Source of the DNA: Thermoplasmata archaeon
Lineage (GTDB): Archaea; Thermoplasmatota; Thermoplasmata; Lutacidiplasmatales; UBA184
NCBI GenBank assembly: GCA_021791335.1
Contig: JAJYWS010000027.1
Location: forward strand, 52,379 to 89,174
Length of the DNA stretch: 36,796 nucleotides
Direction of reading: 5' to 3'
Shown here: positions 1 through 36,796 of the stretch, in pieces
Layout of the letters: every line of letters begins with the position of its first letter
How positions within the stretch are numbered: the stretch's first letter is position 1
The notes under the pieces: generated by a model
What the model saw: the letters and a program-made list of their open reading frames with translations, nothing else
What the model was told of the DNA's origin: nothing
Database searches by the model: none
Made by a program: the position numbers and the translations under genes

Positions 1-605
1 CGCAGCCGGAGAATGAGCGAGGCGAGGATGCCGATCGCCCCGGTGCCGGCCACGAGCGCCCGCAGCGGCTCGGTCCGGGGGAACCCCGGGGTCGGCTCCT
101 TCCGGTCGAGGGCCCGCTGGCCCTCGACGATCGCCTTCTCGGCGACGCTCATGGGCTCCAGCATGACGGCCACCGGCCGGAGCTCCTCGGGGACGGCGAC
201 CAGGTAGTCGGGCACCTCGACGTACTGTTCGGCCATGTACCCCGACCGGCCGAAGATGCCCCGCTCGGTGTACCGGCCCGTCTCACAGAAGTCCGACTGC
301 CCCGAGCGGCAGAACCGGCAGGCGTTGCAGCTCCGCCGGACCGTGGCGACGACGAGTTGACCCGGGGTCCACCCCGAGACCGACGCGCCGGTTTCCTGCA
401 CCCGGCCCAGGTTCTCGTGGCCCAGGATCAGTTCGCTGCTGCCTTCGGGGGGCTTGCCGTACTGCCCCTCGACGATGTCGTGGTCGGTACCGCAGACCCC
501 GCACTCGAGGACCCGGACCCGAACCTCCCCGGGGCCCAGGGTGGGGACCGGAAGGTCGGCGAGATGCGCCGACGGCGCCGGGGGACGGACGACGAGGGCT
601 CGCAT
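1..605 (-). CDS. gdh: Glucose 1-dehydrogenase, zinc-dependent MDR family (3' end outside window)
   Basis: This enzyme oxidises glucose (or another aldose) to the lactone with NAD(P)+, the first step of the archaeal branched Entner-Doudoroff pathway. The 201 residues present cover the GroES-like domain and the start of the Rossmann fold. Catalytic zinc ligands are visible as C38, H63, E64 and E150. C93, C96, C99 and C107 form the structural-zinc lobe, and GTGAIG at about 187-192 begins the nucleotide-binding fold. The pattern CGVCGTDHD followed by a GHEN motif matches the Thermoplasma/Sulfolobus glucose dehydrogenase branch. The ATG at 605 is preceded by AGGAAGGT, a plausible ribosome binding site. 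It lies 10 nt after the stop of the KDG aldolase gene, so both are probably co-transcribed. The family is firm; substrate choice between glucose and galactose cannot be read from sequence. The C-terminal part is cut off by the window edge. Confidence 0.9.
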   Translation of the reverse strand, partial: MRALVVRPPAPSAHLADLPVPTLGPGEVRVRVLECGVCGTDHDIVEGQYGKPPEGSSELILGHENLGRVQETGASVSGWTPGQLVVATVRRSCNACRFCRSGQSDFCETGRYTERGIFGRSGYMAEQYVEVPDYLVAVPEELRPVAVMLEPMSVAEKAIVEGQRALDRKEPTPGFPRTEPLRALVAGTGAIGILASLILRL

Positions 606-615
606 GATGACCTTC

Positions 616-1509
616 CTAGAGGTACGGGCCCAGGTCGGCCCGGAGCGGCTCGAGGGCGGCTCGGACCCGGGCTTCCTCCTCCGGGCTCAACGGATCGTAG
701 GGGGCGGAGTAGCCGACCGGAGCGTTCCTCAGTTCCTGGGCCAGGAACTTGGCGGTCGACGGAAAGGGCCCGTCGGAGGCGACGGCGGCGAGCCGCACGA
801 TGAGTTCGTGGAGCGGGGTCGCCGACTGGGGGTCCGCCGACCGGGCCCGCTTCACCAGCTGGACGGCGAGCTTCGGTACGATATTGGCGAGCCCCATGAT
901 CGCGCCCGGCGCCCCGTGGGTGATCGACTCGAGCGCCAGGACATCGTCCCCCGGAAGCACGACGAAGCCCGGGGGCGCCCCGTGAAGATAGTCGGCGACG
1001 CTCGACCAGGCCCCGGCGGTGTTCTTGGCCCCGGCGAGCACCCCCTCCTCGCCCAGGCGGTGGACCAGGGCCGGGGGGAGGGCATAGCCCACGAGCGACG
1101 GGATGTTGTAGGCCAGGAGCGGAAGACGGACCGCCGAGTGCAACGCCCGGTAATACCGCGCCACCGCCTCCAGGGTCGGATGGAGGTAGTAGGGGGGCAC
1201 CGCCACGATCGCGGCGGCCCCCGCCGATTCGGCCTCCTCCGCGAGCCGCAAAGCCTGGCGGGTCGACGGCGCCCCGCAGCCGACCCAGGCGTCAACGCCC
1301 CAGGTCAGGCTCTCGATGACCGACTCCAGCAGCCCTCCCCGTTCCTCGGGGTCGATCGAGGCGAACTCGCCCATCGAACCGAGCAGGAAGACGTGGTCGA
1401 CCCGGGCATCGCACAGGCCGCGGGCAAACCGGGCATTCCGGGAGGTGTCCACTCCGCCCTCCTCGTGGAACGCCGTCAGCATGGGAACGGTCAATCCATC
1501 GAGCGCCAT
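616..1509 (-). CDS. kdgA: 2-keto-3-deoxygluconate aldolase-like, DapA/NAL superfamily
   Basis: The 297-residue protein is a class I aldolase TIM barrel that should split 2-keto-3-deoxygluconate (or its 6-phosphate) into pyruvate and glyceraldehyde (phosphate). Visible signatures are the GSMGEF version of the GTTGE pyruvate-binding loop (44-49), the catalytic Tyr in YNIP (Y134) and the Schiff-base Lys in AKNTAG (K162). Length matches the family. The gene immediately downstream is glucose dehydrogenase, which makes a sugar-acid aldolase more likely than dihydrodipicolinate synthase. The ATG at 1509 lies about 26 bp from an AT-containing box at 1531-1538, which suggests a leaderless transcript. 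No dehydratase is in the window. Superfamily certain; exact substrate inferred from context. Confidence 0.85.
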   Translation of the reverse strand: MALDGLTVPMLTAFHEEGGVDTSRNARFARGLCDARVDHVFLLGSMGEFASIDPEERGGLLESVIESLTWGVDAWVGCGAPSTRQALRLAEEAESAGAAAIVAVPPYYLHPTLEAVARYYRALHSAVRLPLLAYNIPSLVGYALPPALVHRLGEEGVLAGAKNTAGAWSSVADYLHGAPPGFVVLPGDDVLALESITHGAPGAIMGLANIVPKLAVQLVKRARSADPQSATPLHELIVRLAAVASDGPFPSTAKFLAQELRNAPVGYSAPYDPLSPEEEARVRAALEPLRADLGPYL

Positions 1510-1530
1510 GGCCGGCCGAGGCCCCGCACT

Positions 1531-1546
1531 CCTAAATCAGTATGGT
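1531..1546. promoter_or_regulatory. Divergent TATA-like region between kdgA and rnhB
   Basis: The only AT-containing stretch in this 32-bp intergenic gap reads CCTAAATCAGTATGGT. On the minus strand its GATTTAGG part is centred about 26 bp before the kdgA ATG. On the plus strand its GTATGG part is 27 bp before an in-frame GTG of rnhB (1569). Placement matches archaeal promoters of leaderless genes; no direct proof. Confidence 0.45.
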
Positions 1547-2234
1547 CCCTTCCGGCCCGGGGGTTCGGGTGCCGAGCCGTTGGATCGGGGGCCTGGACGA
1601 GGCCGGACGGGGCAGCTGGATGGGCCCGATGGTCCTCGGCGCCTTCCGGCTGCCGAGGAAGGACCTCGGACGTCTGACCGAACTCGGGGTCCGTGACTCG
1701 AAGCTCCTGACGCCGGCCCGTCGCAGCCATCTCGCATCGGAGCTCGCCCGGTGCGGAGAGATCCGCACCCGGTCGGTGCCGCCGCGGGTGATCGACCAGT
1801 GGGTCCGGCGCCACGGGCTCAACGACCTCGAGATCCGGGAGTTCCTCCACCTGATCCGGGGATGGGACGACACCGAGATCATCGCGGACGCCTGCGACGT
1901 CGATGCGGAGCGGTTCGCCGCCCGGCTGCGGGCGGGCGCGCCGGACGGCATGCCGATTTCGGCCCACCACCGGGCCGACCGGACCTTCCCCGTGGTCGGA
2001 GCGGCGTCGATCGTCGCCAAGGTCCGTCGGGACCGCTCGGTCGCCCGGATCCTGGCCGGGCTGGGGGCCGGTCCCGCGAGCGGGTACCCGTCCGACCCCA
2101 AGACGGAAGCGGTCGTCCGGGCGTGCCTGCGGCCGGGGGCGCCCTGGCCGCCCTGGCTTCGGGCCAGCTGGACGACCACCGCAAGGGTTTTGGGAGCCCG
2201 GGGCCGGACGACCCTGGACGACTTCCCTCCATGA
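1542..2234 (+). CDS. rnhB: Ribonuclease HII
   Basis: This nuclease removes RNA from RNA-DNA hybrids and misincorporated ribonucleotides. The 230-residue reading contains the complete carboxylate set: D19 and E20 in LDEAGRG, D116 in IIADACD and D146 in the HHRAD segment before VVGAASIVAK. An archaeal-type GYPSDP motif follows at about 181-186. Length fits archaeal RNase HII. The start is uncertain. ATG at 1542 gives an unusually long lead before the DE pair, whereas GTG at 1569 gives about nine residues, as is typical, and sits 27 bp after a TATA-like box. The stop TGA overlaps the ATG of the next gene (ATGA), so translation of the two is probably coupled. Confidence 0.93.
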   Translation: MVPSGPGVRVPSRWIGGLDEAGRGSWMGPMVLGAFRLPRKDLGRLTELGVRDSKLLTPARRSHLASELARCGEIRTRSVPPRVIDQWVRRHGLNDLEIREFLHLIRGWDDTEIIADACDVDAERFAARLRAGAPDGMPISAHHRADRTFPVVGAASIVAKVRRDRSVARILAGLGAGPASGYPSDPKTEAVVRACLRPGAPWPPWLRASWTTTARVLGARGRTTLDDFPP

Positions 2235-2566
2235 CGCTCGCCGATCAGCTGTCCGAACTGGTCGACCGGTTCAACCGGCATGCGGCCGCCACCCCAAGGG
2301 TGGCCGAGGAGCTGGCCGGCCTGGAACGGACCGTGACGGTCGCCCTGAGCGACGGCTCGGCCTACTCGGTCGACCTGCGCGCCGGCCGGTTGACCGGATT
2401 GAGGGCCGAAGCCGCGCCGTCGCCCGACCTGACGCTGCGGACCGATCCGAAGACCTTGGAGGCGCTCCTCACCAAGCAGCTCGGACCGATGAAGGCGTTG
2501 GTGACCCGGCGGCTGGTCATCGAGGGTACCCTCGAGGACAAACTGCTCTTCCGCAAGCTGCTCTAA
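2231..2566 (+). CDS. SCP2 sterol-carrier-like domain protein
   Basis: This is a 111-residue protein made of one SCP2-like fold. The centre has the pattern of the family: alternating strands with DGSAYSVDL, then SPDLTLRTD, then an amphipathic helix ending in the IEGTLED segment that precedes the C-terminal helix. SCP2 domains bind lipids or other hydrophobic ligands in a central tunnel; the ligand here is unknown. The ATG overlaps the rnhB stop by four bases, so it is very likely expressed with RNase HII, although no functional link is obvious. The stop is 12 nt from the convergent arginine decarboxylase stop. It has no signal peptide or membrane segment, so a cytoplasmic location is expected. 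Confidence 0.7.
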   Translation: MTLADQLSELVDRFNRHAAATPRVAEELAGLERTVTVALSDGSAYSVDLRAGRLTGLRAEAAPSPDLTLRTDPKTLEALLTKQLGPMKALVTRRLVIEGTLEDKLLFRKLL

Positions 2567-2578
2567 CAGGCCCGCGGC

Positions 2579-3079
2579 TCAGGGAAGGAAGACGCACGAG
2601 GCGATACAGACCCCGTAGTGATCCATCGGGATCGAGAGCTCCTCGGTGCGGTAGTGGATCCGGCGGAGCTCGACGCCCCGGAAATGGGCGATCTCCTCCA
2701 TCCGCCACTTGAGGAACTCCTTGAGCGACTTCTGGGTCCCGTGGAGGTGGCCTTCGGCCACGTAGCCGCCCTGGCCGTCGGTCCGGAACCCGTAGGCGAT
2801 GCCGGCGCTGATGACCTCCCCCTCGCCGCCGCTGTGCCGGGAGAGGACGCAGTGGGTGATCGCCCCGCGAGCGATCGTCGTCCGGTCGACCTGCCGGATG
2901 CCGATGGGAAGCACGGAGGAGACGCTCACCAGGTTCTGCTCGCCGATCCCGGCCTGCAGCAGGGCGAGATCGAAGGCGTTGAGTTCGCTGTTCTTGTTGA
3001 TGCCCTTCCCGCTCGTCACGAAGAAGCGGGTCGGCACCGGGATGAGGGTCTCCTGATGCGGGGCTGTGCGGCGCGCCAC
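2579..3079 (-). CDS. pdaD: Pyruvoyl-dependent arginine decarboxylase
   Basis: The enzyme decarboxylates arginine to agmatine, the first step of archaeal polyamine synthesis (and of agmatine-based tRNA modification). It is made as a proenzyme that cleaves itself between two serines; S55 in the sequence VSVSSVLP would become the pyruvoyl group. N49 just before it and E109 in AEGHLHG align with the Asn and Glu known to assist in this family. Length is 166 residues, as usual. The longest open frame runs much further upstream, but that extension looks non-coding. GTG at 3079 gives a normal N-terminus and lies 26 bp after the box at 3101-3110, consistent with a leaderless mRNA. Monocistronic by spacing. 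Confidence 0.88.
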   Translation of the reverse strand: MARRTAPHQETLIPVPTRFFVTSGKGINKNSELNAFDLALLQAGIGEQNLVSVSSVLPIGIRQVDRTTIARGAITHCVLSRHSGGEGEVISAGIAYGFRTDGQGGYVAEGHLHGTQKSLKEFLKWRMEEIAHFRGVELRRIHYRTEELSIPMDHYGVCIASCVFLP

Positions 3080-3100
3080 GACGCCCGGAGGTGACTCTCC

Positions 3101-3110
3101 GAATAAAGAT
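3101..3110 (-). promoter_or_regulatory. TATA-like box of pdaD
   Basis: Read on the minus strand this is ATCTTTATTC, an isolated AT-rich decamer in GC-rich surroundings, centred about 26 bp before the GTG at 3079. This fits a leaderless archaeal promoter and helps choose the start codon. Confidence 0.6.
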
Positions 3111-3332
3111 TGCCGCCCGATGAATGCCCCAGAGCGTCGGGGGCCGACCCCCGAAGCCGGGAGTCCCCCGGGCCCCCGACCTCCCCGATCGGGAAGTCCC
3201 CATCCTGACATGTGGGGGCCGACTCCGGACGGCTTCGTTCCCGGGGCCCAGAGTCCCCGGCCTTGGGATGTCGGCCGCCGTTCCCTTCCTAGCAGGGGGG
3301 TCCATCGACCCCGGCCCTGCCGGTGCCGGATT
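3111..3332. other. GC-rich spacer, no gene supported
   Basis: About 220 bp between the pdaD promoter and the end of the next minus-strand gene. Open frames run through it on both strands, but none shows a family pattern or start signal. No tRNA-like fold or clear box C/D pair was found. G- and C-runs are frequent. Confidence 0.4.
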
Positions 3333-4898
3333 TCAGGGCGGGGCCGCGCCGGCCCGGCGGTCCCGGGAGGACCGGTAGAGTTCCCGGAGGGTGAAAGCCC
3401 AGGCGGCCAGCAAGGTCGCCCCTCCCAGGAGGCCGGCGACATACCAGAGCGATCCGCGGAGGAGCGGCACGGCCGCATAGGCCGTCACCCAGCCGATCAT
3501 CTGTTGGGTCGCGGAGGGTCCGAGCCGGGTGAATGTCGGGAAGAAGACCCCCAGCGGCGTCACGAAGGCGGCGTAGATCGTCAGGCCCGAGGTGGTCAGG
3601 GCGGCCGTCAGGGCGATCCAGCGCCGCCGGTCCACCAGCACCGCCCCGAGAGGGAGCAGCGAGAGGACCCCGAGCAACCGTTCCGGCTGGGGGGTCGGAT
3701 CCGCCAACAGGACCGAGGCGGCCGTCAGCAGCAGGACCCCCCAGATGCTCCGGAGGAGCTCCCGGGGCGTCGACGAACGCCGGGCATAGATCCGGGCGAG
3801 GCCGGCCGCGCCCGCCACGACCCCGATCGCCGCCAGGCTCCGCAGCACGGTCATCAGCACGACCGGGGCCCAGGGGGAGCCGACCACGAGGCCGTACCAG
3901 CCCCCGGTGGGGGAGGAGGGATTGAAGATGGTGGTGAAGCTCGCCCCGCCGTACGCGGTCGAGAAGAAGTCGGAGGTCAGGGCCTGGATGACCTCCGACG
4001 TCAGGACGAGGAAGACCAGCAGGACCGGCACGATGCCCGCCGCGAGCCTCAAGAGCGCCCGTCGGGCCACGGCCCAGGGCTCGATCCGGGCGAGCGCGGG
4101 ACCGACGGCGACTATCAGCGCCGCCGGGAGGAAGATGAACGGGTACCCCTTCGTGAAGGTGCCGAGGGCGATCGCCAGGCCGGCCACGGTCCACCAGCGG
4201 TAGATCAGCGCCAGGAACAGCAGGAGCAGGAAGAGCGCGACGACACTGTCCACCTCGCCGTCCACCACCGACGCCCAGATCACGAGCGGGTTGAGGATCC
4301 AGAGGGCGACCACCAGCGTCCGCCGGTCGGGGGTCGACGGGGCCAGCAGACCGGCGAGGTGGTACAAAAGCAGCCCGACCAGGAAGTCGGAGAGGATGAG
4401 CGGAGCCTTCCAGGCCAACAGCGCGGCCGGCGACGGGGAGACCAGGAAGGAAAACCCCGTGACCGTCGCAAGGGGGGCGAGCTGGGGGACCACCGGCAGG
4501 AGGCTCGCGGCCCCGAACAGGGCCTCGGCGAGGGCCACGGTGGGGGCCGCGAGGAACGGGACCAGCGGGGGTTCCCCCCAGCCCAGGATGTACGGATTGC
4601 CGAACCTGAGGACGCTCTGGGCGGCCTGGATGGCGCCCGCCGTGTCGTTGGGCCAGGCCGTGGTCACGGCGAGCAGCAGCCGGACCACCAGGCCGGTCCA
4701 CAGGATCCACCGGAGCCGGCGGTGCTCGGGCGCCGTCGCGAGCCTCCGAAGGAACCGGCCTCCGCGGGCGAGGAACTCCGTCGGGCTGGGACGGGCGGGC
4801 TCCGCAACGGCACCGGGTTCGGTTCGCCCCTCCACCGATCCCGTCCTTCCGGCCCCGCCCGGCGGCCGCCGGGGGGTCTGCCCGGTCAGCGGTGGCAC
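3333..4898 (-). CDS. Integral membrane GT-C glycosyltransferase (GT87/DUF2029-like)
   Basis: The protein is about 520 residues with roughly ten or more hydrophobic spans, typical of GT-C enzymes that move a sugar from a lipid-phosphate carrier to an acceptor outside the membrane. Supporting patterns are an acidic residue in the first loop (WPNDTAG), a following NPY...EPPL segment like the G.NPY..PPL loop of the family, and NPLVIWASVVDGEVD near residue 205-220, the NP-x-S-GxxD signature of this group. A Lys after it (TFTKGYP) is also typical. The N-terminal 40 residues are low-complexity, so the GTG at 4898 is doubtful and a start nearer 4835 is possible. It is divergent from a second protein of the same type. 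Sugar and acceptor are unknown; surface glycans are the natural guess. Confidence 0.72.
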   Translation of the reverse strand: MPPLTGQTPRRPPGGAGRTGSVEGRTEPGAVAEPARPSPTEFLARGGRFLRRLATAPEHRRLRWILWTGLVVRLLLAVTTAWPNDTAGAIQAAQSVLRFGNPYILGWGEPPLVPFLAAPTVALAEALFGAASLLPVVPQLAPLATVTGFSFLVSPSPAALLAWKAPLILSDFLVGLLLYHLAGLLAPSTPDRRTLVVALWILNPLVIWASVVDGEVDSVVALFLLLLFLALIYRWWTVAGLAIALGTFTKGYPFIFLPAALIVAVGPALARIEPWAVARRALLRLAAGIVPVLLVFLVLTSEVIQALTSDFFSTAYGGASFTTIFNPSSPTGGWYGLVVGSPWAPVVLMTVLRSLAAIGVVAGAAGLARIYARRSSTPRELLRSIWGVLLLTAASVLLADPTPQPERLLGVLSLLPLGAVLVDRRRWIALTAALTTSGLTIYAAFVTPLGVFFPTFTRLGPSATQQMIGWVTAYAAVPLLRGSLWYVAGLLGGATLLAAWAFTLRELYRSSRDRRAGAAPP

Positions 4899-4900
4899 AC

Positions 4901-4908
4901 CTATATGG
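4901..4908. promoter_or_regulatory. TATA-like box CTATATGG
   Basis: This box sits between two divergent membrane glycosyltransferases. On the plus strand it is centred about 27 bp before an in-frame GTG at 4932, the probable leaderless start. The ATG at 4905 is contained within the box itself. Confidence 0.55.
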
Positions 4909-6383
4909 CCCTCGCTCTGGATGGGTGGGCCGTGCCGCAGGAGGGCTCCGACGAACGGCGGTCGGCCCGCTCGGCCGTGGCCGCAAGCGGCTGGAACCCC
5001 CGGGTGCCCGGCTTGGACCGACTCGATCGCTGGGTCACCCGGACCCCTCGGCGGCGGTTCTGGATCACCGTCATCGCCGCCGGGCTCGCGATCCGGGTCC
5101 TCCTCGCCCCGTGGACCGGCGGGGGCGATCTCGCCACGTACGCCGAGTCCGCGACCTCCCTGGGCCTCGGCGGCGGACCGTACACCTATCTCCTCGTCTA
5201 TCCCCCGGGGTTCGTCGACCTGCTGGCCCTAGCGGGCCGGGTCGCCGGCGGCTTCCTCGGATCGCCGGTCCTGGTGGGGGTCGACCCCGGACTCCTCCGG
5301 TTCTATGCGACCTCCTCCCTCCAGTGGACCGGGAGCCTCGCCACCCCGACGTTTGCCCTCGTGGAGAAGCTGCCCCTCTTCCTGCTGGACCTCGGGACCG
5401 CGGGGCTCGCCTACCTGATGGTGCGGGAGTGCGCCGACGAGCGCCGGGCCCGCTGGGCGCTCGTCGCGCTGTTCTGGAACCCCCTGGGGTTGTTCCTGAG
5501 CGCCGTCCCGGGGGAGTTTGACATCCTGCCCGTCTTCCTGGTGCTGGCGGCGGTGTACCTCGCGATGCACGGGCGGGGCCTGTCGAGCGGAGCCGCCCTG
5601 GGCCTCGGCACGGCGATCAAGCTGTTCCCCCTGTTCTTCCTCCCCCTCGTCCTCGCGATCCTGTGGCGCCGCGGGGGTCTTCGGCCCGCCGCTCGTGCAC
5701 TACCGGTGGCCACGGCCCTGGTCGGGACGTCGGCGGTGCTCGCCGGGCTCTTCCTTCCGCTGTCCACCGCCCAAAGCTACCTCGCGTCGTTCGCCACCGG
5801 ACCCACCGTCGGGCAGAACCACGGCGGCTTCGGGCTCTGGTCCTGGGTCCAGCTGCCCCATCTCACTCCGATCCACTGGTGGCTCTTCTGGACCACCGCG
5901 CCGATCACGGCGGGGATGGAGGCGGTCGCGGTCGGGCTCGCCGTCGCCGTCGCCCTCGTCTACCTGCGACGGCGGCCGAGGGTCGGGTGGGATCCGCTCC
6001 GCACGTTCGGCGCAGCGACGCTGACGGCGCTCGCGCCGCTGCTCACCCGGAACGTCGTGGAGCCCCAGTACCTGCTCTGGGTATTGCCGTGGATCGCGAT
6101 CACCGCCGCGGTGACCGTCCACTACCGCTGGCCCCTCGTCACCGTGACCTTGGCCGGCCTCGGGTTTCTCCTCTTCGGCCTCGGCGGCCCGCTCTACTGG
6201 CTCGAGCCGATGGCGGTCTTCACCCCCTACCTCTCCTGGGGCGCCTTCACGCAGAACCTGGCGGCGTGGGCCCCGATCGCGGCGCTCGTCGCCCCGATCT
6301 GCTCGGTCGTCGGGGCCGGGGCGCTCGCGTACGTCGGCGTCCGCGCGGTCCGGGGATTGACGTGGGCCGGAGGCGCCTCATGA
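4905..6383 (+). CDS. Integral membrane GT-C glycosyltransferase (GT87/DUF2029-like)
   Basis: About 490 residues with many membrane spans, paralogous in layout to its divergent neighbour. The first extracytoplasmic loop carries GGGDLATYAE and then a VYPPGF segment, where GT87-type enzymes hold their catalytic acid and YPP motif. NPLGLFLSAVPGEFD followed by GLGTAIKLFP at about residues 190-240 is the diagnostic NP/GxxD/K block. The ATG at 4905 falls inside the TATA-like box, so the GTG at 4932 may be the true start (nine residues shorter). A much longer open frame runs upstream from 3066 but is antisense to the neighbouring gene. The stop overlaps the next ATG (ATGA), so the two are translationally coupled. 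Likely role: building lipid-linked or surface glycans; substrate unknown. Confidence 0.75.
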   Translation: MALALDGWAVPQEGSDERRSARSAVAASGWNPRVPGLDRLDRWVTRTPRRRFWITVIAAGLAIRVLLAPWTGGGDLATYAESATSLGLGGGPYTYLLVYPPGFVDLLALAGRVAGGFLGSPVLVGVDPGLLRFYATSSLQWTGSLATPTFALVEKLPLFLLDLGTAGLAYLMVRECADERRARWALVALFWNPLGLFLSAVPGEFDILPVFLVLAAVYLAMHGRGLSSGAALGLGTAIKLFPLFFLPLVLAILWRRGGLRPAARALPVATALVGTSAVLAGLFLPLSTAQSYLASFATGPTVGQNHGGFGLWSWVQLPHLTPIHWWLFWTTAPITAGMEAVAVGLAVAVALVYLRRRPRVGWDPLRTFGAATLTALAPLLTRNVVEPQYLLWVLPWIAITAAVTVHYRWPLVTVTLAGLGFLLFGLGGPLYWLEPMAVFTPYLSWGAFTQNLAAWAPIAALVAPICSVVGAGALAYVGVRAVRGLTWAGGAS

Positions 6384-7465
6384 CCGGCCCCCGCTGGGTC
6401 CGGCGCGTGGAGCTCGCCGTCCTGGTTCTGGTCGTCCTCGTGCTGGTGGGCCAGGTGCTCGCCACCTCCGCGCCGTTCGCCCCGTCGATCGAGGTCGAGC
6501 AGTCGCTGGGGCTCGCCCCCGGGCTTACCGTGAAGGCCGTGACCACCATCTCCAGCAACTTCGCCGCTCACCTCCAACTGACGGGCCTCGGCTTCCCGGG
6601 AGCGGCGGCGGTGCCGACGATCGACTACTACTTCGACGCCCGGTACCCCGTCGAGAACTCCACGATGGCGAACTGGTACGGGCTTCCGCAACACCTCCTG
6701 AGCGTGGCCTCGGCCCGGCACCGGCCGATCTCGATCGATCGGTTGGGGGCTTCGGCGCTCGCCGACCTGCTCCTCCAACCCCCCCGGGCCGGATCGATCC
6801 TCGTGCTGGCGTCCGGTGTCCTGCCGGCCCCGGTCTATTCCGCGAACCGGAACCTCCTGCTGCCCTGGATCCGGGCCGGCGGCGTCGTCGTCTGGATCGG
6901 CGCCCCGATCGGGGCCTATACCGGCGAGCCCATCGACCCGCTCGAGCCGCCGGCCCAGGCGCAGCCGGTGCCCGGCGGTGAGGGGCAGTTCCTCAATGCC
7001 ACCGATCTCGCCCCGGGGGCGACGCTCCTCGCGACGCCGAGCCCGATCGCGACGGGACTCGACGTCGACTACCCGTACGGGCTCTCCGAGGGGCTCCTGA
7101 ACACCACCCGGGTCGAACAGCAGGGTGGGCAGGTCCTCGGCTTCGAGGAGGGCGGCGCCACGAACCTCGCCCGGATCCCGCTCGGAAAGGGAGCGCTCGT
7201 CGACGTGGCGTCGCCGGTGGTCGATCTGCCGAGGCTCGCGCCGGCGCTCCTGAACCTCATCGAGACCCGGACCGTCCTCGGGCCGGTCGACCTCCTCGGC
7301 ACCCTCGCGGTCATCGTCGCCCCCGGGAGCCGTCCCACCACGACCCAGTCCTGGCCCCTGCCGACGGCCTTGGCCGACTCGCAGAACGCGACCGTCTGCG
7401 CCTTCGCGGTCGAGACCGACTACCTGGCGCCGCTGGGGGCGATGACCTGCACCCCGATCTACTGA
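6380..7465 (+). CDS. Membrane-anchored extracytoplasmic protein with GATase-like region
   Basis: This 361-residue protein has one N-terminal hydrophobic anchor (about 9-29) followed by a soluble domain that should face outside. Several N-x-S/T sequons occur in the domain (for example NSTM, NATD, NTTR, NATV). The middle portion, with GSILVLASG, a spacer and then WIRAGGVVVWIG, resembles the alternating strands of class I glutamine-amidotransferase/ThuA-like folds, but no catalytic triad can be assigned. The ATG overlaps the stop of the GT-C gene, so the products are made together. It could be an accessory or acceptor for the glycosyltransferase. I do not recognise the family; function unknown. 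Confidence 0.65.
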   Translation: MTGPRWVRRVELAVLVLVVLVLVGQVLATSAPFAPSIEVEQSLGLAPGLTVKAVTTISSNFAAHLQLTGLGFPGAAAVPTIDYYFDARYPVENSTMANWYGLPQHLLSVASARHRPISIDRLGASALADLLLQPPRAGSILVLASGVLPAPVYSANRNLLLPWIRAGGVVVWIGAPIGAYTGEPIDPLEPPAQAQPVPGGEGQFLNATDLAPGATLLATPSPIATGLDVDYPYGLSEGLLNTTRVEQQGGQVLGFEEGGATNLARIPLGKGALVDVASPVVDLPRLAPALLNLIETRTVLGPVDLLGTLAVIVAPGSRPTTTQSWPLPTALADSQNATVCAFAVETDYLAPLGAMTCTPIY

Positions 7466-7476
7466 TCGGCCCGGCC

Positions 7477-8049
7477 TCAGACCAGGATGGCGTGGCGCCG
7501 ACGCATCGACTCCTCCGTTTCGCCCCGGCGCGCCATCAGTTCGGCGATGAGGGCGTCGGTCAGCCTCAGGCTGGCCGACTCGAAGAGGGTCCCGAGCGGC
7601 GCGAACTCCGGCCGATCGGGGGTCTCCTCAAGGGCGAGCTCGAGGAGCACGGTCGCGGTGTGGGCGAGCTTGGACGTCGCCCGCCCGGTCAGGACGACCA
7701 GTTCGGCGCCCTCCCGGCGGACGATGTTGGCGACCTGGATGCTGGAGTAGCTTTCGCCCCGGCCGGAGAGGATGAAGACCGCGTCGCCCCGCCGGACGAT
7801 GGGGGTCACGCTCTCGCCGATCACGTACGCCTGGAGCCCGATCTGGACGAGCCGCATGGCGAAGGCGCGTCCGATGATCCCGCTGCGGCCGGCGCCGTAG
7901 ATGAAGATCGCCGGGGCGCGCAGCAGCAATTCGGTCGTGCGGACGATCGCGGCGGCATCGATCCGATCGACCGCTTCGGTCACCCGGTCGCCGATGTACC
8001 GGGCGGCCCGGCCGAAGCGGACGGGACTAACGACGGGTGGACGCCGCAC
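7477..8049 (-). CDS. hxlB: 6-phospho-3-hexuloisomerase (SIS domain)
   Basis: The protein isomerises D-arabino-3-hexulose 6-phosphate to fructose 6-phosphate. In archaea this usually runs with hexulose-phosphate synthase in the reverse ribulose-monophosphate route that supplies pentoses. The 190-residue SIS domain shows the phosphosugar loop YGAGRSG (51-57) followed by FAMRL, then IGES-TP (78-83), SGRGES (95-100), PLGT-FE (151-157) and the C-terminal MRRRHA signature, all specific to the PHI branch. The GTG at 8049 lies 23 nt inside the preceding gene, so the two overlap and are probably an operon. A GTG at 7983 would trim 22 residues and cannot be excluded. No synthase partner is in the window. 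Confidence 0.88.
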   Translation of the reverse strand: MRRPPVVSPVRFGRAARYIGDRVTEAVDRIDAAAIVRTTELLLRAPAIFIYGAGRSGIIGRAFAMRLVQIGLQAYVIGESVTPIVRRGDAVFILSGRGESYSSIQVANIVRREGAELVVLTGRATSKLAHTATVLLELALEETPDRPEFAPLGTLFESASLRLTDALIAELMARRGETEESMRRRHAILV

Positions 8050-9226
8050 GACGGACCCCCGCTTTCGGGGAGGCGGAGCGGCCCTTTGGCGCTTTCGGGC
8101 GCGCCGACGGCTTGGGTTTGGTCCGCGGCGGCGGGGCCGTCTTCGGGGGTTTCGAGGGCGTTGAGGGCTTCGACGAAGACGCCGTCGCCGGCCGGGAGGG
8201 CGGGGAGGGCGGCACCGGTTTCCGGGCCCACCGGCGAGTGAGCGCCCGCTCGTAGAGGAGTTTCATGTACATCGCGTCGTGCTCGAGCAACGGCGAGCTC
8301 GACACCACCGTGAGGTCAAACTCCCGCCCCGCGAGGAACTCGGCGAAGGGGTCGAACCGGATCGAGCCCCGCTTGATCGGCGTCAGCCGGAACTCGCCCG
8401 GCCCGTACTGCTCAAGGCCGGAGAAGTGGGTGTAGAGCCGGCCGGGGCAGGCCGCCCGGAAGGCCGCCACCAGCGGCTCGTACTCGGCGGCCGTCTCGAG
8501 CTTGAGCCGCTCCCGTGCGGCGAGGTGGGGCAGGTTGAGCACCGGGACCAATCCCTTCACCGTCCGGGTCATCTCGAGGATCTCCTCCCGGGACCCGAAG
8601 ACGTCGGGATGCCCGCTCGGCTCCACCGCGAGCTGGACCGCGCCATGGCTGTACTGCTGCACCCACTTCGAGAGCCCGCCGATCACCTCGGTGATCCGTT
8701 CGGCGCTGTCGGTCCGGGGCCCGGGGCCGTAGAAGCCCAGGTGGGTGACGACGAGCCGGGCGCCCAGACCCGCGGCGAGGACGGCCGACCACTGGACCTG
8801 CCGGATCGACCGTTCCCTTGCCTGAGGGCTTCCGAAGAAGTCGACATAGTAGGGGGCGTGGAGGGTGAGCTCGACGTCCAGGGCGCGGGCGATGTCCCGG
8901 GTCGTGGCCAGGTCGGCGTGCTCCTTCGCGAGGCTCCAGCTCAGGGTGGTCAGGAGATCCCGCTTCTGGATGGGGGTGTCCAAGGAGAACGGCCGGGGGT
9001 GGCTGTCCTTGGCCCCGGGGGAGTCGACTTGGACGACCAGCTGCTGCAATAGATCGCGCGGGGTCTTGCCCACCTCCTCGGCGAACGCCGGCCGCACGGT
9101 CGGATTGACCTTGATGAACTGGATCTCCAGGGCCGAGAGGCCCAGGAGGTGCACATCGGCGATGCCGTCGCGCAACGTGCGCCCCTTGCAGGAGAGGGGA
9201 ATACCGGCCGGACCGAATCGAATCAC
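8027..9226 (-). CDS. Endonuclease IV-like TIM barrel with altered metal site and basic tail
   Basis: A xylose-isomerase-like TIM barrel related to AP endonuclease family 2 (deoxyribonuclease IV, archaeal branch). Retained positions, counted from the GTG at 9226, are H123 (LHAPYY), H162 (THLGFY), E202 (VEPSG), H234 and H267 (THFSGLE). By my recollection of the family, the Asp of the DxxH motif is N231 here, the His after the GE-R block is absent (EFRLTP), and the Glu of the ESP-LE-DA motif is Ser (SSSPLLEHDA). A trinuclear zinc site may therefore be incomplete. The last 65 or so residues are a Pro/Ala/Lys/Ser-rich basic tail like histone H1, plausible for nucleic-acid contact. A TTG at 9262 is open but lies upstream of the expected transcription start. 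GTG 9226 follows GAAGG. The 3' end overlaps hxlB. Confidence 0.72.
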   Translation of the reverse strand: MIRFGPAGIPLSCKGRTLRDGIADVHLLGLSALEIQFIKVNPTVRPAFAEEVGKTPRDLLQQLVVQVDSPGAKDSHPRPFSLDTPIQKRDLLTTLSWSLAKEHADLATTRDIARALDVELTLHAPYYVDFFGSPQARERSIRQVQWSAVLAAGLGARLVVTHLGFYGPGPRTDSAERITEVIGGLSKWVQQYSHGAVQLAVEPSGHPDVFGSREEILEMTRTVKGLVPVLNLPHLAARERLKLETAAEYEPLVAAFRAACPGRLYTHFSGLEQYGPGEFRLTPIKRGSIRFDPFAEFLAGREFDLTVVSSSPLLEHDAMYMKLLYERALTRRWARKPVPPSPPSRPATASSSKPSTPSKPPKTAPPPRTKPKPSARPKAPKGRSASPKAGVRRAASTRR

Positions 9227-9239
9227 TGGAAAACGACCT

Positions 9240-9950
9240 TCAAAGGAGGGAGTCGGGGTCAATCGTTCGGTCTATATATCGCGTGCCCGGCGGGGGAGGA
9301 GACGGCCGGACAGGGTCGGCCGGTCCGACAGGGTCGCCCGGTCCGGCCGGGGCCGGCCGGCCCCGGAAGCCCAGGCCCAGAACATACATCTCGGAGGAGG
9401 CTTCCCGGGAGGCCGGGGGTTTCGTCCGGTGCCAGCGCACGAAGTGCGGGGCGAGCTCCGTCTCGGCGAGCGGGAGAAGGTCGCCGTCGAACACCTTGGC
9501 GACGAACGATCCGCCCGGAACCAGGAGTTCGACCGCCCAGGCCCCGGCCGCCCGGACCAGGTCGACGCTCCGGGCATGATCGGTGGCATACGCTCCGCTG
9601 ATGCGGGGCGACATGTCGGAGAGGACGGTCCGGAACCGTTCGCCCTTCAGCCGCTCCCGCAGCGCCGGCGACTCAATCCGCATCCTCAGATGGGTCACGC
9701 CCGGGATCGGGTCCATCGGCCGCGGATCGACCGCGACGACCGATCCCCGCTCGCCGACGTAGCGCCGGGCGATCAAACTCCAGCCGCCCGGAGCCGAGCC
9801 GAACTCGAGCACCCGATCGCCCGGCCGCAGGATCGGGTAGCGGTCGGCGAGATGGTCGAGCTTGAAGGCGGCCCGGGACCTCAGGCCCTCCCGTTGGGCG
9901 GCCCGGTAGTAACGATCGGAACGGCGCTCCGCGGCAAACTGACGGCCCAT
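9240..9950 (-). CDS. rlmE: FtsJ/RlmE-family 2'-O-ribose methyltransferase
   Basis: This SAM-dependent enzyme methylates the 2'-O of a ribose, in bacteria U2552 of 23S rRNA. The Lys-Asp-Lys-Glu catalytic tetrad is visible as K30 (AAFKL), D112 (SDMSP), K152 (FVAKVF) and E187 (SSEMY). The SAM-binding loop is LEFGSAPGGWS (48-58). The core ends near residue 200; the remaining 36 residues are Gly/Pro-rich with short repeats (GDPVGP-ADPVRP) encoded by a run of CCGG-type repeats and are unlikely to be catalytic. ATG at 9950 begins just before the conserved core, so the start is secure. It lies downstream of tRNA-Pro on the same strand, and its 3' end contains the promoter of the next gene. Target could be rRNA or tRNA. 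Confidence 0.92.
   Translation of the reverse strand: MGRQFAAERRSDRYYRAAQREGLRSRAAFKLDHLADRYPILRPGDRVLEFGSAPGGWSLIARRYVGERGSVVAVDPRPMDPIPGVTHLRMRIESPALRERLKGERFRTVLSDMSPRISGAYATDHARSVDLVRAAGAWAVELLVPGGSFVAKVFDGDLLPLAETELAPHFVRWHRTKPPASREASSEMYVLGLGFRGRPAPAGPGDPVGPADPVRPSPPPPGTRYIDRTIDPDSLL
9271..9280 (-). promoter_or_regulatory. TATA-like box of the endonuclease IV-like gene
   Basis: TCTATATATC is one of the clearest TATA-like stretches in the window. It lies inside the last codons of rlmE. Transcription would start near 9249 on the minus strand, giving a leader of about 23 nt with GAAGG before the GTG at 9226. Confidence 0.6.
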
Positions 9951-10036
9951 CGCCGCTTCAGGGCGCGACGACAGATGAAGCGAACGCCCCGGCCGCCGGT
10001 CCTTTTAGCGCGCGGGGAGCGCGGCGGGATGACCGG

Positions 10037-10111
10037 TGGGGCCGTCCGAATTTGAATCGGAGTCTCTTGCACCCCAAGCAAGAAGGATGGTCCAAGCTAC
10101 CCCACGGCCCC
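10037..10111 (-). tRNA. tRNA-Pro(GGG)
   Basis: The minus strand folds into a 75-nt cloverleaf. The acceptor stem GGGGCCG pairs with CGGCCCC and is followed by discriminator A. The D-arm contains AGCTTGGA. The anticodon stem CTTGC/GCAAG encloses the loop TTGGGGT with anticodon GGG at 10073-10075 and the G37 usual for proline. The T-arm is TCCGA-TTCAAAT-TCGGA. CCA is not encoded and there is no intron. A CTTATC box at about 10149-10154 on the minus strand may be its promoter. Confidence 0.93.
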
Positions 10112-10173
10112 GTTGCCACCGGCGAATGCGGCGGACGGTCGCTCCGAAGATAAGGTTGCTCTCTGGCGGGCCC

Positions 10174-10347
10174 TTACGGATGGATGAGGAAGTAGGCCAC
10201 CGTGCCGGCGACCCCGATGATCGCCGTCCCCAGGATCGAGAACCAGAAGAACGCCCAGAGCTCGGCGCGGCCCTCCTCGGGGGTCATCTCGGCCGGGGGC
10301 GTGGCTCCGCCCGGAGTCGGGGTGTAGGGGGTTCGGTAGCCGGACAT
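10174..10347 (-). CDS. Small single-span membrane protein (57 aa)
   Basis: The protein starts with a Pro/Thr/Gly-rich soluble stretch, then a short acidic helix (PEEGRAELWAFFWF) and one membrane span at about residues 32-54 ending LIHP. The ATG at 10347 is 26 bp after the box at 10369-10377, supporting a leaderless transcript and a real gene despite its size. It lies near the end of the respiratory block, so a small accessory subunit of the oxidase is possible, but no family is recognised. Downstream is tRNA-Pro. Confidence 0.6.
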   Translation of the reverse strand: MSGYRTPYTPTPGGATPPAEMTPEEGRAELWAFFWFSILGTAIIGVAGTVAYFLIHP

Positions 10348-10368
10348 CCTCCCCCCAAGGCTCCGCCC

Positions 10369-10377
10369 GCTATAACG
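10369..10377 (-). promoter_or_regulatory. TATA-like box of the 57-aa membrane protein
   Basis: The minus strand reads GTTATAGCG, centred about 26 bp before the ATG at 10347. Confidence 0.55.
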
Positions 10378-10397
10378 GCTCGGTCGGTACGGGGAGT

Positions 10398-11111
10398 TTA
10401 CGCCGCGAACCAGGGGAGCCGGGCCGCCGGCCCGGTCGCCTTGAGGACCAGCAGGTGCAGGTTGGCGCCGCCGTCGTTCGGGGCCCAGGAGTCCCGAAGC
10501 GCCATCTGGTAGAGCAGGAACAGGGCTTCCTCGTCGTTCGAAACCCCCAGGGAACGGGGAACGTCGATCGCGAAGCGTCGGCGCAGGTGGCCCAGCATCT
10601 CCTCAAAGTCGACCGGGTGGCTCTCCTCGGAGGCCATCGCCCGCCGGAAGAGGCCGACCACGACTCCCGTGGCGACGCGGAGGACCTCCGCCCGGGGGAC
10701 CGTGCGCAAATACCAGTGGGGCGTGCCCGAGCCCTTCGGTATCTCGGGCACCACGAGGATCGGCGGCGCCCCCGGATGGGGGGCCTCACCGGACTCGACC
10801 AGCCGGGCGATCGCCGTCTCGGCGAGCCGGTCGGAAGGGACGACCAGGATCCCCTCCGGTAGCGAGGGGCGGAGGCCGCGCACGTGGGTGATCCAGGCTT
10901 CCAGTCCGGCGTCGGTCGGGGCGCCCTCGGCCGGGGTGACGAAGACCGGTCGCACCCTCGTCGGGGTGTGGGCCTCGGCCACCCAGAAGGCCGGTTCCAC
11001 CCGGCGCCGCCGGCGGTCGGGAGCCGCCCGGCTGAATCCGAGCTTTCTGAGGACGCTCTCCGCCTCCCGAACCAGGACGGGAGGGGTCTCGGAACGATCG
11101 TGGGGTGCCAT
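10398..11111 (-). CDS. Uncharacterised soluble protein (237 aa)
   Basis: No family was recognised. The N-terminus has a basic helix (VLRKLGFSRAAPDRRRRR), followed by mixed alpha/beta sequence with hydrophobic strands such as RVRPVFVTP, GILVVPSD and PPILVVPE. This pattern could be a Rossmann-like or nuclease-type fold, but no catalytic motif stands out. There is no membrane span. The ATG at 11111 is about 28 bp after a GGTTATGT box, so it may have its own promoter although it follows the heme O synthase gene by only 68 bp. A much longer open frame runs through to 12698 but is a shadow of the heme genes. Confidence 0.6.
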   Translation of the reverse strand: MAPHDRSETPPVLVREAESVLRKLGFSRAAPDRRRRRVEPAFWVAEAHTPTRVRPVFVTPAEGAPTDAGLEAWITHVRGLRPSLPEGILVVPSDRLAETAIARLVESGEAPHPGAPPILVVPEIPKGSGTPHWYLRTVPRAEVLRVATGVVVGLFRRAMASEESHPVDFEEMLGHLRRRFAIDVPRSLGVSNDEEALFLLYQMALRDSWAPNDGGANLHLLVLKATGPAARLPWFAA

Positions 11112-11135
11112 CGATGCGCTAGAGCCCCCGGCGCG

Positions 11136-11143
11136 ACATAACC
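11136..11143 (-). promoter_or_regulatory. TATA-like box of the 237-aa gene
   Basis: GGTTATGT on the minus strand, centred about 28 bp before the ATG at 11111, in the 68-bp gap after ctaB. Confidence 0.45.
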
Positions 11144-11179
11144 TAGCGGTATCCGGCGGGCCCACAGGGGCTTCGGCCT

Positions 11180-12112
11180 CTACCAGAACCGCGCGACGCC
11201 GAGGCTCACCAAGGCGAAGTTCACCAGGCAGGCGGCGACCACCAGCAGAAGGTACGGCCCCGAATAGATGAATCCGCGTCGGGCGGTCGCCGGGGTCACC
11301 TGCCGGAGGAGCGGCCAGGTGAGGACGACGAAGACCGCCCCGACGATCAGGAGCACCAGGAGGATCGGCACCGTCAGGGCGCCGGTGAACCCGATCAGCA
11401 GCGCCGCCGGCACCAACAGGGCCGCCGAGACCACGATCACCCGGCCGGAGTAGCGCAGATCCTCCATCCGGGGGAGCATCGGCAGGCGGGCCCGGGCGTA
11501 ATCCTCCCGCAGCAGGACGGCCAGGCTCCAGAAGTGCGGGGGGGTCCAGAGGAAGACCAGCAGCGCCAAGGCGAGGGCGCCGCCGGTCCAGTGGCCGACG
11601 GCCGCCGCGCTCCCGGCCAGGACCGGGGCGCTGCCGGCAAACCCGCCGATGACGATGTTCCAACTCGACCGCCGCTTGAGCCAGATCGTGTAGACCACCA
11701 CATACGTCACCCCCCCCAGCAGGATCGAAAGCCCGGTCAGCGAGTTGATGGCGAGACTGGCCCCCACGATTCCCCCGCCGAGCAGGAGCCCCCCGGCCAG
11801 GGCGACGCCCCGGGCCGGAGCCTGGGCCTCCTCCGCGAGCGGTCGGTGCCGGGTCCGGTGCATCCGCCGGTCGAGGTCCCGGTCGAAGTAGTGATTGAGC
11901 ACCGCGGCGCCCCCGGAGGCGGCGGCCCCCGTGACGATCAGCCAGGCGAGGGTCACCGCGTTGATCCGGGACGGCAGCGCGACAAAGTAGCCGGCCACCG
12001 CCACCAAGACAATCAGCAACGTGATCCCGGGCTTGGTCAGGCCCAGATACGCCCTCCAGGAACCCGGCCCGTCGCGGACCACCGAGCCGGCCGGGGGAGG
12101 GAAGGTTGCCAT
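11180..12112 (-). CDS. ctaB: Protoheme IX farnesyltransferase (heme O synthase)
   Basis: This integral membrane UbiA-family prenyltransferase adds the hydroxyethylfarnesyl chain to heme B to give heme O, the precursor of heme A for the aa3 oxidase. The 310-residue protein has about nine spans. Its hallmark is the Asp/Arg-rich loop at 73-91 beginning NHYFDRDLDRRM, and the second conserved loop around 141-160 contains YTIWLKRRSSWNIVIGG. The ATG at 12112 lies 24 nt after the ctaA stop. The order cox I, ctaA, ctaB is that of a complete oxidase assembly operon. Confidence 0.95.
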   Translation of the reverse strand: MATFPPPAGSVVRDGPGSWRAYLGLTKPGITLLIVLVAVAGYFVALPSRINAVTLAWLIVTGAAASGGAAVLNHYFDRDLDRRMHRTRHRPLAEEAQAPARGVALAGGLLLGGGIVGASLAINSLTGLSILLGGVTYVVVYTIWLKRRSSWNIVIGGFAGSAPVLAGSAAAVGHWTGGALALALLVFLWTPPHFWSLAVLLREDYARARLPMLPRMEDLRYSGRVIVVSAALLVPAALLIGFTGALTVPILLVLLIVGAVFVVLTWPLLRQVTPATARRGFIYSGPYLLLVVAACLVNFALVSLGVARFW

Positions 12113-12136
12113 AGCCAGGTCGGGCAGCGATGGGCC

Positions 12137-12712
12137 TTAGCTTCCGCGGGGCAGGTCGGCCGACCCCCGCTCCGGCTTCGGGCGAGCCACCGGCTCGGCA
12201 GGCGGCCGGGGGAGCCGGGGAGAATCGGGCTCGGCCGCCCGCCGGATCCACGCCCGCCATCGGGGCGGCACGTGGCTCAGGTTGGCGAGGATCGCCAGCG
12301 TGAGGATCAGGCCGAACAGGATCGTCGCCATGCCCAGGTGCGCGATCACCACCAGGACCGCGAGGTTGGAGTCGACCACCAGGCCCCCGAGGAACGCCTG
12401 GGCGAGGACCAGCACCGCCGACACGACGCTGATCTTGAGGAGCGCCGGCCGGTTGCGCTCGTAGACCAGGGCCAGGGCGGTGAAGATCGCGACACTCATC
12501 CCCAGCACGAAGGCCGAGAGCCGGTGGCTCCACTCGATGACCACGCCGCCGGTCAGCGTGGGGAACAGGCTCCCGTTGGCAAAGCAGGTCGGCCAGTTGG
12601 GGCAGGCCAGGCCCGAGTTCGACGCGGCCACGTTCCCGCCGAGCAGGATCGTCGTGTAGGTGAGGATCAGGGCGGCGAGGACCGAATAGCGGAACCAATC
12701 GTGACCGCGCAT
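12137..12712 (-). CDS. ctaA: Heme A synthase, short archaeal type
   Basis: The enzyme oxidises the C8 methyl of heme O to the formyl group of heme A. At 191 residues it is the half-size form with four membrane spans, as known from some archaea; bacterial CtaA has eight. Key residues are E60 and H63 in EWSHRL, the second heme-ligand His at H125 in VIAHLG, and the cysteine pair C37 and C43 in GLACPNWPTC, which lies in the first outer loop. The C-terminal 35 residues are Pro/Arg-rich and cytoplasmic. It lies 19 nt after the oxidase subunit I stop, and its presence indicates an a-type heme in that oxidase. Half-size forms probably act as dimers; this is an inference. Confidence 0.92.
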   Translation of the reverse strand: MRGHDWFRYSVLAALILTYTTILLGGNVAASNSGLACPNWPTCFANGSLFPTLTGGVVIEWSHRLSAFVLGMSVAIFTALALVYERNRPALLKISVVSAVLVLAQAFLGGLVVDSNLAVLVVIAHLGMATILFGLILTLAILANLSHVPPRWRAWIRRAAEPDSPRLPRPPAEPVARPKPERGSADLPRGS

Positions 12713-12731
12713 GCCCGCTCCATGCCTCCGT

Positions 12732-14426
12732 TCACCCGGGGACTTCGGCCTGGGCCGAGACGGTCGGGGTCGGGCCGGGGACGGGGACCGGGGACGGGAG
12801 CGGGGCCTGGCCGGTCATCTGGCTCGGCAGCGGTTCCCCCCACGGGTCGTCGGTCTGCACCGGCGCGCCGGCGAAGTAGCTGTAGACCATGTTGTACACA
12901 AAGACCAGCTGGCCGATCGCGAAGATGTACGCCCCGAGCGTCGAGAGGAAGTTGAGCGCCTGGAAGTTACCGACCCACAGGTAGGTGTACACCCGCCGCG
13001 GCATCCCCTCGGCGCCGAGCAGGAACATCGGGAAGAGCAGGACGTTCACCCCGACGTACGTGAGGAGGAAGTGGACCTGGCCGAGCCGCTGGCTGTACCA
13101 TCGGCGGGTGAGCACCGGGAAGTAGAAGTAGATCCCGGCGAAGATCGCCATCAACGTCCCGCCGAGCAGGATGTAGTGGAAGTGGGCGACCACGAAGTAG
13201 GTCCCGTGGTAGAGGTAGTCGACCGGGATGCTCGCGAGGTAGAGGCCCGAGAGCCCTCCGATCACGAAGCCGGTGATGAACGCGACGCAGAACCACATCG
13301 GTACCGCCATCCAGATCCGCCCGCCCCAGAGGGTGGCGACCCAGTTGAACGTCTTGACGGCCGACGGCACGGCGATCGCCATCGTGGTGAGCATGAAGAC
13401 GAACCGGATGTTCTCGTTGATCCCGGTCACGAACATGTGGTGCTCCCAGACGGCAAAGCTGAGGACCGCGAAGACCCCGATGGCGATCGCCATCGCGGCG
13501 TAGCCGAAGATGTCCTTGCGCGCGAGCTTCGGGATGATCGTCGAGATGATCCCGAAGGCCGGCAGGACCATGATGTAGACCTCCGGGTGCGCGAAGAACC
13601 AGAACAGGTTCTGGTAGAGCAGGGCCCCGCCGAGCGGCGTGCCGTTGATGGACGCCAGGATCGAGGTCCCGAAGTTCCGGTCGGAGAGCACGAACGTGAG
13701 CGCGATCGACAGCGACGGCATCGCGAAAATGATCAGGACCGAGTTGACCAGGATGGTCCAGACGAACAGGGGCATGTTCCAGTACTCGACGCCCTTCGCG
13801 CGGTGCTTGAGGATCGTGACGATGAAATTGACCGACCCGAGGATGCTCGAGATGGTCAGGATGTGGAGGCCGAGGATCCAGAGGTCGATCCCGTTCCCCG
13901 GGGCGAGCACCGAGAGGGGGACATAGCCGGTCCAGCCCGCGTTGGCGTTGGAGAGGATGATGAGGATGCCCGCGGGCCACAGCATCCAGTAGGCGATCGC
14001 ATTGATCCGGGGAAGCGCCATCTCCCGCGCCCCGATCATCGACGGGACGAGGAAGTTCCCGAAGCCCGCCAGGGCCGGCATGATGAACATGAAGATCATC
14101 AGCACGCCGTGGATGGTGAAGAGGGTCGAGTAGACCTGCGGCGTGACCCCGAGGGTCGTCTGGGCGTCGAGACCGAGCCCCTGGATGAACCCCAGGTCGG
14201 TCCGGATCAGCATGGCGTAAATCCCACCGATGAAGAAGAAGATGATCGCCGTGACGATGTACATCCAGCCGATGCGCCGGTGATCGGTCGTGAAGAGGTA
14301 CTTCTTGATCGTCGAGACGACCCACTCCCCGTGGTAGAAGAGCGCCCAGAGGATGAACCCGGCGAGGCCCGCGATCAGCGCGACTTCGGTGTAGGCCGAC
14401 AGGAACGGAACTCCGGTGTTGGTCAT
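12732..14426 (-). CDS. coxA: Cytochrome c oxidase-type subunit I (aa3, A family)
   Basis: This is the catalytic subunit of the proton-pumping terminal oxidase. It has 564 residues and twelve or more spans. The low-spin heme ligands are H106 and H417; the high-spin heme ligand is H415. CuB is held by H280, H329 and H330, with Y284 the expected cross-linked tyrosine. E282 in HPEVY places it in the A1-type group with a D-channel glutamate, although the usual Gly before that His is Ala. K358 in SAVKTFNW is the K-channel Lys candidate. The C-terminal 40 residues are a Pro/Val-rich tail. It is embedded between small membrane-protein genes and ctaA. Subunit II is encoded on the other strand about 7 kb away, and no typical subunit III gene was seen. 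Confidence 0.96.
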
Positions 14427-14442
14427 CTTTGGTTCTCCCGAT

Positions 14443-14841
14443 TCACATCAAAAGGCCGGCCAGGATCCAGCCGATCCCCGCGGCCGCCGCCACCACGACG
14501 ATCACCTTGACGAGCAGGATCTGGCTCTCGACGCTGAGCGGGCGCGGCGCGGTCGGCGTGACGTGCCGGCCGAGGGGCCAGGTCCGGTACAGCCGGTCGA
14601 TGACATGGAAGAGCACCGCCCCGAACATCATCAGGAGCGAGACGGCGAGCCCGAACGACTGTTGGCCCCCGGGGGTGCCGAGGCCGGGCCCCGTGAACCC
14701 CATCCCGATGGTGATGGCGTAGGTGGCGAGCACCGCGATCCCGACCAGCACCAGTCCGACCGTCGCTCCGTAGACGCGGAGCGCGCGATTCTGGATCCGG
14801 GCGAACTCGGCCGGGGAGAGAGCATCCAGGGGGTCACTCAA
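14443..14841 (-). CDS. Small membrane protein, probable oxidase accessory subunit (132 aa)
   Basis: The protein has an amphipathic N-terminus, spans at about 24-47, 64-85 and 108-130, and a basic loop [12 protein letters not shown] between the second and third. No family was recognised. The start is a TTG overlapping the stop of the preceding gene. It is supported by AGGTGA six to seven bases upstream and by the lack of any other in-frame start before the first span. It lies 16 nt before oxidase subunit I. Because no subunit III or IV is visible, it is a candidate small oxidase subunit. Confidence 0.65.
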
Positions 14842-15115
14842 AGAACTTCACCTCGCGCGTCAGGGTTCCGCGGTAGCGATCGATGCGGTAGAGGATGCCC
14901 GCCATAAAAAGGAGGGAGAGGAGCGCGGCGGCCAGGCCGGCGAGGAGGATCGGGACGTAGAGCACGACCCAGCCGCCCGCCAATAGGGTCAGCAGGCCGT
15001 AGACGAAGAAGGCGGCACCCACCGTTCCCGCGACGAGAAAGCCCCCGAGGATCAGCCAGAGGACCCCGGTCTTCCAGTGGGGGGTCTCGGCCGGCGCGAC
15101 GGAGCTACTTGCCAT
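14834..15115 (-). CDS. Small two-span membrane protein (93 aa)
   Basis: The protein has two hydrophobic spans (about 16-42 and 48-73) and a short basic then acidic C-terminus ending KFFE. The ATG at 15115 overlaps the end of the cytochrome b gene by 11 nt, and its stop overlaps the TTG of the following gene, so translation through this junction is tightly coupled. No family was recognised. It could be a cytochrome bc small subunit or an oxidase subunit; position favours a structural role in one of these complexes. Confidence 0.65.
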   Translation of the reverse strand: MASSSVAPAETPHWKTGVLWLILGGFLVAGTVGAAFFVYGLLTLLAGGWVVLYVPILLAGLAAALLSLLFMAGILYRIDRYRGTLTREVKFFE

Positions 15116-16538
15116 AGCCCACCCCGGGGGAACTGGGAGAACCCATTGACGGGGCCGCGGCGACCGCCGGGGTGCTCCGGCGGCCGGCCGTCCCCTCCCG
15201 GTCGGACCCCAACGGGGCGTAGACCCCGGGGTACGACGGGATGCGTCGCTCGAGCCGTTGCCGATAGCTCCGCATATAGCGCCGGTGGAAAAGGCCGATC
15301 GCCAAGGCATTGACGACAAAGATCGGCCCGAGCCTCCAGATGATCGGGACGAGGCCGTTGGTGTAGGTGAACAGCTGGATCTGGATCGAGGGCTCCATCC
15401 CGCCCCAGACGGAGAGCAGGATGAAGAACTCGAGCAGCGAGGTGCCGATGAAGATGAAGAACGGCCGATCCCTCGGGTGGGTGCGGGGCGACCGGTCGAG
15501 GAACGGCAGGAACAGGATGAAGACCGCGATCACCGCCCCGATCGCCATCGCGTCCGGCGCCGGCATCGGGGTGGAGCCGTTCACGAAGTCGAGCATCTTG
15601 AACAACCACAGGAAGTACCAGTCGGGGACGATCACCGGCTGGACCGCGGCCGTGTTGCCGTAGTAGGTGGGCAGGCTCCACGGCCAGAGCGCGGCGATCC
15701 CGATCAAGACCCCGATGTACAGGAGCGCCCACTTGGTCATGTAGAAGAAGATGTGGGGCATGAAGGGGACGTGCTTCTTGTCCTCCTTCTCCGTGAATCG
15801 ACGTCGTTGGGAGGGGTCGGAGGAGGCCGGGGGAGCGATCCCGTGCGACTCGAAGAGCGCGATGTGGGCGTAGAGGAGCGCCCCCAGGGCGACCGGAATC
15901 AGCAGGACATGCGCGGTGAACATCCGCGACAGCAACGACTGGGGGGTCCCGTTCCCTAACAGGAAGGGGGCGATGAGGTTGCCCAGGTAGGGGGTGCGCA
16001 CGGCGAGGACAATGCCCACATCGGTCGCCCCATAGCTCAAGGCGGTGTAGGGCAGGAGGTACCCGGTGAAGCCCATGCCCAGCGTCGCCAGCATGAGGAG
16101 GGTGCCGACCATCCAGGAGAACTCCCGGGGCTTCTTGTACGCCCCCATGTAGTACCCGCGGTAGAAGTGCACCAGCATGAGGAAAATCATCGCGTAGGCG
16201 CCGTAGAGATGGCTCGAAAGGAGCAGGGACCCCATCGGGACCGAATTGATGATGTAGTAGGTGCTGCACCAGGCGGCCGGGGAGACCGAGAGGGTCCCCA
16301 CCGCCTGGCCGCAGGCCGTCAGGGTGGGGTTGACGCTCGGCTCGTAGTAGAGCAGCAGGAGCGCCCCCGAGACCACCTGGTAGAGGAAGGCGGTCGCGAC
16401 GAACGCCCCGGTCCAGTACGACGGCTTGAAGGTGAACTCAGGCTGGGGCCGGAGGGCCCACTTTTTCATCCCGGTCCGGTCCTCGACGAAGGTCCAGATC
16501 CGGTTCAGATTCCGATTGTACCAGCGAGCGAACGACAC
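15105..16538 (-). CDS. Cytochrome b of a bc-type complex (b6/bc fusion length)
   Basis: This is the quinol-oxidising membrane subunit that works with the Rieske protein. The heme ligands are the two His pairs H110/H124 and H210/H225. The Qo-site motif is PDWY (305-308), the variant of PEWY common outside mitochondria. At 477 residues it holds both the four-helix N-terminal part and a C-terminal part with further helices, ending in a Ser/Pro/Gly-rich tail. The GTG at 16538 is preceded by AGGAG at correct spacing and lies 10 nt after the Rieske stop. Electrons probably go on to the sulfocyanin-like protein at 20358-21122 and then to the aa3 oxidase. Confidence 0.95.
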   Translation of the reverse strand: MSFARWYNRNLNRIWTFVEDRTGMKKWALRPQPEFTFKPSYWTGAFVATAFLYQVVSGALLLLYYEPSVNPTLTACGQAVGTLSVSPAAWCSTYYIINSVPMGSLLLSSHLYGAYAMIFLMLVHFYRGYYMGAYKKPREFSWMVGTLLMLATLGMGFTGYLLPYTALSYGATDVGIVLAVRTPYLGNLIAPFLLGNGTPQSLLSRMFTAHVLLIPVALGALLYAHIALFESHGIAPPASSDPSQRRRFTEKEDKKHVPFMPHIFFYMTKWALLYIGVLIGIAALWPWSLPTYYGNTAAVQPVIVPDWYFLWLFKMLDFVNGSTPMPAPDAMAIGAVIAVFILFLPFLDRSPRTHPRDRPFFIFIGTSLLEFFILLSVWGGMEPSIQIQLFTYTNGLVPIIWRLGPIFVVNALAIGLFHRRYMRSYRQRLERRIPSYPGVYAPLGSDREGTAGRRSTPAVAAAPSMGSPSSPGVGYGK

Positions 16539-16548
16539 GTTGAGGCTC

Positions 16549-17388
16549 CTAAGGACAGAGGATCGTCGGGGTGTCCTTGTAGAGCTGCTGGGAGTTCCCG
16601 ACCCCGTAGCCGCCCTGCAGGTTGTGGATGTGGCCGTTGATGGGGACCCCGTCCAGGCTGGCCATGCCGTGGGCGTAGATGTTCCCGTCCGCGTCGGTCT
16701 CCAGGAGAACCTGGGGAAGGGCGTAGAGCGTCGGCCCCGTCAGCGGATTGGCGTTGCTCGTCACGTCATAGGTCGACCCGTGGCAGGAGCAGTGGATGTA
16801 GAACTTCATCGAACCGTTCTTGCCCGAGGGGGTGAACGCCGGGCAGGTGCCCGGTGGGTAGTAGGCGATCGCGGGAGGGACGCAGCCCAGATGCTGGCAG
16901 ATCGCGCTGAAGGCGACGATGGGCCCTTGAGCCTTGGTGGGATCGGAGACCTGGTTCGGGCCCCCGATCCCCCCGAGCACCGGCAGCGTCGTCGGGTTGA
17001 GGTTCAGGAAGAAGTTCGGCTCGTTCTGGAGGGGGTAGTTGAAGATGAAGATCGCCCCGGCGGTCGTCAGGCTGTACTCCTTCATCACCCGATCGACCGT
17101 GAGGGCCGAACCGTTGACATCGATGAGCTGGGTCTTCGGGTAGCTGGACAGGCCGACCACCGGAGGCCGGGCATACTGGAGCGCCCCGCCGATGGCGCCA
17201 CCGGCTCCGGCCGCCACGACGCCGGCCACCGCGAGCAGCTTGAGGACGTTGCGCTTGGTCTCGTCCACCTCGCCCGGGCCCGGTTCCTGCGTGGAGGCCA
17301 CCGCGCGGACCATCCCCACCGGGAAGTCGAGCGCCACATCCCGGGGGGCGATGAACGGGCAGCCCGTCGGGCAGTCGATGCCGTTCAT
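16549..17388 (-). CDS. Rieske iron-sulfur protein
   Basis: This is the [2Fe-2S] subunit of the bc-type complex. Cluster ligands are C164/H166 (CQHLGC) and C200/H203 (CSCHGS), with C169 and C202 forming the expected disulfide. The protein has 279 residues, an N-terminal cytoplasmic part of about 43 residues, then TKRNVLK and a Gly/Ala-rich span at about 48-71. This is a Tat-type signal anchor with KR in place of RR. The neighbouring tat genes make Tat export very likely. The extreme N-terminus has an odd CPTGCP motif. The ATG overlaps the stop of the preceding 62-aa gene by four bases. Confidence 0.95.
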   Translation of the reverse strand: MNGIDCPTGCPFIAPRDVALDFPVGMVRAVASTQEPGPGEVDETKRNVLKLLAVAGVVAAGAGGAIGGALQYARPPVVGLSSYPKTQLIDVNGSALTVDRVMKEYSLTTAGAIFIFNYPLQNEPNFFLNLNPTTLPVLGGIGGPNQVSDPTKAQGPIVAFSAICQHLGCVPPAIAYYPPGTCPAFTPSGKNGSMKFYIHCSCHGSTYDVTSNANPLTGPTLYALPQVLLETDADGNIYAHGMASLDGVPINGHIHNLQGGYGVGNSQQLYKDTPTILCP

Positions 17389-17573
17389 ACGAGGGTCCTC
17401 CCTTCGGTGTTGGGCACCGTGTCGTCGGCCTCGGCCGGATCGGGGATCGTGGCCTCCCCCGGAAGCTCGGCCCGGTCGCTGCCGTAGTAGACGGCCCAGA
17501 TGATGCCGAGACCGGCGAGGACGAGGAGAATTTCGGCGACGGTCACGACCTGATCGGGATTCAATGCGCTCAT
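17385..17573 (-). CDS. Small single-span membrane protein (62 aa)
   Basis: The gene starts with an ATG overlapping the stop of the tatB-like gene and ends with a TGA overlapping the Rieske ATG, so it is coupled on both sides. The protein has one span (about 12-30, starting VTVAEILLVLAGLGIIW) and an acidic C-terminal region rich in Glu, Asp and Pro. No family was recognised. Its position suggests a small subunit of the bc complex or a Tat helper. The double overlap makes it very likely real. Confidence 0.65.
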   Translation of the reverse strand: MSALNPDQVVTVAEILLVLAGLGIIWAVYYGSDRAELPGEATIPDPAEADDTVPNTEGRTLV

Positions 17574-17986
17574 CGGGTTTGCCCCCACTGCTCCACATCC
17601 CAGGTGATCGAAGCGGTCCAGACCGGGGTGATCCCACGGACCTCGGGTGCGGTCTCGGTCACCGCGGTGGCGGTCGCGGCCGGAGCCTGGCGGCCGGCAA
17701 AGCCCCCGAGCGGACCGGCGACGGCGACCGCCATGTTCCTCACCGTCGGGGCACTCGCCGGCTCATCCCCCAGCAGCATCGAACGCAACGAGGTCGGCTG
17801 CCCGGCCAACGGGACGGGGACATCGGCCGCCTCGGCCACCTCGGCGAGCATCTGGCGCTTCATCCGAACGGCACGGCCGTACCAGCGGCCCAGCGTTCGC
17901 ACGGCCTGGGTACCCCCATCGCCGAACAGGACGAGGGCTCCGACCCCCAGGAGAATGACCCAATCCATATCGGAGAACAGCGACAT
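17570..17986 (-). CDS. TatA/TatB-like protein
   Basis: The protein has a short N-terminal span (about 8-21) followed by FGDGGTQAVRTLGRWYGRAV, which matches the FG-hinge plus amphipathic helix of TatA/TatB. The rest is a longer, low-complexity region of about 90 residues. Its length (138 residues) and the tail favour a TatB-like or divergent TatA role in substrate recognition. It starts 8 nt after the tatC stop. Sequence divergence lowers certainty on A versus B. Confidence 0.7.
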   Translation of the reverse strand: MSLFSDMDWVILLGVGALVLFGDGGTQAVRTLGRWYGRAVRMKRQMLAEVAEAADVPVPLAGQPTSLRSMLLGDEPASAPTVRNMAVAVAGPLGGFAGRQAPAATATAVTETAPEVRGITPVWTASITWDVEQWGQTR

Positions 17987-17994
17987 CGCTCACC

Positions 17995-18828
17995 TCACCC
18001 CGACAGGGCCGTCCGGGGGCGCCGGGGCGGCGCGTCCTGGCGGCGTTCCCATCGCGCGGCAAAGAACGCGCCGCCGAAGTACAAGCCCATCATGGGTAGG
18101 GCAATGAGCAGCATCGTGATCCCCGAGTTGTCGGGCGTGATGATCATCCCGAACACCAGGCAGCCGATCACCGCGATCCGCCAGTGCTTCCGCCAGGTGG
18201 CCGCCCGCACCAGCCGAAGCCGGGTCAGCGCGTAGATGAAGACCGGAAGCTCGAAGACCACCCCGAATCCCAGCGAGTACAGGAGGACGAACGTCACGAA
18301 GCTCTGGGCGCTCATCACCTGGGCGAGGCCGAGCGCATCGATGTACCGGAGCAGGATCAGGAAGGTGAACGGCGTCAGCAGAAACGCCCCGATGAGGGTC
18401 CCGGTCGCAAAGAGGATCGTGGCCGGAATCCCGATCTGCCGGACCAACTGCCGTTCGTTGCGCCGGAGCGCGGGGGAGAGGAAGGCGCCGACCTCGTGGA
18501 CGATCCACGGCATACCGAAGATCAGGGTCAGCAGCAGCCCGACCTCCATTTCGACCATCACCGAGTCCCCGACGCCGAGGTTGAGCAACTGGACCCCGGG
18601 CGGGAGCATCGTGGCCACCATCCCCCGGAACACTTGGGCGGAGACATTGTAGAAGAGGTTCGGCCACGGGTAGGCCAACGGGATCGCCCAGGGCCCCCAT
18701 CGGAGGGTGAACGGCACCAATTGGAAGGCGATCAGGAAGGCGAAGATCGGGACCAGCACGTACCCGATCCGGACCAACCGGTACCGGACTTCGCCGAGCA
18801 CCGAGAGGATCCGCTGGAGGTCGGACAT
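17995..18828 (-). CDS. tatC: Sec-independent translocase subunit TatC
   Basis: This is the receptor core of the twin-arginine export system, with 277 residues and six spans. Family patterns are LGEVRYRLVR at the N-terminus, VHEVGAFLSPAL in the first cytoplasmic region, GFGVVFELPVF before span five, and ITPDNSGITMLLIALPM before the last span. The usual LYE at the end of that motif is LYF here. The only obvious Tat substrate nearby is the Rieske protein in the same run of genes. The 108-bp gap to tatA upstream may hold a separate promoter, but no clear TATA-like box was found at the expected distance. Confidence 0.92.
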   Translation of the reverse strand: MSDLQRILSVLGEVRYRLVRIGYVLVPIFAFLIAFQLVPFTLRWGPWAIPLAYPWPNLFYNVSAQVFRGMVATMLPPGVQLLNLGVGDSVMVEMEVGLLLTLIFGMPWIVHEVGAFLSPALRRNERQLVRQIGIPATILFATGTLIGAFLLTPFTFLILLRYIDALGLAQVMSAQSFVTFVLLYSLGFGVVFELPVFIYALTRLRLVRAATWRKHWRIAVIGCLVFGMIITPDNSGITMLLIALPMMGLYFGGAFFAARWERRQDAPPRRPRTALSG

Positions 18829-18936
18829 CGTTCGATAGGAACATGATCAGGGCCGGGCGCCGGACGGGGGTGGGCAAACCACCGTGTTCGATCGTTGGAG
18901 GCTCTCCTGCATGCCGCAAAATCCGTCGGGCGGGAA

Positions 18937-19137
18937 TCAGTGCGGAGGCGGGGCGGCGCCGGGCGAGGCCGCCGCCTTGTCGGCCTGAATCTCACGGTCC
19001 ACCTCGAGGCGGCCGCGCTTGAACTCGCCGACGGATCGGCCGAGGCTGTGGGCGAGCTGGGGGATCTTGCTGGACCCGTAGAAGAGAACTCCGGCGACCA
19101 CGGCGATAATCAGCCAGTCATCGATGGAGTCGAACAT
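18937..19137 (-). CDS. tatA: TatA-type translocase subunit
   Basis: The 66-residue protein has the standard TatA plan: a short span (about 7-19), the hinge FYGSSKIPQLA (YG in place of FG), an amphipathic helix LGRSVGEFKRG, and a short charged tail ending in Ala/Pro. It would form the pore of the Tat system with TatC encoded next. It begins the long minus-strand respiratory run. The upstream region carries a 9-bp inverted repeat (19178-19208) and AT-containing boxes. Confidence 0.9.
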   Translation of the reverse strand: MFDSIDDWLIIAVVAGVLFYGSSKIPQLAHSLGRSVGEFKRGRLEVDREIQADKAAASPGAAPPPH

Positions 19138-19177
19138 CGGCTACCTCAGTTTCCGAGGCGACCCGGGAGGATATGGC

Positions 19178-19208
19178 GTTCGTACGGGAGGGCTCGACGC
19201 GTACGAAC
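19178..19208. promoter_or_regulatory. Perfect 9-bp inverted repeat upstream of tatA
   Basis: GTTCGTACG (19178-19186) and CGTACGAAC (19200-19208) are exact reverse complements separated by 13 bp, with half-site centres 22 bp apart, about two helical turns. It lies about 56 bp upstream of the tatA ATG. A possible TATA-like box (TTCAAATACTG on the minus strand) lies at about 19221-19231. Candidate operator for the respiratory gene run. Confidence 0.45.
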
Positions 19209-19235
19209 AACACCAACCCACAGTATTTGAACACC

Positions 19236-20276
19236 TTACGCCGCGTCGGCCAGGATCGACTCGGTCCCCGCCGAAACGGCCCGATCGATGGCGACTTCCG
19301 AAAGGAGAGAGAGGCAGCGGGTGCTCCGCTGGAGGGCGAGCGAGGCCGAAAAGGCGCCGTTACGGCGGGCCGGTCCCTTGATCCGGTCGGTCGCCCGAAG
19401 GGCGGCCTCCCCCAATCGTATACTTCCCTGGTGGACCTCGCACGCCCGTTCAAGCTCCGGGTGGATCAGGGCGTCCATCACCTCCTTGAGATACGCCTTC
19501 ACCTCGGGGACCAGCTCCACCAGGCTCTCGGCGGGGCCCGCGGTGCCGCCGGCGCCCTCGTTGAGCTGGGCGGCCGCCTCCCGGAAGAGACGGGCCAGGT
19601 CCTGGAGCGAGTGGACCACCACCCGCCACTCCAGGAGGTGCCGGGGGTCCGGGGAACCGATCCGGCGGGCGAGCGACCAGTCCCGGCTGGCCAGGAACAG
19701 CTGGCGGACCAGGAGGGCGAGGACCTTGCTGCCCTCCTCGTCGAGGGTGGTCAGCCGGCGGGAGCGGACATGCCGCTGGAGGACCTCCTCGATCTCATCC
19801 AAGAAGGCGACCAGGATCATCTTCATGCGCTGCACCAGCTGCGGCAGGCCGTACTTCGACGGGTCGATGAAGTTCTGCAGCAGGACCCGGTTGGGTTCCT
19901 GGGCCACAACCGAGACTCCGAGAAGGCCCCGGGCCGCGGCGTGGAGTTCCTCCACCCGCTCGGGAGTGAACGCGACCTCGGTCCGGATCTCGATCGCGTC
20001 GTGCCCGACGCGATACGCCCCGACGATCAACCGCTCGAGGATGCCGGGGGCTTCGAAGCTGTGGACCTGGACCAGATAGGGCTGGGCGGCCCCTCCGGTG
20101 CCGGCCGTCGGCGCCGGTTTGAGGTAGAGCGTCCCGTCGTCATTCTGGTCGAAGACGATCAGATCCCCCGGGTGGAGGTTCATCGCCTCGGCCCAAGGCT
20201 TGGGCAGGGTCACGGCGATCGAGGAGTGGCCCGCCTTGAGGACCCGACGCTCTCTGCTGGGGGTGGACCAAGCCAT
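19236..20276 (-). CDS. AbrB-PhoU fusion regulator (phosphate-uptake-type)
   Basis: The N-terminal 50 residues form a SpoVT/AbrB DNA-binding domain (RRVLKAGHSSIAVTLPKPWAE, then HPGDLIVF). The remaining 290 residues are helical with two PhoU-like repeats. This architecture is common in archaea, where it is usually annotated as a phosphate-uptake regulator. No phosphate transporter is in the window, so its target is open. A dyad lies at the expected promoter position upstream of its ATG, suggesting possible self-regulation. It separates the tat/bc/oxidase block from the sulfocyanin and subunit II genes, so control of respiration is conceivable but unproven. Confidence 0.85.
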   Translation of the reverse strand: MAWSTPSRERRVLKAGHSSIAVTLPKPWAEAMNLHPGDLIVFDQNDDGTLYLKPAPTAGTGGAAQPYLVQVHSFEAPGILERLIVGAYRVGHDAIEIRTEVAFTPERVEELHAAARGLLGVSVVAQEPNRVLLQNFIDPSKYGLPQLVQRMKMILVAFLDEIEEVLQRHVRSRRLTTLDEEGSKVLALLVRQLFLASRDWSLARRIGSPDPRHLLEWRVVVHSLQDLARLFREAAAQLNEGAGGTAGPAESLVELVPEVKAYLKEVMDALIHPELERACEVHQGSIRLGEAALRATDRIKGPARRNGAFSASLALQRSTRCLSLLSEVAIDRAVSAGTESILADAA

Positions 20277-20280
20277 GCGA

Positions 20281-20318
20281 CGATGCTCCGAACCTACTAC
20301 GAGGCACGTAGGTCATCG
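20281..20318. promoter_or_regulatory. Two-part dyad upstream of the AbrB-PhoU gene
   Basis: ACCTAC (20292-20297) pairs with GTAGGT (20308-20313), and further out CGATG (20281-20285) pairs with CATCG (20314-20318), with unequal spacing. The inner dyad is centred 26 bp before the ATG, where a TATA box is expected, and there is no AT-rich box there. Confidence 0.35.
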
Positions 20319-20357
20319 GGGGGCCCTTCTTGAGGCTTTCGCCGGCCCCCAGCTCGA

Positions 20358-21122
20358 CTACTTTCCGGTGGGGGGGGTCCCGCTGTGGGGAGGCGATGGC
20401 TCCACGGGGGGCTCCGGGTACCCGAGCCGCTCGGGCGGCATCTCTTCGCCCTGGCGCCGCCGGCCCACCACGAAGGCGAGCACGACGGCAATGACAACGA
20501 GCGAGACGATCGTCCCCGTGATGATGAAGACCGGGAGCCCCGGGCCGGTGTTGACCGTGGCTCCGGACAGGTTCGAGGGCACATCCATCCCGAACGCCAA
20601 GAATCCGAACATCCCCGACTGGTAGTGGCCCGGCTCGGTGCAGATGAACTCGTACCAGCCCTTGGCGGGGGAGGTGAAGTTGATCTCCTTGCTCCCCAGG
20701 GTCGTCAGGAACGGGACGTTGACGAGCGGCGGATACTTGGCAAAGAAGCTGTTCAGCTGGCCCGCGGTCACGGCGGCCGGGTTGCCACCGGCCAGGCTCG
20801 CGAGGTTGTAGCCCTCGTTGCTCGCGTTCACGAGGGTGAACGTGTGGGCCAGGGAGCCGAGGGTGGTCAGGGTGACCGAGATCGTCGAGTTGGGGGCCAG
20901 GTTCCCGACCGCATTCGGGGAGAAGGCGAAGGCATTGGAGACCGAGATCGAAAGGCTGGTCGACCCCGAAGCGGTCACGGCCGACCCGCCCCCGGCCATC
21001 GCGGGGTCATTGGACGAGGAAACCGGGACCGCGAGAGCCAGGAGGGCCACCACGACGATCGCCGCCGCCGCCAGGGTCACGGCCGGCGTCACTTTCCGGG
21101 GAGCGCGAACGGGAATCGACAT
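20358..21122 (-). CDS. Sulfocyanin-like blue copper protein, membrane-anchored
   Basis: The protein is a probable electron carrier between the bc-type complex and the aa3 oxidase. Its cupredoxin domain has ligands H93 (LAHTFTL), C161, H166 and M171 in the pattern C-x4-H-x4-M, with the segment GWYEFI just before the Cys. It has an N-terminal span (about 11-33), a Ser/Gly-rich linker, the copper domain, and a second span (about 196-220) followed by a Pro-rich cytoplasmic tail. Counting from ATG 21122 gives 254 residues; a longer frame to 21254 is open but lacks a start signal. A TATA-like box is 27 bp upstream. It is divergent from the subunit II genes. Soxe-type sulfocyanin is the closest match; another archaeal halocyanin-like type is possible. 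Confidence 0.85.
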   Translation of the reverse strand: MSIPVRAPRKVTPAVTLAAAAIVVVALLALAVPVSSSNDPAMAGGGSAVTASGSTSLSISVSNAFAFSPNAVGNLAPNSTISVTLTTLGSLAHTFTLVNASNEGYNLASLAGGNPAAVTAGQLNSFFAKYPPLVNVPFLTTLGSKEINFTSPAKGWYEFICTEPGHYQSGMFGFLAFGMDVPSNLSGATVNTGPGLPVFIITGTIVSLVVIAVVLAFVVGRRRQGEEMPPERLGYPEPPVEPSPPHSGTPPTGK

Positions 21123-21145
21123 TGTCTGGGGCGAGGTCGCGGGGG

Positions 21146-21153
21146 ATTCAAAC
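21146..21153 (-). promoter_or_regulatory. TATA-like box of the sulfocyanin-like gene
   Basis: GTTTGAAT on the minus strand, centred 27 bp before the ATG at 21122. It lies inside a GGGGG-attcaaa-CCCCC hairpin. Confidence 0.4.
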
Positions 21154-21158
21154 CCCCT

Positions 21159-21170
21159 CCGTACGTACGG
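21159..21170. promoter_or_regulatory. 12-bp perfect palindrome CCGTACGTACGG
   Basis: The palindrome is centred 42 bp upstream of the sulfocyanin-like ATG and 15 bp upstream of its TATA-like box, a usual place for an archaeal activator site. Its CGTACG core also occurs in both arms of the inverted repeat before tatA. Confidence 0.4.
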
Positions 21171-21230
21171 GTCCGGCCGGAGGAGGCTCACCACCGGGAG
21201 CGTCATCGAGGCCCGAGCGTTCATACGCGA

Positions 21231-21240
21231 GAGATATGAA
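21231..21240 (+). promoter_or_regulatory. TATA-like box of the oxidase subunit II genes
   Basis: GAGATATGAA is centred about 27 bp before an in-frame GTG at 21263. The ATG at 21236 is part of the box. Confidence 0.45.
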
Positions 21241-21493
21241 TCCGGACTCCCCATGCTGCCTCGTGGACGCCTCGCCTTCCTCGTGGAGCGCCGCTGCCGT
21301 GGCCCCCGCCGTCGCCGTGGCGGGGACGATCGGGGCCCATTCGGCGGCGGCGACCCCCCTTCAGCAAACCCTGCCCCTAGTCTGGGTCCTCACCGGCATC
21401 TCGGTCGGGGGTGCGCTCATCACCTACGCCTTCTTGGTCTACGCCATCTACCGGTTCCGGGACCCCGCGACCCGCCGGAGGCGCTATGGTTAA
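21236..21493 (+). CDS. Cytochrome oxidase subunit II, N-terminal piece (first helix)
   Basis: This is an 85-residue open frame (or 76 if GTG 21263 is the start) with a hydrophobic N-terminal segment that may be a signal peptide and a strong span reading LVWVLTGISVGGALITYAF, then YAIYRFRDP and a basic stretch ending RRRRYG. That ending is what normally closes the first helix of oxidase subunit II. The following gene begins exactly where the usual LE--WT second-helix motif would follow. Removing one T from GGTTAAC at 21488-21494 would join the two frames as RRRYG-NKLELLWT. It is therefore probably not an independent protein: either a true split subunit, a frameshift-expressed gene, or a base error in this sequence. 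Confidence 0.7.
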   Translation: MNPDSPCCLVDASPSSWSAAAVAPAVAVAGTIGAHSAAATPLQQTLPLVWVLTGISVGGALITYAFLVYAIYRFRDPATRRRRYG

Positions 21494-21959
21494 CAAACTC
21501 GAACTCCTCTGGACCTTGGCGGTGATCGGTCTCATCACCGGGGTTGCCGTCTACTCCTCCTTCCTGTACTACAACCTCGGGGCCCTTCCGACCAATCCGG
21601 AAGAGTACGTCGAGGTCATCGGTCACCAGTGGTACTGGGAGTTCTGCTACGGCAACGGGAGCTGCTTCAACTCGTCGTACTCGCCGCCCTCCGGTTCGGG
21701 GAGCTTGGGTTCGGTTTCGGGCGGGGCTTTATGGGCGCCCGCGGGAGCCACGATCCAACTGAACATCACGTCCGCGGACGTGGTCCATTCCCTGAACATC
21801 CCGAACCTCGGGGTCCGTCTGGACGCCATCCCGGGCCGGATGAACCACATCGCGTTCACGGTCCCGGATGTGGCTCCGGGGACGATGTACCTGATCCAGT
21901 GCACCGAGTTTTGCGGGCAGGGGCATGGGATCATGCGGTCCTTCCTGGTCGTCACCTGA
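21486..21959 (+). CDS. coxB: Cytochrome oxidase subunit II, CuA domain piece
   Basis: This subunit receives electrons through the binuclear CuA centre and passes them to heme a in subunit I. The 157-residue piece carries one span (about 5-26), the aromatic GHQWYWEF block (46-53), and all CuA ligands: H101, C139, E141, C143, H147 and M150 in CTEFCGQGHGIM. The first helix of a standard subunit II is missing and is encoded by the overlapping upstream frame. The ATG lies in the last 8 nt of that frame. It is separated from subunit I, on the opposite strand. The insertion NGSCFNSSYSPPSGSG between strands is extra. Confidence 0.93.
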   Translation: MVNKLELLWTLAVIGLITGVAVYSSFLYYNLGALPTNPEEYVEVIGHQWYWEFCYGNGSCFNSSYSPPSGSGSLGSVSGGALWAPAGATIQLNITSADVVHSLNIPNLGVRLDAIPGRMNHIAFTVPDVAPGTMYLIQCTEFCGQGHGIMRSFLVVT

Positions 21960-22010
21960 ACCGCCGAACCGGGCCGATCGCCGGCCTCTCGGGGTCGCGG
22001 CACGGATAGG

Positions 22011-22020
22011 TTCATAACCT
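22011..22020 (+). promoter_or_regulatory. TATA-like box before the 93-aa Cys-rich gene
   Basis: TTCATAACCT is centred about 31 bp before the ATG at 22047, giving a leader of only a few bases. Confidence 0.4.
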
Positions 22021-22046
22021 GCCGGGGTGCTCCCGCGCCGAGTACC

Positions 22047-22328
22047 ATGTCGCCCACGAAGAAGGAGCCGGCGAAGGGAACCAAGAGCTCGTCTCTCGAA
22101 ACCAAGGTCGTCTGCAGTTCCGAGGATTGCGGGCAGGAAACCACCCTGAGCTTTGTCGGAGCGCCCCCGTTTGCCGCCTACCGGTTCAAGGACACCGAGT
22201 GGACCATCATCGAGGACATGGACGAAGGCCAGACGATGTTCTTGTGCGGCACCTGTGCCGAACCCCTCCGCAAGGAGTTCGAAGAGCAGCTCGCCAACGA
22301 AGAGCGGCAACAGTCGTCCCGCGAATAG
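22047..22328 (+). CDS. Small protein with two cysteine pairs, probable zinc ribbon
   Basis: This is a 93-residue hydrophilic protein. CSSEDC and CGTC, about 40 residues apart, could bind one zinc. Between them is a short alpha/beta segment with RFKDTEWTIIEDMDEG. The N-terminus is Lys-rich and the C-terminus is a charged helix (EFEEQLANEERQQ). I do not recognise a named family. It lies between oxidase subunit II and an A-type Fe-S carrier, which might hint at metal handling. Another possibility is a small RNA- or protein-binding ribbon. Confidence 0.6.
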   Translation: MSPTKKEPAKGTKSSSLETKVVCSSEDCGQETTLSFVGAPPFAAYRFKDTEWTIIEDMDEGQTMFLCGTCAEPLRKEFEEQLANEERQQSSRE

Positions 22329-22404
22329 GGCAGTTTCCCGGACGTCGGCGACGACGCAACCCTTTTGAGGGTGGGCTGGGGCTACTCCTAGAGGAGGCAC
22401 GACA

Positions 22405-22734
22405 ATGGTATCCGTGGAAGTGACCCCGGCGGCCCGCGAGCAGGTCCAGAAGATCATGGAAAAGCAGGGAAAGTCGGGGGCCGCCCTCCGGCTCTTCGTC
22501 CAGGGCGGCGGTTGCTCCGGCCTCACCTATGGGATGACCTTCGACCAGGTCGAAAGCGGCGATGAGATCGCCTACCGGGACGCCCAGGTGACTGTGGTGG
22601 TCGACCGGGCCAGCGCGGAACTCCTGAACGGGATCAAAGTCGACTTCCTGATGGGGCTGGATGCGTCCGGATTCAAGATCTACAACCCCAACGCCAAGGA
22701 GACCTGCTCCTGCGGGAAGTCGTTCTCGGCGTGA
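22405..22734 (+). CDS. A-type iron-sulfur carrier (HesB/IscA/ErpA family)
   Basis: The protein carries iron-sulfur clusters to apo-proteins. The 109-residue fold has the three conserved cysteines C37 (GGCSGLTYG), C101 and C103 (ETCSCGKSF). The ATG at 22405 follows GAGGAGG at 22391-22397, one of the stronger ribosome binding sites in the window, and a TTTTGAGG stretch at about 22363-22370 may be its promoter. The Rieske protein is an obvious nearby client. It is convergent with a glycosyltransferase gene, 14 bp between stops. Confidence 0.93.
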   Translation: MVSVEVTPAAREQVQKIMEKQGKSGAALRLFVQGGGCSGLTYGMTFDQVESGDEIAYRDAQVTVVVDRASAELLNGIKVDFLMGLDASGFKIYNPNAKETCSCGKSFSA

Positions 22735-22748
22735 GCCGCACCGGGAGC

Positions 22749-23777
22749 CTACAGGGCAGGGCCTGAGCCCGCGTTCCGCCAGCGGTTCCGGGTCGCCCCC
22801 GCGAGCCGGGGCGAAATGGCATAGAGGGAGAGGAGCACGAGCAGCCCCCGGTGCCCGAAGGCCCGGGTCCGGGCGTTCCAGCGGTGGGTGCCGATCAGCC
22901 GGCGCCCCTCCCGGTACAGGGCCCGAATCTCGGAGCGGGAGACCCGGGGGTCCTCGAGCGCCCGGTCGATGCGGTGGAGCAGGAGGAGCGCCTCCGCTTC
23001 CCGGACCAGCTCCGGTGGGCCTTCCGCCTCCGCCATGCGAAGGATGAGCCGGTAGCTTCGGTCCAGCCGCTCATGCCACAGGGCTCTCTCCTCCGGTGAC
23101 CGGGGCCGGCTGTGGTTGGCCAGATGGAGTCGGTACCGCGTGAGCGGCATCGGATCGATCGCCAGGGAGCCGCCGGAGAGGAGCGCGGAAAAGAAGAGGA
23201 AGGTGTCCGGAGCGTTCATTTCGGGATCGCCACAGTAGCTCCGGCGATCGGAAATCAGGTCCCGTCGCACCACCGTACAGCTCCCGCAGAAGTCGGCGGC
23301 AAGCTCGGGCAGCGGCTGCAACCGGGCCACCGCCTCGGCCCCGGGCAGCCATAGAGAGCCCACCTGGAGCCGGTGCCGGCGCTCCCGATCCCGGTGGAGG
23401 GAGGGGTCGAGGGGTCGCCCGGCCTGGTCGATGGGATGGTACCAGTGATGGAAGTAGCTGAGGTCGGGTGAGTTCCGGAAAATCCGGTCGGTCTGGGCAA
23501 GTTTCGTGGGTTCGAAAAGGTCGTCGTCGTCCAAGAAGAGGAGGACATCCCCCTTGGCCTCCGACGCGGCGCGGACATACATGGGCCCCAGTTCAGCCTC
23601 CCGGTACGGGACGACCCGGACCCCGGCCGCATCCAAGAACCGGTCCAGATCGGGGTCGGTGAAGTCCTTCGTGACCAGGACTTCGTACTCCGAGCGGGGG
23701 AGGCTCTGGTGGAGCGCCGATTCCACGGCCGCCCTCAGGTAGGTCGGCCGCTGGTGGGCCGTCACGATGACGGACAT
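22749..23777 (-). CDS. GT2-family glycosyltransferase
   Basis: This is a cytoplasmic GT-A fold enzyme using a nucleotide sugar. The N-terminus has the classic SVIVTAHQRPTYL strand-loop. The metal-binding acidic motif is FLDDDD (about 82-87), and the variable middle part includes the GSC-VVRRDL region before a helical C-terminus. It has 342 residues from ATG 23777, which lies 28 bp after a CACCATAGG box; a GTG at 23795 would add six residues. The donor sugar and acceptor are unknown. With the second GT2 gene and the GT-C pair this suggests active glycan synthesis. Confidence 0.82.
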   Translation of the reverse strand: MSVIVTAHQRPTYLRAAVESALHQSLPRSEYEVLVTKDFTDPDLDRFLDAAGVRVVPYREAELGPMYVRAASEAKGDVLLFLDDDDLFEPTKLAQTDRIFRNSPDLSYFHHWYHPIDQAGRPLDPSLHRDRERRHRLQVGSLWLPGAEAVARLQPLPELAADFCGSCTVVRRDLISDRRSYCGDPEMNAPDTFLFFSALLSGGSLAIDPMPLTRYRLHLANHSRPRSPEERALWHERLDRSYRLILRMAEAEGPPELVREAEALLLLHRIDRALEDPRVSRSEIRALYREGRRLIGTHRWNARTRAFGHRGLLVLLSLYAISPRLAGATRNRWRNAGSGPAL

Positions 23778-23800
23778 CGACACGGGCGGGACCACGCTCC

Positions 23801-23809
23801 CCTATGGTG
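23801..23809 (-). promoter_or_regulatory. TATA-like box of the minus-strand GT2 gene
   Basis: CACCATAGG on the minus strand, centred about 28 bp before the ATG at 23777. Confidence 0.4.
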
Positions 23810-23869
23810 TCGGGGGGGACTTCAAGCTAGCGGTTCGGAGGTGGATAGGGGGTTCGGGTTCGGGACATG

Positions 23870-23879
23870 ATTTAAATAC
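23870..23879 (+). promoter_or_regulatory. Strong TATA box ATTTAAATAC
   Basis: By eye this is the best TATA-like match in the window. Transcription should start near 23900, but no recognised gene begins there; the next clear coding region starts at 24107. Confidence 0.65.
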
Positions 23880-23924
23880 CTCCACCAAGGTTACACCACC
23901 GGGTTGTGAAGGAGGGCCCGTGGG

Positions 23925-24083
23925 ATGAAAGGGATGGGAGATCACAAGAGTCTTCAGCACCGGCCCGGGCCGATTCGCGCCATCCCGGGGGGCCGGCGTC
24001 CCGGTTCCCGGAGCGCCGGGGTGGAGCTTTTGTCGACCCGTTTGCCTGATTCTACCGCACGGGTCAGCGACCTCCCGGGCTAA
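23925..24083 (+). CDS. Possible small ORF behind an orphan promoter (uncertain)
   Basis: This is a 52-codon frame from ATG 23925, preceded by GAAGGAGG at about 23908-23915 and by the strong TATA box at 23870-23879. The product would be basic and rich in Arg, Gly, Pro and Ser, with no family pattern. A competing frame, GTG 23906 to 24049 (47 residues, hydrophilic), is placed about 31 bp after the TATA box. Alternatively the transcript is a non-coding RNA or a long leader of the GT2 gene at 24107. I can support transcription better than translation. Confidence 0.25.
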   Translation: MKGMGDHKSLQHRPGPIRAIPGGRRPGSRSAGVELLSTRLPDSTARVSDLPG

Positions 24084-24106
24084 CCCCTTCCCACCATCGA
24101 ATACCC

Positions 24107-25192
24107 ATGCCCGTCGCGAGCGCCGATATCCTCCAGGGGGGTCGCTTTCCCTCCTTGGAACCGAGGCCGACGGAGGTCCCGGCTGAGCCGATCACCCACG
24201 GAGAGTGTCGGGCCGCGCTCACGGGGACGGTCCGGTTCGAGCACATGGTCGTCGACTCCTCCCACGGTGGGACCGACCGCCCGCTGAGGGTCAGCGTGGT
24301 CGCCTGTGCCTACAACGAAGCCCAGAACATTGAAGGGTTCCTGCTGTCGGTCCTTCGCTCCCTCCAACGGTCGTTCACCCTCCAGGAGGTCATCTGTGTC
24401 GTCAGCGGTTCGACGGACGGGACCGAGGCGATCGTCCGGGAGATGGCTCGGCGGGACGCCCGGGTGCGGCCGATCATCCAGTCGGAACGGACCGGAAAGG
24501 CCGCCGCCCTTTCCCTAGGGCTCTCGGCGGCCCGGGGGGAGGTCATCGTGGTGGAGAACGCCGACACCGTTCCGCTCCCCGAGTCGCTCGAACGGCTGGT
24601 GGCGACCTTCCAGAACCCGCGCATCCAGCTCGCCTGCTCCCATCCGGTCCCGGTTCCGACGCGCCCCGGCTGGACCGGGCGGATCGGGACGGCCCTCTGG
24701 GAGGTCCATGATCGGGTCTCCCGCCGGATGCCCAAGGCCGGCGAGGCGTTCGCGATCCGGGCGCCCGCCATCATGATCCCGTGGGACGTCGAGGACGATG
24801 ACACCTACGTCGGCATCTGCGCCGGCCTGAGGATGGGCAGCAGCGTCTACGTGCCCGAGGCGATCATCCTCAACCGGGTCCCCGAGACGGTCACCGACTA
24901 CTTCCACCAGCGCTTCCGGGTCAACAGCAACATCCTTCAGCTCTGGCAGCGTCGCCGGCTCCGCAGCTCGACCTGGCAGGCCCGCTACGTGGTCCCCGCG
25001 CTACTGGAGGCGATCCGGGCGGATCCCGACCGGCTCCCGGGCCTCCTCGGGTTGATCGGGAGCGAGATGCTCATCCGGGCCGCGGCCTTGTTGGCGAACC
25101 GGCTGCGGCGCCGGCCCCGGGAGACCTGGCCCCCGATCGAGTCCACCAAGTTCGCCATCCTGCGTACCGGTACGACCCGCCCCGCCGAATAG
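24107..25192 (+). CDS. GT2-family glycosyltransferase with N-terminal extension
   Basis: This is a nucleotide-sugar dependent GT-A enzyme. The catalytic domain starts around residue 62 with VSVVACAYNEAQNIEGFL and continues with SGSTDGTE (about 101-108). The usual DxD region is ENADTVPLP (about 149-157), where ENAD replaces the more typical D-x-D. Then come a conserved helix and an EDDD motif (about 229-232) followed by the QRFRVNSNILQLWQRRR segment, typical of GT2 enzymes. It has no obvious membrane span. The N-terminal 60 residues lack family features, so ATG 24245 is a possible start. It follows the orphan promoter region and precedes the antiporter by 34 bp. Product unknown. Confidence 0.78.
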   Translation: MPVASADILQGGRFPSLEPRPTEVPAEPITHGECRAALTGTVRFEHMVVDSSHGGTDRPLRVSVVACAYNEAQNIEGFLLSVLRSLQRSFTLQEVICVVSGSTDGTEAIVREMARRDARVRPIIQSERTGKAAALSLGLSAARGEVIVVENADTVPLPESLERLVATFQNPRIQLACSHPVPVPTRPGWTGRIGTALWEVHDRVSRRMPKAGEAFAIRAPAIMIPWDVEDDDTYVGICAGLRMGSSVYVPEAIILNRVPETVTDYFHQRFRVNSNILQLWQRRRLRSSTWQARYVVPALLEAIRADPDRLPGLLGLIGSEMLIRAAALLANRLRRRPRETWPPIESTKFAILRTGTTRPAE

Positions 25193-25226
25193 CCTCCGAG
25201 GGGCCGTCCCGGGCAGGTAACCCCCC

Positions 25227-26645
25227 ATGGTCACTCCCCTCATCGAGTTCATCGTCGACCTGTTTCTCCTGCTCGCCGGCTCCCTGCTCGCCGGCGAGGC
25301 CGCGAGCCGGTTGGGCCAGCCCGCGCTCGTCGGCCAGCTCCTGGTCGGCCTCCTGCTCGGGCCGACCCTTGTGGGCCCGTTCATCGGTCTCGGCAGCCTC
25401 GGTCCGGAGTTCACCTCGATCCAGTTCATCGCGACGGTCTTCGTGCTGTTCGTCGCCGGCCTCGAGATCGTTCCCGAGGACATCTACCGGATGGGCCCGG
25501 CGAACCTGCTCTTGGGGATCGCGCTCTTCGTCGTCCCGCTCCTGGCGAGCGCGGGAGCGATCACCCTGCTCTTTCCTCCCGAACCGTTCACCACGACCCT
25601 CTTCATCGCCCTGACCCTCTCGATCACCGCGCTCCCGGTGATGGGCATCATGCTGGTCCAGTTCGGACTGGTCAAGGGCGCCCGCGGCCGGTTCCTGATG
25701 AACCTCGCCCTGATCAACGAGATCAGCGCCGTCACCCTCTTCGCGATCCTGCTCCAGCTCCACACGGGGAGCGGTGCCCCGACGATCGCGGTCGGGCTCG
25801 CGGTCGGGGCCCTCGGCGGCTTCCTCGCCCTCATGTTCGGCCTCTACTTTCTGATCCGCCACCTCGAGAGGACCCGGACCTGGGGGATCCTGCAGGCGCG
25901 GTTCTCGGCGGAGTGGCGCTCGAAGGGGGCCGGCTTTGCGCTGCTCATGGTCCTCCTGGTCGGGGCCGCGCTGCTCTCCCAGGCGCTCGACCTGACCTAC
26001 GTGGTCGGGGCCTTCTACGCGGGCGTCCTCGTGACCCACAAGACTGCCGGACCGGAGGCCCACCGGTCGATCAGCACGGTCTTCGACACCATCTCCTGGG
26101 GGTTCTTCATCCCCCTCTTCTTCGCGTTCGTCGGGGTCCAGATGAACCTCCGGCTGCTCGACGATCCGGGGCTGGTGGCCGCCCTGGTCGCGCTGGTCGG
26201 CGTCGCGATCCTCAGCAAGGTCGTGGTCGGCTATCTCGCCGGCCAGATCCGCCAGGAGAGTTCCTCCGACTCCCTCGCCATCGGCTTCCTCTGTTCCAGC
26301 CGGGGCGCGGTCGAGCTCGCGATGGCGGTGATCCTCCTCCAGGCGGGCGTCTTCACCCCCGAGATCTTCACGATCGTCGCGACGGTCGGGCTGGTCACCA
26401 CCATCGCGGCGCCCGTGGGCGCGGTCTGGGCGTGGAGCCGGAGCCCGGCGAGCCGGGCCGACCTCCTCCACCGGGTCCCGGCCCTGGCCCAGGAGTCGGG
26501 CTGGCTGGGACGGCTGCCGGCCATCACCGAGTGGGATGGATCGCCCCCTCCGGCGGCCCCGGGGGCGGCGGGCGACCCACCGTCCTCGTCCCCTCGGCCC
26601 CGCCGACCCCCCTTGCCTCCGCCTCCGACGGATCAGGGGCGGTGA
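25227..26645 (+). CDS. CPA2-family cation:proton antiporter
   Basis: This integral membrane exchanger of Na+ or K+ for H+ should help control cytoplasmic pH. It has 472 residues and about twelve spans, followed by a cytoplasmic Pro-rich tail of about 60 residues and no TrkA-N domain. Family patterns are the early GQP-LVGQLLVGLLLGP segment, FVLFVAGLEI (about 71-80) and the late SRGAVELAMA block (about 350-359). At the ion-binding position of span five, where many antiporters have Asp-Asp or Asn-Asp, this one reads INEISA. Its end overlaps the convergent H+-ATPase gene by 13 bp. Ion specificity cannot be read. Confidence 0.88.
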   Translation: MVTPLIEFIVDLFLLLAGSLLAGEAASRLGQPALVGQLLVGLLLGPTLVGPFIGLGSLGPEFTSIQFIATVFVLFVAGLEIVPEDIYRMGPANLLLGIALFVVPLLASAGAITLLFPPEPFTTTLFIALTLSITALPVMGIMLVQFGLVKGARGRFLMNLALINEISAVTLFAILLQLHTGSGAPTIAVGLAVGALGGFLALMFGLYFLIRHLERTRTWGILQARFSAEWRSKGAGFALLMVLLVGAALLSQALDLTYVVGAFYAGVLVTHKTAGPEAHRSISTVFDTISWGFFIPLFFAFVGVQMNLRLLDDPGLVAALVALVGVAILSKVVVGYLAGQIRQESSSDSLAIGFLCSSRGAVELAMAVILLQAGVFTPEIFTIVATVGLVTTIAAPVGAVWAWSRSPASRADLLHRVPALAQESGWLGRLPAITEWDGSPPPAAPGAAGDPPSSSPRPRRPPLPPPPTDQGR

Positions 26646-28984
26646 ACGGCCCGGATCGGGACCGGGGGCCGCGGGGCCGGCCCCGAGAGCCGGACCATCA
26701 GCCACCCCTTCGTCCGGTCCAAGAGGGCCATCAGAGCGACCACCGCACCGGCCAGGACCCCGAGCGCCTCGGGGGTCACCGGCGCCATCGCCACGCCCGC
26801 GAGGGCCAGCACGGAGGCGGCTCCCACCACCCCGATCGTGGAGAGGCCGACCCACCGACCCGGCCGTCGGCGCCAGATCGAGCCGGGCGTGCGCAGGAGG
26901 AGGACCGTGGCCTGCACCAGGTAGACCTGATCGACGAAGATCAGGGTCTGCGTCGAGCCCAGCGAGAGCTTGAGGAGCGGGCCCGCGGCGTAGAAGATCC
27001 CGAAGGAGAGCGCCAGCCACGCGGCCCCCAGAGTGGCCGCGACCCCCACCAGCATCCGGACGTCCCAGCGGTTCGGCTCCGGTGACGGCTCGGCGTCATC
27101 GTCGGCGAGCGACATCGTCACGAAGTCGTTCGCGAAGACCAGGAAGAGGATCAGCTGGGGGGTCGTCACGAACTCCCCGGTGACCAGGAGACCGATCGCG
27201 AGCAGGGTGGCGATCTCCACCACCTTGGTCAGCTTGACCAGCGTGTAGGTCAACAGCCGACGGTAGACCCGCCGCCCGGCCTCGACCGCCGGTACGATCC
27301 CGTCGATCCCCGGTTCGGTCAGGACCAGCCGGGCCGCCGACTTGGCGACGTCGGTCGCCGAGTCGACGGCGATCCCGACATCGGCCTGACGGATCGCCGC
27401 CGCATCGTTGACCCCGTCCCCGGTCATCCCCACGACCTCGCCGGCCCCCTGGAGGGCGCGCACCACCGCGTACTTGTCCTCGGGGTAGACACCGGCGAGG
27501 ACCTCCCCCTGCCGGGGGTTGCCCAGGAACTCGGTCCGGTCCACGACCTGGGTGCCGATCCCGAGGGCGCCGGCGACCGCCTCGGCCGTCGCCCGGGTGT
27601 CCCCCGTGACCATCACGACGCGGATCCCGAGCTCCTGGAGCCGCCGGACCACCGCGGCCGAGGTCGGCCGGGGCGGGTCGGCCAGGATGAGCCACCCGAT
27701 CCAGGCGAGCGGGGCCGCGGCCCCGGCCGCCACGGCGAGCACCCGCTCCCCTCCGCGGCCGCGCTGCTCGGCCTCGGCCGCCGCCTCCGCCGGATCCCGC
27801 CCGCACAGGGGAGCCAGGGTGAGGGGGGAGCCCAGGACGACCCGCACCGTCTGCCCGTGGCGGTCGATGGTGGCCTCCGACCGCTTGGTCTGCGGCGTGA
27901 ACGGCACCCGCGCCCGGGTCGGATACGGGTCGATCTTCCGCCGCTGGGCCTCCTGCAGGATCGCCGCATCGATCGCATCCAGCGTGGCGGCATCGGCGAC
28001 GCTCGCGGCGTAGGCGAGCAGTGTCGCCTCACTCTCCCCCGGCCCCGGCTCCGCCCGCTTGAGGGTGAGCCGGTTCTGGGTGAGCGTGCCGGTCTTGTCG
28101 GTGAAGAGGGTGGTCATCGTCGCCGCCTCTTCCACGGCCGAAAGGCCGGTGACGAGAACTCCCTGACCGGCCAGATCGGAGGCCCCCACCGCGTTCGCCA
28201 GGGTGAAGGTGGCCGGGAGGGCCACGGGGATCGACACGATGAGCAGGATGAGGGCGAAGGGCAGCAGGGTCGGCCAGGGGATGCCGGTCAGGTACCCGTA
28301 GGCCGTGACGGCCCCGAGAAGGAGGAGATCGTAGTAGACGAGGTAGCGGACGATGCCGAGGACCAGCCGTTCCAGCCGGCCCGGCGCCTCCGCCTTCCGC
28401 ACGATCTCCGCGGTGCGCCCGAACCGGGTCGACGCCCCGATCGCCGTCACGGTTCCGGTCGCCTCGCCCCGGGTCACGGTCGTGCCGGCGTAGACGTCCG
28501 CGCCGGCCGACCGGTCGACCGCCTCCGACTCCCCGGTGAGCATCGACTGGTCGATCCGGACCCCGCTCCCGCCCACGAGCCGAAGGTCGGCCGGCACCTG
28601 ATCGCCCATCCGCAACTCGACCAGGTCGCCGGGAACGAGCTCCCGGGCGGGAATCTTCCGCCACGTCCCGCCCCGCCGTACTCGGGCACTGACCGGGAGC
28701 CGCTCGCGCAACAGATTCAGGGTGTGCTGGGTGCGCGACTCCTGGACGAAGCTCAGGCCCGCATTGAAGACCAGGAGGGCCGCGATCACCGAGGCGTCCA
28801 CCCAGCGCTCGAGGACCAGTTCGAGAAGGAGGGCGGCCTCCAATAGGGCGGGGATCGCGCCGACGAACTTCCGGGCGAGCCGCCTCAGGGGAGAGGGCCG
28901 GACCTCGGGGACCTCATTGTACCCGACGGACGCCCGCCGCGCCTCCGCTTGAGAATCGGTGAGGTCGGTTACGGGAGGGTCCAT
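26633..28984 (-). CDS. P-type H+-ATPase (P3A, plasma-membrane proton pump type)
   Basis: This enzyme uses ATP to pump protons out of the cell. It has 783 residues with full P-type architecture: actuator TGES at 150-153, the IPVALPA membrane motif (252-258) of the P3A group, the phosphorylated Asp D296 in DKTGTLT, MVTGD at 458-462 and the hinge TGDGVND at 521-527. The ND-FVTMSLADDDAEPSPEP segment matches span six and the loop after it in proton pumps. Regulatory C-terminal domains of plant and fungal pumps are absent. ATG at 28984 gives a normal length. The convergent neighbour is a CPA2 antiporter and the upstream neighbour a stress protein, which fits acid or energy stress. Confidence 0.93.
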   Translation of the reverse strand: MDPPVTDLTDSQAEARRASVGYNEVPEVRPSPLRRLARKFVGAIPALLEAALLLELVLERWVDASVIAALLVFNAGLSFVQESRTQHTLNLLRERLPVSARVRRGGTWRKIPARELVPGDLVELRMGDQVPADLRLVGGSGVRIDQSMLTGESEAVDRSAGADVYAGTTVTRGEATGTVTAIGASTRFGRTAEIVRKAEAPGRLERLVLGIVRYLVYYDLLLLGAVTAYGYLTGIPWPTLLPFALILLIVSIPVALPATFTLANAVGASDLAGQGVLVTGLSAVEEAATMTTLFTDKTGTLTQNRLTLKRAEPGPGESEATLLAYAASVADAATLDAIDAAILQEAQRRKIDPYPTRARVPFTPQTKRSEATIDRHGQTVRVVLGSPLTLAPLCGRDPAEAAAEAEQRGRGGERVLAVAAGAAAPLAWIGWLILADPPRPTSAAVVRRLQELGIRVVMVTGDTRATAEAVAGALGIGTQVVDRTEFLGNPRQGEVLAGVYPEDKYAVVRALQGAGEVVGMTGDGVNDAAAIRQADVGIAVDSATDVAKSAARLVLTEPGIDGIVPAVEAGRRVYRRLLTYTLVKLTKVVEIATLLAIGLLVTGEFVTTPQLILFLVFANDFVTMSLADDDAEPSPEPNRWDVRMLVGVAATLGAAWLALSFGIFYAAGPLLKLSLGSTQTLIFVDQVYLVQATVLLLRTPGSIWRRRPGRWVGLSTIGVVGAASVLALAGVAMAPVTPEALGVLAGAVVALMALLDRTKGWLMVRLSGPAPRPPVPIRAVHRP

Positions 28985-29086
28985 CGGAGCCCTCCTCCCC
29001 TGCGGGCCGTGGACGCTCGGCGACCTCGCCCCACGGACGGCTCCGGCCGGGACCCCGGCGCCCGGGTCGGCATCGGTCGCCCGCGC

Positions 29087-29545
29087 TCAGGGGGTCGTCG
29101 GGACGGTCCGGGCGACCAGGACCGGGACCCGAAGATGGTGGACCAGGGCATCGGTGATGCTCCCGAGAAGAAGTCGGCGGCCCGCTCCGACGCCCCGGGG
29201 ACCGACCACCACGAGATCGGTGGGGTGGCGGTCGATATCGTCCAGGAGGGCCTCGGCCACGTTGCCCTGGAGGAGATCGCCCCCCACGGCCGGGGCGCCG
29301 AGGCTCCGGGCCCGCTCGAGGCTCCGGGTGAGCACCGAGCGGTAGTATTCGGTCTGGCCTTCCCAGAAGTCCGGGGGCACATATCCGGCGGCCCCGAACG
29401 CCACGGGGGTCGTGGGCTGGACCACCAGGAGCCGGAGCTCCGCCCCATAGCGGAGCGCGAGATCGACCGCCATCTCGAGGGCGCGATCGGCGTAGGAGGA
29501 GCCGTCCAATGGCACGGTGATGTGGTGGAAGAGGGCGGCGGGCAT
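29087..29545 (-). CDS. Universal stress protein, UspA family
   Basis: The 152-residue protein is a single Usp domain of the ATP-binding type: the C-terminal loop fits G-x2-G-x9-G-S (GPRG, then nine residues, then GS), followed by TDALVHHLRVPVLV. The N-terminus reads HHITVPLDGSSYAD. A GTG at 29563 is open, but ATG 29545 is favoured because a CCTTATGC box is centred 26 bp upstream. A 16-bp palindrome lies immediately further upstream. Usp proteins support survival under stress; the exact role here is unknown. It is next to the proton pump. Confidence 0.9.
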   Translation of the reverse strand: MPAALFHHITVPLDGSSYADRALEMAVDLALRYGAELRLLVVQPTTPVAFGAAGYVPPDFWEGQTEYYRSVLTRSLERARSLGAPAVGGDLLQGNVAEALLDDIDRHPTDLVVVGPRGVGAGRRLLLGSITDALVHHLRVPVLVARTVPTTP

Positions 29546-29567
29546 GCCCGAAGGACACCTCACGGGC

Positions 29568-29575
29568 GCATAAGG
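29568..29575 (-). promoter_or_regulatory. TATA-like box of the usp gene
   Basis: CCTTATGC on the minus strand, centred 26 bp before ATG 29545. The palindrome at 29581-29596 is centred 17 bp upstream of it. Confidence 0.6.
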
Positions 29576-29580
29576 CCGGA

Positions 29581-29596
29581 GTCAACCCGGGTTGAC
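29581..29596. promoter_or_regulatory. 16-bp perfect palindrome GTCAACCCGGGTTGAC
   Basis: The palindrome lies just upstream of the usp TATA-like box and just downstream of a winged-helix regulator gene. Its half-sites and 6-bp spacing (GTCAA-N6-TTGAC) recur at 34101-34116 and 36655-36670. Candidate activator or repressor site. Confidence 0.6.
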
Positions 29597-29624
29597 CGGC
29601 GGTCTTCGCCTCTCTACCGCCCGT

Positions 29625-30008
29625 TCACTCCTGGGGCAGCACGGCGTTCCCGCTGCCGCCCTGGGGGGCGACGGCGTCCAGTTCATCGAGCCAGGCCACC
29701 GCGCTCCGGCCCCGTGCGGTGAGCCGGTACAGGTCGTCCACGTGGGCCAGGACCCCTTCGTCGACCAGCTTCCCGACATGGAAGGCGAGTTTCGGAGAGT
29801 CTTCGATCCCGGTCGCCTCCATGAGCCGCCCGAAGTTGACCGCGCCCTGGGCGACCCGGCGGAGCACCGCCCGTCGGATCGGGTGGCCGAGCAGGGCGAG
29901 GACCCGGCCGGTGTCCGGCTCCCCCAGCGCCGTCCGGAGGAACCGGGCATCGGCCTCGGTCATCTGCGCGGAGTCGAAGAGGATCACCAAGGGGCCCCGG
30001 GGGCGCAT
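29625..30008 (-). CDS. Winged-helix (ArsR-like) transcription regulator
   Basis: The 127-residue protein has a central winged helix at about 41-105. HPIRRAVLRRVAQG opens the fold, the recognition region is SPKLAFHVGKLVDEG, and the wing is LAHVDDLYRLTARGRSA. This is the pattern of archaeal ArsR-like HTH proteins. No metal-binding cysteine is present, so it is not a metal sensor of the classical type. The ATG at 30008 lies 3 nt after the stop of the response-regulator fragment, so it is expressed with it. It is the nearest candidate to bind the GTCAA-N6-TTGAC palindromes, one of which lies 28 bp after its stop codon. Confidence 0.82.
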   Translation of the reverse strand: MRPRGPLVILFDSAQMTEADARFLRTALGEPDTGRVLALLGHPIRRAVLRRVAQGAVNFGRLMEATGIEDSPKLAFHVGKLVDEGVLAHVDDLYRLTARGRSAVAWLDELDAVAPQGGSGNAVLPQE

Positions 30009-30011
30009 CCG

Positions 30012-30356
30012 TTACACCAGATCGGTGACGAACCGTTCAATCCCCTCCCGGGGACGGCGCTCGAAGAGCCGCTCGCCCTCCTCGATGAGGAGCCCGACCG
30101 GACCGGGGATCGCGAGCAACCGGTCGACCTCGGTCTGGATCTGCACCGGCGTGACCTCCCGGGCGTCCAAGATCGTCACCCCCGGGAGATCGCCGGCGGC
30201 GCCGGGCGCGACCCGGAGCACCCGACGCCCCTCCCGGGTCACCCAGCGGCGGAGAAGGGGGCCCGGGGCCCCGGTAGTTCCGGGCCGGGCCCGGAACCGG
30301 CGTTCCTGTTCGGCCCGTTCGAGGACCTGGCGGACCTTCTCGATCCGGCAGGGCTT
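30012..30356 (-). pseudogene. Out-of-frame C-terminal part of the response regulator
   Basis: Reading the minus strand from 30356 gives KPCRIEKVRQVLERAEQER, exactly what should follow GAFDYL(R) at the end of a receiver domain (the conserved Lys-Pro and last helix). A further region of about 90 residues then ends RFVTDLV. It is one base out of frame with the N-terminal part. The smaller frame from GTG 30242 covers only the last 76 residues. The C-terminal domain resembles small archaeal sensor-output domains such as DUF835, but that is a weak impression. It is followed at 3 nt by the winged-helix gene. Confidence 0.6.
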
Positions 30357-30655
30357 CGGAGGTAATCGAAGGCGCCGAGCCGCATCGCCTCGACGGCGGT
30401 GTCGATCGTCGCGTAGCCGGTGATCACGACGACCAGGATCTCAGGGTACGTCCCGGTGATCTGGGTGAGGAGGGCGAGCCCCCCCATCCTCGGCATCTTG
30501 AGATCGGTCAGCACCACATCGGCCGGCTGGGTCGCGAGGATCTCGAGCGCCTTCGGTCCCGATGCCGCCAAGGCCACCGAGTGGCCTTCCCCCTCCAGGA
30601 GGCCGCCGAGCTCCTCCCGGAACACCGCATTGTCGTCGACGACGAGGAGACGCAC
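30239..30655 (-). CDS. Response regulator receiver domain, C-terminus frameshifted
   Basis: The receiver domain begins MRLLVVDDNAVF from GTG 30655 (GTG 30661 is also open). Acidic D7 and D8, the phosphorylation Asp in VVLTDLKMPRMGG (about residue 52) and the switch Thr in VITGYA are present. After LGAFDYLR (forward 30357) the frame goes into an Arg/Pro/Gly-rich tail, and the conserved Lys-Pro is found only one base away in another frame. One missing base between 30356 and 30357 explains this. The long upstream extension of the frame to 31036 is unconvincing. The partner may be the NtrB-like kinase at 35055-36611. A sequence error is as likely as a real mutation. Confidence 0.75.
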   Translation of the reverse strand: MRLLVVDDNAVFREELGGLLEGEGHSVALAASGPKALEILATQPADVVLTDLKMPRMGGLALLTQITGTYPEILVVVITGYATIDTAVEAMRLGAFDYLRSPAGSRRSARSSNGPNRNAGSGPGPELPGPRAPFSAAG

Positions 30656-30674
30656 CTCCACGGAAGGGGGGGCC

Positions 30675-30684
30675 GCATAATCAA
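30675..30684 (-). promoter_or_regulatory. TATA-like box of the response regulator
   Basis: TTGATTATGC on the minus strand, centred about 24-26 bp before GTG 30655, which supports that start. Confidence 0.45.
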
Positions 30685-31108
30685 GCTTGCCGACCTGGGC
30701 GCTGAGGCCGCTCTGCGCTCCCGGGAGATTAGCGGCCGCGAAGGGTTCGACGGGAGGAAGGCGCCCCGGTCGGGCGCCGACGGGTTCGCGAGCACCGGCC
30801 GGACCGGGCCGGGACCCCTTCGCAACTCCACCGTGCCTTCGAGAGGCCGGGTCTCGCTCTGGCCTTCGCCGTCTTGTGCACGGCCTCCCCGCTGCCCTTG
30901 GCTTCGCGCAACCTCCCACCGGCGACCGCCGGTCGAACGTCTCGATCGAACCTCCCCCACAAGGTTCCCCGACCGACCTTCCGCCCGGAACGACCGGCCG
31001 CTCCCGATCGGCTCCGTCGGGGGGGCGCTCCGCCACCCGCCTACGGCTCCGGACCCCGGCTGCGGTCTCTCGCCATCCGGGGTCGGGGTCGTTCGGAGGG
31101 GCGCGGGG
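30685..31108. other. Dyad-rich GC-rich spacer of unknown function
   Basis: About 420 bp between the arginine deiminase stop and the response regulator promoter. No protein family appears in any frame. It contains several short perfect hairpins on the same scale as structured RNA: GGCGCCC-N5-GGGCGCC at about 30758-30776, CGAGA-N7-TCTCG at about 30839-30855, and ACCGGC-N4-GCCGGT at about 30920-30935. It was checked by eye for RNase P RNA and SRP 7S RNA core motifs, and neither was found. Confidence 0.4.
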
Positions 31109-32419
31109 TCAACTCCCCGGGCGCCGCCGATGGAGGGCCGCGGTCATGCAGTGGGCGCCTCCATACCCCCCGGTGATCTCCTCCAGGAGCACCGGATGGA
31201 TCTCCACCCCGGCCTGGGAGAGTTCGGGTTTGTGCGGGAAGAACGCATCGCTCGACTTGAGCTCCGCGGCGTCCCGGAGCGCCTGACGGTGGAGGGCCCC
31301 ATAGCGCCCCGGCTGGGCGAGCGCCGAGGCCGCGACGGTCGCGAGGACCCGGGGAATGACCCGTTCGACCTCGATCGCCAGGATCCGGCGGTCGCTGAGC
31401 GTCAGGAAGTTGGAGGCGTAGGAGAGCTGTTCGAGCGTCGTGAGAGGGACGAGGTCGAAGCCGCGTCGCTTGAGGTAGTCGTAGACATTGGTCGTCGTGG
31501 GCTCGCGGACGAACCGGCCCTTCGACCTCCGACGATAGATCTCGGTCCGGGCCCGCTTAAGGAGCGGGATCAGCCCCACCGCGAGATGATCGCCCGCGAG
31601 GTTCAGGTAGGTGTCGAGGTGCATGTCGACCATCGGGTCGGGCGCATTGCCGGGGATCAGGGGATGCGCCGGTTGGTGCACGACCGCAATTTCCTCGTGC
31701 TCCAGCCCGAGCCCCAGGATCTGCCGGACCGCGGCCGCGTTGGTCCGGTCGCCGGTCCCCAGCAGGGCGAACGATCCCGCCGGAAGGAAGTCGCCCCCTT
31801 CGAAGGTTCCGGGCGGCCGGATCTGCCCGATGAAACGGCCCCCGGCGAGTTCCAGGATGGCGCGGGTCAGTTCGGGCTCGGGGCGTCGCTGGGGTTTCGC
31901 CATCCGGGCCTGGATCAACCCCCGGTGGGTCAGCGCCTGTTGGTCGCGGAGGAAGTAGAGGTTGGCGAGGGGGAGGTCGAGCGAGACCCGGGGGTGGTCG
32001 TTGCGGGTGCCGCCCCGCTCGGCGAGGAGCACCGACGGGTGCAGGAGGAGGACGTTGAAGAGCGACTCGGCATCGAACCGGGCCAGGTTGGCCCGGAGCG
32101 CCCGGCGGGCCCGCCGGACCAGCGGCCCGGGCCCGTCGTACCGCAGGAGACGGAGCGCCGACTCCCGGGCCCGTTCCACCAGGGCCGGTTCCTCCCTCGC
32201 CCGGTCGACCATCGTGCGCTTGAGCCGGTGGACCCGGATCCCCTCCTCGACGAGCGCGTGCTCCAGGGCCTCGTGTTCGTAGACGGCCCCGTCCATGCTG
32301 AACGTGCGTTCGTAGAGGAAGGAGTACGGCTCGAGCAGTCCGAAGAACATCTCGATCCCCGGACGGTGGATCATCACATCGGTGAGGGGATCCCACTCGG
32401 CCCACGCTCCGATCTCCAT
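31109..32419 (-). CDS. arcA: Arginine deiminase
   Basis: The enzyme hydrolyses arginine to citrulline and ammonia, the first step of the ATP-yielding arginine deiminase pathway. It has 436 residues. Family motifs are NLYFLRDQQ, TFEGGDF with the catalytic Glu-Asp, MVDMHLDTY with the catalytic His, and the C-terminal nucleophile C424 in GGAHCMT. The ATG lies 6 nt after the permease stop, so the two are an operon. Carbamate kinase is encoded divergently from the permease. Ornithine carbamoyltransferase, the middle step, is not in the window. The ammonia produced also helps to counter acid. Confidence 0.93.
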   Translation of the reverse strand: MEIGAWAEWDPLTDVMIHRPGIEMFFGLLEPYSFLYERTFSMDGAVYEHEALEHALVEEGIRVHRLKRTMVDRAREEPALVERARESALRLLRYDGPGPLVRRARRALRANLARFDAESLFNVLLLHPSVLLAERGGTRNDHPRVSLDLPLANLYFLRDQQALTHRGLIQARMAKPQRRPEPELTRAILELAGGRFIGQIRPPGTFEGGDFLPAGSFALLGTGDRTNAAAVRQILGLGLEHEEIAVVHQPAHPLIPGNAPDPMVDMHLDTYLNLAGDHLAVGLIPLLKRARTEIYRRRSKGRFVREPTTTNVYDYLKRRGFDLVPLTTLEQLSYASNFLTLSDRRILAIEVERVIPRVLATVAASALAQPGRYGALHRQALRDAAELKSSDAFFPHKPELSQAGVEIHPVLLEEITGGYGGAHCMTAALHRRRPGS

Positions 32420-32425
32420 GGCCGC

Positions 32426-34057
32426 CTAGCCCTCCCGGCCGTGCGCCCGCGGCCCGGCCGACGGCGACGGGCCGGGCGGCGACCCGACCGCCGAGCGGTA
32501 CGCCCAGGCGTACATCGCCAGTCCGAAGATCGTGAGCCACAGCAGGTCGAGGGGGGTCCCGTAGAGGCCGATCGGCTGGATCGGGAGGAAGTTCTGGTAG
32601 ACGAAGTAGGGATTGCCGAGGTACGAGAGCAGGATGAGGCCCACCAGATAGACCGCGACCCACGCGACCTGGCCGAGCTCCCTGAGGTTCGGGCGTCGGA
32701 AGAGGTAGTAGAGGGGAAAGCCCGCGAGCATGAGGATCCCCCCCACGAGGGTCCACGGCCAGGAGGCCCAGTAGATGAGGATCGTCGCGAGGACGAACCC
32801 GGCGGGGGCCAGCACGGACGCCCCCGGTAGCCGGAACGGTCGGGGGGTGCCGGGATCGGACCGCCGTAGGACGGTCAGCGACAGCGCCGCCGCCCCGTAC
32901 GGGACGAGCGCCGTGATCGAGGCGATCAGGACGACCTCGGGAAAGCTCGGCAGCGCCAGCAGCACGACGGCCGTGAGCACGCTCGCGAAGACCAGGGCGA
33001 TCGCCGGGGTCCGGAACCGGTGGTCGACCTCGCCGAGCTTCTGGAAGAAGAGGTTGTCCTTGGCCATGGCGTACGGCATCCGGCCCTGGAGCAGCACCCA
33101 GTCCCCGCCGGCGCCCGCCGTCGAGATCAACGCGCCGGCGACGACGATCGCCCCCATCGCGGCCAGGCCCCAGCCGTCGGCCAGGTTCGAGAGGAGCACC
33201 CCGCCGGTCTGGCCCCAGGCCCCGACCGGCACGCCGACCGCGGTCCAGTGGAGGCTCGCGATCGCGGTGAACCCCACGAAGGCGTAGATGCCCGTGACGA
33301 TCAGCACGCTCGCGATCGTCGCGATCGGGATCGTCCGGCGGGGATTTCGGACCTCCTCGCTCGGGATGACCGCCGCCTCGAATCCGGTGAAGGCGAAGAA
33401 GCCGAGGGCCATGGCGAACATCACCCCGGTCCAGCCGAAGGGGGCGAACCCGAAGTCCGTGAAGTTCCCGAGGCCGCCTTCCCTCAGGAAGAAGAGCCCG
33501 ACCACGGCGAAGAGCAGGAGCGGGATCAGCTTCGCCGCGGTGCTCACCACGGCGAAGACGCTCCCCCACTTGATCCCGACGATGTTGAGGAGGGTGAAGA
33601 CGGCCAGGAAGACCAGCGAGATCCCGATGCCGGTCCAGGTGATGATGCCCGAGGTTGTGACCAGTCCCGGCAGGTAGGTGCCGAGGTACTCGATGAACAC
33701 ATCGATGATCGCGGCGGTCCCCACGAACGCGTAGAGGAAGTAGCCCCACCCCATCAGGAAGCCCGCATATTCACCGAGGGCCCGTCGGGGGAGGGCGTAG
33801 GGCCCTCCGGTCTGGGGGTACGCCGCGCCGAGCTCCGCATACGGCAGCGCGAGCACGACGATCACCCCGCCCAGGAGGAGCAGGCCCACGAGCGCGGCGG
33901 GGCCCGCGACCGACCCCATGGTCGCCATCAGGGCGAAGATCCCCGATCCGATGATCCCCCCCACCGTGATGGAGATCAAGCCGCCCAATCCGACCTCGCG
34001 CCGGAGTTCGGCCGGGTTCGCCGGGGGCGGGACGGGAGATGAGGAGGATGCGGTCAT
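32426..34057 (-). CDS. APC-superfamily amino acid permease, probably arginine-related
   Basis: A membrane transporter of 543 residues with about twelve to fourteen spans. The first span has the APC signature VGGIIGSGIFAL, followed by YAELGAAYPQTGGPY. A later GFFAFTGFEAAVIPSEEVRNPRRTIP segment is the conserved span-six/loop region. ATG at 34057 starts shortly before the first span; a longer frame to 34288 extends into the divergent promoter and looks non-coding. It is followed at 6 nt by arginine deiminase, so arginine uptake or arginine:ornithine exchange is the best guess. The 16-bp dyad at 34101-34116 lies about 51 bp upstream. Confidence 0.87.
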   Translation of the reverse strand: MTASSSSPVPPPANPAELRREVGLGGLISITVGGIIGSGIFALMATMGSVAGPAALVGLLLLGGVIVVLALPYAELGAAYPQTGGPYALPRRALGEYAGFLMGWGYFLYAFVGTAAIIDVFIEYLGTYLPGLVTTSGIITWTGIGISLVFLAVFTLLNIVGIKWGSVFAVVSTAAKLIPLLLFAVVGLFFLREGGLGNFTDFGFAPFGWTGVMFAMALGFFAFTGFEAAVIPSEEVRNPRRTIPIATIASVLIVTGIYAFVGFTAIASLHWTAVGVPVGAWGQTGGVLLSNLADGWGLAAMGAIVVAGALISTAGAGGDWVLLQGRMPYAMAKDNLFFQKLGEVDHRFRTPAIALVFASVLTAVVLLALPSFPEVVLIASITALVPYGAAALSLTVLRRSDPGTPRPFRLPGASVLAPAGFVLATILIYWASWPWTLVGGILMLAGFPLYYLFRRPNLRELGQVAWVAVYLVGLILLSYLGNPYFVYQNFLPIQPIGLYGTPLDLLWLTIFGLAMYAWAYRSAVGSPPGPSPSAGPRAHGREG

Positions 34058-34100
34058 GGGCCTCGCCCGTCCAGGGGCCGGGACGGTAGATGAACCGCGG

Positions 34101-34116
34101 CTCAATCGGATTTGAC
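34101..34116. promoter_or_regulatory. Imperfect GTCAA-N6-TTGAC-type dyad (CTCAA-N6-TTGAC)
   Basis: CTCAA (34101-34105), a 6-bp spacer, then TTGAC (34112-34116), in the 136-bp divergent region between the permease-arcA operon and carbamate kinase. Only the first base of the left half differs from the two perfect copies. A CATCTACC stretch about 20 bp away on the permease side may be its TATA-like box. Confidence 0.45.
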
Positions 34117-34193
34117 CGAAACGCCGGGCCCGGCCGTACTCCCGGGGGGAGCCCCCTTTTGGGCGGCGGGCGGCTGGGGTTCGCCGGTCGGTC

Positions 34194-35168
34194 ATGGCGC
34201 GGTTGGTGGTCGCCCTCGGAGGCAATGCGCTCCAGCGGGCCGGAGACCACGGCCGCTGGGAGGAGGCGGTTCGGCGGATGCGCGCCACGGTCGGGCCGCT
34301 CGCCGAACTGGTCCGCGACGGTCACCAGCTGGTGGTCACCCACGGCAACGGCCCCCAGGTGGGGGCGCTGCTGCGGCAGAACGAACTCAGCGAGGGGGAG
34401 GTCCCGCCCCAGCCGCTGTTCGTCCTCGGCGCCGCCTCCGAGGGGGAGATCGGACTCCTCATCCAGCAGGAACTCGAGGCCGGCCTCGCCCGCCGGGGGC
34501 TCCGGGCCACGGTGGTCACCGTCGTCAGCCGCATGGAGGTTTCGGCCTCCGATCCCGCCTTCCGGGATCCCGCCAAACCCATCGGACGGTTCTATCCGGG
34601 TCCCGAGGCCGCCCGGCTTCGGCGGACGAACGGGTGGACGCTCCGGGAGGATCCGGCCCACCGGGGCTGGCGCCGGGTCGTCGCCTCCCCGAGCCCGCGC
34701 CGCTGGCTGGAAGCCGAGGCGGTCCGCTCGTGGCTGGGGGCGCGCCGCCGGACCCCCTGGATCCCGGTCGTGGCGGGCGGCGGGGGCGTGCCGGTGGTCC
34801 GGGAGCGGGGCGGCCGGTACCGGGGGATCGACGCCGTCATCGACAAGGACCGTTCGGCGGCCCTGATCGCCCGCAGCCTCGGGGCCACCGCGCTGGTGAT
34901 CGTCACCGACGTGCCGGCCGTGGCGGTCGGGTTCGGCCGACCGGAGCAACGGTGGCTCGGCGCGGTCACCGACCGGGAGCTGGCCGGCCATGCCCGCCGG
35001 GGGGAGTTCGCCGAGGGGAGCATGGGGCCGAAGGTCCGGGCGGTCCTCGACTTCCTACGGGGCGGGCGCGGACGGGCGATCATCACCGACATCCCGTCGC
35101 TCGGGGCGGCGCTCCGGGGCCGGGCCGGCACCCGGGTCCGGCCCGCCCGCCGGCTCCCGAGGGCGTGA
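34194..35168 (+). CDS. arcC: Carbamate kinase
   Basis: The enzyme converts carbamoyl phosphate and ADP to ATP, carbon dioxide and ammonia, the energy-yielding last step of arginine deiminase fermentation. The 324-residue amino-acid-kinase fold shows VALGGNALQ at the N-terminus, THGNGPQVG (about 49-57), GGGGVPV near 200-206, the IDKD motif (about 219-222) and EGSMGPKV near the C-terminus. ATG at 34194 immediately precedes the first strand. It is divergent from the permease and arginine deiminase. Its last 114 bp overlap the tail of the convergent histidine kinase gene. A biosynthetic role is possible in archaea, but the neighbours favour catabolism. Confidence 0.93.
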   Translation: MARLVVALGGNALQRAGDHGRWEEAVRRMRATVGPLAELVRDGHQLVVTHGNGPQVGALLRQNELSEGEVPPQPLFVLGAASEGEIGLLIQQELEAGLARRGLRATVVTVVSRMEVSASDPAFRDPAKPIGRFYPGPEAARLRRTNGWTLREDPAHRGWRRVVASPSPRRWLEAEAVRSWLGARRRTPWIPVVAGGGGVPVVRERGGRYRGIDAVIDKDRSAALIARSLGATALVIVTDVPAVAVGFGRPEQRWLGAVTDRELAGHARRGEFAEGSMGPKVRAVLDFLRGGRGRAIITDIPSLGAALRGRAGTRVRPARRLPRA

Positions 35169-36611
35169 GCGACCGCCGATCTCCCCCGGCCCCCGGGGAA
35201 GGGTGATCCGGAAGGCCGCGCCGCCCGCCGGCCGGTTCGAGGCGACGATCGCCCCGTGGTGGGCGGCCATGATCCGGAAGCTGACGGCGAGGCCCAGGCC
35301 GGTCCCCTTGCCTTCCTGCTTGGTGGTGAAGAACGGTTCGAAGATCCTCGGCAGGTCCCGCTCGGGGATCCCCGGCCCCGAGTCGGCGACGGTGACCTCG
35401 GCCCGGGAGTCGTCGACCCGGCCCTCGATCTCGATCCGCCCCGAGTCGCCCATCGCGTCGTAGGCGTTGTGGAGGAGGTTGGTCAGGACCTGCACGAGCT
35501 GGCCCCGGTCGGCGAGCACCTCCATCGGTTCGTCGGGGAGCCGGACCCGGATCTCGACGTCGGGCGATCGCATCCCCTGGACCAAGGCGACCGCCTCGCG
35601 TACGGCCGTCGCCAGGTCGACCCGGCGCAGCGAGGTCGGGCTGACCCGGGCGAAATCCAGGAGCCCCCGGACGATCCGACCGGCCTCCTCGACCTGCTGC
35701 TGGATCGACTCCACCCGGTCCGCCACCTCCGGACGGTCGACCCTCCGCCGGAGGCTTTCGGCGAGCAGCGAGATGTTGGCGAGCGGCGTGTTGAGCTCGT
35801 GGGCGACCCCCGCCGACAGCTGCCCCAGGGAGGCCAGCCGGTCGGCCCGGATCGCCCCGGCCTCCCATGCCCGGCGCTCGGTCAGATCTTCGGTGACCCC
35901 GAGGTAATAGCGGATCTCCCCGTGTCGGTCCCGGATCGCCGCGATGCTGAGGAGCACCGGGTGTTCGCCCCCCCAGCGGTCCCGGTTGACGATCTCGCCG
36001 GCCCAGTGGCCGACCGTGGGATCGGTCAGGGCCGCCCACATCGCCTCGTACAGCCCGAGGGCGGTGTGGCGGCTGCGCACCAGGGAGGGCTTGCGGCCGC
36101 GGCATTCGGCCGGACTGTAGCCGTAGACCCGCTCGAACGCGGGATTGACATCGAGGAGGATCCCCCGCACGTCGGTGATCTCCATCGGGTTGGAACTGGT
36201 CCGATACGCCGCGTAGAACAGCTCTTCCCGGAGCGCGGCCGCCTCCTCCCGGGAATCCGAAGGCACCCGCAGGAGGAGCCCCGGACCGGGGGCCCCGTCG
36301 CGGACCCCCCGGATCAGTTCGACGGCCGGGGCGTCGGGGAGCTCCGGGCGTCCGCGGAGGAGCCGGGCGAAGGGCAGCGACCGGGGATCGGCGGTGTCGG
36401 ATCCTTCGCAGAGGGTTCGGACGAGAGCCAGGAACTCCTCCGACCAGATCGTCGGATCGCCGGCCCGGAGGGCCGGGGCCCCTTCGGTCGGCCAGTGGCG
36501 GGCGAACCCGGCCGTCCACCAGATGAGCCGTCCGGCCGGATCGACCCAGGCGAACCCCTCGCCCGGACCCGGTGGCGGAGGCCCCGCGTTGGCCCGCTCG
36601 ATGTCGGTCAT
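35055..36611 (-). CDS. PAS-domain sensor histidine kinase (NtrB-like)
   Basis: A soluble sensor kinase of 518 residues. An uncharacterised N-terminal region (1-130) with an Asp-Pro-x-Gly pattern typical of a degenerate PAS domain is followed by a clear PAS domain (about 132-248) reading ITDVRGILLDVNPAFERVYGY. The dimerisation helix has H271 in VAHELNTPL, and the ATPase domain has N382 in NLLHNAYDAMG, DSGPG (410-414), FEPFFTTK and GTGLGL (436-441). The last 50 residues are Pro/Arg/Gly-rich and encoded antisense to carbamate kinase. ATG 36611 is preferred over TTG 36665. It is divergent from a receiver-domain gene, with the 16-bp dyad between them. No membrane span, so it should sense a cytoplasmic signal. 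Confidence 0.9.
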   Translation of the reverse strand: MTDIERANAGPPPPGPGEGFAWVDPAGRLIWWTAGFARHWPTEGAPALRAGDPTIWSEEFLALVRTLCEGSDTADPRSLPFARLLRGRPELPDAPAVELIRGVRDGAPGPGLLLRVPSDSREEAAALREELFYAAYRTSSNPMEITDVRGILLDVNPAFERVYGYSPAECRGRKPSLVRSRHTALGLYEAMWAALTDPTVGHWAGEIVNRDRWGGEHPVLLSIAAIRDRHGEIRYYLGVTEDLTERRAWEAGAIRADRLASLGQLSAGVAHELNTPLANISLLAESLRRRVDRPEVADRVESIQQQVEEAGRIVRGLLDFARVSPTSLRRVDLATAVREAVALVQGMRSPDVEIRVRLPDEPMEVLADRGQLVQVLTNLLHNAYDAMGDSGRIEIEGRVDDSRAEVTVADSGPGIPERDLPRIFEPFFTTKQEGKGTGLGLAVSFRIMAAHHGAIVASNRPAGGAAFRITLPRGPGEIGGRSRPREPAGGPDPGAGPAPERRPERRDVGDDRPSAPAP

Positions 36612-36653
36612 CGATCTCAGCCCCCGGAACGCCCCGCGGGCCCATCTAGAGGC

Positions 36654-36671
36654 AGTCAACCCCAATTGACT
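36654..36671. promoter_or_regulatory. 18-bp dyad AGTCAA-N6-TTGACT between kinase and receiver genes
   Basis: The arms AGTCAA (36654-36659) and TTGACT (36666-36671) are exact reverse complements. The site is centred about 44 bp before the receiver gene ATG and 16 bp upstream of its TATA-like box, the same geometry as at the usp promoter. Confidence 0.6.
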
Positions 36672-36674
36672 AGA

Positions 36675-36682
36675 CTTCTAAT
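36675..36682 (+). promoter_or_regulatory. TATA-like box of the receiver gene
   Basis: CTTCTAAT, centred about 28 bp before the ATG at 36707, consistent with a leaderless start. Confidence 0.45.
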
Positions 36683-36706
36683 CGTTCCCCCGGTATCGCC
36701 CCCGCG

Positions 36707-36796
36707 ATGTCCCCGGGAACCATCCTCATCGTCGGGGAGACCCGCAGCCTCTCCGATTCGCTCGCGGCCCTCCTGGAGTCGGATGGCCTGCCGATC
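36707..36796 (+). CDS. Receiver-like protein, N-terminal fragment at window edge
   Basis: Only 30 codons are present. The start TILIVGETRSLSDSLAALLESDG has the strand-loop-helix pattern of a response regulator receiver domain, but the acidic pair after the first strand is reduced to a single Glu (VGET). It may therefore be a divergent or pseudo-receiver. It is divergent from the PAS histidine kinase and is a likely partner. The ATG position is supported by the TATA-like box 28 bp upstream. Confidence 0.55.
   Translation, partial: MSPGTILIVGETRSLSDSLAALLESDGLPI

What the first reader, a model, noticed from the sequence alone, without database searches (positions are those of the whole stretch)
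21236..21959. Oxidase subunit II split into two overlapping frames by one apparent extra T
The upstream frame ends YRFRDP...RRRRYG, the normal end of helix 1 of subunit II. The downstream frame starts MVNKLELLWT, the normal start of helix 2. Deleting one T in GGTTAAC (21488-21494) gives ...YG-NKLELLWT, matching the usual HGN-LE-WT pattern. The 8-nt overlap would also allow coupled translation of two polypeptides, or frameshifting. A genuinely two-piece subunit II would be unusual.
Basis: partly seen in the sequence, partly recalled or inferred. Interest (0 to 1): 0.65.

Follow-up and report, generated by a model that had tools for sequence, protein, structure and literature searches.

The report
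Oxidase subunit encoded in two pieces
In a group of uncultured soil archaea, a core part of the oxygen-consuming respiratory enzyme that is normally one protein is encoded by two slightly overlapping genes; the same split recurs across many related species, so it is real and not a sequencing slip.

Summary
The split is in the sequence as described and is genuine. An 85-codon frame (ATG 21236, stop 21491-21493) carries helix 1 of cytochrome oxidase subunit II. A second frame (ATG 21486 to 21956) carries helix 2 and the CuA domain, with an 8-nt overlap ATGGTTAA. The base-call-error reading is excluded: of 85 genomes of the order with a subunit II homologue, 80 of the 80 readable ones outside one genus show the same fission; 4 genomes of that genus have an undivided divergent gene and 1 contig is truncated. 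In the window's clade (72 genomes) the junction is always (T/C)A(T/C)GGNTRR, with all three stop codons used. The ATG is selected: its T is kept in 69 of 72 although TAT is 9% of Tyr codons in the same genes. Best reading: two polypeptides, made by coupled termination-reinitiation, assemble into a two-chain subunit II of an A1-type oxidase. Two lineages (3 genomes) changed ATG to ACG yet kept the frame; how they start is open. A new variant of a known theme (subunit IIa of B-type oxidases; split mitochondrial cox2), not found described in the held papers searched.

The parts
21236..21493 (+). coxB-N: helix-1 piece of subunit II (85 aa from ATG 21236; a GTG at 21263 giving 76 aa recurs at the same distance from the stop in many relatives, so the exact start is uncertain)
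   Evidence: helix 41-74 in model mf9c8acbfa828; profile match to helix 1 of undivided CoxB, probability 94%
21486..21959 (+). coxB-C: helix 2 plus CuA domain, 157 aa, with CTEFCGQGHGIM CuA motif
   Evidence: PF00116, TIGR02866 54-191/202, PDB subunit II sequences, Foldseek to subunit II structures
21486..21493 (+). 8-nt stop/start overlap ATGGTTAA
   Evidence: 72 of 72 clade-A genomes have (T/C)A(T/C)GGNTRR here, 69 of them with ATG
21477..21481 (+). GGAGG, Shine-Dalgarno-like, 4 nt before the internal ATG
   Evidence: codons upstream of the ATG favour anti-SD pairing over synonymous controls; anti-SD sequence recalled
12732..14426 (-). cytochrome oxidase subunit I (partner), A-type
   Evidence: TIGR02891 CtaD_CoxA best of 7 NCBIfam models, E 2.4e-178 though below its cut-off; HPEVY motif in the translation
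20358..21121 (-). divergent cupredoxin (rusticyanin/CopI-like), possible electron donor
   Evidence: weak NCBIfam matches, E 2e-8 and 8e-8; start position inferred

Best explanation
Subunit II of this A1-type haem-copper oxidase is made as two chains. The first gene encodes an N-out/C-in helix equal to helix 1 of ordinary subunit II. The second encodes helix 2 (N-in) and the extracytoplasmic CuA domain. The break lies in the short cytoplasmic loop between the helices, so both halves can insert separately and pack beside subunit I as the undivided subunit does. The ribosome that terminates at TAA re-initiates at the overlapping ATG (helped by a GGAGG just upstream), giving linked synthesis of the two chains. 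Shown: the conserved fission, homology of both pieces, selection for the ATG, purifying selection on the downstream frame. Inferred: two separate polypeptides in the cell, re-initiation, assembly, topology.
For: (1) Recurrence: 80 of 80 readable junctions outside genus g24 in the order, and the same arrangement in named public MAG contigs. (2) Junction: 72 of 72 clade-A genomes have (T/C)A(T/C)GGNTRR; TAT 59, CAT 10, TAC 3, versus background TAT 59/665 and CAT 72/320 in the same genes; other conserved Tyr columns have TAT in 1 of 43 up to 17 of 65 rows. (3) SD-like pairing before the ATG -7.85 versus -5.6 kcal/mol in synonymous controls. (4) Sister genera g25-g27 (8 genomes): separate frames with ATGA/GTGA 4-nt overlaps or 3-, 4- and 6-nt gaps, the second protein with an 18-68 aa leader in the 7 measured. 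(5) Helix-1 piece vs helix 1 of undivided CoxB of the class: hhalign 94%, controls with 7 other membrane proteins at most 2.1%. (6) CuA ligands invariant; folds as subunit II. (7) Overlaps of -4, -1 and -8 (ATGNNTGA) are the commonest overlaps in archaea and bacteria, -8 to +10 nt being taken as predictive of re-initiation and enriched for subunits of one complex (PMC10666635, passages).
Against: No protein or ribosome-profiling data. Three genomes in two lineages (L141, L142, L169) have ACG instead of ATG while the downstream frame stays conserved (L141/L142: dN 0.080, dS 0.80), so the ATG is not indispensable. The upstream piece is less conserved (median pN up 0.27, down 0.19) and one close pair gave an upstream dN/dS of 0.61 from very few changes. 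One SD control window 54 nt upstream also gave p 3.5e-4, so those p values are not calibrated. Helix-1 homology to Pelagibacter subunit II and to PDB chains was not detected.
Confidence: 0.85

Rival explanations
1. Base-call or assembly error: one extra T; the real gene is an ordinary undivided coxB.
For: A single-base change would restore an undivided frame in the window.
Against: Same split in 72 of 72 clade-A junctions with three stop codons and differing second codons, and in 8 of 8 clade-B genomes with other geometries.
Confidence: 0.01
2. Programmed +1 frameshifting at GGN-TRR makes a joined subunit II, alone or besides the short product.
For: Frames differ by +1 in 72 of 72. Three genomes lost the ATG and still conserve the frame. 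GGT is over-represented at the junction (64 of 72 vs 8.2% of Gly codons).
Against: A frameshift needs no ATG, yet the ATG is strongly selected. GGT is equally explained by Val as second residue of the downstream protein. Re-pairing of tRNA-Gly on GTT/GCT/GAT would be poor (inference). TAA, the commonest stop here, is not the slow UGA of known +1 sites (recalled). Clade B has gaps and 4-nt overlaps with long extra tails.
Confidence: 0.08
3. The helix-1 frame is a decaying remnant: only the single-helix CuA protein works, and the upstream frame is kept just to feed re-initiation.
For: Upstream piece is less conserved (mean column identity 47% vs 74%).
Against: Residues of helix 1 and its RDP end are nearly invariant. 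It persists in every split genome, also in sister genera. It is alignable to helix 1 of undivided genes.
Confidence: 0.06

Closest known systems
Subunit IIa + single-helix subunit II of B-type (ba3) oxidases, Thermus thermophilus and Aquifex aeolicus (PMC3128077, passages)
   Same: A small one-helix protein encoded directly upstream of a one-helix subunit II; together proposed as structural equivalent of two-helix subunit II.
   Different: Here subunit I is A-type; the small protein is alignable with helix 1 of undivided subunit II of its own class, whereas that paper reports opposite polarity and no sequence similarity for IIa; genes overlap by 8 nt here.
Split mitochondrial cox2 (cox2a/cox2b) of Campsomeris wasps, chlorophycean algae and alveolates (PMC5374615, abstract)
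   Same: Fission of subunit II into complementary polypeptides thought to form a heterodimer.
   Different: Those are mitochondrial or nuclear genes apart from each other (3 kb in the wasp); here an archaeal operon with overlapping genes.
-8 nt ATGNNTGA-type overlapping gene pairs coupled by termination-reinitiation (PMC10666635, PMC6728339, passages)
   Same: Same geometry, SD-like motif before the internal start, products expected in one complex.
   Different: Here the two genes are halves of one ancestral protein.
Lutacidiplasmatales complex IV locus (PMC9287336, sections 7 and 11 read)
   Same: Same locus: complex IV next to complex III, haem A/O synthesis, Tat, cupredoxin, and six unknown proteins; coxA is A1.
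   Different: The main text has no occurrence of 'subunit II' or 'fission'; the supplement was not seen.

Membership tests
Subunit II of A-type haem-copper oxidases (CoxB) | CuA domain with Cys-x3-Cys-x3-His-x2-Met and upstream His | tested here: met
   CTEFCGQGHGIM; C139, C143, H147, M150 and H101 invariant in the alignment; PF00116 72.2 bits vs cut-off 22
Subunit II of A-type haem-copper oxidases (CoxB) | Whole-length CoxB model matched over its cut-off | tested here: not met
   TIGR02866 113.5 bits vs 147.7, positions 54-191 of 202
Subunit II of A-type haem-copper oxidases (CoxB) | Two N-terminal helices in one chain | tested here: not met
   Helix 1 and helix 2 are in different frames; met only across the pair
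Subunit II of A-type haem-copper oxidases (CoxB) | Helix 1 homologous to that of undivided CoxB | tested here: met
   hhalign 94% to 4 undivided rows of the class, two of them identical; no detectable match to 50 Pelagibacter-group rows or PDB
B-type oxidase subunit IIa | Partner subunit I of B type | tested here: not met
   Subunit I best matches TIGR02891 CtaD_CoxA; the order's coxA is reported as A1
B-type oxidase subunit IIa | Opposite polarity to helix 1 of subunit II | tested here: inconclusive
   Only a charge argument: RFRDPATRRRRYG follows the helix, pointing to the usual polarity
Coupled overlapping gene pair (termination-reinitiation) | Overlap or gap within -8 to +10 nt, start codon under selection | tested here: met
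   8-nt overlap; T of ATG in 69 of 72; clade B -4 to +6
Coupled overlapping gene pair (termination-reinitiation) | Downstream translation depends on upstream translation | not testable with these tools
   needs a reporter assay or ribosome profiling
Programmed frameshift gene | Single fused product | not testable with these tools
   needs proteomics; sequence evidence is mostly against

The most novel reading that the evidence does not exclude
A two-chain subunit II is the rule, not an oddity, in A1 oxidases of much of class Thermoplasmata: besides this order, 17 of 17 single-helix subunit II loci examined from other families are immediately preceded by a small hydrophobic ORF (16 of them with a possible overlap of 4 nt or more), so helix 1 is an overlooked separate subunit. 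In three genomes of this order the second chain is started at ACG or reached by frameshifting.
Probability: 0.4. Interest if true: 0.62.

Novelty: new variant of a known kind. Interest (0 to 1): 0.52.

Why it matters
Subunit II is among the most conserved respiratory proteins and in A-type oxidases is normally one two-helix chain. A long-lived natural fission at the loop between the helices suggests that helix 1 can be a free subunit. It parallels subunit IIa of B-type oxidases and makes it testable whether IIa-like subunits arise by fission. It also means gene callers will annotate these genomes with a 'truncated' CoxB plus an unnamed membrane protein. The natural ATG-to-ACG lineages offer a test of non-canonical re-initiation in archaea.

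Tried and rejected
Sequencing error: rejected by relatives. Helix-1 profile against PDB sequences: two hits only, sugar transporters at E 1.2-1.3, no subunit II; a one-helix profile is probably too short for that search. Helix-1 profile against Pelagibacter-group subunit II: 2.3%, no match; the match is only to undivided genes of the same class. Link between the helix-1 piece and the small ORFs of families f19/f31: 49.5% and 46% as separate sets, 83.7% when sets were pooled, while pooled f19/f31 ORFs vs undivided CoxB gave 9.9%: suggestive, not shown. These ORFs were picked by length, position and a YP motif, so the 17 of 17 is partly by selection. dN/dS by NG86 is rough: many of the 25 pairs printed give values above 0.3, some near 1, because sites are few and saturated in this GC-rich group. 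SD test: effect at the junction, none at 18 nt, slight and in the other direction at 36 nt (p 0.04), but p 3.5e-4 at 54 nt. The pattern GGATCACCTCCT occurs 5 times in the genome; none was checked to be the 16S end. Phylum-wide search not run. Papers: no description found in searches of the held open library; subscription papers and supplements not seen.

Full report
What is there. On the + strand, frame A runs from ATG 21236 (or GTG 21263) to TAA 21491-21493 and ends ...LVYAIYRFRDPATRRRRYG. Frame B runs from ATG 21486 to its stop at 21957-21959 and begins MVNKLELLWT. They overlap by 8 nt (ATGGTTAA, 21486-21493), frame B being +1 of frame A. Frame B matches PF00116 (72.2 bits, cut-off 22) and TIGR02866 CoxB from profile position 54 to 191 of 202, so what it lacks is the first helix. 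It is the only PF00116 match in the 1.41-Mb genome. The gene lies in an oxidase/bc-type cluster: subunit I (12732-14426, best model TIGR02891), cytochrome b (SoxC-like), Rieske, TatC, a divergent cupredoxin, haem O synthase.

The organism. Nearest named relatives are 'Thermoplasmata archaeon' MAGs, among them AcS4-93, AcS1-45, AcS11-62 and SubAcS10-22. These four names appear in the genome table of the Lutacidiplasmatales paper (PMC9287336, passages). That paper describes the same neighbourhood and A1-type coxA (sections 7 and 11). Its main text has no occurrence of 'subunit II' or 'fission'.

The split is real. In 61 genomes searched, 30 had a match. The 27 genus loci with a strong match (own genome and 26 others) all carry the split with an ATGGNTRR overlap (one search's motif passed over the three with TGA stops, which one search shows and includes). 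A profile search over 106 genomes of the order matched 88. Three of these (G003, G014, G015) have only weak matches in ~900-aa frames and were dropped. Of the remaining 85, 72 (62 of the window's genus g1, 6 of g28, 4 of g29; 'clade A') have the split with +1 frames. Eight of g25-g27 ('clade B') have the split with 4-nt overlaps (5 genomes) or gaps of 3, 4 and 6 nt (7 by profile; L145 by eye). Four of g24 have an undivided, divergent two-helix gene. One (G084) begins at a contig edge. Among 34 named loci looked at out of 80 kept, 25 have the ATGGNTRR split, 4 lack that motif and belong to clade B, and 5 are undivided (L059 and four alphaproteobacterial controls). Named and unnamed sets overlap and are not independent.

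Selection at the junction. The codon before Gly is TAT 59, CAT 10, TAC 3; Gly is GGT 64, GGA 4, GGC 4; the stop is TAA 50, TAG 16, TGA 6 (72 genomes). In the same genes TAT is 59 of 665 Tyr codons and CAT 72 of 320 His codons. Other conserved Tyr columns hold TAT in 1 of 43 to 17 of 65 rows. So the T that makes the ATG is selected although it is synonymous for frame A. Whole-genome codon usage was not available. The six codons before it pair with the anti-SD better than synonymous versions (-7.85 vs -5.6; 63 of 72, 64 of 72). Control windows 18 and 36 nt further up show no such strengthening; the one at 54 nt does to a lesser degree. Relatedness is not corrected for.

Homology of the pieces. 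Frame B alignments keep the CuA ligands invariant and match PDB subunit II chains such as 1ar1_B. The model (mean pLDDT 82) has one helix 4-30 followed by a beta domain; its best Foldseek matches include subunit II chains 1ar1_B, 1occ_B and the CoxB periplasmic domain 4w9z. Frame A alignments have nearly invariant helix residues and an R-D-P end; the model is one helix 41-74 with low confidence elsewhere. Profile comparison of 72 frame-A pieces to four undivided CoxB rows of the same class (two of them the same locus) gave 94% over helix 1, against at most 2.1% for seven other membrane proteins of the window; pooled with clade B, 96%. Against Pelagibacter-group rows and PDB nothing was found.

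How it works. The break is in the cytoplasmic loop, so each half keeps a normal topology (inference from charges). Overlaps of 8 nt of the ATGNNTGA type are the third commonest overlap in the survey of PMC10666635, where pairs at -8 to +10 nt are enriched for subunits of one complex (passages); re-initiation at overlapping genes was shown in Haloferax (PMC6728339, passages). I therefore favour coupled synthesis of two chains. Frameshifting is disfavoured because it would not need the ATG and does not explain clade B.

The unexplained part. L141 and L142 (g28) and L169 (g1) have TAC, hence ACG, at the junction. The tree of 78 rows (L177 left out as partial, L145 as lacking a profile-found junction) requires two independent changes. 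L141 has no ATG/GTG/TTG upstream in frame B and only GTG/ATG at codons 7 and 8; L142 has GTG at -201 and TTG at -93; L169 has ATG at -102. Yet frame B stays conserved (L141/L142 dN 0.080, dS 0.80). ACG initiation with a strong SD, a far upstream start, or frameshifting are all possible.

Wider distribution. In 400 genomes of the class 174 matched (its match list is truncated). Of 20 loci fetched from that list, 17 (families f19 and f31, one from f11) hold single-helix genes in open frames of 145-199 aa, and all 17 have a small hydrophobic ORF just upstream, mostly with ATGA/GTGA overlaps; in L182 the first usual start lies 26 nt after the stop. The other three (f25, f26) are undivided. Whether those small ORFs are the same helix 1 is suggestive only (46-84%).

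Comparison with the known. It works like subunit IIa plus II of ba3 oxidases (PMC3128077, passages) but is not a member: subunit I is A-type and the piece aligns with helix 1 of undivided genes. It parallels split mitochondrial cox2 (PMC5374615, abstract).

Noticed in passing
L195 (535 aa), L197 (491 aa): Undivided CoxB of other families in the class carry a long C-terminal extension that looks cupredoxin-like, as if the electron donor were fused on.
   Followed up: no
window 14834-15319 (-); L058, L060, L061: A small membrane protein in the oxidase cluster without NCBIfam match has look-alikes (...YRVDRLRGNLTRRVEMFE) in sister genera.
   Followed up: no
L153, L154 (G069, G067): Genus g26 genomes have a second subunit II homologue in which no helix-1 match was found either.
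   Followed up: no
G003, G009, G013, G014, G015, G086, G092, G097, G116 and others: Frames of mostly about 900-1000 aa with weak CuA-domain matches, possibly nitrous-oxide-reductase-like or multicopper proteins.
   Followed up: no
L141, L142, L169: Natural ATG-to-ACG change at the internal start in two lineages.
   Followed up: partly
L193: Family f31 also has an 8-nt overlap (ATGAATAA) between the small ORF and the single-helix subunit II.
   Followed up: no

Follow-up and report, generated by a model that had tools for sequence, protein, structure and literature searches.

The palindrome GTCAA-N6-TTGAC, which recurs in promoters across one genus of Thermoplasmatota (probably within Lutacidiplasmatales), is likely to be the operator of a dedicated kinase-regulator system, bound by a dimer that would activate a redox or low-oxygen regulon. 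A wider reading is put forward with as much doubt as confidence: a genus-wide regulon in which a regulator composed of a receiver, a middle domain and an ArsR-like winged helix activates, from this palindrome just ahead of BRE, a low-oxygen/redox programme that converged with those of bacterial DosR and ANR.

The sequence-only reading of the window, the 36,796-nucleotide stretch of DNA analysed here, had described two perfect copies and one single-mismatch copy of the palindrome, all of them intergenic. A motif search located each of these (Table 1), and they are the only matches in the window at two mismatches or fewer. Since three matches against a shuffle mean of 5.2 represent no significant excess, perfect matches across whole genomes were used instead of window-only enrichment. 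Four perfect copies are found in the source genome (1.4 Mb, approximately 70% GC) against none of the reversed control, and 132 against 6 in 61 genomes of the same genus. The spacing is strict, with 94 sites at N6 and none at N0-N5 or N7-N10 in 0.9 Mb of loci that were picked partly by their N6 sites. About 1-10 promoters per genome carry the operator, and its sites are promoter-proximal in almost all cases, which answers the concern that the motif might be equally common inside genes. A literature search with the operator string returned no match, and the FNR-like site TTGAT-N4-ATCAA was rejected as an equivalent, its arms being oppositely oriented and its spacing different.

Table 1. Features of the window. 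TATA scores have a possible maximum of 12.5; offsets are counted from the site's first base, with the TATA-like box at +22..+27.
Feature	Position	Strand	Remarks
usp operator, perfect, GTCAACCCGGGTTGAC	29581..29596	-	Intergenic; TATA score 7.8 on the minus side
TATA-like box of usp, CTTATG	29569..29574	-	+22..+27 from the site
Universal stress protein (usp), predicted target	29087..29545	-	Pfam Usp, E 2.2e-25; ATG at +51
Response regulator gene (receiver, middle, winged helix)	29625..30655	-	Broken in the source MAG
Putative winged-helix output domain of the regulator	29625..30008	-	DUF7347, E 3.7e-11
Arginine deiminase (arcA), predicted target	31109..32419	-	Downstream of permease; Pfam ADI, E 1.1e-33
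Amino-acid permease, predicted target	32426..34058	-	AA_permease_2, E 3.4e-49; ATG at +58
One-mismatch operator, CTCAATCGGATTTGAC	34101..34116	-	Intergenic; faces permease-arcA; TATA-like TTCATC, score 9.7
Carbamate kinase (arcC)	34194..35168	+	TATA score -12.9 on the arcC side of the 34101 site
PAS sensor histidine kinase	35055..36611	-	PAS, HisKA and HATPase domain matches
Perfect operator, GTCAACCCCAATTGAC	36655..36670	+	Intergenic; between kinase and receiver-like gene
TATA-like box of receiver-like gene	36677..36682	+	Score 4.2
Degenerate receiver-like protein (172 aa), start	36707..36796	+	Rest in contig C25 (L010:5269-5787); ATG at +52

The constant geometry claimed earlier for the two perfect copies, upstream of usp and of the receiver-like gene, holds, with 17 bp from the site centre to the TATA-like box and about 44 bp to the ATG. 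Across the genus, a TATA box stands at one exact offset in 74 of 93 distinct sites, compared with 0-6 at shifted offsets, and among sites left out of the fitting of the TATA matrix it is present at that offset in 24 of 25 (random positions, 3.5%). The operator always lies upstream of the TATA box at this single offset, its right arm ending 6 bp before the box, and overlaps neither the box nor the start codon. Such a box is weak at the expected place of the kinase promoter (score 0.7) and missing from the fixed offset in all three other one-mismatch copies of the source genome. The 34101 copy had been placed as a site between permease-arcA and arcC; it is a real site that shows the common TATA geometry on the permease side, while control of arcC is not supported because no TATA box is found at the fixed offset in that direction.

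Comparison of orthologous promoters between the source genome and its nearest relative revealed conserved arms and drifting spacers and flanks, and all window sites are conserved there, as a functional operator had been expected to be. In G018, the site beside the kinase is identical at 16 of 16 positions, the usp site retains one arm and has a single mismatch in the other, and the one-mismatch site is likewise conserved; the permease genes of further relatives (L042, L063 and L065) carry perfect sites. The proposed regulon, in which a stress protein and arginine deiminase are linked with a two-component system, is supported and is larger than first described. Its predicted targets in the source genome are the accessory receiver-like protein, permease-arcA, usp, OsmC and SDR, and the set in relatives comprises about 20 gene families, in which USP, OsmC, alcohol dehydrogenase, permease/arcA, thermosome, Hsp20, Dps, flavodoxin, 2-oxoacid:ferredoxin oxidoreductase and malic enzyme recur. 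The receiver-like protein beside the kinase, once named as a candidate binder, matches no Pfam family and is without an acidic phosphorylation pocket; it is better regarded as a putative target.

The winged helix had been taken for a separate protein. In relatives, however, it shares one intact ORF with a receiver beside the PAS kinase, and the winged-helix ORF and the receiver at approximately 30345-30655 are, judging by these relatives, parts of one response regulator gene, the former being its probable output domain. An intact orthologue of 343 aa (L040:448-1479) matches Response_reg (E 5e-28) and DUF7347, with the receiver at residues 4-112, a middle domain, and the winged helix at 251-321; the receiver residues D7, D8, D51, T79 and K101 are invariant among intact orthologues, and a relative's regulator at L173:6001-7035 is likewise intact. 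The middle alpha/beta domain matches DUF835 only at E 0.12, and domain searches of the regulator returned no HTH_10 or GerE/NarL HTH output. The window winged helix has a Pfam HTH_20 match below cut-off, and its ORF encodes no cysteine. The closest folds to its AF2 model are the ArsR/SmtB-type BigR, YodB and SmtB (Foldseek E 1.5e-4 to 3.7e-4), while the matches listed for the whole regulator model are driven by the receiver only. In the source MAG the gene is broken twice: its frame shifts near 30359-30361, and a TAA stop stands in frame at 30012-30014. This counts against the proposed reader. The failure of a written prediction for G055 was later traced to a regulator cut short at residue 162, while the kinase of that genome is present on the same contig.

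The window kinase carries HisKA (E 1.9e-14) and HATPase_c (E 1.5e-26) domains; nothing in its sequence names a ligand, its second-best NCBIfam match, FixL, lying far below cut-off. Its orthologues adjoin the response regulator in relatives, and a regulator gene lies within 6.5 kb of a site in 16 instances against 1.1 expected, approximately 15-fold above chance. In genomes at least 90% complete, sites are present in 18 of 18 kinase-positive and 1 of 8 kinase-negative genomes (Fisher p 1.2e-5), a comparison that was not pre-registered, the kinase having been picked as marker after a test of the winged helix alone. That earlier test gave p 0.003 in 61 genomes, and 32 of 40 against 3 of 7 in those at least 80% complete; it was weak because the kinase-paired regulator and an unpaired paralogue had been counted together. 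Six genomes that kept only the paralogue have no sites (G053, G083, G084, G085, G060 and G073). One-mismatch sites with a TATA box near the kinase are present in four kinase-positive genomes that have no perfect site (G054, G006, G016 and G068), and G076 is also kinase-positive with no perfect site. The rpoB tree places about four losses of the kinase; the sites disappeared in three of them, and the opposite direction was never seen. As independent losses are so few, two of them on well-supported branches, a paired sign test could not reach significance.

On these grounds, the following mechanism is proposed. A soluble PAS histidine kinase would phosphorylate the regulator, a single protein in which receiver, alpha/beta middle domain and C-terminal ArsR-like winged helix are joined, and a regulator dimer would settle on the palindrome with each GTCAA arm taking one winged helix. 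ArsR/SmtB proteins are dimers and known binders of palindromes, and this fold, together with the linkage, the kinase co-occurrence, the losses on the tree and the site-free genomes that keep only the paralogue, points to the regulator as the reader. Binding is expected directly upstream of BRE/TATA in leaderless or short-leader promoters, and activation most likely proceeds via recruitment of TBP or TFB, a preference based on archaeal activators typically binding upstream of BRE (PMC5512572). The stimulus may be redox stress or oxygen limitation, as suggested by the target functions, which in relatives would extend to further redox, chaperone and anaerobic-energy genes, and by the inference that members of the order live as facultative anaerobes (PMC9287336).

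The same operator, reader and regulon could also serve repression, the regulator blocking TFB access to BRE until the kinase becomes active. This is possible at a minor level of belief: the closeness of the right arm to the TATA box would place a bound dimer beside or partly over BRE, and BigR and SmtB, among the closest folds, are repressors, but the invariable upstream position, at one offset and never over the TATA box or start, is that typical of archaeal activators (PMC5512572). That another transcription factor reads the operator, the two-component system being merely one of its targets in a shared neighbourhood, is improbable. It would account for a source MAG that keeps its sites despite a broken regulator gene, and for sites in G081 (three), G082 (one) and G088 (one), where neither kinase nor regulator orthologue was found; yet a kinase may be missed in incomplete MAGs, sites followed the kinase into loss in three of four cases, the linkage far exceeds chance, and the regulatory genes recurring beside sites, in maps whose neighbours are partly annotated, are the regulator and the kinase.

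Far less probable still is a promoter element that serves a special TFB or TBP as alternative basal factor, to which the fixed distance from the TATA box would be natural; a dyad with a free spacer of strictly six bases, confined to a handful of promoters per genome and absent from most kinase-negative genomes, speaks against it. Chance palindromes in a GC-rich genome, with which the window count at two mismatches agrees, are already refuted by the excess of perfect copies over the control, the exact TATA offset and the conserved arms, and the occurrence of GTCAA-N6-TTGAC in these promoters is not a matter of chance.

Sequence alone has provided, in an uncultivated lineage, a kinase, a likely regulator and about 20 target families, as well as the operator to the base and the distance at which it lies from the TATA box. 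Two-component gene control of this kind is rare among archaea and little mapped, and the hosts here are a genus of acid-soil archaea, in which the driving of a eukaryote-like TBP/TFB promoter by a bacterial-type phospho-switch can now be tested directly. Among archaea, most response regulators are without a DNA-binding domain, and experiments have addressed only a few of the two-component systems (PMC5847659). LtrK-LtrR of Methanococcoides burtonii and FilI-FilR1 of Methanosaeta resemble the present system in pairing an archaeal kinase with a response regulator bearing an HTH or winged HTH, and a free-standing receiver, FilR2, is a further partner in the Fil system (PMC5847659). In LtrR and FilR1, however, the HTH stands at the N-terminus and is followed by a C-terminal receiver, whereas the regulator described here, from another lineage, runs from receiver through middle domain to DUF7347 winged helix and has its operator mapped genus-wide. 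REC-DUF835 regulators of Methanomicrobia and Thermoplasmata likewise follow the receiver with an alpha/beta domain, to which the middle domain here may be related (PMC5847659), but the present regulator adds a C-terminal winged helix.

Haloarchaeal Bat-type proteins (REC-PAS-GAF-BAT-HTH_10) share an archaeal receiver with DNA-binding output and a redox/oxygen theme, with an HTH_10 output that is absent here. ArsR/SmtB regulators such as BigR, SmtB and NolR have the fold in common with the present output domain and are mostly stand-alone sensors, whereas this winged helix would be a response-regulator output; a stand-alone ArsR/SmtB protein with a metal or thiol sensor site was rejected, given the larger protein in relatives and the cysteine-free window copy. 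In bacteria, ANR/FNR govern a comparable low-oxygen/redox programme that includes usp together with fermentative or redox enzymes, and DosRS of mycobacteria and NmpR of Myxococcus similarly place such genes under one operator (PMC2914252, PMC11841059). Their regulators, of NarL, CRP and NtrC type, and their operators are unrelated to those described here, where the putative oxygen response is read from target functions.

The perfect palindrome GTCAA-N6-TTGAC occurs four times in the source MAG (1.41 Mb, 93% complete) against none for its reversed control, and 132 times against 6 in 61 genomes of the same genus; outside the genus, across further families of its order and class, counts lie mostly near the control level. 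A pattern search of the window recovered two perfect copies and one one-mismatch copy at the positions reported by the sequence-only reading, whose distances to the TATA box and start codon proved correct on re-measurement and whose two refuting conditions, motifs equally common inside genes and sites lost in close relatives, did not hold: nearly all sites lie close to promoters, and the window sites are conserved. G018, the nearest relative, retains all window sites: the kinase/receiver-like operator is identical at 16/16 bases, the arc site keeps CTCAA-N6-TTGA despite divergent flanks, and the usp operator, imperfectly conserved, keeps one arm and carries one mismatch in the other. The OsmC and SDR operators retain both arms with altered spacers. 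In 0.9 Mb of fetched loci, 94 distinct sites have the N6 spacer and none has N0-N5 or N7-N10; the loci were picked partly via N6 sites, which leaves the zeros informative but means that the 94 cannot be taken as a rate.

When sites are aligned on the palindrome (offsets counted from its first base), an AT-rich box appears at +22 to +26 only. A TATA matrix matches at this fixed offset in 74/93 distinct sites, compared with 0-6 at 39 other shifts, and in 24/25 sites outside matrix building, compared with 3.5% of random positions. Imperfect operators often pass as well (31/43 with one mismatch, 28/94 with two, 4% with three), so perfect-match lists undercount the regulon. Downstream start codons are concentrated around +52 and +61, which would fit leaderless or nearly leaderless archaeal messages. 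The operator abuts the BRE on its upstream side, where archaeal activators such as EarA and Ptr2 usually sit (PMC5512572), and by this analogy activation is favoured over repression.

The candidate binder is a response regulator of 343-363 aa in relatives, where the intact gene adjoins that of the PAS kinase and the window's winged helix corresponds to the C-terminal domain. Pfam assigns Response_reg and DUF7347, leaving the middle without assignment. An AlphaFold2 model (mean pLDDT 85.6) of the regulator from AcS1-3, a same-genus relative in the acid-soil archaeal order Lutacidiplasmatales (PMC9287336), comprises a receiver (1-123), an alpha/beta domain (131-245) and a winged helix (247-332); the window winged-helix model (mean pLDDT 77, core >90) is closest to ArsR/SmtB-type folds. 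The regulator would sit on the operator as a dimer, a reading consistent with its winged-helix fold and with the operator's dyad symmetry and exact spacing. In the window a one-base deletion and an in-frame TAA interrupt the gene, while relatives are intact; the break may be an assembly error, pseudogene decay or a gene split, in which last case the winged helix may still be made from the ATG at 30008.

Sixteen times an operator has a regulator gene no more than 6.5 kb away, where chance would give 1.1. Among genomes at least 90% complete, they occur in 18/18 kinase-positive and 1/8 kinase-negative genomes, and at 80% completeness in 31/34 and 4/13. On the rpoB tree the kinase was lost about four times (two on well-supported branches), with operators then lost in three and never the opposite, and so few independent losses limit the co-occurrence evidence. 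Except for G054, G075 and G076, site-less genomes with a winged-helix match hold only an unpaired paralogue; genomes with this paralogue mostly lack GTCAA-N6-TTGAC, and it presumably reads a different operator.

Targets in the window genome are usp, permease-arcA, the receiver-like gene, OsmC and SDR. Across the genus, the recurrent targets are cupredoxin-like proteins (11; our own label from sequences and mutual homology, the representative being unnamed by Pfam), receiver-like (6), zinc alcohol dehydrogenase and GNAT (5 each) and thermosome (4); USP, OsmC, permease, Hsp20, flavodoxin, branched-chain-type aminotransferase and 2-oxoacid:ferredoxin oxidoreductase gamma (3 each); malic enzyme, Dps, SDR and AhpD-like (2 each); and DsrE and TusA (once each). 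Another recurrent family, of ~230 aa, has no Pfam match. The receiver-like gene is both a conserved kinase neighbour and an operator target; its product matches no Pfam family, and VGET replaces the acidic VDD pocket. The window (C35:52379-89174) reaches the right end of its contig, and its last ~127 bases recur at the end of contig C25, which, judged from sequence, most likely continues the window's contig directly; three of the four perfect operators would then lie inside ~10 kb. Besides the receiver-like gene, C25 encodes fhs, OsmC and a Zn alcohol dehydrogenase. A P-type ATPase is possibly co-transcribed with usp.

Coordinates of the operators, genes and related loci
Feature	Location (strand)	Remark
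usp operator	29581-29596	perfect
Arc site	34101-34116	one mismatch; faces permease-arcA
Kinase/receiver-like operator	36655-36670	perfect
OsmC operator	C25:3606	
SDR operator	C46:3773	
P-type ATPase	26633-28984 (-)	nearest to plasma-membrane proton-efflux type IIIA; follows usp directly
usp	29087-29545 (-)	universal stress protein
Regulator gene	29625-30655 (-)	deletion near 30359-30361; TAA 30012-30014
Winged helix	29625-30008	
PAS kinase	35055-36611 (-)	sensor histidine kinase
Terminal repeat	36670-36796	reverse complement of C25 end, L010:5698-5824
Small receiver-like protein	L010:5269-5787 (-)	relatives in L145, L150, L138
~230 aa family	L096:3087-3827	also L062, L072, L073
Unpaired paralogue	L252, L254, L255, L257, L258, L259, L262, L269	same architecture; no adjoining PAS kinase
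Helarchaeota response regulator	L228:3103-4221	

The signal may be read from gene content, which spans redox/thiol stress, chaperones, arginine deiminase, and ferredoxin-linked and malic enzymes; PMC9287336 characterises the order as aerobic and facultatively anaerobic. Archaeal DNA-binding response regulators are rare, with an HTH in 116 of 1,875 response regulators and one in Thermoplasmata (PMC5847659). LtrR and FilR1 differ from the window-type regulator in domain order, and Bat in its output domain. DosRS and ANR are similar in content, although the window system belongs to neither family, and the Helarchaeota protein shares the receiver-middle-winged-helix order at 24% identity.
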